Source: [Limnothrix rosea] IAM M-220 (GTDB lineage Bacteria; Cyanobacteriota; Cyanobacteriia; Cyanobacteriales; MRBY01). From it: a stretch of 64,000 nucleotides of DNA. Where the stretch lies: the NCBI RefSeq assembly GCF_001904615.1, contig NZ_MRBY01000018.1, forward strand, positions 1 to 64,000. The letters are read 5' to 3'. Below, piece by piece: positions 1 through 64,000 of the stretch; position 1 is the first letter of the stretch, and every line of letters starts with the position of its first letter. The notes beneath the pieces were generated by a model that had not been told where the DNA came from, made no database searches, and was given only the letters and a program-made list of their open reading frames with translations. The position numbers were made by a program, and so were the translations under genes.

Positions 1-72
1 GTCTCCTTTTCTCTAAAGAATTTTGGCTACATTCTTATCCATAACTGACGTTACTTTAGATAAATTATAGAA

Positions 73-432
73 ATGGGAATGATTATTTTAGGAATGGGAG
101 GACTTGTTTTTGGGGCTCTAATAGCCGGTTTTCTGGTAGGAGTATTAACCTTTGCCGTCGTCATCATTCTCTTTCTGTTAATCAGGCGCAAATCTACGAA
201 GAAAGGTTTATTCTGGTTTATTCTTTTTTGCTGCGCTGGTATCTTGACTTGGGGCGCTGCATCAATTTTATTGCCCTATGGCCCTCTGGAAGGAATTACT
301 CCTGAATCTTTTACTGGTGAACAATTTGAATACGTCATGAAAAGAGCATTTCTGATTGGTATGACTCCCGCAGGCTCAGCTCTAGGTTTGCTTAGTACAT
401 ATATCAAGACGAAGAGAGTTGCTAGGAAATAA
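73..432 (+). CDS. small multi-pass membrane protein of unknown function
   Basis: The 119-residue product is strongly hydrophobic. An uncharged stretch at about residues 4-37 is long enough for a membrane hairpin, and further segments lie at about 45-67 and 92-110; the tail is basic (KTKRVARK). I do not recognise a family. There is no clear ribosome binding site, and the third codon (ATG at 79) is an equally good start. It stands alone, with about 165 bases to the next gene, which is on the other strand. A real gene is likely because the hydrophobic blocks and basic loops are well organised, but no function can be given. Confidence 0.55.
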   Translation: MGMIILGMGGLVFGALIAGFLVGVLTFAVVIILFLLIRRKSTKKGLFWFILFCCAGILTWGAASILLPYGPLEGITPESFTGEQFEYVMKRAFLIGMTPAGSALGLLSTYIKTKRVARK

Positions 433-597
433 AATTAATTCCCATGTTGGCAAGTTAATAATTTTTGACAGGCGATCGCCGAGCTAGAAGAAAAACTTGA
501 TTCTTCGTTTTTGCATATTCAAACAAACTCCCCCTCTTTTCCTCTCTTTTTATTGATGTTTAGAAAGTTTTTTTAACGAGGAAAATTGTGATTTTTA

Positions 598-1056
598 TTA
601 TTGTTTTTTCCAGATTTCAGTGCCACTTTGATCGTCACCATCCGCTTTCCATTCACCACTTAGCGAACCATCTGACATCAATGTCCAAGTACCATCGCCG
701 CTGAAACCACCTTCATATCGAACATACAACTTTCCCTCATTGGTGATTTCTCCAAGACCAGTCCATTTATCCTGATTGATCGTCCACTCCAATGTGACTG
801 AGTCATCAGTATTTGTCGCCACATCGACCTGACCGACATACCCTGAGCCGTTAGGGTTTGTTCCGTTTACGACATATTCGGCGGCTAATGTTGACGCATC
901 AGTAATTTCAACCGGAGTGATTTCGCTTGAGGCTTCCGTAACCTCTGTGGGTGTCGAATCAGTGGAAGTATTAGAAACATCGACAGGGGCGCTGCTATTG
1001 TCGCATCCAAACAAAACCGCAGAAACTAAAATGACTAGAATGCCGAGGCTTTTCAT
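598..1056 (-). CDS. putative lipoprotein with C-terminal beta-rich domain
   Basis: The N-terminus is a lipoprotein signal: a Lys, a hydrophobic core and the lipobox L-F-G-C with the lipidated Cys at residue 18. A linker rich in Ser, Thr and Glu (about 19-55) leads to a domain of about 95 residues with alternating Gly, aromatic and polar residues, as expected for a small beta sheet. The mature protein should be membrane-anchored on the periplasmic side. No enzyme motif is visible and I do not recognise the domain. It is a single gene, convergent with the small membrane protein before it. Confidence 0.7.
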   Translation of the reverse strand: MKSLGILVILVSAVLFGCDNSSAPVDVSNTSTDSTPTEVTEASSEITPVEITDASTLAAEYVVNGTNPNGSGYVGQVDVATNTDDSVTLEWTINQDKWTGLGEITNEGKLYVRYEGGFSGDGTWTLMSDGSLSGEWKADGDDQSGTEIWKKQ

Positions 1057-1460
1057 GATATTTTTTACTCTATTTAAATGGAATTTTTATCGCACCCATA
1101 AAGCTATTCTATCTATGTAGAGTCATTGAGGTGTAATCGTATTACTTCCGACATGTGCTGTTGAAACCAAGCTTTGCTCTGCCACAACACATCTATTTAG
1201 AGCTTGGGTTAAAGCTTGGGATATTCTGGATTTTAAAGGGCGATCGCCACACCGACTGACCTTTCAGGGTCATATCCGAACAAGGTTTGAGAAGACAAAT
1301 AGACCGAGAAAGTCGTGAATAGGCCTATGGTCTTTTTGCAAATTTCAGCAAACGACCATCTGATAGATTAGGAGGAAAGCGCTATCTATAAATGCTTCCT
1401 AGTTTTTTTGGGCTAGGGAAAAAGCTATAAGATAGCGAAAGATCTTTTGGTGAGAGTTGT
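1057..1460. other. intergenic region, 404 bases, no gene seen
   Basis: This gap lies between two divergent genes, the lipoprotein (minus) and wecB (plus), and must hold both promoters. It contains one HIP1-type site near 1240. An open frame running in from 917 is antisense to the lipoprotein and has no coding character. Just before wecB a GAGAG stretch about 6 bases from the ATG can serve as ribosome binding site. No hairpin or conserved RNA structure was recognised. Confidence 0.5.
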
Positions 1461-2561
1461 ATGCCCTCAGTTTGTATCACCCTTGGGACGAGACCAGAAG
1501 CCATTAAATTGGCTCCTGTCATTCGTCAGTTTCGGCAAGCGGCTGATTTTGAAACATCCGTAATTTTGACAGGTCAGCACCGCGAAATGGTTGATCAGGT
1601 GATGCAGTGGTTTGATTTGACGGCTGATTTTGATCTGGAGATTATGCAGCCCGGCCAAACGTTGTCTGATATTACTTGCCGTAGTGTGGATGGTCTCCAG
1701 AAAATTTATCGTGAATTATCCCCTGATATTGTCTTGGTACAGGGCGATACAACAACAGCATTTGCGGCGGCTTTAGCGGCGTTTTATCAACAAATTCCCG
1801 TGGGACATGTGGAAGCAGGTTTGCGTACTGACAATATTCTCAACCCCTTTCCTGAAGAGGCAAATCGTCGTCTTATTTCGCAAATTTCACAGTTGCATTT
1901 TGCGCCGACAGATCAGGCGATCGCCAACCTCAAAAAGTCAGATATTTTAGGTCAGCCATACCACACAGGGAATACGGTTATCGATGCATTATTGACCGTG
2001 GCAGCATCGGAGCCAACCTGTGAAATTCCGGGTTTAGACTGGTCAGCGAAGCGGGTAATTTTATCAACTGTGCATCGCCGGGAAAATTGGGGTGAACCGC
2101 TGGATAATATTTTGCAGGGCTTTTTAAAAATTGTCGAAGCTTTTTCCGATGTGGCGATTTTATTACCGATGCACCGCAACCCAAAAGTGCGCGAACCGAT
2201 TCAGCAGATTTTAGGGGAACATCCTCGGATTTTCCTAACCGAGCCTTTAGATTACCCCCAGTTGGTGGGAGCGATGCAGCGTTGTGATTTGTTGTTGACC
2301 GATTCGGGTGGATTGCAGGAAGAAGCGCCCAGTTTAGGGAAACCTGTTTTGGTGCTCCGCAAAACAACTGAACGGCCTGAAGCCGTGACGGCAGGCACTG
2401 CAAGACTAATCGGTACTGACTCCACCGATATTTTTGAAGCGACAAAAGCATTGCTCACTGATCGCCAGCAATATGATCAAATGGCAACGGCAACCAATCC
2501 CTTTGGGGATGGTACAAGCTCTAAACAAATCCTCAAAATTGTCCGTGATTTTTTAGATTAA
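1461..2561 (+). CDS. wecB: UDP-N-acetylglucosamine 2-epimerase (non-hydrolysing)
   Basis: It interconverts UDP-GlcNAc and UDP-ManNAc in the cytoplasm, feeding ManNAc into surface polysaccharide. At 366 residues it has the normal length for WecB/MnaA. Family signatures are visible: GTRPEAIKLAPV near the N-terminus (residues 9-20), QGDTTTAFA, the GHVEAGLRT segment, PEEANRR, the HRRENWG motif and the C-terminal nucleotide-binding region LTDSGGLQEEAPSLGKPVL. All are in one frame. The stop overlaps the convergent stop of the M42 peptidase by 4 bases. No other sugar gene is adjacent, so the acceptor polysaccharide is unknown. Confidence 0.93.
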   Translation: MPSVCITLGTRPEAIKLAPVIRQFRQAADFETSVILTGQHREMVDQVMQWFDLTADFDLEIMQPGQTLSDITCRSVDGLQKIYRELSPDIVLVQGDTTTAFAAALAAFYQQIPVGHVEAGLRTDNILNPFPEEANRRLISQISQLHFAPTDQAIANLKKSDILGQPYHTGNTVIDALLTVAASEPTCEIPGLDWSAKRVILSTVHRRENWGEPLDNILQGFLKIVEAFSDVAILLPMHRNPKVREPIQQILGEHPRIFLTEPLDYPQLVGAMQRCDLLLTDSGGLQEEAPSLGKPVLVLRKTTERPEAVTAGTARLIGTDSTDIFEATKALLTDRQQYDQMATATNPFGDGTSSKQILKIVRDFLD

Positions 2562-3625
2562 GTCGTTAATTTATCGGCATCATTGCAATAGGCTTCGAGG
2601 ATATCGATGCAGTGGGCGATCGCCCCTAGGTGAGTGATTTCATAGCCGTGGGTATTCTCGGTGGGGAAACTCAGGCAAGCGCCGCGACTAATGTGGCCAA
2701 ATTTCATGGCGATGGATGCGTCACTACCAAAACCTTGAATAATTGCTTGCTGTAAAGGTCGGCGAATACTGGCGGCGGCTTCAATAATTTCTTGGTTTAG
2801 GCCATCATCGTAAATACCGTAGCCATCTTGGTGCAAGAGAACGGGTCTGTCTCCCGAGGCGATCGCATATTCCCGTGCGAGGGGACAAATTTCGAGGGCA
2901 ACTAGCGCATCAACTTTCGTATTTTGACTGAAGTAGAGCGCCCCTAATGCACCAACTTCTTCCTTGGCAGAGGCAACGAGATAAACATCTTGGGGCGGAT
3001 TTTTGAGGCGTTTTGCCAGCTCAATGAGAATTACGATGGATGCTTTATTGTCGAGGGTATAGCTACCGATGAAATCCTTGAGACGAAAAGGAGCTTTACG
3101 ATGTTTGCCCACCACTACTCGACTACCTGCTCGAACCCCGGCAAGATCCAGTTCTTTTTGTGAACACTTGGTTTCGAGCCAAGCTTGTTGCCATTGCACA
3201 GGAGTTTCTGTTTGGAGCTTTTTCTGAGGCGACTCATGGGAAACGTGGCGTGACCCAAAGCTTAAAATTGCGGGAATAGTTTGATAGTCACCAATGATGT
3301 CCATGACCCCTTCCCCGTAGATCCAAGGATAAGCACCACCCAACGCTCGAATTAACACCCGACCCGTTTGCGGTTGAATTTCTTTAACGATCGCCCCAAT
3401 TTCATCTTTATGGGCAGTAATGGCGATCGCCCCAGCATCAGGGTTAGTTCCGGCAATTTTGACCAAAATATTCCCCGCTCGATCCTGCCAAGGCTCTAAC
3501 TCCAAATCAGTCAAGATGTTGAGCAAATACCGATCAATTTCCCCCTCCATACCACTGGGAGAATGGTGCATCACTAACGTTTCGATCTGCTCAAATAACC
3601 CATCAAACCTCTCCTTCATTACCAA
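2558..3625 (-). CDS. M42 family metallopeptidase (glutamyl aminopeptidase / deblocking aminopeptidase type)
   Basis: This 355-residue protein has the M42 di-metal layout: the first ligand motif ITAHKDEIGAIV, the bridging Asp in YTLDNKAS, the catalytic base and ligand in SAKEEVGALGA, and a C-terminal GSDASIAMKFG segment followed by TENTHGYE with the last His. M42 enzymes are large cytoplasmic peptidase assemblies that trim short peptides from the N-terminus; some cyanobacterial members have been annotated as endoglucanase, which the residues here do not support. It is convergent with wecB and has 272 bases of repeat-containing DNA upstream. Confidence 0.88.
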   Translation of the reverse strand: MVMKERFDGLFEQIETLVMHHSPSGMEGEIDRYLLNILTDLELEPWQDRAGNILVKIAGTNPDAGAIAITAHKDEIGAIVKEIQPQTGRVLIRALGGAYPWIYGEGVMDIIGDYQTIPAILSFGSRHVSHESPQKKLQTETPVQWQQAWLETKCSQKELDLAGVRAGSRVVVGKHRKAPFRLKDFIGSYTLDNKASIVILIELAKRLKNPPQDVYLVASAKEEVGALGALYFSQNTKVDALVALEICPLAREYAIASGDRPVLLHQDGYGIYDDGLNQEIIEAAASIRRPLQQAIIQGFGSDASIAMKFGHISRGACLSFPTENTHGYEITHLGAIAHCIDILEAYCNDADKLTT

Positions 3626-3687
3626 TCATCCCCCATATACCATCATCTCTAACCTAGAGTTAACCAATAGCACATTAATAGCCAATA

Positions 3688-3774
3688 CTGATATCTGTTC
3701 ACTGATACCTGTTCACTGATACCTGATACCTGTTCACTGATACCTGTTCACTGATACCTGTTCACTGATACCTG
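3688..3774. repeat. heptamer tandem repeats (CTGATAC / CTGTTCA)
   Basis: About twelve heptamers follow one another, mainly CTGTTCA alternating with CTGATAC, giving a visible 14-base period. This is the short tandemly repeated repetitive (STRR) type known from cyanobacteria. Related heptamers occur at 21084-21126 and 26101-26160. The run lies upstream of the M42 peptidase gene and downstream of the hetZ-like gene. Confidence 0.85.
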
Positions 3775-3898
3775 ACAAGCGAGAACCCCGCTACAAATGA
3801 TGCAACGAGGCGGGGGAAGATGCTGATGACAGAACAAAATAATTTTTGTCATAGACTACCTAGATTTTGACAGTAGTGGGAGTTTAGTCACTGCGTGA

Positions 3899-5086
3899 CT
3901 AAGCTTTTTTGTTACGGATTTCCCATGCCATCTCAAGAATTGTAGTCCATTGCTTCTGAACTTTTTTGGGCGTTAAACCAAGTTCAGCGGCGATCGCCTT
4001 ATCAGAGAGTTGTTCACGACGTAGCCCAATAATCTCAAGCTGGAGATCATTTAGATTGTCACAGAAAGTTTCCCATTGCGAATCCGTCAAGCCGAGGCGT
4101 TGCTCTAGCTCCGCCCCTAGCCACTGGTGGACAATTTTCCAGTTAGAATTGCGGGAGAATTTTTCCACATGGTACTTAAAACGCTGTTGGAGATAGTCCC
4201 GTTGACGAGCCGTGAGCCCTAAAATCTCATCAATTTCACAGGCAGGGAGATCCTGTAATTTGAGCGCTAGATAATCAGCACAGTCCTTGTGACCTTGATC
4301 TTCAAAATATTGAAAAAGCGCTGTAATCAGGCGATCGCGGGTAGCACCTTCCGTGGGGTCATGGACATCGCTAACGAGTTGGGCACGCACCTGCTGCATG
4401 GTCGCCGAATAACGTTGTGCCGGATTTTCGTCATTAGAAAATTCAGTCGCCTTTTCGATATCCACCACAGCTTCTTTCGGCATCCGCTTCGCAAAAGTTT
4501 GGGCACGGAGAATGATGAGCTGCTGGCTATAGCCGCCGGGCAAGGTAATCGAGCGCTTTGCATACTGCTCAGTAAAAGCCATGTATTCCGCCAACTCAAG
4601 GCGAGTGCGGGGCTGATAATCTTCCGGGACATCATTTTCCCGACGGAAGGCTTTGAGGGACTCGGCATAAAAGTCCTGCATAAAGTCTTCGATCAAGGTG
4701 TAGCGACCAGAGAAGCCTAACTGAGCGCGAGAGGGCGCGATATAGCGGTAAACAATGACACTGAGTTTGCTATGTAGCTCAGCACGACCCTGGGCAGAAC
4801 CGAGGCGAAAATAACCGACACATTTGGTGATGCGGTGGCGAGCGAGGGATTTTTCCCAAGCGGGAATATCGCCGGAGTTTTGGATACGGTTGCTTTTTTC
4901 GCAGATACGCTTCACTTCAGTGGTCATGCGAGTGGCGATCGCCCGAATCATTTTGAAGCTGGTATCAAGTTGATGTTTAAATTCTGCCTCAATCCAAATC
5001 TGGAGACCATCTAGCTCGAGATTTTCCGGTTGCCAAGTTTGGAGAGTAGAAGAGAAAGAAGTAGAAGAAATTGTGTTAGTGTTCAT
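3899..5086 (-). CDS. HetZ-family protein (heterocyst-differentiation regulator homologue)
   Basis: I recognise the family from the run of conserved blocks IARRM-like 'IATRMTTEVKRICEKSNRI' (about 50-68), 'GSAQGRAELHSKLSVIVYR', 'LIEDFMQDFYAESLKAFRRE', 'TRLELAEYMAFTEQYAKR' and 'LIILRAQTF'. In Anabaena, HetZ is an early regulator of heterocyst differentiation; homologues are also present in cyanobacteria that form no heterocysts, where the role is open. The C-terminal part (about 330-390) has an HTH-like composition ending in AELGLTPKKVQKQW, resembling a sigma-4/LuxR type helix-turn-helix, so DNA binding is plausible. The length of 395 is normal. It is a single gene with a 360-base upstream region. 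Confidence 0.78.
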   Translation of the reverse strand: MNTNTISSTSFSSTLQTWQPENLELDGLQIWIEAEFKHQLDTSFKMIRAIATRMTTEVKRICEKSNRIQNSGDIPAWEKSLARHRITKCVGYFRLGSAQGRAELHSKLSVIVYRYIAPSRAQLGFSGRYTLIEDFMQDFYAESLKAFRRENDVPEDYQPRTRLELAEYMAFTEQYAKRSITLPGGYSQQLIILRAQTFAKRMPKEAVVDIEKATEFSNDENPAQRYSATMQQVRAQLVSDVHDPTEGATRDRLITALFQYFEDQGHKDCADYLALKLQDLPACEIDEILGLTARQRDYLQQRFKYHVEKFSRNSNWKIVHQWLGAELEQRLGLTDSQWETFCDNLNDLQLEIIGLRREQLSDKAIAAELGLTPKKVQKQWTTILEMAWEIRNKKA

Positions 5087-5446
5087 TGGGTTTCGTCTCG
5101 GTAGATTGCTGTGTTCGACACCTTGAATCTATCGGTGATGGTAATGGGATCCGGACGATACTGTGCCACTCTCTCAACTGGTCTATGGTGATGACAGTCT
5201 TGAAGGGGAAGGAGTCGCCGAAAGGCTTGTCAGGCTTTAGTTTCAGACATGATATGGTAGAACACCCAATGAAAAGATCAGGACGGTTTGCCAGCTGTCC
5301 GAGAAAACAGGCTAGGCTTTAGTCTCAAAAAAATCGCCCTAGTGAGAGTTTAGCTAAACTCCACAGATAATCTGGAGGTTTACTGTATCTCAGTGTAGGG
5401 CGATCGCCAAAAATTTGGTTTTCTGTTTCAGAAGATGACGAGAAAA
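5087..5446. other. intergenic region upstream of the hetZ-like gene, no gene seen
   Basis: The 360 bases should hold the promoter of the hetZ-like gene and the 3' end region of the glutathione peroxidase gene. An open frame on the plus strand (5086-5322) has no recognisable protein character. Similar short strings recur within it (around 5230 and 5318, 'caggctttagtttcag' and 'caggctttagtctcaa'), possibly a degenerate direct repeat about 88 bases apart. A HIP1 site lies at about 5400. Confidence 0.4.
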
Positions 5447-5914
5447 TTAACCAAGTGCCTTTTCAATAGCAGCCTTTAGCGCTGCATCATCAGGAGCAGT
5501 TTGGGGCTCAAAACGCTCAATCACTTCACCATTGCGGCCAATGAGGAACTTACCAAAGTTCCAAGCAATATCATCACCTTCACCAACGAGGAACTGATAA
5601 AGCGGGCTACGGTTTGCACCATTGACATCTTGCTTTTCGAGGAGCGTAAACTCAACGTCATACTTGCTCTTGGTGAAATCTTTAATTTCATCAGGGCTGC
5701 CCGGTTCTTGTGCGCCAAACTGATTACAGGGGACACCAATAATCACAAGACCGCGATCGCCATACTCTTTATCGAGTGCCACAAGACCGCTGTACTGGGG
5801 AGTCAAACCGCACTGGCTTGCAACATTTACAAATAAAACAACCTTATTCTCGATTGTCTCAGGCGCAAGGGGAGTGCCATCTAAAGTAGTGAGGCTTTGG
5901 GTGGGTAAGGGCAT
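5447..5914 (-). CDS. gpx: glutathione peroxidase (Cys type)
   Basis: It reduces lipid and hydrogen peroxides with thiol donors. The 155-residue protein has the three signatures: the active-site stretch NVASQCGLTPQYSGL with Cys in place of selenocysteine, GVPCNQFGAQEPG with the Gln, and WNFGKFLIGRNGEV with the catalytic Trp and Asn. No signal peptide, so cytoplasmic. In cyanobacteria such enzymes commonly act as NADPH- or thioredoxin-dependent peroxidases for fatty acid hydroperoxides; which donor is used here cannot be read. A single gene with its own upstream region. Confidence 0.93.
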   Translation of the reverse strand: MPLPTQSLTTLDGTPLAPETIENKVVLFVNVASQCGLTPQYSGLVALDKEYGDRGLVIIGVPCNQFGAQEPGSPDEIKDFTKSKYDVEFTLLEKQDVNGANRSPLYQFLVGEGDDIAWNFGKFLIGRNGEVIERFEPQTAPDDAALKAAIEKALG

Positions 5915-6109
5915 GTAATTCTTAAAAAAATATTACGACATTCACCATTATCGGTCATTTTTTCGAGAACATGCTACTCCATTAGTCCCATCTATCATAG
6001 AGACCCTTGACGATAATCAAATCCCCCCTAAGTTTTAGGCCATGGCACAATTTTGTCTAGGGCGCTGTCGTACTAAACTAATGGTTCATTTCTGCAACTC
6101 CCCCCATTC

Positions 6110-7093
6110 ATGACAAAAAAGGTCTTTATCACTGGCGTTAGTGGCTGTATCGGGCATTATCTCGCTGAAACATTTATTCGGCACACGGATTATGAGCTTT
6201 ACCTATTCGTGCGATCGCCCCAAAAACTCCAGTTTGATACCAATGCCAGAGAAGGCATTCACGTTGTCCAGGGGGATTTGATGGACATTGAAGCCCAAGC
6301 AGATCTACTGCAAACCATTAATGTGGCGATTTTAGCAGCAACGGCGTGGGGCGGTGCGCAGGAATCCTTCGAAACCAATGTGGTGAAAACAGCGCGACTG
6401 ATTGATCTCCTTGACCCCACCATCTGCGAGCAAATTATTTATTTCTCAACGGCAAGCCTGCTAGGACGTGACAACGAAATTTTGACAGAAGCGCGGGATT
6501 TAGGCACTGACTATGTCCGCACAAAATATGAATGCTATCAAAAACTCAAAACCCTAAAGCTCGCCCCCAAAATTACGGTGGTTTTCCCGACATTAGTCGC
6601 CGGTGGTGCAGTCGATAAACCCTATTCCCACCTTTCTGGTGGCCTCAAGGAAGTCATTAAGTGGTTAGGTTTAGCAAAATTTTTTAGTGCTGACGGAAGC
6701 TTCCACTTTATTCACGGTGAGGATATTGCCACGGTGGTGCGTCATCTGGCTCAACAGCCGCCAATTATCCGGTTTGATCTGCCAGAAGGTGAGCTAGATC
6801 AAAATCGTTTATTTGTCCTCGGCAATGAACCGTTAACAGTAGACGAGGCGATCGCCCAACTATGCGAACATCGCGGCCAGAAAGTTTACTTTAAGATTCC
6901 CCTCTCCATTGGACTCGCCAAAGTCATTATTAAAGTTTTCCGCATTCAGATGGCCGCTTGGGATCGCTTTTGTATGGATTATCGCCACTTTACTTACCAA
7001 AAAACCTATAGTCCCCGCAGCTTCGGTTTAGAGTCTTCCTGCCCGAAGCTTACCCATGTGCTCACCAGCGCGGGAATCCCCCGTAAATCCTAA
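6110..7093 (+). CDS. NAD-dependent epimerase/dehydratase (extended SDR)
   Basis: The N-terminus shows the Rossmann motif GxxGxxG in FITGVSGCIGHYLAE (about residues 6-20), and the catalytic YxxxK is seen as Y-V-R-T-K at about residue 138. The C-terminal third carries the substrate part and a hydrophobic segment. Length 327 fits nucleoside-sugar or steroid-like extended SDRs. The substrate is not evident: no sugar-nucleotide cluster is nearby. The ATG follows an unremarkable leader with 'ccccccattc'. Cytoplasmic, possibly membrane-associated. Confidence 0.75.
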   Translation: MTKKVFITGVSGCIGHYLAETFIRHTDYELYLFVRSPQKLQFDTNAREGIHVVQGDLMDIEAQADLLQTINVAILAATAWGGAQESFETNVVKTARLIDLLDPTICEQIIYFSTASLLGRDNEILTEARDLGTDYVRTKYECYQKLKTLKLAPKITVVFPTLVAGGAVDKPYSHLSGGLKEVIKWLGLAKFFSADGSFHFIHGEDIATVVRHLAQQPPIIRFDLPEGELDQNRLFVLGNEPLTVDEAIAQLCEHRGQKVYFKIPLSIGLAKVIIKVFRIQMAAWDRFCMDYRHFTYQKTYSPRSFGLESSCPKLTHVLTSAGIPRKS

Positions 7094-7124
7094 GGGAATC
7101 GTGGGTTAGTGCAGCAAAATTGCT

Positions 7125-7270
7125 CACTAATGATGACGCGGTGAACGGGAGATTTTTTAACTTTAAAATGAGTCTCTCCGTGTCCCCGCATCTCCATGTC
7201 TCCGCATCTCCATGTCCCCGCATCTCCATGTCCCCGCATCTCCATGTCCCCACGTCCCTTCTCACCGTTT
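7125..7270. repeat. 16-bp tandem repeats in a sequence related to the MITE interior
   Basis: From 7182 to 7245 a 16-base unit (gtccccgcatctccat) occurs four times with one substitution, followed by a partial unit. The flank at 7127-7157 (gatgacgcggtgaacggga) matches the inner part of the MITE at 34181-34371 (gacgacgcggtgaaaggga), and the purine/pyrimidine-biased runs are alike. No terminal inverted repeats were found here, so this is either a decayed relative or only an interior fragment. It lies between the SDR gene and the SGNH hydrolase gene. Confidence 0.65.
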
Positions 7271-7285
7271 TAACTAATATGTCCC

Positions 7286-8659
7286 TTAATCGAGATAAAA
7301 ATTCTCCGGGATAATCTGCATTTTCTCAATACTGGCGATCGCCGTATAGATCTGTTGTGCCATTTCCCCATGGGCTTCCCCATTAAAGTGGATGGGGTCA
7401 ATGAAGGTTGGCGAGGGGAATTTATTATTTAATTGATAAAAATTCAGCACCTTAAGATTGTTGGGAAATGCCTTTTCAAGTTCCTGCGCCGCTGCCACCA
7501 TCCGGGGATAATAAGTTGTGACACCCTCCACATAGCCTTCAGGCAACTGATTTAAAACCGCTTGTTCCGTCGGGTCAAGTTGCCCTTCAGGGCGACCCGT
7601 AATTTCCGGTTGAATGGCCACCAACAGCGGAATGCTGGCAGAACTACAAAGACTCACTAACTGTTTGAGATTATTGCGGTAGCGCGCCACTCGACCATTA
7701 AAGGCCTCTTCAGAGCTGGGCAGTTGAGCCGCAAGGGATTGCTCATTGCGCTCACGAATACTCAGAACCTCACCCACCTGAGCATTGGATTTTTTCGACG
7801 TTAGATTAATAATCGTCCGAATGAGGGCACTTTTTTTAATTTTGCTGCCAAAGGAATCGCGGATGTATTGCTGGAAATAACGATCTGGATCTTTGGCAAA
7901 TTCGTTAAGTTTGGGAATATCGGTAGCTTCAGCCTCAGCTTCGAGGAGCAAATCTTCGTAGCCGTTGAGCACAATCACCACATCGGGTTGGTAGGGCAGA
8001 ATTTCTAGGGCAAATTGCGCCAACTCATTCCCAGAGCTATAGCCGGGTACTGCCACATTAATAACGCGGTAATTTCCCTGCTTAATTTTTGCGGGCTTTT
8101 CTAGGAGAGGCTCTCGCGAAGGCGCAAAAAAGGGAAAAACATCAGGGCGATAAATGCCGGGATTTTGTTGTTGCCGCTGGACACGTTCCTGTAAAAGTTG
8201 TTCGAGGCGATGGGAAAGGGTTTGTTCGTTATCGGTGACACCGCGACCAAAGGCGGCAGAATTACCGAGGACAAAAACACGGATTTCACCTTGGGGTTTT
8301 TCTAGGGGGAGTGGCTCGTCATCGCGGAAACCCTGGTCGTTGAGGGTAAAAAATTCCGTTTGTTGTTCGCCAATCAGTTCGTAGCCTGTGGAGATAGATT
8401 CTGTCGCGAGCAGTTTGCCGCGATTGTCGAGACCTTGGTATTCGCTACGGTCTTCGTCTACAAATTTGAGGCTGTAGGCGATCGCCTCCCGGGAGAGCTG
8501 GTCTTCGCCTTTCTCAAAATAGCGAGAACCGAGTCTGGCTAAAATCTCCAAACCAATCAGGGCTAGGGGAATCGCGACGACAATCGTCCAAGGAGAAATT
8601 TTCTTTTTTCGTCTTCTGCTTCCACCATAGGACGAATAACGCCGACGACGCTTAAACAT
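7286..8659 (-). CDS. SGNH/GDSL-type hydrolase, membrane-anchored
   Basis: The first residues are Arg/Lys rich (MFKRRRRYSSYGGSRRRKKK) and are followed by one membrane helix (about 25-42), so the catalytic part is outside the membrane. SGNH blocks are visible: block I as VFVLGNSAAFGRGV with the nucleophile Ser, a Gly block in PDVVIVLNGYEDLL (block III N), and block V as DPIHFNGEAH with Asp and His. I choose the ATG at 8657-8659 because AAGGA precedes it by about 10 bases; the frame is open upstream to 8872 but that part overlaps the divergent phosphatase gene. Product about 457 residues. Likely an esterase or acetylesterase; substrate unknown. Confidence 0.75.
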   Translation of the reverse strand: MFKRRRRYSSYGGSRRRKKKISPWTIVVAIPLALIGLEILARLGSRYFEKGEDQLSREAIAYSLKFVDEDRSEYQGLDNRGKLLATESISTGYELIGEQQTEFFTLNDQGFRDDEPLPLEKPQGEIRVFVLGNSAAFGRGVTDNEQTLSHRLEQLLQERVQRQQQNPGIYRPDVFPFFAPSREPLLEKPAKIKQGNYRVINVAVPGYSSGNELAQFALEILPYQPDVVIVLNGYEDLLLEAEAEATDIPKLNEFAKDPDRYFQQYIRDSFGSKIKKSALIRTIINLTSKKSNAQVGEVLSIRERNEQSLAAQLPSSEEAFNGRVARYRNNLKQLVSLCSSASIPLLVAIQPEITGRPEGQLDPTEQAVLNQLPEGYVEGVTTYYPRMVAAAQELEKAFPNNLKVLNFYQLNNKFPSPTFIDPIHFNGEAHGEMAQQIYTAIASIEKMQIIPENFYLD

Positions 8660-8797
8660 GCGGTTTTTTTCCTTTGCAACAAAATCCTTCCTTATTTTTA
8701 AGGCAGATGGTGATTTTGTCATGGGCATTAGTGATTTTTTAAGGAGCCATTTAGAATAAAGCGCGGTGTTATTTTGTGTTTTTTTGGAGCGATCGCC

Positions 8798-9271
8798 ATG
8801 GCCTACAAACTTTTGTTCGTCTGTCTCGGAAATATTTGTCGGTCTCCGTCGGCAGAAAATATTATGCGCCATTTAATTGAGGAAGAAGATTTAGCGGATC
8901 AAATTATTTGTGATTCGGCGGGTACATCCAGCTACCATGTCGGCTCTGCCCCGGATCGGCGGATGCAGGCAGCGGCACGGAAAAAAGGCATTAAACTTTT
9001 AGGTCAGTCGCGACAATTTAGCCGGGCAGATTTTCAAGATTTTGATCTGATTTTGGCGATGGACAATGACAACTACCGTAATATTTTGTCCCTAGACCGC
9101 AAGGGTGAGTACGGCGATAAGGTAAAAATGATGTGTGATTATGCCGAAAATTTCCGTGATACGGAAGTGCCGGATCCTTACTATGGCGGTGATTCGGGTT
9201 TTGATTATGTGATTGATTTGTTGCTGGATGCCTGTGATGGTCTTTTAACTGAAGTCAAAAAAGAATTATAA
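8798..9271 (+). CDS. low molecular weight protein-tyrosine phosphatase
   Basis: The active-site loop CxxxxxR-S is present at the N-terminus (VCLGNICRSPSAE), and the second Asp motif is DPYYGG near residue 130. The chosen ATG at 8798, right after a HIP1 site, gives 157 residues, the usual size; an in-frame ATG at 8774 adds eight residues and is less likely. Members dephosphorylate tyrosine in proteins, in bacteria often exopolysaccharide kinases, and some cyanobacterial ones act on phycobilisome or photosystem proteins. It is divergent from the SGNH hydrolase gene, with about 138 bases between starts. Confidence 0.9.
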   Translation: MAYKLLFVCLGNICRSPSAENIMRHLIEEEDLADQIICDSAGTSSYHVGSAPDRRMQAAARKKGIKLLGQSRQFSRADFQDFDLILAMDNDNYRNILSLDRKGEYGDKVKMMCDYAENFRDTEVPDPYYGGDSGFDYVIDLLLDACDGLLTEVKKEL

Positions 9272-9334
9272 AAGCGGCAACTTTTGGCGATCGCCTTGGG
9301 TCTTGGATTGGTAGCGTCACTTTCCGAATTTGCT

Positions 9335-10282
9335 ATGTTCAAATCTCCCGCTGCTCTAGTTTTAGGTCTTGGTATTGCTTTTGGTAGTCTGAATTTCAGC
9401 CCACAGCCGCTCCAAGCAGCAATACTGGTTGCCCAAGCTGAATGGGAATATGAAGTTGGCGATCGCCTAGAGATTAATCGCAACGGGCAGTGGCGATCGG
9501 GCGAAGTGATCGGGGTGACAGCGGATAACGATATGCGGCTATATCGGGTGCTTTACCTTGATGTGGGCTTTCTGGAGAAGGATGTTCCCGCAAGTCGATT
9601 ACGACCTAGTGATTTTGCATCGCAGCCCCAAACTCAAACTGCCGATATCGATTTAGATCAGCCCGTTTACGTAGAGCGCGATGGTGAATGGCTCCGGGCA
9701 AGGATTCTCTACGGCATTATCAGTGCTGGTCGGCCAGCCTTTACGGTGCAGTACCACGGCGATCGCGCCATTGAAGAAAATGTGCCGATATTTCGCATTC
9801 AAAATGTCGATGTCACCCAAACGCATAACGCTTCGAGTCAGGCCTATGATTTATCAACTCAGGCGGGTATTGATGAGATGTTAGCGGCTCATAACTACTG
9901 GCGATCGCAGGTCGGCATTGCGCCCCTAACTTGGTCTGATGAATTGGCAGATTTCGCCCAGGATTGGGCTGAGGAGTTGGCGGCGAAACAAAGAATGCAA
10001 CACAATCCCAATAATCCAGATTTTGGCGAAAATTTAGCTACTGGCACAAATATTTTCTTTTCCCCTGAACAGGTCGTAAATTTGTGGGGCAACGAAGTGG
10101 CAGACTACGACTATCAAACTAACCGTTGTGCTCCCGGAAAAATGTGCGGGCACTACACACAGCTCGTTTGGGAAGAAACTACGGAAGTCGGCTGCGGCAT
10201 GGTGCGCAAAGATAATGGCTGGGAAATTTGGGTGTGCAATTACGATCCGCCCGGCAATTATGTGGGTGAGCGCCCCTATTAA
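9335..10282 (+). CDS. secreted CAP (SCP/PR1-like) domain protein with two Tudor/agenet-like repeats
   Basis: From the ATG at 9335 the product has 315 residues. A signal peptide (hydrophobic core about 6-22, likely cleavage after LQA) precedes two similar modules of about 50 residues, each beginning with V-G-D/ V-Y-V and 'N/D-G-x-W-R/L-x-x' and containing 'YRVLYLD' or 'FTVQYHG', as in Tudor or agenet-like barrels. The C-terminal CAP domain (about 170-315) has the signature AAHNYWRSQVG, the His/Glu cavity residues in FGENLA and CGHYTQLVWE, and VCNYDPPGN. Function of bacterial CAP proteins is poorly known. An in-frame ATG at 9284 is rejected since it would spoil the signal peptide. Confidence 0.85.
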   Translation: MFKSPAALVLGLGIAFGSLNFSPQPLQAAILVAQAEWEYEVGDRLEINRNGQWRSGEVIGVTADNDMRLYRVLYLDVGFLEKDVPASRLRPSDFASQPQTQTADIDLDQPVYVERDGEWLRARILYGIISAGRPAFTVQYHGDRAIEENVPIFRIQNVDVTQTHNASSQAYDLSTQAGIDEMLAAHNYWRSQVGIAPLTWSDELADFAQDWAEELAAKQRMQHNPNNPDFGENLATGTNIFFSPEQVVNLWGNEVADYDYQTNRCAPGKMCGHYTQLVWEETTEVGCGMVRKDNGWEIWVCNYDPPGNYVGERPY

Positions 10283-10339
10283 CCTAGGAATTTGCTACCT
10301 TGCTTAATGTTTGACTTCTAAGGCAACAGGCGATCGCCC

Positions 10340-11686
10340 ATGACTTCCTCCCCCAACGAACTACCCTTACCCCCCGGAAAATTTGGTTTACCGATTATTG
10401 GTGAAACCATTGAGTTTTTTACAGATCGGAATTTCCAAAAGAAGCGTCTAGAGCAGTACGGCGATGTTTTTAAAACCAATATTTTCAATAGCCCCACAGT
10501 GGTGATGGTGGGTGCAGAAGCGAATGAAGTGCTGTTCCGCAACGAGAATAAATATGTAAAAGCTACTTGGCCGAAAAGTACCCGTATCCTCCTCGGTTCT
10601 GATTCCCTAGCAACCCAAGAAGGGGGCATTCACAGTTCCCGACGACGCATCATTTTTCAGGCATTCCAACCCCGTGCCCTTGAAAGTTATATTCCTACCA
10701 TCGAGAAAATTACCCAACGTTACCTCGACAAGTGGGAAGAGAAAAAAGAATTTCCTTGGTATGACGAGCTGCGCAAATACACTTTTGACGTTGCCAGCAC
10801 ATTGTTTATCGGTAAAGACGGCGGTGCAGAAACGCCTTTGGCAAACTTGTTTGAGGAATGGGTAAAAGGTTTATTTTCAATTCCCCTCAATTTGCCTTGG
10901 ACAACCTTTGGCAAAGCGATGAAATGTCGTAAACAGCTCCTCAAAGAACTGGAAATTATTATCGGCGATCGCCTCGCGAACCAAAATTCTGAACCTACGG
11001 ATGCGCTAGATTTATTAATTCAAGCGAAGGATGATGACGGCAAATCTTTGTCTATTGATGAACTCAAAGATCAAATTCTTTTATTGCTATTCGCAGGGCA
11101 TGAAACCCTAACCTCTTCATTGGTTTCTTTTGGTTTATTGGTGGGTCAGCATCGTGATGTCTTTGAAAAAATTCGTGCTGAACAAGAAACGCTAGGGATT
11201 AACGGCGAGTTGGATATGGCAACCCTCCAGAAAATGACCTATCTCGACCAAGTGTTTAAGGAAGTATTGCGGGTTGTGCCTCCGGTGGGCGGCGGTTTCC
11301 GGGAAATTATTCAAACCTTTGAGTATAAGGGCTATCAAATTCCCAAGGGTTGGTCTGTGCAATATCAAATTGTGCAAACTCACAATGACGAAACCCTTTA
11401 CCCCGAACACAAGCTTTTTGACCCAGATCGTTTTTCGCCAGAGCGCATGGCAGATAAGCAAAAGAAATTTGGCTTTATTCCCTTCGGTGGCGGGATGCGG
11501 GAATGTATTGGTAAAGAGTTTGCCCGTTTGGAAGCGAAAATTTTAGTGTCGATGTTGGCACGAAATTACGATTGGGAATTGCTGCCCGACCAAGATTTAT
11601 CGATGCAAGTGATTCCCACGCCTTTACCAAAAGATGGCTTGAAAATTAAATTCTCTCGTCGCAAAAGTCCCGTTACGACCAATTAA
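10340..11686 (+). CDS. cytochrome P450, CYP120-like
   Basis: A complete soluble P450 of 448 residues. The I-helix oxygen motif is LLFAGHETLTSS, the K-helix ExxR is in KEVLRVVPP, and the haem loop is FGGGMRECIGKEF with the proximal Cys at about residue 389. Blocks such as 'ATWPKSTRILLG', 'PPVGGGFRE' and 'PKGW' agree closely with what I remember of Synechocystis CYP120A1, which hydroxylates retinoic acid. The substrate here is therefore likely a retinoid or apocarotenoid, by analogy only. No dedicated reductase gene is adjacent. Its stop overlaps the stop of the convergent TPR gene by 4 bases. Confidence 0.9.
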   Translation: MTSSPNELPLPPGKFGLPIIGETIEFFTDRNFQKKRLEQYGDVFKTNIFNSPTVVMVGAEANEVLFRNENKYVKATWPKSTRILLGSDSLATQEGGIHSSRRRIIFQAFQPRALESYIPTIEKITQRYLDKWEEKKEFPWYDELRKYTFDVASTLFIGKDGGAETPLANLFEEWVKGLFSIPLNLPWTTFGKAMKCRKQLLKELEIIIGDRLANQNSEPTDALDLLIQAKDDDGKSLSIDELKDQILLLLFAGHETLTSSLVSFGLLVGQHRDVFEKIRAEQETLGINGELDMATLQKMTYLDQVFKEVLRVVPPVGGGFREIIQTFEYKGYQIPKGWSVQYQIVQTHNDETLYPEHKLFDPDRFSPERMADKQKKFGFIPFGGGMRECIGKEFARLEAKILVSMLARNYDWELLPDQDLSMQVIPTPLPKDGLKIKFSRRKSPVTTN

Positions 11687-12954
11687 TTTCCAGCCTCTGC
11701 AGCGTCCAAAGCTTTAATTGCCATCACCAGCCAATTGTCTTGGTCGGGTTGAGCCGGATCGGCAAGGTCTCGGCATTTTTCCCACGCGGCGATCGCCTGA
11801 GTTGTTTCATCTTTTGCTGCAAAATTTTGGGCTTGGAGACAATGGGCTGCTGCGCCATCGGGTCGAATTTCTTCAGCAGCGGTGAGATAGAGATCTGCTT
11901 GGTCATAGAGCTCCTGTTTGTACCTTGCCCAACCGAGGTTTTTGTTAAAGCTGTAAACAAGCCCCGTTTCTTCCTGCACATCTTCGGGAACGTATTGGAG
12001 ATTATTTTTAACTTCGGTTAACAGAGAAGCTGCGCTGGAATAGTCTTCTTCAAGGATAAACAGACGCGCTAAATTGTTCTGGGCGAGGGCAACGTTATTA
12101 TCGGCATTTGCAGGTTCGGCATTGGCAACGATTTCGTATTGAGCTTTGGCGGCCTCGACATCCCGCAAATCTTCGTAGAGATTGCCCAAGTTGTAATGGG
12201 CTTGCATGTTGTCTTCTTTGAGGGCGATCGCCCGTTTATAGTTTGCTTCAGCGGTGGGTAGATCGCCAGATTGAGCCGCCTGGTGACCGAGGTAGTTGTA
12301 GAGCTTAGAGATTTGGGGGAGAGATGCCCACAACCCGAAAATCACGAAGAACAATGCCCAAGTAGAAACCATTGTGGCCTCTTCACGCCACTGGGATTTG
12401 ATCCCAATTTTAGTAAAAAGACTGCGTAGACTATTTTGTCCAACGTCGGTGAGGTCGCCACGGGCTTTAACGAGGGTCAGTAAACTCGGCAAAATAATTG
12501 CACCCGCTCCCCCCAAACCAATACCGCCGCTAATAAATTTGGTGGTGATATCAGTGAGCAATGCGAGATTAACCGTCCAGCCCACAAGAGTGCCGCTACG
12601 CCATGCCCAGTCGAGCTTATCTTGTTCATGGGGTTGCAAAAATTTTTCGGGAAACCACCACCATGCTTCTGGCGATGGGCTACAGCTTTCGCGGGTCGGG
12701 GCTAAATCTAGGGTTTCAACAATAAGATTTGCTTGTTGTTTAAATTCTTGGTCGAGGTGGGTGAGTTGATCTTGATAGCCGACGGAAATGGGGGAATTTT
12801 CCCTCAGTAGATACGCTAGGCGATCGCGGGCATAGAGTGTTTCTAAAAGGTGCTGTTGATTTGGCTGGGCAATGAAAAGTTGTAGCGCATTTTGATAGTT
12901 ATAAATTGCTTCACCAATGCTGGATGCACCCATTATTTTTTTTATCCCACTCAC
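11683..12954 (-). CDS. TPR-repeat membrane protein
   Basis: The 423-residue protein has an N-terminal helical part (about 1-120), two hydrophobic segments (about 140-185, split by Gly-rich turns, and 200-222), and then tetratricopeptide repeats from about 232 to the end, seen as 'AEANYKRAIALKEDNMQAH', 'AKAQYEIVANAEPANADN', and later pairs with A8/A20/P32-like spacing. TPRs bind partner proteins. This architecture is common in cyanobacteria without a named function. The gene is alone on its strand between the convergent P450 and a 269-base gap. Confidence 0.7.
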   Translation of the reverse strand: MSGIKKIMGASSIGEAIYNYQNALQLFIAQPNQQHLLETLYARDRLAYLLRENSPISVGYQDQLTHLDQEFKQQANLIVETLDLAPTRESCSPSPEAWWWFPEKFLQPHEQDKLDWAWRSGTLVGWTVNLALLTDITTKFISGGIGLGGAGAIILPSLLTLVKARGDLTDVGQNSLRSLFTKIGIKSQWREEATMVSTWALFFVIFGLWASLPQISKLYNYLGHQAAQSGDLPTAEANYKRAIALKEDNMQAHYNLGNLYEDLRDVEAAKAQYEIVANAEPANADNNVALAQNNLARLFILEEDYSSAASLLTEVKNNLQYVPEDVQEETGLVYSFNKNLGWARYKQELYDQADLYLTAAEEIRPDGAAAHCLQAQNFAAKDETTQAIAAWEKCRDLADPAQPDQDNWLVMAIKALDAAEAGN

Positions 12955-13223
12955 TAACGAAAGTATGCCACTATCACGATGACTTAGGCATCATCAGGTT
13001 GATGATTTGTTGTATTTTGGGTCTCGGCAAAGTTCTCCATGACCTCGCTGGTAACATCCCTCCGAAAAATCTTCCGGATTGAATGTATGCATGGCATAGT
13101 TGTCGTCGGCAAGATTGATAGGTGTTTCAGGGGTTTAACCCGGAGAAAATCAGGCTTTCAAGCAGATTCAATGTCTTGATCTTGGTGGTTTTGACGATAA
13201 AGCCGTGCTGAACCTTGACGGCC

Positions 13224-14390
13224 TCAAATGGGCAGGAAGGGCAGTAGCAAGCCGATCGCCATACCACCGAGCACCAGCCACAGGGAATTAACTTTGTATT
13301 GAATTAATAAAAATAACGCGGCGATCGCCACCCCAACTGTCAGCGGATCGACAAGGGAAGACTCGGCGAGAAACACCGTCACCACAGTCATCAGGCTCAA
13401 TGCTCCCACATTCACTCCGTCGAGAAAAGCGCGAAACCATTGGGACTTGTTTAGCTTCGGCAAAATCGGATTCAGCGCCGCCACAAACAAAAACGAAGGT
13501 AAAAACATCCCCAATGTGGCAACGCCAGCACCACCAAAACCACCTAGTAAAAACCCGATAAAAGTAGCCGTTGACGACAAAGGCCCCGGCGTAATCTGGC
13601 CAATGGCGATCGCATCAAGGAGTTGCTGATCCGTGAGCCACCCCAAACGCTCAACCAAATCTGCCCGCAGAAACGCTAATAGCACATAGCCACTGCCATA
13701 CATCACCGCGCCAACTTTCAGAAAAGTCAAAAAGACCCAAGGCAAGCTCGCTGTTGTGGTTGTTGCGCTAACCGTTGCCAAGTTCATAGGCATCAGAAAA
13801 GGAAGTGGGGCGATCGCCAAATTTTTGTTTTGATTTGAGCCTGATTTGAAAAGATTTTTACCCGCTTTTTTAAGTAAACCAATGCCACCACTCATCACCA
13901 GCAATAGTAATTCGTGCAGTCCAACTAGCGATAACACAACATTTAGAACCGCCAGCCCAACAGCAAATTTTCCTTTAATTGCTTTTTTGCCCAGTTTCCA
14001 TAATGCTTGCGCAATTAGGGCGATCGCCACAGGTTTCACACCATACAAAAGCCATTCCCCCTGAGGCGACCCCCCAAAATTTTGATAAGCCCAAGCACAA
14101 ACCAAAATCAACCCCACCGCCGGAGCCGTAAAACTTAGCCCCCCAAATAATAATCCCAGCCAGCCAGCTCGTTTGTAACTCAGGTGAATAGCCATTTCCG
14201 TAGAGTTTGGCCCCGGAATGAGATTCGTTGTGCCAAGAATATCGAGAAATTCTTGCTCCGTTAACCATTGGCGCTGTTTGACAATCTCGTCATGCATCAT
14301 GGCAATATGGGCAACCGGCCCCCCAAAGGCCGTAAAACCCAAACGTAAAAATAACTGAGAGACTTCCTGAATACGGTTCCACTGCACCAT
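13224..14390 (-). CDS. chrA: chromate efflux transporter, long-chain CHR family
   Basis: Two homologous CHR halves are visible in 388 residues. The first (about 10-180) has FTAFGGPVAHIAMMHDEIV and TTNLIPGPNSTEMA; the second (about 215-388) has FLKVGAVMYGSGYVLL and IGQITPGPLSSTATFIG. The paired G-P-G motifs and about ten hydrophobic segments fit the inner-membrane ChrA exporter of chromate. The start chosen gives MVQWNRIQEVSQLFLRLGF, a normal N-terminus. No chrB-like regulator is nearby. It borders the defence island. Confidence 0.9.
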   Translation of the reverse strand: MVQWNRIQEVSQLFLRLGFTAFGGPVAHIAMMHDEIVKQRQWLTEQEFLDILGTTNLIPGPNSTEMAIHLSYKRAGWLGLLFGGLSFTAPAVGLILVCAWAYQNFGGSPQGEWLLYGVKPVAIALIAQALWKLGKKAIKGKFAVGLAVLNVVLSLVGLHELLLLVMSGGIGLLKKAGKNLFKSGSNQNKNLAIAPLPFLMPMNLATVSATTTTASLPWVFLTFLKVGAVMYGSGYVLLAFLRADLVERLGWLTDQQLLDAIAIGQITPGPLSSTATFIGFLLGGFGGAGVATLGMFLPSFLFVAALNPILPKLNKSQWFRAFLDGVNVGALSLMTVVTVFLAESSLVDPLTVGVAIAALFLLIQYKVNSLWLVLGGMAIGLLLPFLPI

Positions 14391-14528
14391 TAATTTCAGC
14401 CATTAAAAAGAGCAATCATAATCCTGAAAAAATCATGTCATAAATCCGTCAACTATCCTCATGATTAACTAAAGGTTATACCAGTGTTAATTAAGAATTA
14501 GTGATTCAGAAAAAACAACTATCTTGAA

Positions 14529-15728
14529 TTACATTTTCATCTTAAGATTTGCTGTCGAAACATCATAAAAGAATTGATCTAGAGTACCTAATTGAATCTT
14601 TTCGATAACCGTTTCAATGACAGACAAAGGCACAAGAAACCATTCTTTAGGTTGAACTGGGTTCCCAAAGCGATCTTGTATTTTCACTTGCAAACGAGCT
14701 GCCTCAAAAAATTTATGGAGCAACGCTTCCAACTTTTTTGCATGGACATTGGTTAAAGTAAAAACTTGGACGATTTCTACATCTGCGAGTAAATAAGTTG
14801 ATTCTTTTTTTGCATTAGCGATACGTTTTTTGACATCACCATTCGTGACCCCAATTTTGTGGATGATATCTCGATTTTGGACAATATAAGGATCTTCAGA
14901 ATGACTGCGAAGGACATAAATATAACCTGTAGGAACATCGCTCGCTGATTCTTCAGTTTGGGAAAAAAGCGGTCCTAGATCAAACGATGTGATGCGACGA
15001 CTCGTTTTATCTTTGTTTAAAGCACGCTGAAATGAACGTAATAAAAAATCATTTTCTGTGCCGTTGTCGTAAATCACCCGCAGCCGAGCATTCATCAAGC
15101 CATAGTCGGTTGTAAACAGTTCACCTTTTTCTGCTACGAGAATTTTTTGCCCATCAAGAATAAATAAATCACCTTGGTTGATGGTGGCATTATCTTGATA
15201 TTTAACGGTTTTTCTTGCACCAGTATTTAGGTCTTGTTGAATTTCTTCAAAAATAGGTTTGAATTGCTTAAAGTCTTTGCAGGGAGTGCGTTTAGCGATT
15301 TCTTCGGCGGCTTGGATTTCTTGGCGCGATCGCACGTGTTTGAGTTCTGTAAGATCACTCTCTGAATCAACCTCGACTCCAAGGGAGGCTAGCAATTCTT
15401 CGTCGCTTAATTCGGTAGTGCTGAACGACTCTAGTGCTGCATCAGCATCTAGGAGATGATGTGTATCAAGGGGTTCTAGTAAGGTACGGCATTCTTCTGA
15501 TTTTCTGATGGCTTCTAAACGGGTGGCATAAATTCGCTCAAAGATATCTTCGCCACTGTGGTGGGGCAATCTCCCCTGCTCTTCGACAAAATGTTCGATT
15601 TCCTCAAAGCCTGCAATGATGCGCTGTTCCCTAGGAGTTCTTTCTGGAATTGGCTTGGGATCAAGATCAACGCCCAGTTCTGACAGTAGGGCTAAATCGT
15701 CATCGGTGGTGAGTTTTGGTTTAGCCAT
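14529..15728 (-). CDS. GIY-YIG superfamily nuclease of the T5orf172 type
   Basis: The C-terminal domain (about residues 268-380 of 399) has the GIY-like strand GYIYVLRS, the YIG equivalent HKIGVTN, the conserved Arg of the next helix (KRIANAKK), the Glu-x-x-x-His element EALLHKFF and the EWF motif, in the order seen in T5orf172/MUG113 nucleases. The N-terminal part is helical and contains a repeated motif LLSELGVDLD (15-24) and LLASLGVEVD (112-121), perhaps docking elements. The start overlaps the helicase end by 8 bases, so the two are co-translated. It is most likely the cleavage subunit of a restriction-like pair; that role is inference. Confidence 0.78.
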   Translation of the reverse strand: MAKPKLTTDDDLALLSELGVDLDPKPIPERTPREQRIIAGFEEIEHFVEEQGRLPHHSGEDIFERIYATRLEAIRKSEECRTLLEPLDTHHLLDADAALESFSTTELSDEELLASLGVEVDSESDLTELKHVRSRQEIQAAEEIAKRTPCKDFKQFKPIFEEIQQDLNTGARKTVKYQDNATINQGDLFILDGQKILVAEKGELFTTDYGLMNARLRVIYDNGTENDFLLRSFQRALNKDKTSRRITSFDLGPLFSQTEESASDVPTGYIYVLRSHSEDPYIVQNRDIIHKIGVTNGDVKKRIANAKKESTYLLADVEIVQVFTLTNVHAKKLEALLHKFFEAARLQVKIQDRFGNPVQPKEWFLVPLSVIETVIEKIQLGTLDQFFYDVSTANLKMKM

Positions 15729-17808
15729 TGCGTTCCTCTTTGGCTTTACGTTGTAAGAAGGCGACTCCTTCTGCCATTTTTTTCTCCCAGGGGTCTGCTG
15801 CTGTCAAGCTGGGTAATCTGCCTCGTTCGTTTTTAAAGCGTAGGGCACGTGTTGCCAATTCTCGCGCTTCGTCTACGGATAGTTTGATTTTTTTTGCGCC
15901 GATAATTTCTGCGACTTGTTTTAAGCGTTCTTCGCTCATGGTTTTAGCCAGAATGGCGTAGGCTTCTCCGAAGGGATTAATGCGGTCAATGAGATCCATG
16001 TCTAGGTCGGTTACGGACAAGGCAAATTGTTTCACGCCGTCAAGGAGAGCTGTATTGGGGCTGGGTTCTTGTTCTTCTGTATTTTCTTGGGCATTAACAG
16101 CATATGTACTGCTATCTTCCATCACTTTTTTGGCTTGTTGGAGCGTATTTAGGGCGGCGATCGCCTGTTGTCGGACGGCTTCTTGGTCTTCGGTTTCGAG
16201 GTTAGGATATTTTTTTTTGATGATTTTGCCCATTGCAAGTTGGGTTAATTCTTCGGGAATGGTCTCCTCGTCAAAAAGTCCCCGCTCAATAGTGGGTTTA
16301 TCTTGTACAAAAGCTGTCACCAGTTCCGTAAGATCTTCTTTGACGATGCGTTGGGCTTCGGGGCTTTTCGGTTCGGCGAGTCCTTTGATCTCTAGTTGTA
16401 TTTGTCCTGTGGCGGGGTTAATGCCGACATTTGTGCCGTTGGGATCATAGCCATTTTCGCCGTAATCAAAGCCGGGGGTGGGTTCGTTGTCGGGGCGTTT
16501 GGGGCGAAATTCAAAGCGAGGGGCAAGCACTTGTTCCATTAATAAACTGGCGGCGATCGCCTTGAGGGTATCATTAACGGCTTCGGTAACATTTTCTTCG
16601 CTGGCATCGGGTTCAGCGATGAGATTAGTAAAGCGGGCGCGGGTTTTGTCGGGGGCATCGCGGGTGGCACGACCAATAATTTGAATAATTTCAGTGAGAC
16701 TGGAACGATAACCGACTGTTAAAGCATGTTCACACCAAATCCAGTCAAAGCCTTCCTTTGCCATGCCGAGGGCAATAATAATATCCACATGGTCGCGGTT
16801 ATTTTTCTGGGTCGGATCTTTGAGGGCAGCGGCGACTTTATCGCGTTTATTGGGATCATCATCTACCAAATCAGCAATTTTTAGGATTTTACCAGCGGGC
16901 GTTTTGACAAGCTGAAATCCGGTGTCTGGATCGGCTCCCTGCCATTCTCCTAATTCTTCAATGATGTGTTCCACTTCTCGGATTTTGTCCTTTGTGCTTT
17001 CACGGGAGTTGACATTGGGAATATGCAGAATAGTTTTTTCCGCAGGGTTTAGCACTTCCATAATTGAATCGGCATAGCTCCCCGCATAGAAGTAGTAGCC
17101 AATGTCTAATTGTTTTAAGTAGGTATAGCCGTTGAGCTGTTCGTAGTAGGTGTAGGTGACAGTTTCAAATTTTGCTTCGTCTTCGGGATGTAAAACGGCT
17201 TCGGCATCGCCGCGAAAATAGGAGCCTGTCATCGCCACAATGTGATTTTTATCTAAAGTGATAAATTGGCGAACATGGTCACCGAGTTTATTGTCTGGGT
17301 TGGCAGAAACATGGTGAAATTCATCTACTGCTATCAGGCGATCGCCGAAACTTTCTACCCCAAATTTATCGACGGCAAAGCGGAAAGTAGCATGGGTACA
17401 AATCAGAATTTTGGCATCACTTTCAAGGAATTTTTTTACCGCATTAACTTTGCCGCCATCCGTGCCGGGAGCATCACAGAGATTCCATTTGGGTTCAACG
17501 ATCCAATCTGCCCAAAAGCCAAATTTACTGAGAGGTTCATTATGGAAACTGGAGCCGATGGATTTTTCGGGAACCACAACGATCGCCTGTTTTAGTCCTT
17601 GGTTTTCCAGTTTGTCGAGGGCGATAAACATCAGGGCACGACTTTTACCAGAGGCGGGGGGCGACTTAATGAGTAAATATTGTTCACCACGTTTCATGTA
17701 AGCTCGCTCCTGCATGGGACGCATTCCCAGTTCATTGGATTTTGTAGAGCTGCCATCGTGGGCGTAATTTACGGAAACAGCAGGGACGGCGATCGCATTA
17801 GTGGTCAT
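15721..17808 (-). CDS. DEAD/DEAH-box (SF2) helicase, restriction-subunit type
   Basis: Superfamily 2 motifs are clear in this 695-residue protein: Walker A PPASGKSR (50-57), motif Ia VVVPEK, motif II as D-E-F-H (162-165), motif III TGS (194-196), motif V GMAKEGFD (348-355) and motif VI QIIGRATRD (376-384). The pattern resembles translocase subunits of type I/III restriction systems and related defence helicases. The C-terminal 300 residues are helical and end in a segment with NERGRLPSLTAADPWEKKM, reminiscent of helicase-associated domains. No nuclease motif was seen in it; the overlapping GIY-YIG gene may supply it. The methyltransferase at 22929-25679 is the natural modification partner. 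Confidence 0.83.
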   Translation of the reverse strand: MTTNAIAVPAVSVNYAHDGSSTKSNELGMRPMQERAYMKRGEQYLLIKSPPASGKSRALMFIALDKLENQGLKQAIVVVPEKSIGSSFHNEPLSKFGFWADWIVEPKWNLCDAPGTDGGKVNAVKKFLESDAKILICTHATFRFAVDKFGVESFGDRLIAVDEFHHVSANPDNKLGDHVRQFITLDKNHIVAMTGSYFRGDAEAVLHPEDEAKFETVTYTYYEQLNGYTYLKQLDIGYYFYAGSYADSIMEVLNPAEKTILHIPNVNSRESTKDKIREVEHIIEELGEWQGADPDTGFQLVKTPAGKILKIADLVDDDPNKRDKVAAALKDPTQKNNRDHVDIIIALGMAKEGFDWIWCEHALTVGYRSSLTEIIQIIGRATRDAPDKTRARFTNLIAEPDASEENVTEAVNDTLKAIAASLLMEQVLAPRFEFRPKRPDNEPTPGFDYGENGYDPNGTNVGINPATGQIQLEIKGLAEPKSPEAQRIVKEDLTELVTAFVQDKPTIERGLFDEETIPEELTQLAMGKIIKKKYPNLETEDQEAVRQQAIAALNTLQQAKKVMEDSSTYAVNAQENTEEQEPSPNTALLDGVKQFALSVTDLDMDLIDRINPFGEAYAILAKTMSEERLKQVAEIIGAKKIKLSVDEARELATRALRFKNERGRLPSLTAADPWEKKMAEGVAFLQRKAKEERNG

Positions 17809-17865
17809 GGTCGAAAACGTTTTTATAGCAATGGTTTAGGAAAAAGGGCATAGAAAAAACAAGCT

Positions 17866-18198
17866 TTAAAAATATCCTTGTTTTTTGATTTGTTCGATTA
17901 ATTCGGGAATTTCTGATTGCACCACATCCCAAACTATTTTTAGATTGACATCATCATATTCATGGACAAGACGATTTCGCATTCCATTAATTTCTCGCCA
18001 TGCAATGCCCGGTAACTTATTTTTTGTTTCGTCTGAAACGCGCTTTGCAGCTTCTGCGATAACGAGTAGCCGCCGAATGACTGAGTCCTGAAGTTGAATA
18101 TCTTCAATGAATGTCTGCTCATCACACCGTTCCACATAAGCCATTATCAACTCTGCTGATTGCAGCATATCAAGTAGAAACTGGGGATCTCTTCGCAT
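17866..18198 (-). CDS. hepT: HEPN-domain toxin, HepT (DUF86)
   Basis: The 110-residue protein has the HEPN RNase motif R-x4-H-x-Y intact as R74-NRLV-H79-E-Y81. HepT toxins cut RNA (in some cases tRNA) and are silenced by their partner MntA, which adds AMP to the conserved Tyr of this motif (type VII toxin-antitoxin). The start overlaps the end of mntA by 29 bases. The ATG follows no strong ribosome binding site, as expected of a coupled gene. This module lies directly upstream of the helicase-nuclease operon on the same strand, 57 bases away, so read-through is possible. Confidence 0.87.
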   Translation of the reverse strand: MRRDPQFLLDMLQSAELIMAYVERCDEQTFIEDIQLQDSVIRRLLVIAEAAKRVSDETKNKLPGIAWREINGMRNRLVHEYDDVNLKIVWDVVQSEIPELIEQIKKQGYF

Positions 18199-18511
18199 AA
18201 ATTACTTTGGCTGAAGATAATATTTCTTGGCGGCGCAAATAGTTGCGACTAGCTTCGATTCCGGAACGGGTAACGAGATCAATCTTTCTCTGAAAAATGC
18301 CTTGGAGTTCTGCTTGCATCTCGTCGAGCGTCGTAAATTTTGGGCGAGCATCTGGATGAAATTGCACCATCACATCGATATCACTATCAGCATGAAAATC
18401 GTCACGCAAGACAGAACCGAACAAGGAGAGTTCTACGACCCTCCACTGCTGACAAAATTCAGAAATAATCTCGCTCGGTATGGCGATCGCCACTTCATCC
18501 ATGACAGGCAT
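18170..18511 (-). CDS. mntA: MNT-type nucleotidyltransferase antitoxin, MntA
   Basis: The minimal nucleotidyltransferase motif G-S-x10-D-x-D is complete: G32, S33, D44 and D46 in FGSVLRDDFHADSDIDV. A later Asp (KIDLVT, about 78) fits the third carboxylate position. At 113 residues it has the usual length. MntA transfers AMP to HepT and neutralises it. It precedes hepT and overlaps it by 29 bases, the standard order. Start: ATG at 18509-18511; a second Met (residue 4) is equally possible. Confidence 0.87.
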   Translation of the reverse strand: MPVMDEVAIAIPSEIISEFCQQWRVVELSLFGSVLRDDFHADSDIDVMVQFHPDARPKFTTLDEMQAELQGIFQRKIDLVTRSGIEASRNYLRRQEILSSAKVIYAKRSPVST

Positions 18512-18616
18512 CGTGTATTTTCTTTATTCTAGTCCAAAGTCTTTGCCCGCTTGATTTCCTAGAGAACGGTGCGGCGATCGCCTTAGTGGTCATGGAAATT
18601 CTGGGATAGTTGTCTA

Positions 18617-19027
18617 TTAAATCTGTTCTAAAAGCTCTGTGGGGGAATAGATGGGGAGAGGGCTATTTTCAAAATCATGGCGATCGCGAGTAACAATAGC
18701 GTCAACATCTTGGGCAATAGCGGCAAAAATTTGTACAGCATCTTCAAAGTCGCTAATGTCTGAATGGTAGGCGGCTTCAATGATGTAGCGATCTATGGGA
18801 CAAATATCAAAACTGACGAGGATAGTCGCAATACTTTGTCTCGCTTTGACGATGCTTTTGGTGTGTTTGCGAGCGATGTAAAAAATATCCGTGATTGTTG
18901 TGGCTGTGACATGACCAATAATTTGACCTGTGGCGATCGCCTTGAATAGAGGTGCTACTTCTGTGAAAAATGGTTCGCGCTGCAATAAAAAATCCAAAAG
19001 AATATTGGTGTCAAATAAGATTTTCAT
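18617..19027 (-). CDS. PIN-domain toxin (VapC-like)
   Basis: The PIN fold is indicated by the N-terminal FDTNILLDFLL with the first Asp, the central TDIFYIARKH, the third acidic cluster ISDFEDAVQ and the C-terminal VTRDRHDF. These give the usual four acidic residues of a Mg-dependent RNase. 136 residues is normal. The start codon shares one base with the stop of the upstream antitoxin gene (TAATG), so they are translationally coupled. Target RNA unknown. Confidence 0.85.
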   Translation of the reverse strand: MKILFDTNILLDFLLQREPFFTEVAPLFKAIATGQIIGHVTATTITDIFYIARKHTKSIVKARQSIATILVSFDICPIDRYIIEAAYHSDISDFEDAVQIFAAIAQDVDAIVTRDRHDFENSPLPIYSPTELLEQI

Positions 19028-19275
19028 TAAAGGTATTTTGCCTCTCGTCGATTTTCTAGCATTAGTGCAACTTCCTCATCCGTGGGGGCGGATTGATCGG
19101 TTCTCAAAAGACCTGCCATAGTCTCTATTGCATCAGCAATTTCGGTAGTCGGAGTTTTGGAATGATTGTTCTGGGACTTTTTATGGTGCAGAAATTCAGC
19201 GAAATCGAGTACTTCACTTAGTTGGGCATCGGTCAGGCTCGGAATGAGTTGATAGAGTTTTTCGGCTGTGGTCAT
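19027..19275 (-). CDS. antitoxin of the PIN toxin (DUF2281/VapB-like)
   Basis: The 82-residue protein begins MTTAEKLYQLIPSLTDAQL and has the amphipathic helix 'LSEVLDFAEFLHHKK' typical of DUF2281-type antitoxin partners of PIN toxins. The C-terminal half is polar and likely disordered until it binds the toxin. It overlaps the toxin start by one base, and its position before the toxin is the standard order. It probably also represses its own promoter, which would lie between 19276 and the MITE at 19352. Confidence 0.72.
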   Translation of the reverse strand: MTTAEKLYQLIPSLTDAQLSEVLDFAEFLHHKKSQNNHSKTPTTEIADAIETMAGLLRTDQSAPTDEEVALMLENRREAKYL

Positions 19276-19351
19276 GGTGCTTAGGTCTTATTAGTGATGT
19301 TTCTATTGTGTCGGAGATCTCAGGCGATCGCCCCTACTCTCCTTGTTATCT

Positions 19352-19582
19352 AACCTCAGTTTGGGTTAATGATTTCGCCTCAATGCTTCAGGGAAAAGGA
19401 GACACGGGGACATTGGGATCGGGAGACACGGAGAGGGGGAGGCACGGGGACATTGGGATTGGGAGGCACGGGATATCAACGGACACCCGCATTAGAATTA
19501 TTTGAATGAAAAATCTCCCCATCACTCGCTCTCCCTTTCACCGCGTCGTCATCCTAGACCATTCTTAAACCGAACTCAGGTT
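19352..19582. mobile_element. MITE copy 1 (231 bp) with terminal inverted repeats and TSD ATCT
   Basis: The ends are AACCTCAGTTTGGGTTAA and, read inward on the other strand, AACCTGAGTTCGGTTTAA: 18-bp inverted repeats with 3 mismatches. The tetranucleotide ATCT directly flanks both ends (19348-19351 and 19583-19586), as a target-site duplication would. The interior has no long coding frame and holds an internal duplication of a 'ggagacacggggacattggga' type unit (about 40 bases more than copy 2). It is inserted between the PIN antitoxin and parD. The same element occurs inverted at 34181-34371. Confidence 0.88.
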
Positions 19583-19657
19583 ATCTAAGTCGTTTGTCGA
19601 TCTCAAAGTTTATTCGCGATAATGGAGCATAGATTTATCTGATAAAAGTGATTCACC

Positions 19658-19897
19658 ATGAGTTTATCTCTGACCCACGAGACGGAGCAGCGTATTACCC
19701 AATACCTTACGAATGGTCAATATCATTCGGCGGATGATGTAGTTTTGGCGGGTTTACAACTTTTGGAGCAGCGTCAACAACGGTTAAATGAACTCCGCGA
19801 GGAAATCCAGATCGGAGTAGATCAAGTTGAGGCAGGTCAGGTCATGGATGGGGAAACGGTATTTGATCGGTTATTTGAACGGCTTCAGGGTCAATAA
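19658..19897 (+). CDS. parD: ParD-family antitoxin
   Basis: The 79-residue protein has a ribbon-helix-helix N-terminus (MSLSLTHETEQRITQYLTNG-type strand then helix, with QYHSADDVVLAGLQLLEQRQ) and the conserved C-terminal tail ending in the 'GETVFDRLFERL' toxin-wrapping region, all typical of ParD. It would bind ParE and autorepress. The partner gene just downstream is broken by an internal stop codon, so this antitoxin may now be orphan. It is on the plus strand, opposite to the surrounding modules. Confidence 0.87.
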   Translation: MSLSLTHETEQRITQYLTNGQYHSADDVVLAGLQLLEQRQQRLNELREEIQIGVDQVEAGQVMDGETVFDRLFERLQGQ

Positions 19898-19916
19898 TCG
19901 ATTTGGGTATTGATTA

Positions 19917-20216
19917 ATGGGGACTTATACTTTTTCGGCTCAGGCTATTTTAGATCTTGAGGAAATCTGTGAGTCGCTAGAAGTCGTTAATCGAAATGCG
20001 GCGATCGCCCTGTTTGAGAAGATTCGAGAAAAATGTCGAAAGGCCGCTTAGTTCCCGTATATGGGCAAAGATTATGGTGAGGTTGCTCAAGATTTGAGGG
20101 GAATCATCGTAAAGGACTACGTTGTTTTTTATTTTCCAAGGGCTGATGGTATTGATATTGTGCGTATTATTAGTGGCTATCGTGATTTAGAGTCTTTGTC
20201 TATTGGTGAAGTCTGA
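19917..20216 (+). pseudogene. parE: parE toxin gene interrupted by an in-frame TAG
   Basis: From the ATG at 19917, 20 bases after parD, a RelE/ParE reading frame runs to an amber codon at 20049-20051 (codon 45) and continues in the same frame to a TGA at 20214-20216. The second half reads FPYMGKDYGEVAQDLRG, then VKDYVVFYFPR and IVRIISGYRDLESL, the conserved ParE core. In relatives the position of the stop is commonly Gln (K-C-R-x-x-Q-F-P), so a single CAG to TAG change explains it. The two halves otherwise look undamaged, suggesting a recent event. Suppression or re-initiation at the in-frame ATG (20058) cannot be excluded. Confidence 0.85.
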
Positions 20217-20266
20217 GGTCTAAGGGGCGATCGCCCCTATTCTCCTTGTTATCTAATCTCTAAGAG

Positions 20267-20755
20267 TCAAGCTTCTCCTGCTAAGGCGATCGCCTGTTTC
20301 ATCAGAGTTGGACTAATTCGCAAGCCAACTTCTATGAGACTTTCTAAATCTTCTCTGACGGACGTGATGAAACCTTGTTGTTTCGCGAGGATGACTACTG
20401 AAATAGTGCCTCGAACTGGTATCTGAAGAACTTTGGCTGCTTTTCGGGCGGCTAAGTCATCAAGCACTGCTTCATAGCCAGAATGTTCAATTGCCCAAGA
20501 TAAGACGTGGCTTTCCCCTAGTCCTAAATCCCAGTTTGCAACCTTTGGGTCGATAACTGATACTGGCTGAATGAAAGGTTGAGCGTGTTTCTCAATCCAT
20601 ATGGCTGCGCTGTCGTTGTAGCCTCCCAGTTTAATTTCATCGGCAACGCCTTGGGGGATGACCATTTTGTCACAAAGTTGTTCTAAGAGATGAATACGAT
20701 CAATTTTAGTGAGACTGATAATCGGCGAAGCGTTGATGACCCAACGTTTAGTCAC
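20267..20755 (-). CDS. DUF3368 PIN-like toxin
   Basis: The N-terminus WVINASPIISLTKI is the DUF3368 variant of the PIN first strand, with Asn at the usual first Asp. Further blocks are 'LGLGESHVLSWAIE', the acidic VLDDLAARKAAK and 'VRGTISVVILAKQQGFI', all typical. 162 residues is normal. Predicted RNase toxin paired with the UPF0175 protein whose gene precedes and overlaps it by 8 bases. Activity not proven for most members. Confidence 0.82.
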   Translation of the reverse strand: MTKRWVINASPIISLTKIDRIHLLEQLCDKMVIPQGVADEIKLGGYNDSAAIWIEKHAQPFIQPVSVIDPKVANWDLGLGESHVLSWAIEHSGYEAVLDDLAARKAAKVLQIPVRGTISVVILAKQQGFITSVREDLESLIEVGLRISPTLMKQAIALAGEA

Positions 20756-20999
20756 GATTTATTTCCTCGATGAGTTCTTCTGGCGTAATCTGAAATGGCG
20801 AAACTTCAAATTCGTTAAGGGCTTGCATAAAGGCTTGACGGCTAATACCTGCAATTTCAGCGGCTTTTGATTGGGAAATAATACCGACTTCGTACCATTT
20901 GACGATGGCAGAAATGAGTAGTTTTTGGGCAAATTCATCAGGGGTGCTGCGCAGGGCAGAGAAGGCACTTTCAGGTAAGTTCAGTTGTATTTGAATCAT
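20748..20999 (-). CDS. UPF0175 family antitoxin
   Basis: This 83-residue protein has the typical UPF0175 order: a short strand and helix (ESAFSALRSTPDEFAQKLL), the 'AIVKWYEVGIISQSKAAEIAGISRQAFM' region split by a helix-turn-helix, and an acidic tail (TPEELIEEINRD). Such proteins pair with DUF3368 toxins. The stop overlaps the toxin start by 8 bases. The helix-turn-helix suggests autoregulation. Confidence 0.85.
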   Translation of the reverse strand: MIQIQLNLPESAFSALRSTPDEFAQKLLISAIVKWYEVGIISQSKAAEIAGISRQAFMQALNEFEVSPFQITPEELIEEINRD

Positions 21000-21083
21000 G
21001 GTTTGAGTTTCTCGTGATTGATATTTTTTTGATATCGCCCCTTACTTTCCCTTAACCCTCATACATGGCGAGTTGCTCCATTT

Positions 21084-21126
21084 TGATATCTGTTTACTGA
21101 TTACTGTTCCCTGATACCTGATTACT
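21084..21126. repeat. short heptamer-type tandem repeats
   Basis: A short run of variants of CTGATAC/CTGTTTA (gatatctgtttactgattactgttccctgatacctgattactg) of the same STRR family as at 3688-3774 and 26101-26160. It ends inside the last codons of the downstream antitoxin gene, whose stop may have been supplied by the repeat. Confidence 0.6.
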
Positions 21127-21415
21127 GCGCTAAAGACGTGACCTGAAACCGTAGACCGAGGGCGTTGATGACCTTAAGTACTGTGGCAAATTCTGGGTTG
21201 CCACTGTTAGACAAGGCTTTATAGAGACTTTCTCTGCCTAAGCCTGTTTCGCGGGCGATGTAAGTCATGCCTTTCGAGCGGGAAATATCCCCTAGAGCGG
21301 CAATAATTAGAGAGGGGTCGCCATCTTCTAAGGCGGCTTCTAGATACGCAATAATGTCTGCTTTCGTGTTGAGGTAGTCGGCGGCATCCCAAGGGGAAGT
21401 GGTTTCTACTGTCAT
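21122..21415 (-). CDS. addiction-module antidote protein, HigA-like (HI1420 family)
   Basis: The 97-residue protein has the pattern of the family: 'WDAADYLNT', then 'AYLEAALEDGDPSLIIAALG' split over two helices, a helix-turn-helix with RSKGMTYIARETGLGRESL and YKALSNSGNPEFATVLKVI. It is an Xre-like DNA-binding antitoxin. The toxin gene lies upstream (toxin first), 32 bases away, as in higBA modules. The C-terminus ends within a heptamer repeat, so the last residues may be altered. Confidence 0.87.
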   Translation of the reverse strand: MTVETTSPWDAADYLNTKADIIAYLEAALEDGDPSLIIAALGDISRSKGMTYIARETGLGRESLYKALSNSGNPEFATVLKVINALGLRFQVTSLAQ

Positions 21416-21447
21416 CAGTTTACTCCTCTGAATTTCTAGATATTTCG

Positions 21448-21738
21448 TTAGATGTTTTGGGCGAGTTTTAAAGCTGTTTTAATGTCTCGCTGTTGGGTTT
21501 TCTTGTCTCCTCCTGCTAGTAAGAAAATAATTGTTTTTTCTCGTTCGACAAAGTAAACGCGATAACCGGGGTCATAGGTGATTCGTAGTTCTGATACGCC
21601 TTGACCGATGGGTTTAACATCGCCGGGATTTCCAAGGGACAAACGCCGAATCCGAATATTGATACGAGCTTTAGCTTGACGGTCTCGAAGGGATTCAAAC
21701 CATTTTCGGTAGGTTTCTGTTTGGCGAATTTCCAGCAT
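21448..21738 (-). CDS. RelE/ParE superfamily toxin (HI1419 family, HigB-like)
   Basis: The protein of 96 residues reads like the phage-derived Gp49/HI1419 toxins: EIRQTETYRKWFESLRD at the start, 'RARINIRIRRL'-like helix, 'DVKPIGQGVSELRITYDPG' over two lines of sheet, YRVYFVERE and FLLAGGDKKTQQRDI. These are ribosome-dependent mRNA interferases. It precedes its antitoxin and appears intact. The upstream region is taken by repeat copy A. Confidence 0.87.
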   Translation of the reverse strand: MLEIRQTETYRKWFESLRDRQAKARINIRIRRLSLGNPGDVKPIGQGVSELRITYDPGYRVYFVEREKTIIFLLAGGDKKTQQRDIKTALKLAQNI

Positions 21739-21765
21739 GGCTTAATTGTATCCCACAGGATACAA

Positions 21766-21946
21766 GGCGATCGCCCTTTACTTTCCCTTTTTAAAAGTTC
21801 CCCTCTTGGGAGGGACTAGGGGTGGGTTCTCGGTGGGTTGCATAACCTATCGAAACCCCTTCCTTATACGAAAAGCTTCCCCAAGGAAGGATGGTTAGGC
21901 AGTCATTTTGGTGTAGAGGTCAAAGAGTTTTTCGAGGCGATCGCCC
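21766..21946. repeat. repeat copy A: hairpin-ended element plus methyltransferase 3' tail (181 bp)
   Basis: The unit starts and ends with a HIP1 site. It contains a hairpin CCCCTC-TTGG-GAGGG(a), a central 'aggggtgggtt...aaccccttcc' part, a second hairpin CCTTCC/ccttcccc..GGAAGG, and on the minus strand a tail coding G-D-R-L-E-K-L-F-D-L-Y-T-K-M-T-A-stop. That tail matches the C-terminus of the methyltransferase at 22929-25679. Copy C (25749-25929) is a direct repeat of the same length with one base difference. Copy A begins 7 bases after the dinD stop. Confidence 0.9.
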
Positions 21947-21952
21947 ATCCTA

Positions 21953-22795
21953 CTAATCCTTTAAGACATCAGGATTTTTCATGGATTTTTTCTGATCTGA
22001 AGCAAGTCGTCGCTCAACTTTTTTGACATCTTCAGCAGGGGGTAATGATTCAGGACGAATACCTCTTTCTAGTAAAGTATTCCGAACTGCTTTGTTATTT
22101 GTGATGTGTTCCCTAGAAATTTGTGGTTCTGTACTCAGTTGGTTTTGCTGAGAATTAAAGATTGTGATTTCTGTTGCAAAATCCTTCGCTTTCAGGATAA
22201 TTGTGGGTGCAAAGTCTGCGAGTGGTCTATTATTTGGGACTTTCCATTGAGCCTTCATTGCCTTTGTTGATTTACCAAATAAAGCCGTATCTCCTTTGCT
22301 GCGAATTGACGCAAAATTGCGATCACTGCCTGTTTGTTCGTAAATTACTCTGGAAAGTTCTTTTTCTGTTTTGGATAGTTTTTTTCGAGCAGAAACTCTC
22401 TCGGCTTCCAGTAAACGTTGTTCAATTAACTCTGCCTTTCTGGTTTGGATTGCAAAATAAGTTTGGGCAAAGGCAATTTCTTGTTTTTTAGGATCGCCGT
22501 TTTGAGCAATGAGGTAGCAGGCGTAACGGGTCAACATGATGTCATCTATCTGTCTTTGGCTCCCTGAGCCAAGTTCGACCATTTTCCCGACATCAGCAAA
22601 ATGGTCTGCAACATCATGTCCTGAAATCTCACATGCTGTTTTAGCTTTGGAAACAACATTAAGAAAGTTGTCCCATTTTGCATACCCTAGGAGATACTGA
22701 AGGTCACGGGCTAGCCAGTATTCAATGCCGTTTTCGGTTTGCTGGGCATGGGCTTCAAAGTTCTCGGTAAGAGTCGTGACGGTGTCTTTTTGCAT
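21953..22795 (-). CDS. dinD: DNA damage-inducible protein D homologue (DinD)
   Basis: Recognised from the blocks 'YWLARDLQYLLGYAKWDNF', 'ACEISGHDVADHFADVGKMV', 'DDIMLTRYACYLIAQNGDP' and 'YFAIQTRKAE', which form the BRO/KilA-N-like DinD core, followed by 'GDTALFGKSTKAMK'. Length 280 is normal. E. coli DinD is LexA-regulated and inhibits RecA strand exchange. The ATG at 22793-22795 is chosen; the open frame extends 27 residues upstream but that part is translated hairpin repeat. DinD genes often accompany restriction-modification genes, and here it follows the methyltransferase on the same strand. No LexA box was identified. Confidence 0.85.
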   Translation of the reverse strand: MQKDTVTTLTENFEAHAQQTENGIEYWLARDLQYLLGYAKWDNFLNVVSKAKTACEISGHDVADHFADVGKMVELGSGSQRQIDDIMLTRYACYLIAQNGDPKKQEIAFAQTYFAIQTRKAELIEQRLLEAERVSARKKLSKTEKELSRVIYEQTGSDRNFASIRSKGDTALFGKSTKAMKAQWKVPNNRPLADFAPTIILKAKDFATEITIFNSQQNQLSTEPQISREHITNNKAVRNTLLERGIRPESLPPAEDVKKVERRLASDQKKSMKNPDVLKD

Positions 22796-22838
22796 AGTTT
22801 CATTTTGATAGTGTCTTTGATTGTATCTTTTCCTCTGC

Positions 22839-22924
22839 AAGTTCCCCTCTTGGGAGGGGCTAGGGGTGGGTGGCATGACTTATCGAAACCCCTTCCGCTC
22901 TTCGAGCACCTTCCCCAAGGAAGG
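22839..22924. repeat. repeat copy B: hairpin-ended element at the methyltransferase 3' end
   Basis: This is the diverged copy of the element that directly follows the intact methyltransferase stop (22929). It has both hairpins (CCCCTC-TTGG-GAGGGG and CCTTCC-CCAA-GGAAGG) and the core 'taggggtgggt..cgaaaccccttcc'. Its central part differs from copies A, C and D, which are nearly identical to one another. Confidence 0.85.
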
Positions 22925-22928
22925 ATTT

Positions 22929-25679
22929 TTAAGTTGTCATTTTGGTGTAGAGGTCAAAGAGTTTTTCAAGGCGTTCTGTGTCGTTTTTAAAGCGGCGACC
23001 AATGTAGATTCTTTCTAGGGTTTCGTCGTTGCGATCATGGGCTTCTCGCACTAAGGGAAATTCTTTGTCCATGCGCTTGGGGTCATACATATCGGCAATG
23101 GTGGCGGGAAAATATCGCTCTCTCGCTATTAAGATATCCTCCGCACAACGGGTCAAATCTTTTTTGTTTTGTTCCGTGAGAGTAGGCACAGGAAAGGTAT
23201 TCCAACCAAGGGTATTTGAATAGCGAAAATCTGTTTTTAGCTTGCCGCACACCGTCCCAATCCAAACTAAATGCAACCGCGATGCAATCAATGCCATATT
23301 CCACAACGGCGCATCAAACATTGCGAATGCCAAATCACTCACAATCGAACCGGAGTTAAGCAATCCAACGGGTAGATAGTCCCGTGTTTCGGAAGATACT
23401 TTTGGAATGATTGTCACAATTTCAGAGCCAGTCTGACGTATTTCGCCGAACCGAAAAGGAAAATTTGCGAGTTCCTTAGTAGTTGATCGATTAGATTTTT
23501 TACGTTTTTCTGCAACAGATTTAAAGCGACTATCTAGCCACTTATTTTCAACCTTTTCTACATCAGCCGCTGATATCCAAACACATCTTCTTTCAAGTCC
23601 TCTAATGTATTCTCTTGCTCCTAAAAAAGGACGAATATATAGTGGGTCAACTTTAAATTCATTAATTGCTTGCTTCGCTTCAGAAAAATCAAGTGTAAGG
23701 AAGCCTCCGTCATTCGCCATATTGCCAAAGCTCATCTCACTAATTTGCGATAAAGGTTGATTAGATGAATTGACAATGACATTTGGAGCAGCGACTAAAT
23801 AGGCGTTGATATGCTCTGTTTCTTGAAGTACTACTTGTCTATCTTGATCTAGGGAAAATAATTTTCGATTTGCTGTAGAGTCCAAACTAATTCCAATAAT
23901 TGCGACAGTAACTCCGGCATTATGACTAGCAAGATTTGCCCACTTGAAACTCGTAAAGGCAAAGACAATTTCATGTTTAGTTTGAAAAATCAACTTCCAT
24001 AAATTTTCGACTTGCCGTCCTTGACAAATTGAGTTTGTAGAAACAAAAGCCGCTGTCATTTGGGTCTGTGTACCATAATCTGCCGCTTTCATGAACCAAC
24101 CCGCTACGTAATCCAGCGACTTCCACTTTTTCGTCCTCCCTGCAAAAATTTGCTCTAGATCATTCTTCTGTTCTTTTGATTGCCACTGACTTCCTAAATA
24201 GGGTGGATTTCCACAGATATAGGTTTCGCCGCCTTCATTTTCAAAATCAATCTCCGCTTCGTCCTTCGTTTCCTGCCACACATCCAGATCTTCCCGCTGA
24301 ACCTGAACCCCTTTTTCCGTCGGTGGACAAAGACTCAACCAATCCAACCGCAACGCATTGCCACAGGTAATCCAGTTCTCAGCCTTGAGCGGCAAAAACA
24401 ACAAATTCGCCTGCTGTTCCCCCAGATAAACCACATTGCACTGATACTCCGCGATCACCAACGCTAACCGCGCCACCTCACAGGAAAAATGCCGAATCTC
24501 AATGCCCCGAAAATTCGTTAACGGAATCACCGACTCCCGTGCTGCGTCCCCCCGCCGTCGATTAATTTCCGCCTCGATCGCCCGCATTTCCTTATAGGCA
24601 ATCACCAAAAAATTCCCTGACCCACAAGCCGGATCAAATACCCGAATTTTCGCCAACCGTTTCCGCAGATTGAGCAACTTCCGAGCATTGTCCCCCGCCG
24701 CTTCTAGCTGTTCCCGCAAATCATCCAGAAACAAAGGATTTAGCACCTTAAGAATATTCGGCACACTCGTGTAGTGCATCCCCAAAGTGCCCCGCTCATC
24801 CTCATCGGCGATCGCCTGAATCATCGACCCAAAAATATCAGGATTAATCTTTTGCCAATTCAGATTTCCCACATGAATGAGATACGAACGCGCAATCTTC
24901 GTAAAACGCGGCACAGATAGATCATCACAAAACAAACCCCCATTCACATAAGGAAACCCATTCGCCCAATTCTTAATCCCCTGTACTTCCCGCTGATCCA
25001 GGGCGATCGCCATCGCCCGAAACAACTCCCCGATCACCTCATGAGTATTCGAGCCATCCGCCGCACTCATCTTTGCCACAGTCTGAGTAAATAGCCCTTC
25101 CCCGTGGAAAATATTCGTATCCTCCGCAAAAAAGCAGAAGATTAGCCGCGCCATAAAATGATTAAACCCTTCCTGCCGCTGTTCCCAGTCCGGATTTTCC
25201 CGCAGTAGCTCCACATAGAGCCGATTTAGCCGAGAAGTTGCTTTGATATCAAACGCATTTTCCCGAATCTGCCGCACCGTCGTGATGCCCGCCAACGGCA
25301 AAAAGAAACCAAAATAATCCGCGAAATCAACAAAAGAACAGGCGATCGTTTCCCCATCATTGAGATTTTCCGCCTCTAGATCCTGCCCATCCGTCGCCAG
25401 AATAAACTTTGCCTTATATTTTTTTGTCGCCTTACTGTCCTGCAATTCCTTGAGCGTTGCCGTCACCTGTCCCGCTTCACACACCTTGAGGTGAATATTA
25501 TTGCGCTGGAGCACCCCGCCGATATCCGATTGGTTCGAGCTATTTTTCTTACTTTTTAGCCGCTTAATCGTGGTCTTTTTATTACCAAATGCCTCTAAAA
25601 ACTGAAACGGAAAAGCTACTGAGTCAAAAGGTTCTGCCGCCAACCGAGAAACCGCTTCTTCAATCTCTACCGCATTCAT
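22929..25679 (-). CDS. MmeI-like class I SAM-dependent DNA (N6-adenine) methyltransferase
   Basis: The 916-residue protein has SAM motif I FDPACGSGNFLVI (348-360) and the catalytic motif IV N-P-P-Y (491-494), as in N6-adenine methylases of the gamma class. The N-terminal 190 residues (FLEAFGNKKTTIKRL, FILATDGQDLEAENL, RLIFCFFAEDTNIF) and the helical spacer match MmeI-like proteins. The MmeI-type nuclease motif D-x(n)-ExK was not seen, so this is probably methylation only. The region from about 560 to 900 should hold the target recognition domain. Standing alone it protects DNA; the helicase and GIY-YIG genes 5 kb downstream would be the restriction side. Frame intact. Confidence 0.85.
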   Translation of the reverse strand: MNAVEIEEAVSRLAAEPFDSVAFPFQFLEAFGNKKTTIKRLKSKKNSSNQSDIGGVLQRNNIHLKVCEAGQVTATLKELQDSKATKKYKAKFILATDGQDLEAENLNDGETIACSFVDFADYFGFFLPLAGITTVRQIRENAFDIKATSRLNRLYVELLRENPDWEQRQEGFNHFMARLIFCFFAEDTNIFHGEGLFTQTVAKMSAADGSNTHEVIGELFRAMAIALDQREVQGIKNWANGFPYVNGGLFCDDLSVPRFTKIARSYLIHVGNLNWQKINPDIFGSMIQAIADEDERGTLGMHYTSVPNILKVLNPLFLDDLREQLEAAGDNARKLLNLRKRLAKIRVFDPACGSGNFLVIAYKEMRAIEAEINRRRGDAARESVIPLTNFRGIEIRHFSCEVARLALVIAEYQCNVVYLGEQQANLLFLPLKAENWITCGNALRLDWLSLCPPTEKGVQVQREDLDVWQETKDEAEIDFENEGGETYICGNPPYLGSQWQSKEQKNDLEQIFAGRTKKWKSLDYVAGWFMKAADYGTQTQMTAAFVSTNSICQGRQVENLWKLIFQTKHEIVFAFTSFKWANLASHNAGVTVAIIGISLDSTANRKLFSLDQDRQVVLQETEHINAYLVAAPNVIVNSSNQPLSQISEMSFGNMANDGGFLTLDFSEAKQAINEFKVDPLYIRPFLGAREYIRGLERRCVWISAADVEKVENKWLDSRFKSVAEKRKKSNRSTTKELANFPFRFGEIRQTGSEIVTIIPKVSSETRDYLPVGLLNSGSIVSDLAFAMFDAPLWNMALIASRLHLVWIGTVCGKLKTDFRYSNTLGWNTFPVPTLTEQNKKDLTRCAEDILIARERYFPATIADMYDPKRMDKEFPLVREAHDRNDETLERIYIGRRFKNDTERLEKLFDLYTKMTT

Positions 25680-25748
25680 CGTCTGTTCTCCCGATCACGC
25701 ATCTTCGTGAGCAATACCCACCCTATCAATCCTAATGAATTATGGGAC

Positions 25749-25929
25749 GGCGATCGCCCTTTACTTTCCCTTTTTAAAAGTTCCCCTCTTGGGAGGGACT
25801 AGGGGTGGGTTCTCGGTGGGTTACATAACCTATCGAAACCCCTTCCTTATACGAAAAGCTTCCCCAAGGAAGGATGGTTAGGCAGTCATTTTGGTGTAGA
25901 GGTCAAAGAGTTTTTCGAGGCGATCGCCC
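25749..25929. repeat. repeat copy C (181 bp), direct repeat of copy A
   Basis: Bounded by HIP1 sites on both sides and identical to copy A except for one G/A difference in 'gggttRcataacc'. It includes the minus-strand coding tail of a methyltransferase ending T-K-M-T-A-stop. With copy A it encloses dinD and the methyltransferase gene. Confidence 0.92.
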
Positions 25930-25945
25930 GCTCTCTTACTTTTAT

Positions 25946-26089
25946 AAAAGTTCCCCTCTTGGGAGGGACTAGGGGTGGGTTCTCAGTAGGTTACATAACC
26001 TATCGAAACCCCTTCCTTATACGAAAAGCTTCCCCAAGGAAGGATGGTTAGGCAGTCATTTTGGTGTAGAGGTCAAAGAGTTTTTCGAA
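25946..26089. repeat. repeat copy D, tandem to copy C
   Basis: A third near-identical unit (hairpins, core and methyltransferase tail) in the same orientation directly after copy C. Differences from C are few ('tctcagtaggtt' for 'tctcggtgggtt'). It lacks the HIP1 sites: the inner one is replaced by 'ttcgaagcatttc'. Confidence 0.9.
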
Positions 26090-26100
26090 GCATTTCATAT

Positions 26101-26160
26101 CTGATGTCTGGTCACTGATAACTGATAACTGATAACTGATAACTGATACCTGATACCTGA
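26101..26160. repeat. heptamer tandem repeats (CTGATAA / CTGATAC)
   Basis: Four CTGATAA heptamers are followed by CTGATAC units, the same STRR type as at 3688-3774. The run separates repeat copy D from the promoter region of the flavodiiron gene and marks the edge of the island. Confidence 0.85.
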
Positions 26161-26245
26161 AATCACTAGGTTCTATTACCACCAAAAAGAAATCATGTCA
26201 CAATAAGTAAAGATGACTACCGAATCGTACGGAGGAGGTTTCCCG

Positions 26246-27991
26246 ATGGTTGCTACGCCCCTTAAACCCGAGAAAAATCAAACCGAAAAAAGATTAACGA
26301 TCCAGACAGAACAGATTAACGAAGACACCACCACAATTCGTTCCCTTGACTGGGATCGCGATCGCTTCGATATCGAGTTCGGTTTACAGAACGGAACCAC
26401 CTACAACTCCTACATTATCCGTGGCGAAAAAATTGCCCTTGTGGATACCTCCCACGCCAAATTCCGCCAGCTTTACCTCGATGCCTTGACGGGGGAAATT
26501 GATCCCACCACCATTGATTACATCATTGTCAGTCATACCGAACCTGACCATAGCGGTCTGATCGCAGATGTGCTAAAACTTGCGCCCCAAGCGGTAATTG
26601 TCGGCGCGAAAGTTGCTATCAAATTTCTGAAAGATTTAGTTCATGATCCTTTTGAATTTATTCAGGTCAAAAGCGGCGATCGCCTCGATTTAGGCAAAGG
26701 TCACGATCTTGAATTTGTGAGTGCGCCTAACCTGCATTGGCCAGACACCATTTTCACCTACGATCCCAAAACCCTAACACTGTTTACCTGTGATGCCTTT
26801 GGATTGCACTATTGCTCCGCCGCGACCTACGACGATGATTTGAAGGCCATTACCCCAGATTATCGTTTTTATTACGAATGTTTGATGGCTCCCAATGCCC
26901 GCTCTGTCCTCAGTGCCATGAAGCGCATCGACAAGCTCGACAGCGAGATTACCCTCGTCGCCAATGGCCATGGCCCCCTCCTCAAACACAACACGAAGGA
27001 GTTGATGGAGTGGTATCGCGAGTGGAGTGAAGCCCAAACAAAGGGCGATAAAACCGCAGCAGTATTTTACGTTTCCGACTACGGCTATAGTGATCGAATT
27101 TCTCAGGCGATCGCCAAAGGCATTACCAAAGCAGGCGTTGCCGTAGAAATGGTGGATCTCAAAGTGGCAGATCCCCAAGATGTCCACGAAATTGTGGGTC
27201 GCGCCGCCGGTTTGGTGATCGGGATGCCGCCCCTCGATAGCGCTTACAATGACGAGCTCAGTAAAGCTGTCGGTACAATCCTCGCAGCCTCCAAAGATAA
27301 GCAGGTCTTCGGGATGTTTGAGTCCTACGGTGGTAACGATGAACCCATCGATCCACTCCTCATGAAATTCCGCGATACAGGTCTAACCACGGCTTTCGAC
27401 TCCATTCGCGTGAAGACAGAACCCGACGAAGCCCTCTACCAACTCTGTGAAGAATCCGGTACAGACCTTGGTCAACTTTTAACCCAAAAAGAAAAACTAA
27501 AAGCTCGTAAATCCCTTGATAGCGATCTCGATAAAGCCATGGGTCGCATTAGCGGTGGCCTCTACATTCTGACCGCTCAAAAAGGTGATGTGAAAGGGGC
27601 AATGGTCGCCTCATGGGTGACCCAAGCTAGTTTTGAACCACCCGGATTTACCGTTGCGGTTGCGAAGGATCGTGCCATTGAATCTCTCATGCAAGTCGGC
27701 GATCGCTTTGTGCTAAATATCCTTGAAGAAGGCAAGTATCAAGGCTTAATGAAACATTTCCTCAAGCGTTTCCCACCCGGTGCGGATCGTTTTGAAGGCG
27801 TAAATGTTCAGATGGCAAAAAATGGTTCGCCGATTCTTGGGGAGGCGTTAGCCTATTTAGAATGCGAAGTGATGAGCCGTATGGAAGCGAGCGATCACTG
27901 GATTGTCTACAGCAAAGTAGAAACGGGCAGAGTCTCCAATCAAGAGGGCTTAACCGCAGTCCACCACCGGAAAGTGGGTAACTACTATTAA
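26246..27991 (+). CDS. flv3: flavodiiron protein, Flv3-like
   Basis: Cyanobacterial flavodiiron proteins reduce oxygen to water at the expense of photosynthetic electrons (Flv1/Flv3 pair). Three domains are visible in 581 residues: a metallo-beta-lactamase-like domain with iron ligands H-x-E-x-D-H in SHTEPDHSG (97-102), a flavodoxin domain (about 265-410), and a C-terminal flavin reductase domain (about 430-575) ending HHRKVGNYY. Intact iron ligands and the N-terminal SLDWDRDRFDIEFGL favour Flv3 over Flv1, whose ligands are replaced. The ATG at 26246 is chosen because GGAGGAG lies 8 bases before it; an upstream in-frame ATG at 26213 lacks this. Confidence 0.85.
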   Translation: MVATPLKPEKNQTEKRLTIQTEQINEDTTTIRSLDWDRDRFDIEFGLQNGTTYNSYIIRGEKIALVDTSHAKFRQLYLDALTGEIDPTTIDYIIVSHTEPDHSGLIADVLKLAPQAVIVGAKVAIKFLKDLVHDPFEFIQVKSGDRLDLGKGHDLEFVSAPNLHWPDTIFTYDPKTLTLFTCDAFGLHYCSAATYDDDLKAITPDYRFYYECLMAPNARSVLSAMKRIDKLDSEITLVANGHGPLLKHNTKELMEWYREWSEAQTKGDKTAAVFYVSDYGYSDRISQAIAKGITKAGVAVEMVDLKVADPQDVHEIVGRAAGLVIGMPPLDSAYNDELSKAVGTILAASKDKQVFGMFESYGGNDEPIDPLLMKFRDTGLTTAFDSIRVKTEPDEALYQLCEESGTDLGQLLTQKEKLKARKSLDSDLDKAMGRISGGLYILTAQKGDVKGAMVASWVTQASFEPPGFTVAVAKDRAIESLMQVGDRFVLNILEEGKYQGLMKHFLKRFPPGADRFEGVNVQMAKNGSPILGEALAYLECEVMSRMEASDHWIVYSKVETGRVSNQEGLTAVHHRKVGNYY

Positions 27992-28317
27992 AAAAAAGAA
28001 AGCCGGATTTTCGCGCTAACTTGTAAAGGCATTTCGCGAAACGCCTCGACCAAACCGATAAGATCTAGTCCAATTCCACAATCCCTGACTTGAAATAGGT
28101 TGGGGATTTTTGCTGTGAAAATAAATAATTTGGCGATCGCCATGTGAGTAAAATCACTGAGATTAGGAGATATCCATCGAGAATATGCGTCACTCCAAAC
28201 CCTGTGACAACGTGAGTAAATTCAGCCTGTTTGTCTTGGCACATCACCGAAAAAGCCGCAAGAGTTGACGATACTAAAGACATCAGCAAGCATTTCTTTT
28301 CTTTTGGAGTTCATCAC
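27992..28317. other. intergenic region, 326 bases, no gene seen
   Basis: It lies between flv3 and the DUF4278 gene. A purine-rich run (aaaaaaaagaaagcc) follows the flv3 stop but no good terminator hairpin was found. Open frames on both strands here carry no recognisable protein. The 3' part should contain the promoter of the DUF4278 gene. Confidence 0.4.
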
Positions 28318-28536
28318 ATGGTTAGCGTCATCACTATTCTCCAGTTCACCTCCGCAATGTCTGCCGTCTGCTCGATTTACGCCGCAGTTTTAGGTTTTAG
28401 TGTGAAAGACGAAACTATCCAATCTCCCCGCCAGCAAAGCAAAGCAGGATGTATCCTCACTTACCGTGGTGTGAGCTACACGCGCTTCCCCGAAGAAAAA
28501 ATTGAACTTGTTCGCCAGTCCCAGAAGCAAAACTAA
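28318..28536 (+). CDS. DUF4278-type small protein
   Basis: The 72-residue product carries the short signature L-T-Y-R-G-V-S-Y-T-R, which defines the cyanobacterial DUF4278 family. The chosen ATG is preceded by GGAG about 9 bases upstream; the frame is open 29 codons further but without a ribosome site. The N-terminal part is hydrophobic (VITILQFTSAMSAVCSIYAA), which may be an insertion helix. Function unknown; members of this family are often numerous and stress-induced. Confidence 0.65.
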   Translation: MVSVITILQFTSAMSAVCSIYAAVLGFSVKDETIQSPRQQSKAGCILTYRGVSYTRFPEEKIELVRQSQKQN

Positions 28537-28596
28537 AGGGAGCGACGCAAAACTTTCCCGTAGAATAAAAGAGATATCTGATTTTGCAATGTTGTG

Positions 28597-29181
28597 ATGG
28601 TTTTCGACCCGTATCTCTGGCTGCATTTAGTGGGTTTGGCGCTACTGCCGCTCACCTTGGCATTAGTGGCGATCGCCCTAGCTTGGGGGATTCCGCTACC
28701 ATTTTCTGTACTGGAGTTAGTCGCTATTGTTCTAGTCGGTGGTGTACCCGTGTGGGTGTTGCAAATTTTGCGCCCGTGGCAACCCTTCGGATTTTTGATT
28801 TTTCAGATTCCACCAGAACGGATGGATGAACGCCAAAAACAAATTTTGCGCCTCATTCAGGGCACGCGCCAACCGCTACTCAATGCCCTTGGTGCAGTGG
28901 TGATGGTGATTCTCCTTTGGCAAATTGCCCACTATTCTCCCCTCGCGACAGGTGTTAGCGAAGGATTTTTGCACTGGCGAATTATCGGCTTAGGATTGGC
29001 GATCGCCGGCTTTTTCTTAAGCAATGTGATTGTCCAAATGTCCCTGACCCTTTTACCAACATTATTCCTATCAGAAAGTACCGTCACAGCCATTGACCCT
29101 CACCCCAACGTAAGCATCCGCCGCGACTTTGCCTGCTGGGGTATCCCGATGGGACAGATTTTCCCCAGCGTTCGACTCTAG
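28597..29181 (+). CDS. low-complexity tail membrane protein (cyanobacterial)
   Basis: The 194-residue product starts MVFDPYLWLHLVGLALLPLTL and has four membrane segments (about 8-27, 30-50, 92-110 and 128-152). The pattern 'PxxWLHLxGLA', 'ILRPW' and 'PERMDERQKQILRLI' reminds me of the family annotated as low-complexity tail membrane protein. The tail here is short. A GTG one codon upstream is an alternative start. Function unknown. Confidence 0.6.
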   Translation: MVFDPYLWLHLVGLALLPLTLALVAIALAWGIPLPFSVLELVAIVLVGGVPVWVLQILRPWQPFGFLIFQIPPERMDERQKQILRLIQGTRQPLLNALGAVVMVILLWQIAHYSPLATGVSEGFLHWRIIGLGLAIAGFFLSNVIVQMSLTLLPTLFLSESTVTAIDPHPNVSIRRDFACWGIPMGQIFPSVRL

Positions 29182-29202
29182 TTTTATCGCCACAAAAGCA
29201 AC

Positions 29203-30945
29203 CTAGTCAGTTTCACTTCCCACATCTAACGTTTTAACAGTAATCACCTGAGGTGGCGTTGCATCGGGAGGATAGAAAAAATCAACCCGTGCATCCATTG
29301 TTTGATTTGGCGGAATATCTAAGGTTACAAGCGGTTGCCCCCGCTCACCGCGCCGCTGCACCAAATGATAATAATCAGTAACTTCATCTCCCCACATATC
29401 TGGGTAGCGGACTCGCACTGTGCCCCGGTAAAATACCCGATCCGGCGGCGTTTCAAAAAAAGTCAGGCGATCGCTAAACTGATTTTGCTTAATCGGTGTT
29501 TGGAAAATCAGCGAAACCTTTTGCGTCTCATCAGTGGCATTATGCAACGGAAACTGAAGATCATAATGGACTAAATAGTTGCCATGTCCCTCCCAAGCCG
29601 TATCCGGATAACGCACCAACATCGGCGCACTATGGACTTGCTCCGTATTAAAAGTACCAGTGCTCGTCGTACTAATGGGAAAAGAAACCGCCTTACCTAC
29701 ATCTGGAATGATAAATTTATTTTTATCTAAATTAGTAACAGTCGTATGCCACTGGGAACCAACAGAAACCCCAGCCACACGCCCATAAATGACTTGATTA
29801 CTACTAGGGTTGGGAATCGGAGCAAGATCGCGAGGCTCCACTAATTTACCTGTAGTCAGGAGCGTACGCCATTCATCTAAAGACGGCGATCGCACAAAAG
29901 ACTCACGGATAATTTTTGTCGGAATCCGGAATAAAGATTCATCAGCTTCACCTCGACCAAAATCAATCTCAAAGCCCTTCGAGTCAGACTCTAGCCCCTC
30001 CAACTCCGTTTCAACAGGTTTTTGGCGACGCTCCTCCTGAATGCGATCCCAAGCCTCTTCATCAACAACTTCACGCTCAATAAAATCTGTCACCTCATAT
30101 TTAGCGAGATTAGCCAGATAAAGACCCCCATCACTCTCTAACTGCAAATAGGTTGAACGGGAGCTACTCGGCGGAATCGGTAAGCTAAATAAAATTTTTG
30201 TGCTGTAGGGGGGCACAGAAACCAGCTCAGGAAAGATTTCTTGGTTTTTCCCACGCAACAAATCACCCACTAAGCGCGAGCCCGGCCCAGAAAAAACATG
30301 ACCATTAGGATCTTCGATAAAGGGAGGCAACTCACGAAAAGGGGCATCTTGACTATTGAGATAACTCAGCCCTTGCAAAATGCGAATACTACGGCGTTTG
30401 CCCGTGGGATTATTAACAATGAGACCTTGGTAGAGGGTTTTTGGGGTTCCGGCAGGGCGGGAAATGTGGTGGGTAAAAATATCAAAGCGCCCCTCCAAGG
30501 CTGCTTCGAGATGGGCATGGGGATACCTTTTAGTACTTTTGGGAAATGTCGATAGTAGAATACCTTCCTGGGTAATAATCTCAGGGCTATTGCTGTTAAA
30601 GACCGGCACTTGATTGAGCTCTCCCGGTAGGGGCAATACAGACTGATAATCTACTAATATCTTGGGCAACTCTGGCTCAAAGGCAGGGATATCTCGGTCA
30701 AGCTCCAGAAATTCTTCTAACTCTTCAATCGTTTCGGCTTCTTCTATCTCAGAAATTTCGGCGGTATTATCGGGGTCTGGGGACTCCTTTGCTTCCTCGT
30801 TTTCTTTAGGGAGTCGGCCAGCACTTTGGGCAATGACCGAGGTATCTTCAGAGGCCGTCGAAGACACGGGTATAACGTTCTTTGTCAATGACTCAGACAG
30901 ATTAGGGGGCTGAGTTAGCAGAAAAGGCAAAAGAAGATCAAGCAT
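29203..30945 (-). CDS. DUF3370 domain protein, probably exported
   Basis: The 580-residue protein has a short hydrophobic N-terminus (MLDLLLPFLLT), a long Glu-rich disordered stretch (about 45-85), and then the DUF3370 region with 'LPLPGELNQVPVFNSNSPE', 'GILLSTFP' and 'AHLEAALEGRFDIFTHHIS' as landmarks. DUF3370 proteins are found in cyanobacteria, where I know of no assigned function; the beta-rich composition and lack of Cys suggest the periplasm or outer layer. Upstream, 265 bases separate it from the divergent LptF-like gene. Confidence 0.72.
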   Translation of the reverse strand: MLDLLLPFLLTQPPNLSESLTKNVIPVSSTASEDTSVIAQSAGRLPKENEEAKESPDPDNTAEISEIEEAETIEELEEFLELDRDIPAFEPELPKILVDYQSVLPLPGELNQVPVFNSNSPEIITQEGILLSTFPKSTKRYPHAHLEAALEGRFDIFTHHISRPAGTPKTLYQGLIVNNPTGKRRSIRILQGLSYLNSQDAPFRELPPFIEDPNGHVFSGPGSRLVGDLLRGKNQEIFPELVSVPPYSTKILFSLPIPPSSSRSTYLQLESDGGLYLANLAKYEVTDFIEREVVDEEAWDRIQEERRQKPVETELEGLESDSKGFEIDFGRGEADESLFRIPTKIIRESFVRSPSLDEWRTLLTTGKLVEPRDLAPIPNPSSNQVIYGRVAGVSVGSQWHTTVTNLDKNKFIIPDVGKAVSFPISTTSTGTFNTEQVHSAPMLVRYPDTAWEGHGNYLVHYDLQFPLHNATDETQKVSLIFQTPIKQNQFSDRLTFFETPPDRVFYRGTVRVRYPDMWGDEVTDYYHLVQRRGERGQPLVTLDIPPNQTMDARVDFFYPPDATPPQVITVKTLDVGSETD

Positions 30946-31210
30946 TAATGTCTCAAACTGTCCAAAACAATAGATATTTTTTTATGTCACCACTGAGGAA
31001 ATCGCAGTATTGATGATCTCTTATTCGGTAGAGCATGGGGCAAATCATCAAAGTTTTAAGGTTTTCTGTGTCATATTTTAGGCGGTTGTTGAAAGTTTTT
31101 GAGTTTCGCGAGTGTATGACTGTCGCTCTAGGGGAAAAGTTGCAGCAAAATTACAAAAAGACCTTTTCTTTGGCATTATGGTGTTTGGGGTTCTCTGGTG
31201 AGAATTTCCA

Positions 31211-32365
31211 GTGAAGTTTGGCGTAATGTTGAGATCTTTTCCTTTATTTTCCCTTGTTGACCGTTACATTATGGCGCAGCTGGTGTTGCCATTTTTGTTT
31301 GGTCTTGGTGTGTTTACGAGCCTTAGCCTATCCATTGGTGTGCTTTTTGATGTGATGCGCAAGGTCGTCGCCAATGAAATCACCTGGGCGATCGCCGGGC
31401 AGGTTTTAGTCCTACGCTTACCGGAGTATTTGGTGCTGGGCTTACCAATGGCTGTGCTCTTGGGGAGCTTGACGGCCTATAGTGGCCTTTCTTCCTTTAG
31501 TGAAATTATTGCGCTCCGTAGTGCTGGTTTTAAACCGATTCGTCTAATGGTTCCCTGTATTGTCGCTGGACTAATTGTCAGTGTTGTCACCTTTGGCCTC
31601 AACGATTTGGTTGTACCCACAACGACACGCCAAGCTTCTACCTTGATACAACAGGCCATTGGTGAGGACGTTAATGCTTTTAAGGAAAAAAATATTATCT
31701 ATCCTGAATATCATCGCATCAAAAATGAGGCGGGCGATCGCCGCGAAGTCTTAAAAACACTCTTCTATGCAGAGCAATTCGACGGCGAAATTATGCAGCG
31801 ATTGACAATTCTTGACCGTGCCGATGTGGATACGAGTCTAGTAATTACGGCTAATTCGGCGCAGTGGCATCCGAGTTCCCAGGGGTGGCAAATTCAACAG
31901 GGCAGCATTTATCAAATTGATAAAAATGGGTCTTTTAATAGTATTCGTCAGTTTGAAACGGAATTTTTAGACATCTCGGAAGCTCCACTTGTTTTGGCGA
32001 CACGCTGTCAAAATGTCAATGAAATGAGTTTAGATGTCATTGATCTCTGTTTAGATAGCCTGAAGCTCAGCCGTAACCAAAAAAAGATCCGGACGCTACA
32101 GGTCACCAAGCAAGAAAAGTTTGCGATTCCCTTTGTCTGTGTGGTTTTTGCCGTGGTTGGGGCGGCGATCGGTTTGCGTCCTCAAAATGCCAGTCGCGCC
32201 ACTAGTGTTGGTTTATCAGTCGCGATTGTGTTTGCCTATTATTTAATTTCAGTAATTTCCACTTCGATGGGAGTTTGGGGTACGGTAACGCCCTTCGTTG
32301 GAACATGGCTACCTAATGCTTTAGGTTTAGGAGCTGCAGCTTTAATCCTATGGCGCACTGGCTAG
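31211..32365 (+). CDS. LptF/LptG-family permease (YjgP/YjgQ)
   Basis: Six membrane segments are visible, three at the N-terminus (YIMAQLVLPFLFGLGVF from about residue 19, then 'VLRLPEYLVLGLPMAVLLGSL', then about 115-135) and three at the C-terminus (about 305-384), flanking a beta-rich periplasmic domain of about 160 residues. This is the plan of LptF/LptG, the membrane part of the ABC exporter moving lipopolysaccharide to the outer membrane. Motif 'FSEIIALRSAGFKPIRL' is the conserved cytoplasmic loop. Cyanobacteria often have one such gene. No lptB is adjacent. Confidence 0.86.
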   Translation: MKFGVMLRSFPLFSLVDRYIMAQLVLPFLFGLGVFTSLSLSIGVLFDVMRKVVANEITWAIAGQVLVLRLPEYLVLGLPMAVLLGSLTAYSGLSSFSEIIALRSAGFKPIRLMVPCIVAGLIVSVVTFGLNDLVVPTTTRQASTLIQQAIGEDVNAFKEKNIIYPEYHRIKNEAGDRREVLKTLFYAEQFDGEIMQRLTILDRADVDTSLVITANSAQWHPSSQGWQIQQGSIYQIDKNGSFNSIRQFETEFLDISEAPLVLATRCQNVNEMSLDVIDLCLDSLKLSRNQKKIRTLQVTKQEKFAIPFVCVVFAVVGAAIGLRPQNASRATSVGLSVAIVFAYYLISVISTSMGVWGTVTPFVGTWLPNALGLGAAALILWRTG

Positions 32366-32811
32366 TCTAGATTTAGAAAATCGGTGTAGGATTGCAAGCA
32401 ATAGTGCAAAACTTTGACTAGGCTTCGCGGTTTGAGTGATTCCGAGGACAAGGGATTTTTAGTGATTTTTTACGAGCTGCAGAGTTTGCATTAGCGATCC
32501 ACCACAAGTTGAACGACTCTCTTCCGAGCTGCACCAAAATATGCAGGATTATTGCAATCAAGATGATATCGAAATTCTTTCGCCAAACTACGCGCGCAAT
32601 GGGCGACAGCAATCATTCCACTATGCCAGCAGACGACCAAGTACTGGGCTTTAATTTACCCCCCCTCGGTAATTTATTTCAGGTTGACCTCCGAGATGAA
32701 TCATGGCAAAAAATAGCAGTCAAACAAAACTTGTTTTTCAGTCAAAATCGGAAAAAGAAAAAGAAAAAAAGAACGCCCTTGTCAATGTAGTAATTTCGAA
32801 TAAAGTCTAGA
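32366..32811. other. intergenic region with possible decayed short frames
   Basis: No convincing gene. A short plus-strand frame from ATG 32703 to TAG 32810 (35 codons, Lys/Glu rich, MAKNSSQTKLVFQSKSEKEK) ends exactly where repeat copy E begins and could be the start of a protein cut off by the repeat. A longer overlapping frame (32509-32790) is of low complexity. No terminator for the LptF-like gene was recognised. Confidence 0.4.
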
Positions 32812-32821
32812 GTGATCCATT

Positions 32822-32914
32822 TCCTTCCTTGGGGAAGGTATCCACAGGGGGGAAGGGGTTTCGATAGGTTGCGTAATGTACTGGCAACCCACCGCCCTTT
32901 CAAGGGGGAGAACC
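32822..32914. repeat. repeat copy E: hairpin-ended element, inverted and without gene tail
   Basis: Reads CCTTCC-TTGG-GGAAGG, then 'ggaaggggtttcgataggtt', then 'caacccaccgccctttcaaggggg', the reverse complement of the pattern in copies A-D but more diverged. It has no methyltransferase tail. It shows that the hairpin element itself is a dispersed repeat of this genome, independent of the restriction locus. Confidence 0.75.
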
Positions 32915-32989
32915 TTCTCATTCTTATTCAAAATATCTATAAAAGCGCTCAAATGTTTTTGTGCTTAAATTTTGCTGTAAACGTCAAAG

Positions 32990-33973
32990 TTATTCCGCGA
33001 GCCAGCGCACAGCGTCTTTAGCGTGGTAGGTCAAAATTAAATCTGCTCCTGCTCGCTTAAAGCTCATCAGGGTTTCGAGCACGACTTTTTTTTCGTCAAT
33101 CCAACCGTTCAGGGCGGCGGCTTTTACCATGGAATATTCACCGGAAACGTTGTAGGCCGCCACGGGCAGATTACTCATTTCCTTAATGCGACAAATAATA
33201 TCCATGTAGGACAAGGCTGGTTTAACCATCACGATATCTGCGCCTTCCATAATGTCTAGTTCGACTTCTTTGAGGGCTTCGCGGGAGTTGGCGGGATCCA
33301 TTTGATAGGTGCGGCGATCGCCAAACTGGGGCGCAGACTCAGCAGCATCGCGGAAGGGGCCATAATAACCAGAAGAATATTTGGCCGAGTAGGCCATGAT
33401 CGGTATATCCTGAAAACCCGCTCCATCAAGACCTTCGCGAATTGCTGCCACAAAACCATCCATCATGCCCGATGGCGCAATAATATCTGCCCCTGCCTTT
33501 GCTTGGGAAATGGCGGTTTTCTTCAGAAGTTCGAGGGTCGGATCGTTTAATACGCGTCCCGTTAAATCACCTGTTTCGAGGTAGCCACAGTGGCCATGGG
33601 GTGTATATTCACAGAGGCAAGTGTCGGCCACAACTGTCATTTCAGGAATCGCTTCTTTAATGGCCGTAGCTGCTTTTTGGACAATGCCGCAATCATGCCA
33701 AGCACCTGTGGCTTCAACATCTTTGTCGGTGGGAATCCCAAACAAAATGACCGCAGGAATACCTAGTTCCCAAACTTCCTTGGCTTCGTCCACAATTTTA
33801 TCGATGGATAGCTGATAGACACCGGGCATGGAAGAGACTTCCTTCGCAAAGGATTCGCCCGGCACAGCAAACAAAGGGTAGATCATGTCATTTGCGGTTA
33901 AGGTCGTCTCTCGCACCATCCGGCGGAGGGAATCGCTTTGACGCAGACGGCGGGGACGCATTGAAGGGAACAT
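32990..33973 (-). CDS. hemB: delta-aminolevulinic acid dehydratase (porphobilinogen synthase)
   Basis: It condenses two 5-aminolevulinates to porphobilinogen, the common step to haem, chlorophyll and bilins. 327 residues. Visible motifs: the metal-site region [14 protein letters not shown], '[10 protein letters not shown]', the substrate-site Lys in [14 protein letters not shown], and the Schiff-base Lys in [11 protein letters not shown]. The N-terminus [22 protein letters not shown] is typical. Alone in its neighbourhood, with a repeat-rich region upstream. Confidence 0.95.
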
Positions 33974-34180
33974 AGGTACTAAATTCTAAATAAAAGCGAA
34001 AAATAAAAAATGACTTCTAGCTAGTGTAAAGCGATCGCCCACAATCCCTTACGCAAACGTAACAGTCCTCAATGATTTGCAAAGAATTTAGGCTCTGGCT
34101 GATGTTGAGTCTACTGGTTTGCTCTTGTGGAGTAGCGAGGGCAACTTTTTCCTGCACGCAGATTGGGAAGAATCGTTTCT

Positions 34181-34371
34181 AACCTGAGTTCGGTTTAAGA
34201 ATGGTCTAGGATGACGACGCGGTGAAAGGGAGAGCGAGTGATGGGGAGATTTTTCATTCGAATAATTCTAATGCGGGTGTCCGTTGATATCCCGTGCCTC
34301 CCTATCCCAATGTCCCCGTGTCTCCTTTTCCCTGAAGCATTGAGGCGAAATCCTTAACCCAAACTGAGGTT
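34181..34371. mobile_element. MITE copy 2 (191 bp) with terminal inverted repeats and TSD TTCT
   Basis: The ends AACCTGAGTTCGGTTTAA (left) and TTAACCCAAACTGAGGTT (right) form the same 18-bp imperfect inverted repeats as in the copy at 19352-19582. TTCT flanks both sides (34177-34180 and 34372-34375). The interior is the same as in copy 1 in reverse orientation without the internal duplication. It has no coding capacity for a transposase. Confidence 0.88.
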
Positions 34372-34518
34372 TTCTAGCTCAATCTCCACACCGGGTAGAT
34401 CCGGCAGCTCTTTAAAGGTCGAGGCTCCCATGGCGGGGCTAGGCGATCGCCAACAAAAAAGCGACAAACCCACAAACAGTGCAGCGAAACAAACAACAAA
34501 AACCCATAGCAAACCCAA
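34354..34518 (-). CDS. possible small membrane protein ending inside the MITE
   Basis: A minus-strand frame of 54 codons starts at a TTG (34516-34518) and reads as one membrane helix (LGLLWVFVVCFAALFVGLSL) followed by a polar part with FKELPDLPGVEIELE. The last five codons and the stop lie in the MITE terminal repeat. Removing the MITE and one copy of its target duplication would extend the same frame by about 24 codons. There is no ATG and no ribosome binding site, so expression is doubtful. Confidence 0.3.
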   Translation of the reverse strand: MGLLWVFVVCFAALFVGLSLFCWRSPSPAMGASTFKELPDLPGVEIELENLSLG

Positions 34519-34584
34519 CCCATGTTGCTATCGAAAATCATGATGGCCAGATTTTTCGACAAGATCAAACAGTTTCAGGAAGCT

Positions 34585-36621
34585 TCAGTTAACCTTCGGC
34601 ACATTCTCAGTAACATCATAGATAAAACAGCCAGAAAACCATCGGCTCGTCGCGAGTCGATAAGTTTCCTTACTACTTTCACTACCGCCACTCGTGACCG
34701 CACTCAGATCTTCGAGAATAGAGCGAATTAAGGGTAATGGTTGCTCAACTTTAACGGTATTGGTCTCAAGATTAGAAAATTGTCTATCGAGTTGCGCCTG
34801 AAATTTCGTAAAGGGATCAATACTGCCAATCCAATACACTTGCCAGCGACCAGCCGGACGTTGGGGAATAAAGGTAAGCTCAGGGCTTTTACCAGCATTC
34901 ACTTCTACCTGTAATGGATTTTGGGTGGTGAGTAGGATAATTTCCTGTTTGGGACTGACCGCTAAACCAATAAAATTAATCGTTGCGTTGCCTAAATTTT
35001 TGTACTGGAACGTCAGGGTTTCGCTAGGTTTGACCTTAACCGCCTGAAACTTCGGGGCTTGGGCAATACTAACGGGTGAAACTTTCTGAATTAGCGGCGA
35101 TCGCTTGGGTTGGAGACGATTAAAGCTGACTTGAGTCTGTAACGTCGAACTTGTTTCGTTCACCAGTAGTCGTAGCCATTTCAACGCCAATAACTGTTCA
35201 AGGGTAGGCTGCAAATTCTCCACAGAAGACTTAATGGCCTGATTACTCTCCATGGGAAATAGGGCAGGTAAGGGTTGACCACTCAGGGAAAATAGATTGT
35301 AGCCCGCATCAAAAATATAGTCTGCCCATTCAGAAGGATTCCCCACATTAGCAACGGTTGCAATGCCGGCAAAGGCACTGGTCGCGTCAACCCTCTCAAT
35401 GCGACTGAGATGATCACTGAGGGAAATACGTAGGGTGAGATTACGAGGTAGTACCCGTAAATTTTCCTGGAGTGGTGTATCTGGTGTTGGGGCTGTGTCG
35501 TTGGTCTTTGCCTGGGCAGAAAGGCCATTTTTTGTGGTGATCACCAGTATTTTTGGCTCGGCTTCAATGGTTTTTACTTCGCTTTCTGGGGCGATCGCCT
35601 GCAATACTTCCGGCGAATAGCCGAGCAAACTAACTTCCGTTAAACTCCCTTCAGTATTGACCACATGCCCAGCACTGGGCAGCATAACTCGAGTCGGGAT
35701 TAAACCATAAAGGGGCAGGTTGTTTTCCGCAAAATTAGGGACAGGACGCTCTTCGGGCAGAATTTGTAACTGCTGATATCGAAAATTCAGAAAAGTATTG
35801 GCCTCAGCGACCGTCGCCTTCGGATTAACCGCCGCCAAATATTGCGCCAAAGTCACCGTAAATAAACCAACATTTGTCCCATTAATAGCAAATTCTTTAC
35901 CGCCAGTGAGCTGTGCCGCACTAAGCTTTAGCAGAGATTTGCCCTTGAGATTTCGCTGGAGTAAATTCCGTTGTAGCTGTTCTGCAATGGCGATTTCTGA
36001 AGGATTAGCACTACCAGACAAGGGTTTCGGGTAGGCTCTCCCACGCAAATACTGATACTCTCCCCTAGGCAATGGCTCAAAACTAGTATCTAAGACCAAC
36101 ACCGACTGGGCGACATTCAGCGATCGCATAAAACCTTCAATGGTCGAGACGGCGATCGCATTATTAATCACAGCCTTAGATTTGCCCAGTACACCATCGA
36201 CAGGCATCAAAGCATTAATCGCTTTTCCCTGGGTCGTTGTAATCGTGGTGCCATAGCCACTAAAGTGAACGAGCAAAAAGTCCTCTGGTGTCAGCAGATC
36301 CTTCAGTTGCTTTTGAAAGGCTGTAAAAATATTTTCGCGATTAGCCGTTTCATTTTTTAAGACAAAAATATCCGCAGGGTCAAGACCAAAACGATGGATC
36401 AAAAGCCGCTTTTGAATATTAATATCAACGGCACAACCCGCCAGATCATCCGCATCGGGATAACGGTCAATACCAATCAGGAGCGCAAACTTGCGCCCAG
36501 AAAATTTATCGAGGGCTTGAGCATAACGGCCAACTTCACCTCGAAATCCTCGGTCAAAAAGACCAAGGGATAATAGAGTTAATCCTAACCCTTGTAAGAA
36601 GCTGCGTCGATCCAATCTCAT
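34585..36621 (-). CDS. orthocaspase-like protein with YS in place of the HC dyad, Tat-exported
   Basis: The N-terminus has a twin-arginine signal (MRLDRRSFLQGLGLTLLSLG). The caspase p20 fold follows (about 42-185): FALLIGIDRY, 'GCAVDI', the His strand LVHFSGYG where Tyr123 replaces the catalytic His of 'SGHG', and VLVLDTSFEP where Ser180 stands for the catalytic Cys of 'DxCHSG'. This Tyr-Ser pair is known in some cyanobacterial orthocaspases, such as that of Synechocystis 6803, and implies no proteolysis. The C-terminal 450 residues are beta-rich, with a DUF4384-like part perhaps. Likely a secreted scaffold or binding protein; length 678. Confidence 0.83.
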   Translation of the reverse strand: MRLDRRSFLQGLGLTLLSLGLFDRGFRGEVGRYAQALDKFSGRKFALLIGIDRYPDADDLAGCAVDINIQKRLLIHRFGLDPADIFVLKNETANRENIFTAFQKQLKDLLTPEDFLLVHFSGYGTTITTTQGKAINALMPVDGVLGKSKAVINNAIAVSTIEGFMRSLNVAQSVLVLDTSFEPLPRGEYQYLRGRAYPKPLSGSANPSEIAIAEQLQRNLLQRNLKGKSLLKLSAAQLTGGKEFAINGTNVGLFTVTLAQYLAAVNPKATVAEANTFLNFRYQQLQILPEERPVPNFAENNLPLYGLIPTRVMLPSAGHVVNTEGSLTEVSLLGYSPEVLQAIAPESEVKTIEAEPKILVITTKNGLSAQAKTNDTAPTPDTPLQENLRVLPRNLTLRISLSDHLSRIERVDATSAFAGIATVANVGNPSEWADYIFDAGYNLFSLSGQPLPALFPMESNQAIKSSVENLQPTLEQLLALKWLRLLVNETSSTLQTQVSFNRLQPKRSPLIQKVSPVSIAQAPKFQAVKVKPSETLTFQYKNLGNATINFIGLAVSPKQEIILLTTQNPLQVEVNAGKSPELTFIPQRPAGRWQVYWIGSIDPFTKFQAQLDRQFSNLETNTVKVEQPLPLIRSILEDLSAVTSGGSESSKETYRLATSRWFSGCFIYDVTENVPKVN

Positions 36622-36759
36622 CTTGAACTGTGGCCCTTGAGAATCCTGATATCAGACTACCAGCCATCTTTGTATCTGACTACTGCCCAGATGCATAAAA
36701 GCATTTAACTTCAAGATAATTCAAGTAATGCTCTATGCCAGACTTAGGCTTTGTTTGAA

Positions 36760-36833
36760 CGGGACTGACGGGACTCGAACCCGCGACCTCCTGCGTGACA
36801 GGCAGGCATTCTAACCAGCTGAACTACAGTCCC
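36760..36833 (-). tRNA. tRNA-Asp (GTC)
   Basis: The minus strand folds into a cloverleaf: acceptor GGGACTG with CAGTCCC, D arm with GGTTAGAATGCC, anticodon loop CTGTCAC with GTC, and T arm GGGTTCGAGTCCC. The discriminator is G as usual for Asp. CCA is not encoded. 74 bases. Confidence 0.95.
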
Positions 36834-36969
36834 CAGTGGTTTAAGTCACTTTTAATAATATATTCACAGAAAAAATTTATGTCAACCCCCTAAAGCAAAA
36901 AAAATATTGCTGTAGTGGTTAGAAATCAAGTAGGGCGATCGCCTTGAGCAGGGTAACGAAGCCTTAGGA

Positions 36970-37710
36970 TTAGGACACAGATGCCTTCCCGAATCTCCGC
37001 TCCCGTTTTTGAAAGGCGAGTAAGGCTTGATGAAATTCGTGCTTATCAAAGTCTGGCCAAAGGGTTGGTGTCACATAAATCTCGCTATAGGCCATCTGCC
37101 ACAGGAGAAAATTACTGAGGCGCATTTCGCCACTGGTGCGAATCAACAGATCAGGATCAGGAATGCCACGGGTATATAAATGATTGTCGATGAGATTTTC
37201 GTCAATATCCGCCGGATCCAATTCCCCCGCCGCAACTTTTACGGCGATCGCCCGACAAGCCTGTACGAGTTCCTGCCGACCACCATAGTTTGTCGCGACA
37301 GTAAACTGAATACCAGTATTATCTTTCGTTTGTAAAACCGAGCGCTGAATTTCCTCCTGGAGCGAATAGGGGAGGGAAGTCAAATCGCCCACAAAACGAA
37401 TTTGAATACCCTTTTGCGCCCAAATCTTAATTTCGCGGCGCAGCACCTTTTCAAATAGCGCCATTAAAAATTCCACCTCCGCAGGGGGACGACGCCAATT
37501 TTCCGTTGAAAAAGCATATACCGTTAAAGCCCCCACCCCCCAATCTTGACAATAGGTCAAAATATTGCGAATCGTGTCTACCCCCCGCTGGTGACCCATG
37601 ATGCGCGGTAATCCCCGTTGCTTACCCCAGCGGCCGTTGCCATCCATGATGACGGCAATATGTTGAGGTAATTTATTTGGATCAAGATCAATGGGCAGAG
37701 GATAAGCCAT
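36970..37710 (-). CDS. uppS: isoprenyl transferase (undecaprenyl diphosphate synthase)
   Basis: It makes the C55 lipid carrier for cell wall synthesis. Motifs: [14 protein letters not shown] with the catalytic Asp, '[10 protein letters not shown]', '[14 protein letters not shown]', and the C-terminal '[19 protein letters not shown]' and '[13 protein letters not shown]'. The ATG at 37708-37710 gives 246 residues, the family's length; an open frame extends 20 codons upstream but is atypical. It follows cdaA with about 97 bases between, on the same strand, a conserved cyanobacterial order. Confidence 0.93.
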
Positions 37711-37806
37711 AACGCGAGCAAACTTTTTAGTACGGATAAATACGAACAAAAATAATCTACAAATAGCCAAGTGTAATCTACGGAATTAAGAAAAAAAGAA
37801 AGCACT

Positions 37807-38685
37807 TCAATCCTTGTCTACCGTGGAGGACGGTAACCGCAAAAAACGCTCTAGCAAAACTCTACCCTGAAAACTTAACTGTCGACTGATCCGCCCAAGA
37901 TCCGGGGTGACAGATTCATGATCGCTAGGGGTAAAGTATTCGGCCAATAGTTCTTTTAGTTTGCTACTCGTTAGAGGTCGGTTTAGATTGCCACGCTCAG
38001 CTAAGGAAATGGAGCCTGTTTCTTCGGAGACAACAACACAAACGCAATGTTCAACGCGCTCTGTGATCCCCATGGCCGCCCGGTGCCTTGTGCCCAACTG
38101 TCGTGATGCTGATTTTTCGGAGAGGGGCAAAATTACGCCAGCGGCCACGATACGTGAACCGCTAATAAAAACAGCGCCGTCATGGAGCAATGTGCTGGTC
38201 TGAAAAATGGTTTGGAGGAGTTCTTTGGAAATTTCGGCATTAAGGATCACGCCGGGAACGGAGAAATCTTTTTCGTCCATGGGCGTTATCGTTTCGATCA
38301 CCAGCAACGCACCAGTCCGGTTTTGGGACAGGCTTTTAATGGCTTCAACGATACTGTCGAGTAAATTGTCTTCGGTCGCAATCACCCGTACGGGCGAAGG
38401 TCGCAAGAGACTGACAATATCTCCTCGTCCAATGCGTTCTAGTAAACGTCTCAACTGGGATTGAAAAACAATGGCGATCGCCACAGCAGAGATGAGCACC
38501 AATTTATCGAGGATCGCTTCGACATAACCAAACTGGGCAAGGTGAGCCACTTTTTCGGCAATAATTAGCACTAAAAAACCGCGTACGACCCACAACGTAC
38601 GTCGCTCTTCAATGACAAACAATGCCACGTAGATCAGGAATAAAGTCAGCGCAATATCAACGCTATAGAAAAGCCAACTCGGCAT
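37807..38685 (-). CDS. cdaA: membrane diadenylate cyclase CdaA
   Basis: It makes cyclic di-AMP from two ATP. Three N-terminal membrane helices (about 7-25, 31-48, 60-76) precede the DAC domain with the D-G-A motif (169-171, LLHDGAVFI) and R-H-R motif (200-202, GTRHRAAMG). 292 residues is usual. In cyanobacteria c-di-AMP controls osmotic balance and night survival. It lies between lysA and uppS on the same strand, the common cyanobacterial order, and may be co-transcribed with uppS. Confidence 0.94.
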   Translation of the reverse strand: MPSWLFYSVDIALTLFLIYVALFVIEERRTLWVVRGFLVLIIAEKVAHLAQFGYVEAILDKLVLISAVAIAIVFQSQLRRLLERIGRGDIVSLLRPSPVRVIATEDNLLDSIVEAIKSLSQNRTGALLVIETITPMDEKDFSVPGVILNAEISKELLQTIFQTSTLLHDGAVFISGSRIVAAGVILPLSEKSASRQLGTRHRAAMGITERVEHCVCVVVSEETGSISLAERGNLNRPLTSSKLKELLAEYFTPSDHESVTPDLGRISRQLSFQGRVLLERFLRLPSSTVDKD

Positions 38686-39004
38686 CTGCGATAACCGCTA
38701 CCTCTGCATAACCGACAAACCTGCGGTTAGACTCTATCATGGCATAGAGCCCCACGATGAATGCTATTAATTTTGCTGGGTTTCGTCGGATCATGCCATT
38801 TTGATTCAGCAAATTTAATGCTTGTTTTTTCTTAAGTTTTGCTTTTACGTTTTTGGGAACTCCAGTCGGTTTTAAGCGTCTTTAGACAAATTTAGAAAAT
38901 GTTAAAAGACCTAAAAAAAGGCGATCGCCTGACAACGATCACCCCTTTGAATTTCTCGAATTTTGATTAGAACTTGAGCAAATCAGTAATGACCGACTCA
39001 CGCT
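38686..39004. other. intergenic region between lysA and cdaA, no gene seen
   Basis: The 319 bases separate two minus-strand genes and should carry the cdaA promoter and the lysA 3' end. A HIP1 copy lies near 38922 within an AT-rich stretch. No hairpin with a T run was recognised and no reading frame of note. Confidence 0.4.
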
Positions 39005-40393
39005 TTAAATTTGGCGTAAACGCTCCGGCAAACAATCTTGGCGAACTAAATCATCATAGGTTTCCCGACGAATAATCACTTGAGCTTCCCCTTCATTGAC
39101 CAGTACTGCCGCAGGACGACCAATACGGTTGTAGTTAGATGCCATACTGTAGTTGTAGGCTCCCGTATCAAGGACAACGAGAATATCGCCGGGCTGGGGT
39201 GTCGGCAGTCGCGCATCTTTAATCACAACATCGCCAGACTCGCAGTGTTTACCCGCCACAGTAACCGTTTCATTGCACTCATCAGACATGCGGTTTGCAA
39301 CGACAGAACGATACAAAGATTGATAGGTAATCGGGCGGGGGTTGTCAGACATGCCGCCATCAACCGAAACGTAGGTACGAATTTCAGGGACGACTTTGCG
39401 GCTACCCACGGTATAAGCCGTGATGCAAGCAGTACCCACCAGGGAACGGCCGGGTTCAACAATCAGTTTTGGCAACCCAACACCATACTTTAGACAGGCA
39501 GCTTCTAGGGACTCAGCCACATTACGACACCAAGCTTCAATACTTGGGGGATCATCAGACTCGGTATAACGAATGCCTAAGCCACCACCGAGGTTGAGGA
39601 TTTCAAGGTTAAGGCCGTATTCGCCGGCTTTTTTTAGCCAGCCAGCCAGTACATCACCGAGATCTTTGTGGGGCTGTTGTTCAAAGATCTGGGAACCGAT
39701 ATGGGCATGGAGACCGATGCAGTTGAGGTAGTCATGGCGACCAACCAGGGTAAAGGTTTCTTCGATTTGGTTGGGATCAAAGCCAAATTTACTGTCGAGG
39801 TGGCCGGTACGAATATATTCGTGGGTATGGCATTCGATGCCGGGAGTGAGGCGCAAAATGATATTGGCAGTTGCTTGGCGATCGCCGGTAATTTCTGCCA
39901 GCATTTCTAGCTCAAGGAAATTATCAACAATAATGGTAACGCCGCTATCGAGGGCGAAGTTTAGCTCCTCGCGGGACTTGTTATTACCGTGAAAATAGAT
40001 CTTTGTCGGGCTAATGCCAGCCTGTAAAGTCGTGTAGATTTCACCGCCAGACACCACATCAAAGCCCAAACCTTCACTATCCACAATGGCGCAAATTGCC
40101 ATACAGCTCCAAGCTTTAGAAGCATAAATCGCAAGGGATTCACCGGAATAATATTTTTGGAGGCTCTCACGATATTGACGACAAGTGGTGCGGAGGGTGT
40201 GCTCATCGAGAATGTAGAGCGGGGAGCCATATTTTTCCACCAGCTCAACAACATCACAACCACCGACAACTAAATGATCTTGGTCATTCACCGTCGCCGT
40301 TAAGGGCATTAAGCTTTGGTTTGGGGAAAGGGTTTCGGGGTTTTCTGGCAAATATTGCCGTCCCGTATTTGCGGTAGATTCGACAGTTAACAT
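39005..40393 (-). CDS. lysA: diaminopimelate decarboxylase
   Basis: It makes lysine from meso-diaminopimelate. 462 residues, with PLP Lys in IYASKAWS, 'GLGFDVVSGGEIYTTLQAG', 'IHFHGNNKS'-like segment (KIYFHGNNKS), 'LNLGGGLGIRY', 'VEPGRSLVG' and the C-terminal CESGDV and 'GAYNYSMASNYN'. Cyanobacterial LysA has an N-terminal extension as here. It is divergent from rimI (110 bases between starts) and followed by cdaA. Confidence 0.94.
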   Translation of the reverse strand: MLTVESTANTGRQYLPENPETLSPNQSLMPLTATVNDQDHLVVGGCDVVELVEKYGSPLYILDEHTLRTTCRQYRESLQKYYSGESLAIYASKAWSCMAICAIVDSEGLGFDVVSGGEIYTTLQAGISPTKIYFHGNNKSREELNFALDSGVTIIVDNFLELEMLAEITGDRQATANIILRLTPGIECHTHEYIRTGHLDSKFGFDPNQIEETFTLVGRHDYLNCIGLHAHIGSQIFEQQPHKDLGDVLAGWLKKAGEYGLNLEILNLGGGLGIRYTESDDPPSIEAWCRNVAESLEAACLKYGVGLPKLIVEPGRSLVGTACITAYTVGSRKVVPEIRTYVSVDGGMSDNPRPITYQSLYRSVVANRMSDECNETVTVAGKHCESGDVVIKDARLPTPQPGDILVVLDTGAYNYSMASNYNRIGRPAAVLVNEGEAQVIIRRETYDDLVRQDCLPERLRQI

Positions 40394-40503
40394 AAGCGTT
40401 GGTTTAGATAATTTCCATAACGAATAAAGTTAATTAAGCAGTGTAAGGTATGAATTGATTCCTGTAACGGTGATAATCCTACCCCTCTACGCTTTTTCTA
40501 CCT

Positions 40504-41067
40504 GTGACCACCATTTCCTTACAACTCCAACTGCTCACCGAAGATGATTTACCACAGGTTTTAGAGCTAGATCAGGCTTGCTTCGGAGGACTCTGGTCAA
40601 AGGATGGTTATCTTCGAGAAATGGCCAGTCCGAATAGTACTTTGCTGATTTTACCTTTGCCAAATGATGGCGATCGCCTGATGGGTTTAGGCTGTTTATG
40701 GTCTATTGTTGAAGAAGCCCATGTCACTATTATGGCAGTCCACCCTGATTTTCAAGGACAGGGTCTAGGGCAACTGATTCTGCTGGGATTATTACGGGAT
40801 GCTTGGCTACGGGGTTTAGAGCGGGCCACTTTAGAAGTCCGAGAATCCAATACGGCGGCGATCGCCCTTTATGAAAAATTTGGATTTCAAGTAGCAGGCA
40901 AACGTAAAGGTTATTACCAAACGACAGGCGAAGATGCCCTAATCATGTGGCGCAAGGGTATTAATGAGCAGAAATTTCCTGAGCAATTAAATAAGTGGGA
41001 AAAAATGGTCGGCGATCGCCTCCGGCAAAACAGTTGGCGCTTTCAAAGTGAGTACAATCGGGAGTAA
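40504..41067 (+). CDS. rimI: ribosomal-protein-alanine N-acetyltransferase (GNAT)
   Basis: GNAT motif A is visible as VHPDFQGQGLGQLILLGLL and motif B as RESNTAAIALYEKFGF followed by 'GKRKGYY', the RimI pattern. RimI acetylates the N-terminus of ribosomal protein S18. The start is GTG at 40504. The 187-residue length includes a C-terminal extension with 'ALIMWRKGI' and 'KWEKMVGDRL'. A second, diverged copy of this 3' part lies at 41676-41870 beyond the Uma2 gene. Divergent from lysA as in related cyanobacteria. Confidence 0.87.
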   Translation: MTTISLQLQLLTEDDLPQVLELDQACFGGLWSKDGYLREMASPNSTLLILPLPNDGDRLMGLGCLWSIVEEAHVTIMAVHPDFQGQGLGQLILLGLLRDAWLRGLERATLEVRESNTAAIALYEKFGFQVAGKRKGYYQTTGEDALIMWRKGINEQKFPEQLNKWEKMVGDRLRQNSWRFQSEYNRE

Positions 41068-41087
41068 GCCTTTACGAGAACGGCAAA

Positions 41088-41666
41088 ATGCTTACGACCA
41101 CAGCTGTAGAAAAAAGCATAAGTTTGGTAGATTTTTTGGCGATGCCAGAAACTAAACCAGCCAACGAATATGCTCACGGATTAATTACTCAAAAGCCAAT
41201 GCCCAAAGGAAAACATAGCCGTTTACAGAGTCGATTGGCGCGAGAAATTGATCTACAGACAGAAAATAAAAAAATTGCCCTTGCGCTGACAGAATTACGT
41301 TGTACTTTTGGTGGGCGATCGCTGGTGCCAGATATTGCAGTGGTGCGTTGGGACAATTTACCGAGGGATGAAGATGGAGATATCGGCGATCGCTACGAAC
41401 GTTTCCCTGATTGGACAATTGAAATTCTTTCTCCAGACCAATCCGCCACAACAGTAATGGAAAAAATTATTTTCTGTATGGAGCAAGGTACAGAATTAGG
41501 CTGGCTTATTGATCCCCAAGTGAAATCCATTTCTATTTTCCAACAAACCAGTTTTCCAAAAGTTTATTCTCTAGAACGTAATGCGACAGAGCCATTGACC
41601 TTAATCGCCGAGATTGAAGATTGGCAACTATCAGTCACAGAAATCTTTGACTGGCTGAAGGTCTAA
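41088..41666 (+). CDS. Uma2 (DUF820) family putative endonuclease
   Basis: The protein of 192 residues has the PD-(D/E)xK-like plan of Uma2: 'MPKGKHSRLQSRLAREID', the Asp strand LVPDIAVVRWDNLP, 'FPDWTIEILSPDQSAT' with the acidic residue, 'EKIIFCMEQGTELGWLIDP'. These proteins are very abundant in cyanobacteria and mostly of unknown function. It sits 20 bases after rimI and is followed after 9 bases by a duplicate of the rimI 3' end, so it looks inserted into the end of rimI. Confidence 0.87.
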   Translation: MLTTTAVEKSISLVDFLAMPETKPANEYAHGLITQKPMPKGKHSRLQSRLAREIDLQTENKKIALALTELRCTFGGRSLVPDIAVVRWDNLPRDEDGDIGDRYERFPDWTIEILSPDQSATTVMEKIIFCMEQGTELGWLIDPQVKSISIFQQTSFPKVYSLERNATEPLTLIAEIEDWQLSVTEIFDWLKV

Positions 41667-41675
41667 AACAAGGAG

Positions 41676-41870
41676 GCGATCGCCCTCTATGAAAAATTTG
41701 ACTTTCAGATCGCAGGGCGGCGCAAAGGATATTACCAAGCTACTGGCGAAGATGCTTTGATCATGTGGCGCAAAGGTATTAATGATCAGAAATTCCCAGA
41801 ACAATTAAGTAAGTGGGAAAAGATGATCGGCGATCGCCTCTCCCGACACCATTGGCGATGGCAGCTTTAA
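41676..41870 (+). pseudogene. second rimI 3' end (C-terminal 64 codons)
   Basis: Starting exactly at a HIP1 site, the frame reads AIALYEKFDFQIAGRRKGYY and continues as 'GEDALIMWRKGINDQKFP' to RWQL and a TAA. It matches residues from about 119 onward of the RimI upstream, mostly with third-position differences, and ends differently. No start codon of its own and no N-terminal part, so it is a gene fragment left next to the Uma2 gene. Confidence 0.9.
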
Positions 41871-41873
41871 ATT

Positions 41874-41913
41874 AACAAAAAACAAAAACCTCTAACGACA
41901 AACCAGTTAGAGG
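41874..41913 (-). terminator. rho-independent terminator of glgC
   Basis: On the minus strand CCTCTAAC pairs with GTTAGAGG over a 9-base loop and is followed by TTTTTGTTTTTTG. It lies about 80 bases after the glgC stop. Confidence 0.8.
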
Positions 41914-41994
41914 CAAAACTAAAATATTTAAACTTTTTTTAAAAAGAGCTTGTGTCAAAAAGAGATTTAAACAAAAAACAAAAGGCGATCGCCC

Positions 41995-43284
41995 TTAGAT
42001 CACAGTGCCATCAGGAATAATCGCATTCTTAAGAACCACCACAATACCACTACGGATATAGAAACCGAGTTCCTCACGGTTAGACTCCTCAACCCCATCC
42101 TTATTGACGATCATGACATCCTTGCCAATATGAGCATTTTTGTCAACAATCGCCCGGCGAATCGTTGTCCCCTCACCAATACCAATCGGAGGCTTCCCAT
42201 TTTTCAAGCTTTCAAGGCGCTTCTCATAGGGTTGATAATAGTCAGAACCCATGATCATCGTATCTTCGATCGTACAATTCGCCTCAACACGGGTACGAAT
42301 ACCAAGGACAGAATGGTGAATACGACAATTTTTAATAATGCAGCCTTCGCTGATCATCGACTCAGTGACATTCGCATTGAGAACCTTTGTCGGTGGCAAA
42401 TAACGAGCACGGGTATAAATCGGCGCTTGCTCATCGTAGAAGCTAAAGGGAGGAATAGGCTGCTTCGTCAAACCAAGGTTAGCGTCATAGAACGCTTCGA
42501 TAGTGCCTATATCTTCCCAATAATCATCAAATAAATATGCTTGGACGTTGTAGTCCCTAGACGCATCAGGAATGATTTCTTTACCGAAGTCAGTTTTATC
42601 CTTGCCCTGTCTCAGTAGATCAAGAAGAACTTGCTTTTTAAAAACATAAATTCCCATCGACGCGATATAGGGCTTTTCCTTTGCTTGCTCAGGGTCAAGA
42701 CCCAAGGATTGGGTATCTACCTGCATTGCTTTAAGAGCCTCACCCGTGGGTTTTTCGCTAAAGTCAACCACACGACCTTGGTCATTGATTTTCATTAAAC
42801 CAAAGGCTGGGGCGACCTTTTCACCAACGGGCACAACGGAGAGGGTAATATCTGCGCCCGTTTCGCGGTGGCGCATCACAAAGTCACGGTAATCCATCCT
42901 GTAGAGGTGGTCACCGGAGAGGATGATAAATTCATCGACATCCCATTCTTCCATCAGCCAGCTATATTGACGGACAGCGTCGGCTGTACCTTGGAACCAG
43001 TCGGGATTTTCTTTAGTTTGCTGGGCTGCGAGAACTTCGACAAAGCCATCGTTAAAGCCAGCAAAATTATAGGTTCTACCAATATGTCGGTTTAGGGATG
43101 CCGAGTTAAATTGAGTTAAAACGTATATTTTATGGATTTCAGAATTGATGCAATTACTAACGGGAATATCGATCAGACGATATTTTCCTGCTAGAGGTAC
43201 TGCGGGCTTAGCTCTAAGCTTAGTTAGCGGATATAGGCGAGTACCTGCGCCGCCGCCGAGTATTATTCCTAGGACGCGTTTCAC
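41995..43284 (-). CDS. glgC: glucose-1-phosphate adenylyltransferase (ADP-glucose pyrophosphorylase)
   Basis: It makes ADP-glucose, the committed step of glycogen synthesis. The N-terminal nucleotide loop is [21 protein letters not shown], followed by '[21 protein letters not shown]', 'EVLAAQQT' and the glucose-1-phosphate region GDHLYRMDY and 'SFSEKP'-like DFSEKPTG. The C-terminal left-handed helix domain holds the 3-PGA allosteric Lys region ending [15 protein letters not shown]. 429 residues, as in other cyanobacteria. The 465-base upstream region suggests separate control. Confidence 0.96.
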
Positions 43285-43749
43285 AAAAAAGACCTCATGA
43301 CTGCCTGTGACCTCTGAGTCAAGTTTATGACTGTAGGGGTCATCTGGAAAAGTAAAAATGCAAACTTTTTGCTACTTTTCTTGTAAATATCCTCCGTAGG
43401 TCTGATTCTCAACGGCGTATTCTAAGGGAAAGGGATCATTTGATTAAGATTTGCTGGGGCGATCGCCAATCTACATAAGGAAATATCGAGATCCTAGGAA
43501 ATCATAGTTAGGGATCAAGGGAAATGCATTTTCTCTACTCAACTGAATCGCTAAAAGTATGGTCATAAATATCGGTTTTATTTTTTTTGATCGTTAGCTT
43601 TAGTTGCGGTGAAGGGGTTTAAACTGAGCCAAAATAGCCTTGAAATGGATGGGTATAGATTGGCGATCGCCACTGCAAGCCATTGGGAATAGTTGATATG
43701 ATAGAGCCTGTGTATTTTTCCAATTCGCTATTTTTCTGTATAGATTCCG
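43285..43749. other. intergenic region between divergent glgC and pdxJ, no gene seen
   Basis: A 465-base control region for two divergent genes. It is AT-rich with HIP1 sites near 43460 and 43663. A TATGAT stretch about 50 bases before the pdxJ ATG (43696-43701) could be a -10 element, but no matching -35 box was found. An open minus-strand frame reaching in from 43600 has no protein character. Confidence 0.4.
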
Positions 43750-44490
43750 ATGCAAAGTCCTAGTCCTCTTCTCACCCTTGGGGTCAATATTGACCATGTT
43801 GCGACCATTCGCCAAGCTCGTCGTACGGTAGAACCGGATCCGGTCACGGCTGCAGCCCTAGCGGAGCTGGGGGGTGCGAATGGCATTACGGTGCACCTGC
43901 GGGAAGACCGTCGCCATATCCAAGACCGTGATGTGCAGATTTTGCGCCAAACGGTACAGACTCACCTCAACCTCGAAATGGCTCCCACGGACGAAATGGT
44001 GGCGATCGCCCTCGACATCAAGCCGGACTATGTCACCCTTGTTCCCGAAAAACGTGAGGAAATCACCACGGAAGGGGGCATTGATATTGTGGGCAATTTT
44101 GAACGGTTTAAAGGTGTAGTCGACGAGCTACAAGGGGCAGATATTCCTGTGAGCTGGTTTATTGATGCGGAGCCGGAACAAATTGAAGCGTCCCAAAAAA
44201 CTGGGGCAAAATTTATTGAGCTACACACGGGCAAATATGCTGAAGCCCCTAGCGAAGTAGCACAACAGGTGGAATTAGATTATCTGCGTCGTGGTGCACA
44301 ACAGGCGATCGCCCAAGGGTTACGGGTCAATGCGGGGCACGGCTTAACCTATCGTAATGTTTTCCCCGTCGCTTGCATTGAGGGCATGGAAGAACTCAAT
44401 ATTGGTCATACCATTATTAGCCGCGCCGTTTTGGTGGGTTTAGAGCGTGCTGTCCGGGAAATGAAGCTTGCCATGGGGGGGCAATTGTAG
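43750..44490 (+). CDS. pdxJ: pyridoxine 5'-phosphate synthase
   Basis: It joins 1-deoxyxylulose 5-phosphate and 3-amino-2-oxopropyl phosphate to pyridoxine phosphate. The 246-residue protein has [16 protein letters not shown], '[18 protein letters not shown]', the [10 protein letters not shown] segment, '[20 protein letters not shown]', and the phosphate-binding RVNAGHGL near the C-terminus. Dxs, which makes one substrate, is encoded 5 kb away. Ycf54 follows 51 bases downstream in the same direction, suggesting one transcript. Confidence 0.96.
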
Positions 44491-44541
44491 GGTATCTTTA
44501 CTGAGGCAAAAACCTTTAAAAATACTTTTATATCAACTGTT

Positions 44542-44874
44542 ATGACCACGTATTATTACGCGCTGGCAAGCAAGAAATTTCTCTTTGAAGATGAGCCTTT
44601 TCCAGAGGTGATTAAAGAACGTAAGCGTCACTATGCCGATAAGGGTTTAGAAAAGGATTTTTGGGTTGTTCAAGATCCGGCATTCATTGATGCTCCTAGC
44701 CAAAAGGAGGCAAAAGCCACAACGCCCCAACCCTGTGCTGCGGTTATTTCCACCAACAAAAAATTTATTACTTGGCTCAAGCTACGCCTCGAATACGTCT
44801 ATTTGGGGGAATTTGAAGCCCCTTCTGACGAAATTCCAGAACCGCTCAAGTCTTTGTCTGGAGAGGTGATGTAG
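44542..44874 (+). CDS. ycf54: Ycf54, subunit of the Mg-protoporphyrin IX monomethyl ester cyclase
   Basis: It assists the oxygen-dependent cyclase AcsF/ChlM step that forms the fifth ring of chlorophyll. Recognised from MTTYYYALASKKFLFEDEPF, 'KERKRHYADKG', 'KDFWVVQDPAF', 'AAVISTNKKFITWLKLRLEY' and 'GEFEAPSDEIPEPL'. 110 residues is usual for the family. It follows pdxJ closely and precedes a secreted protein by 54 bases. Confidence 0.92.
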   Translation: MTTYYYALASKKFLFEDEPFPEVIKERKRHYADKGLEKDFWVVQDPAFIDAPSQKEAKATTPQPCAAVISTNKKFITWLKLRLEYVYLGEFEAPSDEIPEPLKSLSGEVM

Positions 44875-44928
44875 TCGGGGAATTCCCTAAAATGGGGCTG
44901 TGATTTATTGCCGCTGGAGGAATCAGTA

Positions 44929-45750
44929 ATGGGTAAGTTTTGGAAGATCGGGCGATCGCCGTGGCTGTCTGTTCTATTGGGTAGCTTGTCTGCCTTTGTG
45001 ACGGCACAGGGGGCGATCGCCCAGGATGAAAATCTGCCCATTTGCCCATCTCCCGCTGCCAATGAATTTCTCGTATTGGTATTTACACCGTCACAGCCTC
45101 TCCGGGAAGAAGTTCGATTACAGGTGGGTCGGACGCTTTCTAAAGACCATCATCTTTTAGTCTGCCAGTACGGCGGCAATATTCTCAGTCGTGTGGGCAA
45201 TTTCACATCCCAAGCGCGCGCCACACAGTGGGCTGAATATTTTGACAATGCGGTGGGTTTACCGTTAATGGTCATTACTCCAGTGACGACAATGGCTAAT
45301 ACGCCAGTGGAACCGCCAGTGATTCCAACCCTATTGGGAGCTGCAGATCCGCCTGAGGTTGTTGTACCGACAGAGGGGGTTGTGGCACCGGATGTTTTTC
45401 AAGGGCGCATTAAACCCGACCGTACTATTCCAGTAGGTACTCTCAGTGCTGAATTAGCGCCTACGTCTGAGTCTGTGGAGAGATTTGAGCCACAGGCTTT
45501 GACTGGTGATGGGTATGGCATCCTCGTAGACTATGGTGTAAATCCGGCGATCGCCACGGAACTGAAAGCTTTACTTGCGCAGGATATTGATCTTGTTACC
45601 CATGGCACCCGGGGCTATCTCCTCGTCGAACAAACGACCGACGAAAATCGCCTCATTGAAGTCCTAAATTTATTAAGTCAAAATAACTTTACGGCGATCG
45701 CCATTCCCACCGAGCAAATTATCCGACTCAAAGCCAATATCCTCCCCTAA
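44929..45750 (+). CDS. secreted protein with two SPOR-like segments
   Basis: The ATG at 44929, with GGAGGA 7 bases before it, gives 273 residues; an in-frame ATG at 44908 lacks this site. A signal peptide (core LSVLLGSLSAFVTAQGAIA) ends near residue 32. The mature part has a first domain (about 45-115) with 'RVGNFTSQARATQWAEYFD' and a last domain (about 200-273) with 'GYLLVEQTTDENRLIEVLNL', each looking like the SPOR beta-alpha-beta fold, joined by a Pro/Val-rich linker. SPOR domains bind denuded peptidoglycan; assignment here is from pattern only. Downstream is thrB. Confidence 0.6.
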   Translation: MGKFWKIGRSPWLSVLLGSLSAFVTAQGAIAQDENLPICPSPAANEFLVLVFTPSQPLREEVRLQVGRTLSKDHHLLVCQYGGNILSRVGNFTSQARATQWAEYFDNAVGLPLMVITPVTTMANTPVEPPVIPTLLGAADPPEVVVPTEGVVAPDVFQGRIKPDRTIPVGTLSAELAPTSESVERFEPQALTGDGYGILVDYGVNPAIATELKALLAQDIDLVTHGTRGYLLVEQTTDENRLIEVLNLLSQNNFTAIAIPTEQIIRLKANILP

Positions 45751-45808
45751 ATTTCCTTAACCTGAATTTCTTTTTCAACCAAGAACTCCACCAAGAGACT
45801 AATGACCA

Positions 45809-46732
45809 ATGACAACAATTCAAGTAAAGGTTCCTGCCACAACGGCGAATATCGGCGCAGGCTTTGATTGCCTTGGTGCTGCCCTCACCCTAAATAATAC
45901 CTTTCGCTTTACACCAACTGATGCAGAGGCAAAACCCTTTAGCCTAGAAGTCACTGGGGCGGCAGTGGAAGCGAATAAATTAGATGCAGACCCAGATAAT
46001 CTGCTCTATGTCGCCTTTAAATACCTTTACGAAAAAATTGGTCAACCTATCCCCAATATCCATATTGCTATCGATTTAAATGTGCCCCTATCACGGGGGC
46101 TTGGTAGCTCAGCCACAGCTATTGTCGGCGGCTTGGTTGGCGCGAATACCTTGGCAGGTTCGCCTTTAAAGGAACCGGAAGTGATGCAACTCGCCATTGA
46201 ACTAGAAGGGCATCCCGATAACGTTGTGCCAGCGTTGCTCGGCGGTTGTCAGCTTTCGGTAAATCATCAACAAAAATGGGTCATTTGTCCCTGGGCTTGG
46301 CATAAAGCGGTAATTCCCGTGGTTGCGATTCCGGATTTTGAGCTGTCAACCGAGGAATCTCGCCTCGTCTTGCCCCAACAATATGCCCGCGCCCAGGCCA
46401 TTTTTAATGCCTCTCGTCTTGGTCTGTTGCCCCATGGCTTGGCTCAAAATCATCCTGACTATTTACGAGCGTCCCTAGATGATCAAATTCATCAGCCCTA
46501 CCGCAAAAATCTGATTGTCGGCTATGACCAAGTGCAACAGGCAGCCATAGACGCTGGGGCTTTTGGCATGGTGATCAGCGGTGCAGGGCCAACGTTACTG
46601 GCCTTAACCCCTCCGGACAATGCTGAACAGGTGGCTCAATCTATGGCAACAGCTTGGGCAAAATTTAAGATCAATGCCCAAACAAAGGTTTTGGCGATCG
46701 CCTCCGAGGGGACAACAGTCCAGAAAATTTAG
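45809..46732 (+). CDS. thrB: homoserine kinase
   Basis: GHMP-family kinase of the threonine pathway, 307 residues. Motifs: N-terminal VPATTANIGAGFDCLGAAL, the ATP loop PLSRGLGSSATAIVGG (residues about 92-107), 'EGHPDNVVPALLGG', and the C-terminal GAFGMVISGAGPTLLAL. No thrC is adjacent. The start ATG follows a stretch 'gaccaatgaca'; an earlier ATG six bases before is out of frame. Confidence 0.95.
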   Translation: MTTIQVKVPATTANIGAGFDCLGAALTLNNTFRFTPTDAEAKPFSLEVTGAAVEANKLDADPDNLLYVAFKYLYEKIGQPIPNIHIAIDLNVPLSRGLGSSATAIVGGLVGANTLAGSPLKEPEVMQLAIELEGHPDNVVPALLGGCQLSVNHQQKWVICPWAWHKAVIPVVAIPDFELSTEESRLVLPQQYARAQAIFNASRLGLLPHGLAQNHPDYLRASLDDQIHQPYRKNLIVGYDQVQQAAIDAGAFGMVISGAGPTLLALTPPDNAEQVAQSMATAWAKFKINAQTKVLAIASEGTTVQKI

Positions 46733-46766
46733 AAAATAACGGTTCACCACCCGTTGCACTTTCTAA
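46729..46766. terminator. bidirectional hairpin between thrB and the 2TM gene
   Basis: Convergent stops share a hairpin: TTAGAAA pairs with TTTCTAA outside and AACGG with CCGTT inside, with a small internal loop. T runs are weak on both sides, so termination is only probable. Confidence 0.45.
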
Positions 46767-47272
46767 CTAAAATCGCCACCATTGAGAAACTTCTGGGTTT
46801 TTTGCCAGAGGGTTTGCACAGATTCTTTCAGTTGCGTTTTACGATCCCAGCGCTGAAATTCGGTTTCGTAGTTTTCGCCGCTCGTTTGCCAAAGCTGCCA
46901 ACTTTTTAAACTAAAAAATAGACCCCAAATGAGCAAAATATAAAGCGACCAGGAAGGATGCCCCGCACCGAGGGTATTCAAGCCCAATAAAAATGCATTA
47001 ATAATGGCAAAACGGGTGGTTTTATTTTTTAGTAAATGGCGGCGATGCTGGTTAAACTCTTGTTTTTTTTGATTAACGATTTTCTGGCTACGCCATGTTT
47101 CTTCCGCCACCACCAAATCCGTTTGGGGAATTCCCAAATCCGCAGCAATCTCCTCTAGCTGGGTGCGAGTAAGCTCACTATCTTCTTCACGGCGGGCGAT
47201 CGCCAACTGGAGAATTTCTTGGATATCTTCAACCTGATAGGTTTCGGGGGCGGGTTTAGCTGTCATAGACAC
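46763..47272 (-). CDS. 2TM domain protein
   Basis: The 169-residue product has an N-terminal helical part with 'LTRTQLEEIAADLGIPQTDL' (about 35-55), reminiscent of a short DNA-binding-like helix pair, then two membrane segments (about 90-108 and 112-128), each followed by basic residues, and a polar tail. This is the cyanobacterial 2TM arrangement. Function unknown. It lies 35 bases downstream of the next minus-strand gene and may be in one transcript with it. Confidence 0.65.
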   Translation of the reverse strand: MSMTAKPAPETYQVEDIQEILQLAIARREEDSELTRTQLEEIAADLGIPQTDLVVAEETWRSQKIVNQKKQEFNQHRRHLLKNKTTRFAIINAFLLGLNTLGAGHPSWSLYILLIWGLFFSLKSWQLWQTSGENYETEFQRWDRKTQLKESVQTLWQKTQKFLNGGDFS

Positions 47273-47307
47273 AGGGCAGCGAAGGTGCTCTTTTTCTATT
47301 ATGCCTA

Positions 47308-47610
47308 TTAAAGTTCATTATTTTCCTCCGCCACTGGCGCAATTTCCCCACACGGTGACAAGCGGGCGATCGCCTCGTCGGGATTTGTATAAATTAGCTG
47401 CAACAAATCCTTGGGTTCCATCCCCAAAAGTTGCGCATAAAAGCCCACTTCCCCCATAACACGGGCTTCCCCTTGACGCAAATACATTGACAAACAATGA
47501 TGGGCTTGGGTCTCAACGCTCCGGTTTGTCCGAAAAAAAGCGAGGGCATGGAGCAACATATCTTCGTAGGGTGCTAGTTGCTTTAGTTGTAGGGGTTCAG
47601 GTTTTTTCAC
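47308..47610 (-). CDS. conserved hypothetical protein, about 100 residues
   Basis: From a GTG at 47608-47610 the product reads MKKPEPLQLKQLAPYEDMLL and is helical with 'NRSVETQAHHCLSMYLRQGEARVMGEVGFYAQLLGM' as two blocks. The frame is open 12 codons further upstream across a HIP1 site to an ATG at 47646. It looks like a cytoplasmic helical protein known from other cyanobacteria, but I cannot name a family. Confidence 0.6.
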   Translation of the reverse strand: MKKPEPLQLKQLAPYEDMLLHALAFFRTNRSVETQAHHCLSMYLRQGEARVMGEVGFYAQLLGMEPKDLLQLIYTNPDEAIARLSPCGEIAPVAEENNEL

Positions 47611-47735
47611 AACATTAATCGGCGATCGCCACAAAAAACAAATCAAAGACTTTTCACAAAACCTTGACCATCAGTCTAGCTTTCATTATCCACCGTGAAA
47701 TCCCTATTTCTCATTGACACCCACTCCCAGCCACC

Positions 47736-48345
47736 CTAGCAGGTATCCAGAGAGATTCCTTGGGTCGCCCCAAAGATTTCCTGCTTCACCACCCGTTGGC
47801 TAGACACCGTTACCGATGCCCCCGCTACCTCGACTCCACAGGCATTTTCGATTTCCCGTTGCCCACGGGTACTAATCACTTGAGCAGCCGCCACATCACG
47901 AGGCTTAACTGACCCGCAGTTGTAGCAGTGATAGATAAGCATTGAGAGGTCTTTCCCGACCGCCGCTCCACCATCTGGACACCCTTGAGACGTGCCACGC
48001 GCATCCACCTTGCCGTAATACACATCCCGCTTGAAACAACACACCCAAGGGAGAATCTGGTGGGTGAACTGACCTAGACCAGCATCCAAAGTGTGCTGAC
48101 CTAACATCCCTTTGGCACCATGCGAAAGTCCAAATCTTCCACGAACACCATCCCAGCGTTATCACACAGATAATGAGCCAACTTAAAATGCCAGTCCCTA
48201 CGGGTATCAGCAATACGTTGCTGGCAAGATGAACTCCTGCCGAATCGAGCAAGCATTGATCGGTGATTTCCCAGAACTGAGTCAATCCTTCCGCCCTCGC
48301 AGAGCAAAGTTCCACACCCTACAGCAAACCGTTAAAGTGCGCTCA
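47736..48345 (-). pseudogene. tnpB: decayed TnpB/OrfB of an IS200/IS605-family element
   Basis: Pieces of TnpB follow one another in different frames on the minus strand: a trace of the N-terminus (VWNFAL), then 'QQRIADTRRDWHFKLAHYLC' and 'AGMVFVEDLDFRMVPKG' with the catalytic Glu, then after a frameshift at about 48105 'QHTLDAGLGQFTHQILPWVC', 'YYGKVDARGTSQGCPDGGA' with one zinc Cys lost, 'CYNCG' and 'RDVAAAQVI' with the last Asp. The N-terminal half is largely missing and no tnpA was found. It can not make an active nuclease. Confidence 0.82.
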
Positions 48346-48356
48346 ATCTCTACAAC

Positions 48357-48645
48357 CTACTCGGCAGGTAGCTCTAGCTTGAATTCCCATGTCACATTAA
48401 GCATATCTACAAGATAAAAAAACTGTGTAAACTGCTCACTTTGTTCACGCTTCGCTACACCACCAACCAAGCTTTCACCTATGGTCGGAGTACAGCGAAG
48501 TTCTTCTGCTAGAAACATTCCATTTCTTACAATATCCACTTCATTTTCGACAAGCCTAGAATTCGACTTGCCCCCTATGAAAAAATTCCCCTGAGAGCAA
48601 ACGAAACCATATACGTAAGCACAACAGATGTTTTTAGCAAAAATA
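48357..48645 (-). other. open frame without start, possible gene fragment
   Basis: Upstream of the TnpB remnant a minus-strand frame is open for about 95 codons (48357 to about 48645). It reads with normal amino acid composition (NFFIGGKSNSRLVENEVDIV and later 'FYLVDMLNVTWEFKLELPAE') but offers only late start codons. It may be the C-terminal remnant of a gene cut by the insertion. Not recognised. Confidence 0.35.
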
Positions 48646-48809
48646 GGTTATTTGGTACTTTTTGCGACCAATAGCCATTCGTTTTCCGTGATCTCTAGCC
48701 TCTGCTAGAGCGCGATCCCCGTTAAAAAATTTGATTATTCTGATCAAAATTAGCAGACCTGATATGCTGAGAACTAGACCTTTTTATAAGATGGCTTTCC
48801 AGCAAACCT

Positions 48810-50726
48810 ATGCATCTTAGTGAAATCACCCACCCCAACCAACTCCACGGTTTATCGGTTCGTCAGCTAGAAGAAATAGCCCGTCAAATCCGCGAAAAAC
48901 ACCTACAAACTATCGCCGCCAGTGGTGGTCACCTTGGCCCCGGTTTAGGCGTTGTCGAACTGACAATTGCCCTTTATCAAACCCTTGATCTAGACTGCGA
49001 CAAAGTCGTTTGGGACGTTGGCCACCAAGCCTACCCCCACAAACTCCTCACTGGACGTTATGGCCAGTTCCACACCCTACGCCAAAAAGACGGTGTGGCA
49101 GGCTATCTCAAACGGAGTGAAAATCAATTTGACCACTTTGGTGCAGGTCATGCTTCTACCAGTATTTCCGCCGCCCTTGGTATGGCTCTCGCGCGGGATG
49201 CGAAAGGAGAAGACTACAAAACTGTGGCGGTCATCGGCGACGGTGCTTTAACCGGTGGTATGGCCCTAGAAGCTATTAACCATGCAGGACATCTCCCCGA
49301 CACAAACCTGATGGTGGTGCTCAATGACAATGAAATGTCCATCTCGCCGAATGTTGGAGCAATTTCGCGCTATCTCAATAAGGTACGCCTCAGTGATCCG
49401 GTACAGTTTTTAACGGACAACCTCGAAGAGCAAGTGAAGCATTTACCGTTCCTCGGTGAATCTATCACTCCAGAAATGGAGCGCTTTAAGGACAGTATGA
49501 AGCGCCTTGCTGTCTCTAAAGTTGGGGCAGTGATTGAAGAGCTCGGCTTTAAGTATTTTGGCCCCGTTGATGGTCACAATATTGAGGAACTCATTCGCAC
49601 CTTTAAGCAGGCTCACAAGGCGAAGGGTCCCACCCTTGTCCATGTCGCTACGACGAAAGGGAAAGGCTATGCGATCGCCGAAAAAGATCAAGTTGGCTAC
49701 CATGCCCAGAAACCCTTTGACTTAGCCACAGGCAAAGCTTACCCTTCCAATAAGCCCACACCGCCCAGCTATTCCAAAGTTTTCGCCCACACCCTCACAA
49801 CCCTTGCTGAAAATAACCCCAAAATCATTGGTATCACCGCAGCAATGGCAACAGGCACGGGACTAGACAAACTTCAGAAAAAACTACCCAAGCAATACAT
49901 TGACGTTGGTATCGCAGAGCAACATGCAGTAACCCTTGCAGCGGGCTTAGCCTGTGAAGGCATTCACCCTGTTGTAGCCATCTATTCTACGTTTCTCCAG
50001 CGAGCCTACGACCAAATTATCCACGATGTCTGCATTCAAAAATTGCCTGTCTTTTTCTGTTTAGATCGTGCCGGAATCGTCGGTGCCGATGGCCCGACCC
50101 ACCAAGGCATGTACGACATTTCCTATCTCCGTCTCATTCCCAATATTGTGGTGATGGCTCCCAAGGATGAAGCAGAATTGCAACGGATGCTCGTCACGGG
50201 CATTGAATACCAAGATGGGGCGATCGCCATGCGTTATCCCCGTGGTAGTGGCGTTGGTGTCCCCCTCATGGAAGAAGGCTGGGAAGCATTACCAATTGGT
50301 AAAGGCGAAATTCTTCGTAATGGTGATGACATCCTACTGATCGGCTATGGCGCAATGGTTCACCCCACCCTACAAGTAGCCGAAATCCTCAGTGAACATG
50401 GCATCTCTGCCACAGTAATTAATGCTCGCTTTGTCAAGCCTTTAGATCAAGAATTAATTGCACCTCTAGCCAAAGAAATTGGTAAAGTGGCAACCTTTGA
50501 AGAAGGCTGCTTAATGGGTGGCTTCGGTTCAGCTGTCTGCGAAGCTTTACAGGACAATGATATCCAAGTTCCTGTCCAGCGCTTCGGCATTAGAGATGTC
50601 TTGGTTGACCACGCAACACCAGACCAATCTAAAATTGCCCATGGTTTGACTCCTGCACAAATGGCACAGTCCATTCGTGAAAAGTTTTTCCAAAAAGCGA
50701 GAAATGCAGCGACTGTTAACGCATAA
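48810..50726 (+). CDS. dxs: 1-deoxy-D-xylulose-5-phosphate synthase
   Basis: First step of the MEP isoprenoid pathway, also supplying pyridoxine synthesis. The 638-residue protein has [15 protein letters not shown], the thiamine diphosphate motif [13 protein letters not shown] ... NDNEMSI (about 145-175), '[17 protein letters not shown]' with the catalytic Glu, '[18 protein letters not shown]' and the C-terminal transketolase domain. Length and motifs are normal. A strong terminator follows. It is the only gene of this transcript. Confidence 0.97.
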
Positions 50727-50778
50727 TCCAACACTTTCAAGTTCAATTTTTTCAATATTAAGATTGATTCTTTAATCA

Positions 50779-50807
50779 GGAGCGTTTCAATAAACGTTCC
50801 TTTTTTA
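50779..50807 (+). terminator. rho-independent terminator of dxs
   Basis: GGAGCGTTT pairs with AAACGTTCC (9 bp, one G-T) around the loop CAAT, followed by TTTTTTATTG. It lies about 53 bases after the dxs stop. Confidence 0.9.
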
Positions 50808-50809
50808 TT

Positions 50810-51074
50810 GATTCTATGGCTTTTATAAAAAACAGGTCCTTGAATAATTAAGGATATTAGATATGGTCTGCAGTCATAACCAACATTTCAATCAATCAAT
50901 CAATCACGGCGATCGCCGATGCTTACATCTACTCCTGTACCCACCAGTAGATTCAGTAATATCTAGACCACAAGCAGTCTAGAGCACGCTCAAAACGAAG
51001 AAAAATACATTTTCTAAAAATAAAAAACTTTGATGGGTGAGCCTATAAATACTTGGAACTTTTATTGCTCAATA
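50810..51074. other. intergenic region between dxs and the tRNA pair, no gene seen
   Basis: AT-rich, with one HIP1 site and several ATCA repeats near 50893. No frame or structure of note was found. Confidence 0.4.
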
Positions 51075-51146
<72 letters not shown>

Positions 51147-51156
51147 ATGGAAAAGG

Positions 51157-51241
51157 TGGTGGGCCGAGCTGGATTCGAACCAGCGTAAGCATAGCTAGCG
51201 GATTTACAGTCCGCCCCCATTAACCACTCGGGCACCGACCC
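51157..51241 (-). tRNA. tRNA-Tyr (GTA), with encoded CCA
   Basis: Cloverleaf on the minus strand: acceptor GGGTCGG paired with CTCGGCCC, anticodon stem GCGGA/TCCGC with loop CTGTAAA, a long variable arm (CTAGCTATGCTTACG) as for class II, and T arm CTGGTTCGAATCCAG. After the discriminator A (51160) the genome reads CCA. The two other tRNA genes of the window lack it. Confidence 0.94.
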
Positions 51242-51532
51242 ACGTTTTTCTTTTCACAGTTATCAATCCTAACATAAAGGAAATTTTCTGCAACCCCCTA
51301 GGCAAGTTTTTTTCTTGTGTCTATGGTTTCGCCGGAGTTTGGGTTAGGTACAGTCTGCAATGGGACCGGGTGATGGGGAAAGAGGGAGCGATGTCTTCGC
51401 CTAATGAGTTTTGGTGAGACCGGGGTGAGGACAAGGGCAATCTTGCTCTGTCTCCTGTCTCCGCATGCTTGCCGCCACAGCACCTTTTCTCAAGAATTTC
51501 TAGATGTCATTTTTAACTGAAATTGACTGGGC

Positions 51533-52645
<1,113 letters not shown>

Positions 52646-52669
52646 TTACATAACGAAGGGTAACAGGCT

Positions 52670-52807
52670 TTAGAAGGTATAGGCTGTCGTTACACCCCAA
52701 ATAATCAGAGCGGCGATCGCCCCGAGGACGAGCACAGCCGAAACGGCAACGACGATGGGTTTATCAGCGCCGTCAAATTTCATAATGCCACGGTTAAGAT
52801 CAGACAT
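52670..52807 (-). CDS. small single-helix membrane protein, 45 residues
   Basis: A complete short gene: MSDLNRGIMKFDGADKPIVV, then one helix rich in Ala, Val, Leu, Ile (about 18-38, through the HIP1-coded G-A-I-A-A) and the end WGVTTAYTF. The charge pattern (cytoplasmic N-terminus, one crossing, short end) is that of small thylakoid complex subunits. I remember similar proteins in other cyanobacteria without a name. No ribosome site stands out. It lies between the CNNM gene (46 bases) and the oxidoreductase gene, all on the minus strand. Confidence 0.65.
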   Translation of the reverse strand: MSDLNRGIMKFDGADKPIVVAVSAVLVLGAIAALIIWGVTTAYTF

Positions 52808-52916
52808 AGGTATTTGTAAGTGGCTCCTATTCCACAAAATGCAAAGGGATTACATCTATTAGGGTATCGAACTTAAAGGGCGATCGCTCAGAAGATTTTG
52901 ATAACGTCTAAAACCT

Positions 52917-53990
52917 TTAGGCAAGCTTGACGGGAGCAGCGGCAGTCTCAGGTTTATTGAGATGTTGATATTGCCAGTCCATTTCGTGCCAAACTTTGCC
53001 ATCGAGGGCACTTTGTTCGATCAAGCTGGCTAAGCGCAATGCTTTCAGGGCTTGCTCACCACCGACGGAAGGCTGTTCGCCGCCCCGTACACATTGGACG
53101 AAATGTTCTAGTTCGGCATGGAGCGGCTCGATGTTGCTGGTATAAACCTGTTCAATGAGACCGTCTTGACGATAGAGTACTTGGCCATAGTCGGTCGTAT
53201 AGTTTGCTGTTGTTTGGCGATGAATTTCAATTTCGTTATTTAAAAAATCGGCTTCGGTTAGGGAGTTTTGGCAATGGGCGGCGATCGTACGAATTTTACG
53301 ATGGGTCACCTTACTGGCTGTGAGTGTGGCCACAATACCATTGGCAAAGTTTAGGGTTGAGGTGACGTAGTCAAGGTGGTTAGAATCTTCGCGTTTAGAG
53401 CCAGTTGCTGTTAATTGGACGACGGAAGATGCGGCCATTTCAAGGAGTAAATCAATGTCGTGAATCATCAAATCTAAAACGACGGAAACGTCATTAGCCC
53501 GTTGGGAATAGGGACTCATGCGGTGGGCTTCAATGGCTAATAGTTTTTCTGTTTTTAGGACTTTGCTAAGTTCTTGAAAGGCTGGGTTGAACCGCTCAAT
53601 ATGTCCGACTTGCAGAATGACGTGGTGTTCGGCAGCGGCATTTACTAGGGCTTCGGCTTCGGCAATACTGGCGGCGATCGGCTTTTCGATCATGACATGC
53701 ACTCCAGCTTCCATGCATTCTAAGCCGACTTGATAATGGAGCTTTGTGGGGACAGCGATACAAACAGCGTCAACGAGGGGCAGGAGGTCGCGATAATCCT
53801 CAAAAAAACGAATGCGATACTTACTGGCTAGATCTAAACCTCGCTCAACATTTAGGTCTGCTACTCCGACTAATTCGACATCCTTGAGTAGGCTGAGGAC
53901 ACGGGTATGGTGCTGACCCATATTACCGATACCGATGACTCCGATGCGAATGTTTGGTTGTTGAGATACACCAGCCGTTGTTTGGGACAT
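52917..53990 (-). CDS. Gfo/Idh/MocA-family NAD(P)-dependent oxidoreductase
   Basis: The Rossmann motif is VIGIGNMGQHH (about 18-28), and the family's EKP motif is M-I-E-K-P-I-A (about 105) followed by 'VGHIERFNPAF'. The C-terminal alpha/beta domain has 'DLMIHDIDLLLEM' with the conserved Asp and His. 357 residues. Members oxidise or reduce sugars and inositols or act in nucleotide-sugar synthesis; 'GHIERFNP' is common in UDP-sugar 3-dehydrogenases and biliverdin-reductase-like members, but the substrate is not clear. Confidence 0.85.
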   Translation of the reverse strand: MSQTTAGVSQQPNIRIGVIGIGNMGQHHTRVLSLLKDVELVGVADLNVERGLDLASKYRIRFFEDYRDLLPLVDAVCIAVPTKLHYQVGLECMEAGVHVMIEKPIAASIAEAEALVNAAAEHHVILQVGHIERFNPAFQELSKVLKTEKLLAIEAHRMSPYSQRANDVSVVLDLMIHDIDLLLEMAASSVVQLTATGSKREDSNHLDYVTSTLNFANGIVATLTASKVTHRKIRTIAAHCQNSLTEADFLNNEIEIHRQTTANYTTDYGQVLYRQDGLIEQVYTSNIEPLHAELEHFVQCVRGGEQPSVGGEQALKALRLASLIEQSALDGKVWHEMDWQYQHLNKPETAAAPVKLA

Positions 53991-54283
53991 AGAATTAGAA
54001 ACTCCTTGTACTCCTCCACCATTGGATGTTGAGAGAGTTTAAAGTTTTTTTGCTCTCCGCATCTTTTTGACACTGATGTTAACACGGAACTTTGGAGTAT
54101 AAAGAATTGATAAGTTGATTCTTCAGAGTGTAGCAGTTCGTTTGTTAACACCCTTATGGATAAATGTTCCTTCGGCGATCGCCTGCATCAAAAGGTACAA
54201 AAAACAAAATTCTCCTGCTTTCTTGACGGTGGAAAGAGGAGAAAAGTTCGGTGGATACCTTGATATTTTCTAAGAAGTTCAGA

Positions 54284-56857
54284 TTAGGTTTTAGCTTCTA
54301 GTTTGGCTAAACGACTTTGTAATTGTTTGTTTTCTTCTTTTAGTTTATCGAGGTCATTTCGTAGGGATTTAACGGCTTTATCTTTACTCAATTTTTTCTG
54401 AAGTGAGCTAACAGTTTCCTCGGCGCGTTGACGCACTCGTTTGTCGGGAGCTTGGCTGGCAAGGGTTTGTAATAATCCCATGGCTTTGGGATTTTCGATA
54501 CGTCCTAATGCTGCGACGATCGCCACTTGGGTGAGGAAGAAGGTCTCGCGGGCGATCGCCTCTAGACGGTTGAGAATCACTTCAAGTTTGTCATTGGTTT
54601 GGCCACTAGCCACAGTGCCAAGGGAGCGAATTGCGGCCAGACGCAACGGCTGAGGCACACCAATTTCAGTGTAGGGCAACAATAAGTCGACGGCCTCTGG
54701 GGAGGTTGTCATGGCAGCCAAACCACCAATTGCCCCAGCCCGGACAACTTCATTCCAGCCAGCCCGAGTTTCAAGGATTTGTTTGAGTAGGTCGCGGCTT
54801 TCGGCTGCTTTTTCTTCTAAACTGACCGATACCATTGAGCCTAAAGTTCTGGCGGCGGCGGCTTCTGTGTAGTAACTGTCGTCGCCTTTGAGTAGACAAG
54901 CTTTCACTGCTTTGTAGCTATCTGGTGTTTTAAAGTTACCGAGGGCGGTTAGGGCGGTACGGCGGACGCGGGGATGGCTGTCTTTGAGTCCCACCATCAG
55001 AGCATCTTCTGCTTGGTTGAGTTGGATTTTGCCAAGGGCTTTCACAATCTCAACGCGCACTCCCCAAAATTTTTCTTGAGTTAGGGCGGTTTGGAGGGCT
55101 TTGACGGCTTCGAGATTTCCTTGTTTGGCGATCGCCCCGGCAGCGTAAATACGAGAAATAGGGTCTGGATCGTGGCTCAATTGCGCTTTCAGTTCGCCCA
55201 TTGGGTAGGACAATTTCACTGTTTTTGTCCAATGATTTCCCACATCAAAACTGACAAAACTGGGCTTCTTTTCGAGGGGTAGATAAAAGGTTTGCTCTGC
55301 TTCATTTAGGCGGAAAGTAAAGGTTTTTTGGGTGACATCTTCGCCGTCAACATAACCAAAGGCAACGGGAATTTTGAGATCAAATAATGCCTTTTCATCT
55401 TTTTTTGCTTGGGTTTGTTTAATGGTGAGTTTAGCTAAACCGCTACCGCCATCCCAGCTATAGCTCACGTCAAAATCGGGATGTCCACCGCGAAAAACGT
55501 ACTGATCAAACAGCGGCGCAATATTAAAGCCTGTGGACTCTTCGACAGCGCGGAGTAAATCAATAGTTTCTACGGTGCGGTGGGCGTGGGTGCCAATAAA
55601 TGTGCGGATCGCTTTAAAAAATAGGTCATCACCTAAAAGTGTCCGAATCATGTGATAGACGCAAGCCCCTTTTTCGTAGAGGTGGCGATCGTACAGTTCG
55701 ATGGGTGCACGGTATACATGGGTAACAATGGGGCGACGGTAGCGGCTGCGGTCTTCGTTGAGGTAGTTCCGCATTTGCTCTAGGAGATAGTAGGCGGCTT
55801 CGTCTTTGCCATATTCGTGGTTCATCCAGAGGACTTCGGCATAGGTGGCCATTCCTTCTTTGATCCAAGCGTGGCTCCAATGTTTGATCACCACTAAATC
55901 ACCAAACCACTGGTGTGCCAGCTCATGCAAGACAAGGGTTTCGGTGCGGGTATTGTCGAGGCTTGCGCGTTCGTCGAGGAGACAGCGATCTGTTAAAAGG
56001 GTGGTGGAAGTATTTTCCATGCCACCGAAAATAAAGTCATCGACGCAGACTTGGGCATATTTCGGGAAAGGGTATTTGTAGCCGTAGGTTGCACTGAGGA
56101 AATCCATCATCTCAGGGGTTTTACCCATACTGCGATCGCCCTGTTCTTCTTTCCCTTTTTCGACGTAATAGAGAACGGGAATACCTTGCCACTCGTCTTG
56201 AATTTCAGCAAAATCGCCGACGGCAAGGGTGACGAGGTAGGAGGGGTGAATCTCTTTTTGGTGCCAATGGTATTGGGTGCGATCGCCCTGTTCTTCTGTG
56301 CCCACCAGTTCGCCATTGGAAATCGCGCGGTAGGGTTTGGGCACACGGATTTTAATTTCAGAGGTGGCCAGTTGTCCGGGGTAATCAAAACAGGGGAACC
56401 AAAACCGCGAATCTTCATCTTCTCCCTGCGTCCACACTTGTACTGGCTTATCGGGGTAATGGTCGTCTGGCTTAATAAAATAGATGCCCCGCTGGGGTTG
56501 CTCCAATTTGTAGGTGATCGCCAAATCAAATTTTTCGGTGGTGGTCGGTTGCAGTAATGTAACCGTTAAAACTTCGCCGTCATAGTCGAAAGGTTGACTA
56601 ACACTGCCAACGCACACGGATTCTATGGCCATATCCACCGCATCGAGGGTCAGAGTGGTTACCCCGGGACGAATGGGAGCCAAGGTGATGGTACAAATAC
56701 CCGTCAGCGATCGCCCTGTAATGTCAAGATCTAGATCAAGGAGAATATGTTTCACTTGTCCCGGACGGTCTGGATTGTAGTGGGGTTTCGCACCGGGTAG
56801 CTCAAAAGAACGCGCTTCTTCAGCATCGAGGAAATATTCAAAGTTGATTCCAGACAT
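54284..56857 (-). CDS. M1 family aminopeptidase with HEAT-repeat C-terminus
   Basis: Zinc aminopeptidase of 857 residues. The exopeptidase motif GGMENTST and the zinc site HELAHQWFGD followed 18 residues later by the Glu in KEGMATY are present, and the N-terminal beta domain begins with 'YFLDAEEARSFELPGAKPHY'. From about 570 HEAT-type repeats replace the usual ERAP1 domain ('LEAVKALQTALTQEKFWGVR', 'RVRRTALTALGNF'), and the last 40 residues form a coiled coil (LKEENKQLQSRLAKLEAK). This plan is seen in cyanobacteria. Cytoplasmic. Possibly involved in peptide turnover. Confidence 0.9.
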   Translation of the reverse strand: MSGINFEYFLDAEEARSFELPGAKPHYNPDRPGQVKHILLDLDLDITGRSLTGICTITLAPIRPGVTTLTLDAVDMAIESVCVGSVSQPFDYDGEVLTVTLLQPTTTEKFDLAITYKLEQPQRGIYFIKPDDHYPDKPVQVWTQGEDEDSRFWFPCFDYPGQLATSEIKIRVPKPYRAISNGELVGTEEQGDRTQYHWHQKEIHPSYLVTLAVGDFAEIQDEWQGIPVLYYVEKGKEEQGDRSMGKTPEMMDFLSATYGYKYPFPKYAQVCVDDFIFGGMENTSTTLLTDRCLLDERASLDNTRTETLVLHELAHQWFGDLVVIKHWSHAWIKEGMATYAEVLWMNHEYGKDEAAYYLLEQMRNYLNEDRSRYRRPIVTHVYRAPIELYDRHLYEKGACVYHMIRTLLGDDLFFKAIRTFIGTHAHRTVETIDLLRAVEESTGFNIAPLFDQYVFRGGHPDFDVSYSWDGGSGLAKLTIKQTQAKKDEKALFDLKIPVAFGYVDGEDVTQKTFTFRLNEAEQTFYLPLEKKPSFVSFDVGNHWTKTVKLSYPMGELKAQLSHDPDPISRIYAAGAIAKQGNLEAVKALQTALTQEKFWGVRVEIVKALGKIQLNQAEDALMVGLKDSHPRVRRTALTALGNFKTPDSYKAVKACLLKGDDSYYTEAAAARTLGSMVSVSLEEKAAESRDLLKQILETRAGWNEVVRAGAIGGLAAMTTSPEAVDLLLPYTEIGVPQPLRLAAIRSLGTVASGQTNDKLEVILNRLEAIARETFFLTQVAIVAALGRIENPKAMGLLQTLASQAPDKRVRQRAEETVSSLQKKLSKDKAVKSLRNDLDKLKEENKQLQSRLAKLEAKT

Positions 56858-57189
56858 ATTTTTCCTGACCTAATGGGGGCGATCGCCCCAACAAAATAAA
56901 TTAAGTTTGTTCTAAATGATAGCAACAGGAGCATGGACTGGGTGATGGGGCAACAACAGATTAAAAGTGTTCGTATTTATCGATAAATTTCGTCAACGCC
57001 ATCCAAACAAACGCGACCTAGAGAATACGCCACCAAGTACGATGACCATCAGATGACCCCATCGAACCGTAAAGCGTCCGAAATATCGGCGATCGCCGCC
57101 CCCGGAATAAATTGCCATGCTGGTGGACCCTTGATCATCCTGCGCACCAAAAATCTTGCAACGCATCCATTGTGAGAAATTACACCAGC
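56858..57189. other. intergenic region, 332 bases, doubtful small frame
   Basis: Upstream of the M1 gene. A minus-strand frame beginning at 57193 (overlapping the stop of the fusion gene, ATGA) codes 66 residues ending in 'HLMVIVLGGVFSRSRLFGWR'; it has no known relatives that I recognise. Two HIP1 sites are present. No terminator recognised. Confidence 0.35.
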
Positions 57190-58452
57190 TCACATTTCTG
57201 ATAGATAACTACACCAATCACTCCAGCCACCGACATAGAGCCTGAGATTATTGTGTCCCGTAATCTCTAGTGAGAGCCAATTGACACAGGCCGTGACACC
57301 TGACCCACAATACAAAACCAACTCCTGATCTTTCGGGTACACCTGCCAAAGTTTTTGTTGCTCTTTGAAAGGTAAAGCAAATCCCTCTGCATCGGAAACC
57401 GCTTTCCATGGTGAATTCATTGCACCGGGTATATGACCAGCAACGGGGTCTAACGGCTCCGTTTGTCCTAGATAGCGCGCCTCGTCCCGACAGTCCAAAA
57501 CGATGCGTTGGTTGTCCGTTGCAACTAAAAGTTCATCCCGACTAATTAATAAATCACGTCGGATTTGCGGTCGAAAAGCGGTTTGGGTTGCTGTTTGAGG
57601 TAACTCTTGATTACATTCATAGTCTGACTTTTCCCAAGCGGCAAAACCACCATCGAGAATGCTGACATTGTCATGGCCATAGAATTTTAGTAGCCACCAA
57701 AACCTCGCCGCAAAGGCAAACCGTAGATCGTCATAAACGACAACTTCTGTTGTGCCCTGTTCGATGCCAAGGCGCGTTAATGTTGCGACAAATTTTTCTG
57801 GGTCGGGTAATGGATGGCGGCCGCCATGTTTGTCTAGGGGCGACGAAAGATCCTGATCGAGGTGGAGGTAATGGGCTCCCGGAATATGTTTTTTTTGGTA
57901 TTGGGCCTTGCCCCAGTCTGGATCATTTAGTCGGAACCGACAATCGACAATGACCACGTTTGGGTCGTGGAGGCGATCGCCGAGGGCTTGGACGGAAATG
58001 AAGTAGGGAGAAAGACGATTAGACAAGGTTTTTGAGATCAGCAAATAATTTTTTTGGCGCTGTTCGTCGTGTTTATAGTCGAGCTTCGAGGCAATTTTTT
58101 TGAGGATAATAAACCCCCGGCCGCCCGATGCAAATTCGTTCACCTTTTTCAGATCGAGGTGTTGGAGATGTTTCTCTAGATCGAAGTCATGATTACCACT
58201 ATCCCAAATGCGAATATCTAGGCAATCTTCCTGTAGGGTAAGGTCAATATCAATGGGGCAATGCTTCAGTGCTTCACCGTGGGCATGGCGCACTGCATTC
58301 GTAAACCCTTCGGCGATCGCCATTTGACACTGCATCCAATCATGGCGAGGAATACGGTCATGACGATTGATCTTATTACACTGCTCCAATACTTGATCCA
58401 ACTGGGTCAAATCACTCGCAACGTGGAATTGATATTGGTCTAAGATAGCCAA
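57190..58452 (-). CDS. anti-sigma-factor-type kinase fused to a rhodanese sulfurtransferase
   Basis: Residues 1-141 are an RsbW-like HATPase domain: N box E48-GFT-N52 with AVRHAHGE, G1 box D-S-G (84-86) and G2 GGRGFIIL (110-117). After a linker of about 6 residues, residues 148-420 form a two-domain sulfurtransferase of the mercaptopyruvate/thiosulfate type: first domain 'VIVDCRFRLNDPDWG' with an inactive loop, second with the active Cys382 in CGSGVTAC. No stop separates the two. A TTG at codon 143 (58024-58026) could be an internal start. The start is 52 bases from that of the divergent response-regulator phosphatase gene. Confidence 0.85.
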   Translation of the reverse strand: MAILDQYQFHVASDLTQLDQVLEQCNKINRHDRIPRHDWMQCQMAIAEGFTNAVRHAHGEALKHCPIDIDLTLQEDCLDIRIWDSGNHDFDLEKHLQHLDLKKVNEFASGGRGFIILKKIASKLDYKHDEQRQKNYLLISKTLSNRLSPYFISVQALGDRLHDPNVVIVDCRFRLNDPDWGKAQYQKKHIPGAHYLHLDQDLSSPLDKHGGRHPLPDPEKFVATLTRLGIEQGTTEVVVYDDLRFAFAARFWWLLKFYGHDNVSILDGGFAAWEKSDYECNQELPQTATQTAFRPQIRRDLLISRDELLVATDNQRIVLDCRDEARYLGQTEPLDPVAGHIPGAMNSPWKAVSDAEGFALPFKEQQKLWQVYPKDQELVLYCGSGVTACVNWLSLEITGHNNLRLYVGGWSDWCSYLSEM

Positions 58453-58504
58453 AGGTGAGCTTACTGAGTTGCAGAAGGGTCATTGCTGGTAGTGTAGCTT
58501 AATT

Positions 58505-59641
58505 ATGATTCAGATTCTCGTTATTGATGATGACCCAGCCATCCGCACCCTCCTCAAACGGACTTTAACGCGCCAAGGCTACGATATTCATGACAGTAAT
58601 AATGGTGCCGCGGGTCTAGACAAGGCGATCGCCCTCCAGCCAGAGTTAGTGATTTGCGACTGGATGATGCCGGGGATGAATGGCCTCGATGTCTGCAGAG
58701 AAATCAAAAACCACCCCGCCCTAAAACACAGCACTTTTTTTATCCTGCTCACGGCCCTCGGTAGTACCGAAGATAAGATTATGGGCTTAGATGCGGGAGC
58801 CGATGATTTTTTATGCAAACCCATTGAAATTGCCGAATTGCTAGCACGGGTACGGGCGGTATTACGGATTCAACAGTTGACCGGCGATCTCTATCTGCAA
58901 AAACAAAAATTAGAGTCGGAAATTTCTGAAGCGGCGCAATATGTGCGAACCCTTTTACCGCCACCCTTAAATCGCTCTCGTATCAAAATTGAAACCTGTT
59001 TTGTGCCCTCTTCCCAGCTAGGGGGGGATGGCTTTGATTATTTCTGGCTCGATCATCAACGGCTAGCTTTTTATCTCCTTGATGTGTCTGGCCACGGATT
59101 AAGGGCTGCTTTACCCTCCATTGCTGTCCTGAATTTGATGCGATCGCGCAATGGTCACCAAGGCGTAGATTATGGCAAACCAAAAAATGTCCTAGAATAT
59201 CTCAGCGCCAACTGCAAATTTATTGAGCAGCAGGAGCAGTACTTTACGATGTGGTACGGCGTTTTTGATATTGATGAACGAGTATTGACCTATGCCAGCG
59301 CGGGACATCCACCCGCGATTATTTTTGGCGATCGCCCCGGGGAGCCACCACAACTACTCCGTACCAAAGGTTTTCCGGTCGGGTTATTCGAGCCGGAAGA
59401 ATCTATCTATCAAGAAGAGCAAAAATATATTTCCTTTAATTCACGCTTGTATCTTATTAGTGATGGAGTCTATGAAGATTCCCGCTCTAAAGATGCCGTC
59501 CAAAATTGGCAACAGTTTTTAGATTTACTCTCTGGGTATGAAGCAAAACATGACCTTGCCAGCCTCGAAAAGCTCCTGCGGGCTCGCCTCCATGGCCATG
59601 AACTAGAAGATGATTTCTCGATGATGAAATTATCACTTTAG
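58505..59641 (+). CDS. response regulator with PP2C (RsbU/SpoIIE) phosphatase output
   Basis: Receiver domain 1-125 with acidic triad DDD (8-10), phosphoacceptor D52 in CDWMMPGMNG and Lys in CKPIEIAELL. A short coiled coil (about 128-150) leads to the PP2C phosphatase domain (about 165-378) with the metal motif YLLDVSGHGLRAALPS and 'YASAGHPPAIIF', 'LISDGVYED', 'DDFSMM'. Such proteins dephosphorylate anti-sigma-factor antagonists. The divergent gene encodes the matching kinase type. The antagonist (STAS protein) and sigma factor are not in the window. Confidence 0.9.
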   Translation: MIQILVIDDDPAIRTLLKRTLTRQGYDIHDSNNGAAGLDKAIALQPELVICDWMMPGMNGLDVCREIKNHPALKHSTFFILLTALGSTEDKIMGLDAGADDFLCKPIEIAELLARVRAVLRIQQLTGDLYLQKQKLESEISEAAQYVRTLLPPPLNRSRIKIETCFVPSSQLGGDGFDYFWLDHQRLAFYLLDVSGHGLRAALPSIAVLNLMRSRNGHQGVDYGKPKNVLEYLSANCKFIEQQEQYFTMWYGVFDIDERVLTYASAGHPPAIIFGDRPGEPPQLLRTKGFPVGLFEPEESIYQEEQKYISFNSRLYLISDGVYEDSRSKDAVQNWQQFLDLLSGYEAKHDLASLEKLLRARLHGHELEDDFSMMKLSL

Positions 59642-59674
59642 CTCACCGCATTAGGTTACTTTTAATTCTGATTT

Positions 59675-60514
59675 TTAAAGTAAGTTTTGGGCATGGTGCT
59701 CAATATGATCTGCCATAAAGGTCGCAATAAAAAAGTAACTATGGTCGTAGCCTTCTTGGTATCGCAAACGTAATGGCTGTCCGACTTTTTCGCAGGCGAT
59801 CGCAAACTGATTTGTTAATAATTGCTTTTCGAGAAACACATCAGCCTTACCCTGATCAATTAAAATTTTGCCGTTAAACTGCCGCTTTGTAATAATTTGC
59901 GTTGCATCATACTTACGCCAAGTTTTTTGGTCTTCCCCCAGATAAGCCGTAAAGGCCTTTTCACCCCATGCACATTGCATCGGCGCAACCACCGGCGCAA
60001 ACGCCGACACCGAATGGTAAAAATCCGGTTTTCGTAAAGCGCAAATTAACGCCCCATGACCCCCCATCGAATGGCCAAAAATTCCCCGTTTATCAGTCAC
60101 CGCAAAATTCTCTTCAATCAGTTCTGGCAACTCTTTGGTGACATAGCTATACATGCGATAGTGCTTTGACCAAGGTTTGGCCGTCGCATCCACATAAAAC
60201 CCTGCACCACTACCCAGATCCCAATCCTTATCTTCGTCGGGAATGCCTGTATTACGGGGACTTGTATCTGGAGCCACCAACATCAAACCATGTTGGGCAG
60301 CGTATTGTTGTGCACCTGCCTTTGTGGTGAAGTTTTCCTCAGTACAAGTTAAACCCGACAAATAGTACAGCACTGGTACGGCTTCATTTTTAGTTTGGGG
60401 CGGCATAAAAACTGTGAAATTCATCTCCCCACGGCAGGCGATCGACTGGTGGCTGTAGTAGCGTACTCGACCACCAAAACAGAGAATTTCTTTTTGCAGA
60501 ACTAACTTGGTCAT
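59675..60514 (-). CDS. fghA: S-formylglutathione hydrolase
   Basis: It frees formate from S-formylglutathione, the second step of glutathione-dependent formaldehyde removal. 279 residues of the esterase D family: 'VLYYLSGLTCTEENFTTKAG', 'APDTSPRN', the nucleophile Ser in GIFGHSMGGHGA, and 'GYDHSYFFIATF' with the last His. The dehydrogenase of the first step is encoded 233 bases upstream on the same strand. Confidence 0.94.
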   Translation of the reverse strand: MTKLVLQKEILCFGGRVRYYSHQSIACRGEMNFTVFMPPQTKNEAVPVLYYLSGLTCTEENFTTKAGAQQYAAQHGLMLVAPDTSPRNTGIPDEDKDWDLGSGAGFYVDATAKPWSKHYRMYSYVTKELPELIEENFAVTDKRGIFGHSMGGHGALICALRKPDFYHSVSAFAPVVAPMQCAWGEKAFTAYLGEDQKTWRKYDATQIITKRQFNGKILIDQGKADVFLEKQLLTNQFAIACEKVGQPLRLRYQEGYDHSYFFIATFMADHIEHHAQNLL

Positions 60515-60747
60515 TGTGATACTCCGCCATGGTGCTTAGTCATAGATTTGAGTGTTTTATTGATTGAAAGTCTTGAGAATGAGTGCGTTACGCTTTGCTA
60601 ACGCACGCTACAGGATATTCCACATAATTTGGGATTCCTTCACTTGAGACAGTGAGAGATAAAAGTTTGAGTACGCACCTAGCTTGTAAAAACCCTTCGT
60701 GCTTCGGTTACTCTCCTCAGGAAAGGTAAATTTGTTGTTGTCATTGA

Positions 60748-61866
60748 TTAGAAGGTGACAACACTGCGGATTGATTCGCCTTTATGCATCAGATCAAAGG
60801 CTTCATTAATTTGCTCGATGGGCATGACATGGGTAATGAGATCGTCAATATTGATCTTGCCATCCATATACCAGTCCACAATTTTTGGGACATCGGTGCG
60901 GCCTCTCGCGCCACCAAAGGCAGTGCCCTGCCACACGCGTCCAGTAACGAGCTGGAAAGGACGAGTGCTAATTTCTTGTCCTGCTCCGGCAACCCCAATA
61001 ATGGTGGAAACGCCCCAGCCTTTGTGGCAACTTTCGAGGGCTTGGCGCATTACTTTTACATTGCCAATGCATTCGAAGGTATAGTCTGCGCCGCCTTTGG
61101 TGAGATCGACTAGGTAGGGGACTAAATCTCCTTCGATTTCTTGGGGATTCACGAAATGGGTCATGCCAAATTTTTCGGCGATCGCCCTTTTATCGTCATT
61201 AAGATCAACGCCGATAATCATATCTGCGCCGACCATCTTTGCGCCTTGGATCACGTTTAGACCGATGCCACCAAGACCAAAAACTATTACCTTAGACCCC
61301 ACTTCAACTTTAGCGGTATTGATCACCGCACCAATGCCCGTTGTGACACCACAGCCGATGTAGCAGACTTTCTCGAAGGGGGCATCTTTTCGGATTTTGG
61401 CGAGGGAAATTTCAGGGACAACGGTGTAGTTGGCAAAGGTGGATGTGCCCATGTAATGGAAAATTGTTTCACCATCTTTGGAAAAGCGTCCTGTGCCGTC
61501 AGGCATTAGGCCTTTGCCTTGGGTGGCTCGCACGGCCTGACAGAGATTGGTTTTGAGACTAAGGCAATATTCACATTCACGACATTCTGGAATATACAGC
61601 GGAATCACGTGGTCACCGGGCTTAAGGCTTTTCACGCCCTTGCCGACTTCCACAACAACCCCTGCGCCTTCGTGGCCGAGAATTGCCGGGAATAACCCCT
61701 CTGGATCTGCCCCTGACAAGGTGTAGGCATCGGTATGGCAAACACCTGTTGCTTTAATTTCGACTAAAACTTCCCCGGCTTTGGGTGGTGCTAATTGCAC
61801 TGTTTCGATGGTGAGGGGTGCTTGGGCAGAGTGGGCGATCGCCGCTTTAACATCCATGGGTTTCAA
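60748..61866 (-). CDS. adhC: S-(hydroxymethyl)glutathione dehydrogenase (class III alcohol dehydrogenase)
   Basis: It oxidises the formaldehyde-glutathione adduct with NAD and reduces S-nitrosoglutathione. 372 residues. Catalytic zinc ligands in [14 protein letters not shown] and GHEGAGVV, structural zinc Cys cluster [20 protein letters not shown]-binding [14 protein letters not shown], and the class III Arg/Asp setting. The gene is followed by fghA. Also known as frmA. Confidence 0.95.
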
Positions 61867-62061
61867 TAATCCTTCACTGATCTTCTCTAGTTTTTAATGT
61901 ACCGAGGGATCGCACCTTAGGCGGGCTACCGCATTGATAAGTTACGTTAGAAAAAAGTTGTGGCGATCGCCCTTGTTTCAAATCACTGTCTCGGTAAAAA
62001 CACCGTGGTACAAGGAACAAGATCTGTATTTAGTTTTATTTGTGTGAGGAGTCTCGTAGTA

Positions 62062-62718
62062 ATGCGGAAAAAATTTATCTGGGCGGCAAGCCTAGGCCTT
62101 TTGGCGATCGCCGGGTGTGGCACGGATACAGCACCGACAGAAGCGGGGGGAGAGAATGCCACAGCACAGCAGGGAGCACCTAAAGCACCAGCGAAAGATA
62201 CCCAAACGGTTGTCATTACTGATAGTGCCGTCAGTCTTAATTTTCCCAAGGGGTGGTACGAAAACCCTGACGAATATCCCTATGACGTACAGTATTTCTC
62301 AAACAATCAGCGGATGAATACAGGAGTTTTCCTGTACAACACCAATGATTTTGCGTCGGCAATTGATGCGGAGGCGATCCTAGAGCTACAGGTGGAAGAC
62401 CTCAGTAGTAAGCGTGAAAATTTCACCGAAATTCAGCCCCTAACCACCACTGACTTACCCGACAAAATTGTGACGACAACGGTCTTTTCCGGCGAAAAAG
62501 ATACTTCGGCGTTTTACTACAAATTTACGGTTGTGGAGTTTAAAGACAATCCAGAATTACTGGCTGTCACCCTCCAAGTTGCCTTCCCTAGTGAATGGGA
62601 CAAGAGCAGACCGATCCTTGAGGAGATCACTCAATCTTTGGCGATCGCCCCGTCGGAAACACCAGAATCTACCGAGGAAGTTGAAACACCGGAGGCCGCA
62701 CCGGAGACAGCCGAATAA
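62062..62718 (+). CDS. putative lipoprotein, PsbP-like fold possible
   Basis: The ATG at 62062 has GAGGAG 10 bases upstream and begins a lipoprotein signal MRKKFIWAASLGLLAIAGC with Cys19. An Ala/Pro-rich linker (20-50) leads to a domain (about 52-200) with 'VSLNFPKGWYENPDEYPYD' and regular beta/alpha alternation, somewhat like PsbP-family proteins. The tail is Glu/Pro/Thr rich. An upstream in-frame ATG at 61960 is rejected because it would bury the lipobox. Followed by a good terminator. Confidence 0.72.
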   Translation: MRKKFIWAASLGLLAIAGCGTDTAPTEAGGENATAQQGAPKAPAKDTQTVVITDSAVSLNFPKGWYENPDEYPYDVQYFSNNQRMNTGVFLYNTNDFASAIDAEAILELQVEDLSSKRENFTEIQPLTTTDLPDKIVTTTVFSGEKDTSAFYYKFTVVEFKDNPELLAVTLQVAFPSEWDKSRPILEEITQSLAIAPSETPESTEEVETPEAAPETAE

Positions 62719-62742
62719 AAAAACAGTTTGCAAAAACATTAC

Positions 62743-62779
62743 ATCCTTCTACTGTGTTCAGTGAGGAGGATTTTTTATT
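62743..62779 (+). terminator. rho-independent terminator of the lipoprotein gene
   Basis: ATCCTTCTACTG pairs with CAGTGAGGAGGAT (12 bp, one bulged G, loop TGTT), followed by TTTTTTATTTTTATTG. It lies 25 bases after the stop. Confidence 0.88.
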
Positions 62780-62809
62780 TTTATTGATTGATTTGATGCT
62801 CGCCACTTT

Positions 62810-63313
62810 TTAATTACCCCATAAATCAATCAATGTGGGTTTTTCGCCGGAGAGAAGGCTAGTCAAAATATGTTGATATTCCTTGGCGTAGCACTGAAAA
62901 TGCCACTGCACCATGCCGTAGAGAAATCCCAGAAAAAGAGGCATAACAGTGATGGCTCCCCACCGTAAAAGGGCAGATAAAAATACGGTTATTAATAGTG
63001 CAGCAAAAGCAACTTGGTGAAAATCTTGGTTGCGGAGGCGTAATGTTCCGATAAGTTTGGTTTGGCGATCGCCGCCCGTTAGTTTTCCTTCAAACCGGAA
63101 GCAAAATTGCTTCATCGCTCTCGGCCCGACAAGACGGACTTTATTTTGTTCGCCATGTCCCCAGTAATAGCGAGTAAGTTGATATTTTTTTGACAGTACT
63201 AAATCATTTTGCAGGGCGCGGGTAATGTTCTTCTGGGCGATCGCCATATCTATCGGTAAATCAATCTCAATAGGGCGGTATAGGTGCAATAAGTCTTGGC
63301 TAGCTCTAATCAT
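62810..63313 (-). CDS. hypothetical protein with two membrane segments
   Basis: 167 residues. The N-terminal half is soluble and basic ('MIRASQDLLHLYRPIEIDLP', then 'GPRAMKQFCFRFEGKL'), with two hydrophobic segments at about 98-116 and 118-135 (AALLITVFLSALLRWGAIT). Not recognised. The start has an in-frame alternative at residue 18. It is convergent with the lipoprotein gene and shares its terminator region. Confidence 0.55.
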   Translation of the reverse strand: MIRASQDLLHLYRPIEIDLPIDMAIAQKNITRALQNDLVLSKKYQLTRYYWGHGEQNKVRLVGPRAMKQFCFRFEGKLTGGDRQTKLIGTLRLRNQDFHQVAFAALLITVFLSALLRWGAITVMPLFLGFLYGMVQWHFQCYAKEYQHILTSLLSGEKPTLIDLWGN

Positions 63314-63534
63314 GTTCGTGGCGTGAGCAACTTCCCGAAACTTCAGTTTTGCAAAGAGATTTTACGGAAAAAAGTGACGGAAAAAAGTGGGTGTTCTTTT
63401 TGTAAATTAGTTAGGTGATTTTTTCTTTTATTGTTGCAACAGACCAAAGTTTAAATAAGATTTCAGATCAAATCTGGGGCGATCGCCATTGCCGCAAGCC
63501 AAATCTCAGGGGATGTCTAATCTTTTTTAGCCTT

Positions 63535-64000
63535 TCACTGATAGCGGTGACGCAGTATCTGGGTTAATTGTTCGGCGCGATCCCGCTCATATTCTAGAAG
63601 TTTGCCGTAGTAGTCATGGCTGGTTAGATCGAGGGTGAGATAAACATGTTCGCGGGGATTGCGAAATCCTTGCTTTGAGAAGAAACGAATGGCGGCTTCA
63701 TTGGCTGGATCTGTATCCATCAAAACGGTGTCGGCTCCTTGGGCGATCGTCCGCTCGATTAAGCGATCTAAGAGTTTTTTGGCGATGCCCATGCGGTGGA
63801 AATCAGGCCCTACGCCCAGCCAACGGATATAGCTATAGGTGCTTTCTTGTTTTTCGACTAGCGTGCCGAGAATGAATCCTGCAAATTTATTTGCTACGGT
63901 CGCAACAAAGCAAAGATCAGGGTCGGTATTGTAGGCTCCCGTCACTTCCCACTGATCCCAGAGACGATACAGCGACGGGTACAAATCACTGGCAAATAAT
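63535..64000 (-). CDS. GNAT family N-acetyltransferase (5' end beyond the window)
   Basis: The frame stays open to the window edge (…A-S-D before L-Y-P-S), so the start lies beyond 64000. GNAT signatures: 'YIRWLGVGPDFHRMGIAKKL' with the R/Q-x-x-G-x-A-like loop, and 'DTDPANEAAIRFFSKQGF' as motif B. The last about 25 residues are a charged helix. Substrate unknown; ribosomal protein or small-molecule acetylation both possible. Confidence 0.85.
   Translation of the reverse strand, partial: LFASDLYPSLYRLWDQWEVTGAYNTDPDLCFVATVANKFAGFILGTLVEKQESTYSYIRWLGVGPDFHRMGIAKKLLDRLIERTIAQGADTVLMDTDPANEAAIRFFSKQGFRNPREHVYLTLDLTSHDYYGKLLEYERDRAEQLTQILRHRYQ

Follow-up and report, generated by a model that had tools for sequence, protein, structure and literature searches.

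The only classical partner switch demonstrated so far in cyanobacteria or in chloroplasts and plastids is that of Slr1861, Ssr1600, and SigC in Synechocystis sp. PCC 6803 (PMC12329169), and the phosphatase that acts on Ssr1600 is, according to the authors of that work, unknown (PMC12329169). The module described here resembles the Slr1861/Ssr1600 pair (PMC12329169) in that it is cyanobacterial and combines an RsbW/SpoIIAB-type HATPase kinase with a small STAS protein bearing a D-S-S motif. Nevertheless, Slr1861 is a single-domain protein encoded in the icfG operon (PMC12329169), whereas the present module has a REC-PP2C phosphatase of its own and, in one genus, a kinase that is fused to a sulfurtransferase. 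The fusion was found in a window of 64,000 nucleotides, the whole stretch of DNA analyzed, from [Limnothrix rosea] IAM M-220. The coordinates of the relevant features are given in Table 1.

Table 1. Features of the fusion gene and its divergent neighbor (positions in the window).
Feature	Position	Strand	Details and evidence
Kinase-sulfurtransferase fusion ORF	57190-58452	(-)	420 codons uninterrupted; TTG at 58452, stop at 57190
RsbW/SpoIIAB-type HATPase (GHKL kinase) domain, residues 1-141	58030-58452	(-)	Pfam HATPase_c_2; TTG start
Linker, residues 142-149 (TLSNRLSP)	58006-58029	(-)	Gap-free in six-genome alignment; codon comparison
Two-domain sulfurtransferase, residues 150-420, Cys382	57193-58005	(-)	Pfam Rhodanese, phmmer, Foldseek
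First six codons (TTG GCT ATC TTA GAC CAA)	58435-58452	(-)	Nucleotide-identical in 6/6 fusion genomes
REC-PP2C (response-regulator receiver + SpoIIE-type serine phosphatase), 378 aa	58505-59641	(+)	Pfam
Divergent intergenic region, 52 bp, common to fusion and REC-PP2C genes	58453-58504	.	Layout kept in 6/6 genomes

Domains and Start of the Fusion Protein

Both halves of the fusion are recognized by Pfam: HATPase_c_2 covers residues 12-132 (67.2 bits against a cut-off of 27.4), and Rhodanese matches two segments from residue 154 onwards (123.3 bits against a cut-off of 22.2). The initial annotation had described a HATPase domain and a complete two-domain sulfurtransferase with Cys382 in a single frame, and this description is borne out, with a linker of about 8 residues between the two. 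The AlphaFold2 model of the protein (mean pLDDT 89, pTM 0.81) consists of two folded units with a linker at approximately residues 142-150.

The closest solved structure to the HATPase half is Bacillus RsbW (6m36, E=1e-4), and its score against the NCBIfam RsbW equivalog, 33.6 bits, falls below the cut-off of 145. The N box (E48-GFT-N52), the aspartate of the G1 box (Asp84), and the G2 box (GGRG, residues 110-113) are invariant across the alignment of the six fusion genomes. By contrast, the glycine of the G1 box is substituted (DHS) in four of the six, and consequently ATP binding could be altered in those proteins. Thus, the earlier view that the N, G1, and G2 boxes are all intact holds for the N and G2 boxes and for Asp84, but not, in four of the six, for the G1 glycine.

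The sulfurtransferase half carries the active loop CGSGVTAC (residues 382-389), with Cys382 lying within YCGSGVTAC. Its best match among solved sequences is E. coli SseA (1urh, phmmer E=5e-38), and a Foldseek search with the C-terminal unit places human MPST (4jgt) and SseA (1urh) first. Against the NCBIfam MST equivalog, PRK11493, it reaches 149.1 bits, below the cut-off of 250. An arginine common to SseA and human MPST (EPRPG / EPRDG) has no counterpart in the fusion (EPLDPVAG). Presumably, R188 and R197 of human MPST are the arginines that hold the carboxylate of the substrate; in the alignment with solved sequences, R188 is kept as R326 in the fusion, and the position of R197 is aligned to a leucine. 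Judging by its loop and its nearest structures, this half is of the 3-mercaptopyruvate-sulfurtransferase type and less like a classical rhodanese, the name given to it initially.

The whole protein starts at a TTG codon. According to a by-eye count, this codon is TTG in all but one of ~34 distinct relatives with a leucine there, and its persistence at the aligned first position in most of the distant HATPase relatives is what is expected of a true start codon. The first six codons are also the longest nucleotide-invariant run in the fusion gene, the next longest among the six genomes being of 2 codons, while synonymous sites outside this run are near saturation in the same genomes. Possibly, this invariant start (58435-58452 in the window) is an element for translation control or another form of regulation. 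The few bases that precede it are likewise invariant in the six diverged fusion genomes (L002-L006 and the window).

The Divergent Phosphatase

On the other side of the short intergenic region lies the divergent REC-PP2C gene that had been reported at 52 bases from the fusion. Its two expected domains were found, both over the Pfam cut-off (Response_reg, 96.1 bits; SpoIIE, 107.6 bits). Columns that are invariant in eight orthologues include the phospho-acceptor Asp52 and the metal-site residues Asp175, Asp193, Asp320, and Asp369/370. The nearest solved structure, 3eq2, is a two-component response regulator with the same REC-PP2C layout. As the score against the equivalog of Pseudomonas RssB (NF045505) is 148.3 bits, below a cut-off of 700, the protein is best described, from its sequence, as RssB-like in architecture and not as the same protein. 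Of 60 order-level relatives, 53 have it, rarely in more than one copy, and it stays divergent beside the fusion in all six genomes while other neighbors have been rearranged. Its absence is shared with the HATPase in G017, G021, G040, and G044.

Conservation of the Fusion and Selection on Its Domains

The fusion was sought in related genomes and is present, in frame and without a stop, in the six genomes of the genus (Picosynechococcus/Limnothrix), at 58-76% identity; the carriers include Picosynechococcus sp. PCC 7117 and Limnothrix sp. RL_2_0. Since six genomes have the same uninterrupted frame, a sequencing, frameshift, or assembly artefact is ruled out, and conservation at this level of identity likewise rules out a chance open frame. 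Nor is the fusion peculiar to one genome. It had been considered that homologues might always be separate and this one unique; the ATP-binding and sulfurtransferase genes are indeed separate elsewhere, but the fusion is genus-wide and, among 388 genomes of the class, confined to the genus, with no second fusion outside it. No other was seen among the 80 best named loci either. The long-frame candidates in G033, G253, G340, and G351 turned out to be either unfused genes or sulfurtransferases extended by unrelated sequence. Nothing relevant on a rhodanese-HATPase fusion was found in the literature searched. In the tree of the sulfurtransferases, the six fusions are grouped together (support 100/99), and a single origin of the fusion is all that is needed.

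Both domains of the fusion are under purifying selection. In pairs with unsaturated synonymous change, the phosphatase has a dN/dS of 0.03-0.08, the HATPase one of 0.04-0.14, and the sulfurtransferase one of 0.06-0.10. In addition, the median ratio of HATPase to sulfurtransferase distance, 1.46 in fused pairs, is close to the 1.31 of separate pairs, which indicates that the constraint on the kinase was not relaxed by the fusion. Relaxed selection on the fused HATPase is thus ruled out by dN/dS and by the distance ratio.

Origin of the Fusion

Outside the genus, 24 named loci have separate, adjacent genes for the HATPase and the sulfurtransferase, with small overlaps or short gaps between them. 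Such pairs occur in Crocosphaera, Microcystis, Prochloraceae, Xenococcaceae, Chroococcus, Hydrococcus, and others, and the HATPase gene of the pair, which is followed by the sulfurtransferase gene, usually diverges from the REC-PP2C gene. The most informative case is that of Gomphosphaeria aponina, where both genes are in one frame and only TAG and CCC lie between the end of the kinase and the ATG of the sulfurtransferase. When these codons are aligned to those of the fusion, the TAG corresponds to Arg146 and the ATG to Ser148, the length being unchanged. Because this layout is collinear with the linker of the fusion, the loss of a stop codon is the simplest origin. The likeliest history suggested by the alignment is, then, that the fusion arose when a stop codon was lost within an operon that already existed, and it would provide a clean example of stop loss whose precursor arrangement is still present in a relative.

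Unfused orthologues of the sulfurtransferase, at about 50% identity and with the same loop, occur in 264 of the 388 genomes of the class, and in 54 of the 84 rows of the tree the gene is not linked to any HATPase. The label "adjacent" changes about eight times in this tree, mostly at weak branches; a single recruitment of the sulfurtransferase behind the HATPase is no more than possible.

A small gene of about 178 aa (RLSIFVDGNNMFYAQQKNGWFFDP), which we take to be NYN-like, lies 3′ of the sulfurtransferase gene in 24 loci, and a gene resembling that of 2-isopropylmalate synthase is often also found 3′ of it (11 loci). An extended conserved downstream cluster is seen in L034, L035, L038, L059, L079, L103, L146, and other loci, and has been lost in the fusion genus. 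In Microcystis aeruginosa LEGE 91341 (L109, 1875-3929), the REC-PP2C and HATPase genes are divergent but are separated by two extra ORFs, of 190 and 362 aa, which are perhaps the insertion of a mobile element.

The Proposed Partner-Switching Module

The REC-PP2C had been proposed to be the opposite arm of a partner switch, and this finds support in its presence in most relatives and in the gene that often accompanies it. In about 30 of the 56 loci that were clustered, the gene order is STAS, REC-PP2C, HATPase, with the STAS gene convergent to that of the phosphatase. This family of STAS proteins lies beside the phosphatase in 33 of the 56, which come from many families, with or without a sulfurtransferase after the HATPase. 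HATPase-phosphatase pairs without the sulfurtransferase also occur. The STAS proteins have 105-130 aa and a DSSGLG or DSAGLG motif (D-S-[SA]-GLG); the motif is also present in the orthologues of the present genome (G000) and of G002. Consequently, by analogy with the biology of RsbW/RsbV/RsbU and of HsbR/HsbA (PMC6482189), the STAS, REC-PP2C, and HATPase proteins may be taken as the antagonist, phosphatase, and kinase of a partner switch. To judge from gene content, this module is spread through Cyanobacteriales and kept in most of the genomes tested. Literature searches turned up no account of it.

At the locus studied here, the kinase and the phosphatase are linked, and the STAS gene is no longer present; in the fusion genus it lies elsewhere, as a pair in G000, G004, and G005 and as a single gene in G001-G003. 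The pair of the present genome is in tandem (L135 1428-2096, contig C11), one member with DSSGLG and the other with DSAGLG. In G002, a genome of the Picosynechococcus type, only two SpoIIE-type phosphatases and two RsbW-type HATPases clearly pass the Pfam cut-off, and the small STAS frames number three. The fusion locus thus supplies one of the two phosphatases and one of the two HATPases, half of the set, and such a small inventory leaves few candidate partners for the module in this genome. A different situation is found in G012 (L172 1610-1960), in which REC-PP2C and HATPase have been lost and the module STAS has been kept, so that this STAS may serve another kinase. It adjoins an FAD-oxidoreductase-like gene, which is its flanking neighbor elsewhere too.

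What the Fusion May Do

These results are probably best explained by a partner-switch kinase that was fused by stop loss to a sulfurtransferase, with both domains active and with ordinary sulfur transfer at the C-terminus. The HATPase would most likely phosphorylate a small STAS antagonist and could sequester a partner, be it a sigma factor or another regulator, while the REC-PP2C, switched by a two-component input, would remove the phosphate from the STAS. In the ancestor, the sulfurtransferase gene would have been directly 3′ of the kinase gene and in the same frame until the stop of the latter was lost. The genus would now make a single bifunctional protein, with the partner switch operating via the N-terminal domain and ordinary sulfur transfer taking place in the C-terminal one, and the covalent link would fix a 1:1 ratio and co-expression. 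Kinase activity, the STAS as its substrate, sulfurtransferase activity, and the lack of obligatory cross-talk between the domains are what we infer here. Some observations fit this reading less well. The deep conservation of the HATPase-sulfurtransferase order, together with the genus-wide fixation of the fusion, could mean functional coupling. Furthermore, the STAS gene is gone from the locus in the fusion genus, four of the six fusions have DHS in place of the G1 glycine, and the STAS of G012 survives without phosphatase and kinase.

Signaling from one domain of the fusion to the other is possible, as a minority reading. For instance, the kinase could sense sulfur if persulfidation or oxidation of Cys382, or the binding of substrate, altered the HATPase and the sulfane-sulfur status thereby fed the partner switch. 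A covalent link that is genus-wide, through a linker that is short and does not vary in length, would suit such a sensor, as would the fact that no orthologous sulfurtransferase other than the fusion was found in G001-G003. Moreover, a member of the group, Synechococcus PCC 7002, oxidizes sulfide and answers polysulfide transcriptionally (PMC12466478). Nevertheless, sensing of this kind is rather unlikely, as the fused form showed no residues of its own that would point to an interdomain switch, the history of the operon by itself explains the adjacency of the genes, and the module and the sulfurtransferase are phylogenetically separable. In effect, the sulfurtransferase is kept without a match to the phosphatase or the HATPase in G017, G021, and G044, and the module is kept without the sulfurtransferase in G014, G042, and G056. 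Given that either persists without the other, the sulfurtransferase is not an obligatory part of the module, and the idea, hinted at in the initial annotation, of a module that acts on or reads sulfur transfer under a general stress or carbon signal is not supported. The more specific proposal that the kinase is informed of sulfane-sulfur or mercaptopyruvate status by the sulfurtransferase domain, via the state of Cys382, such that sulfur and a two-component signal (through REC-PP2C) are integrated on one STAS, must be considered unlikely as well.

The signal could also run in the opposite direction, such that a STAS or another partner, by binding to the HATPase domain, would turn the sulfurtransferase on or off. 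Outputs of partner switches other than sigma factors are known; for example, phosphorylated HsbA binds the diguanylate cyclase HsbD (PMC6482189). In G030 (L150 3678-5795) and G055 (L151 2501-4648), the sulfurtransferase gene is directly divergent from that of REC-PP2C with no HATPase between them, a layout that is either a hint of direct linkage or the result of a simple deletion of the HATPase gene. This second possibility, and the lack of linkage of the sulfurtransferase to any HATPase in most genomes (54/84 rows), make a regulated enzyme quite unlikely. The same divergence of sulfurtransferase and REC-PP2C, with the HATPase gene missing, is observed in L044.

It is less probable still that the fusion is of little consequence because the sulfurtransferase is also made alone, from an internal start, or because the protein is split by proteolysis. 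A TTG at codon 143 had been pointed out as a potential internal start, and G002 and G003 have an ATG at codon 144. However, this TTG is found only in the present genome and one relative (G005), the other four having CTT, CTA, or CTG. Near the junction the six genomes do not share a start codon, all six fusions have another codon where the sulfurtransferase ancestrally had its ATG, and no Shine-Dalgarno-like stretch was seen by inspection upstream of codon 143 in this sequence. Finally, a neutral accident, in which stop loss joined two operon genes and left the HATPase as a passive appendage without a kinase role, is highly improbable, for although the precursor arrangement exists in Gomphosphaeria and the G1 glycine is lost in four of six, the HATPase is under purifying selection (dN/dS 0.04-0.14), its N and G2 boxes are invariant in six genomes, and the divergent REC-PP2C was retained in all of them despite rearranged neighbors.

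As Picosynechococcus is genetically tractable, the fused form makes it possible to test in a single gene what the module does and whether it is linked with sulfur metabolism.

Comparison with Known Systems

The STAS of the module is not Ssr1600. The C-terminal peptide of the latter (PMC12329169) resembles a different STAS (L131, L138), and the module STAS has 24% identity to the Ssr1600-like STAS of these genomes, which was picked by this C-terminal match, and belongs to a different subfamily. The HsbR-HsbA system of P. aeruginosa and CrsR-CrsA of Shewanella also bring together a receiver, a PP2C phosphatase, a GHKL kinase/anti-sigma domain, and a STAS protein in one switch (PMC6482189). In HsbR and CrsR, however, receiver, PP2C, and kinase are on one polypeptide (PMC6482189), whereas in the system described here REC-PP2C is a protein of its own and the kinase has the sulfurtransferase joined to it. 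A kinase, a STAS antagonist, and a PP2C phosphatase are likewise the components of RsbW/RsbV/RsbU in Bacillus, but RsbU is without a receiver domain and no sulfurtransferase is involved.

The sulfurtransferase shares with E. coli SseA and human MPST two rhodanese domains and the CGSGVTA loop; unlike these, it is fused to a kinase and lies below the cut-off for the MST equivalog. Since the RsbW, MST, and RssB cut-offs are all missed, the three are regarded as relatives and not as members of those families. The separate sulfurtransferases of other cyanobacteria are orthologous, but are unfused and mostly encoded away from a HATPase gene.
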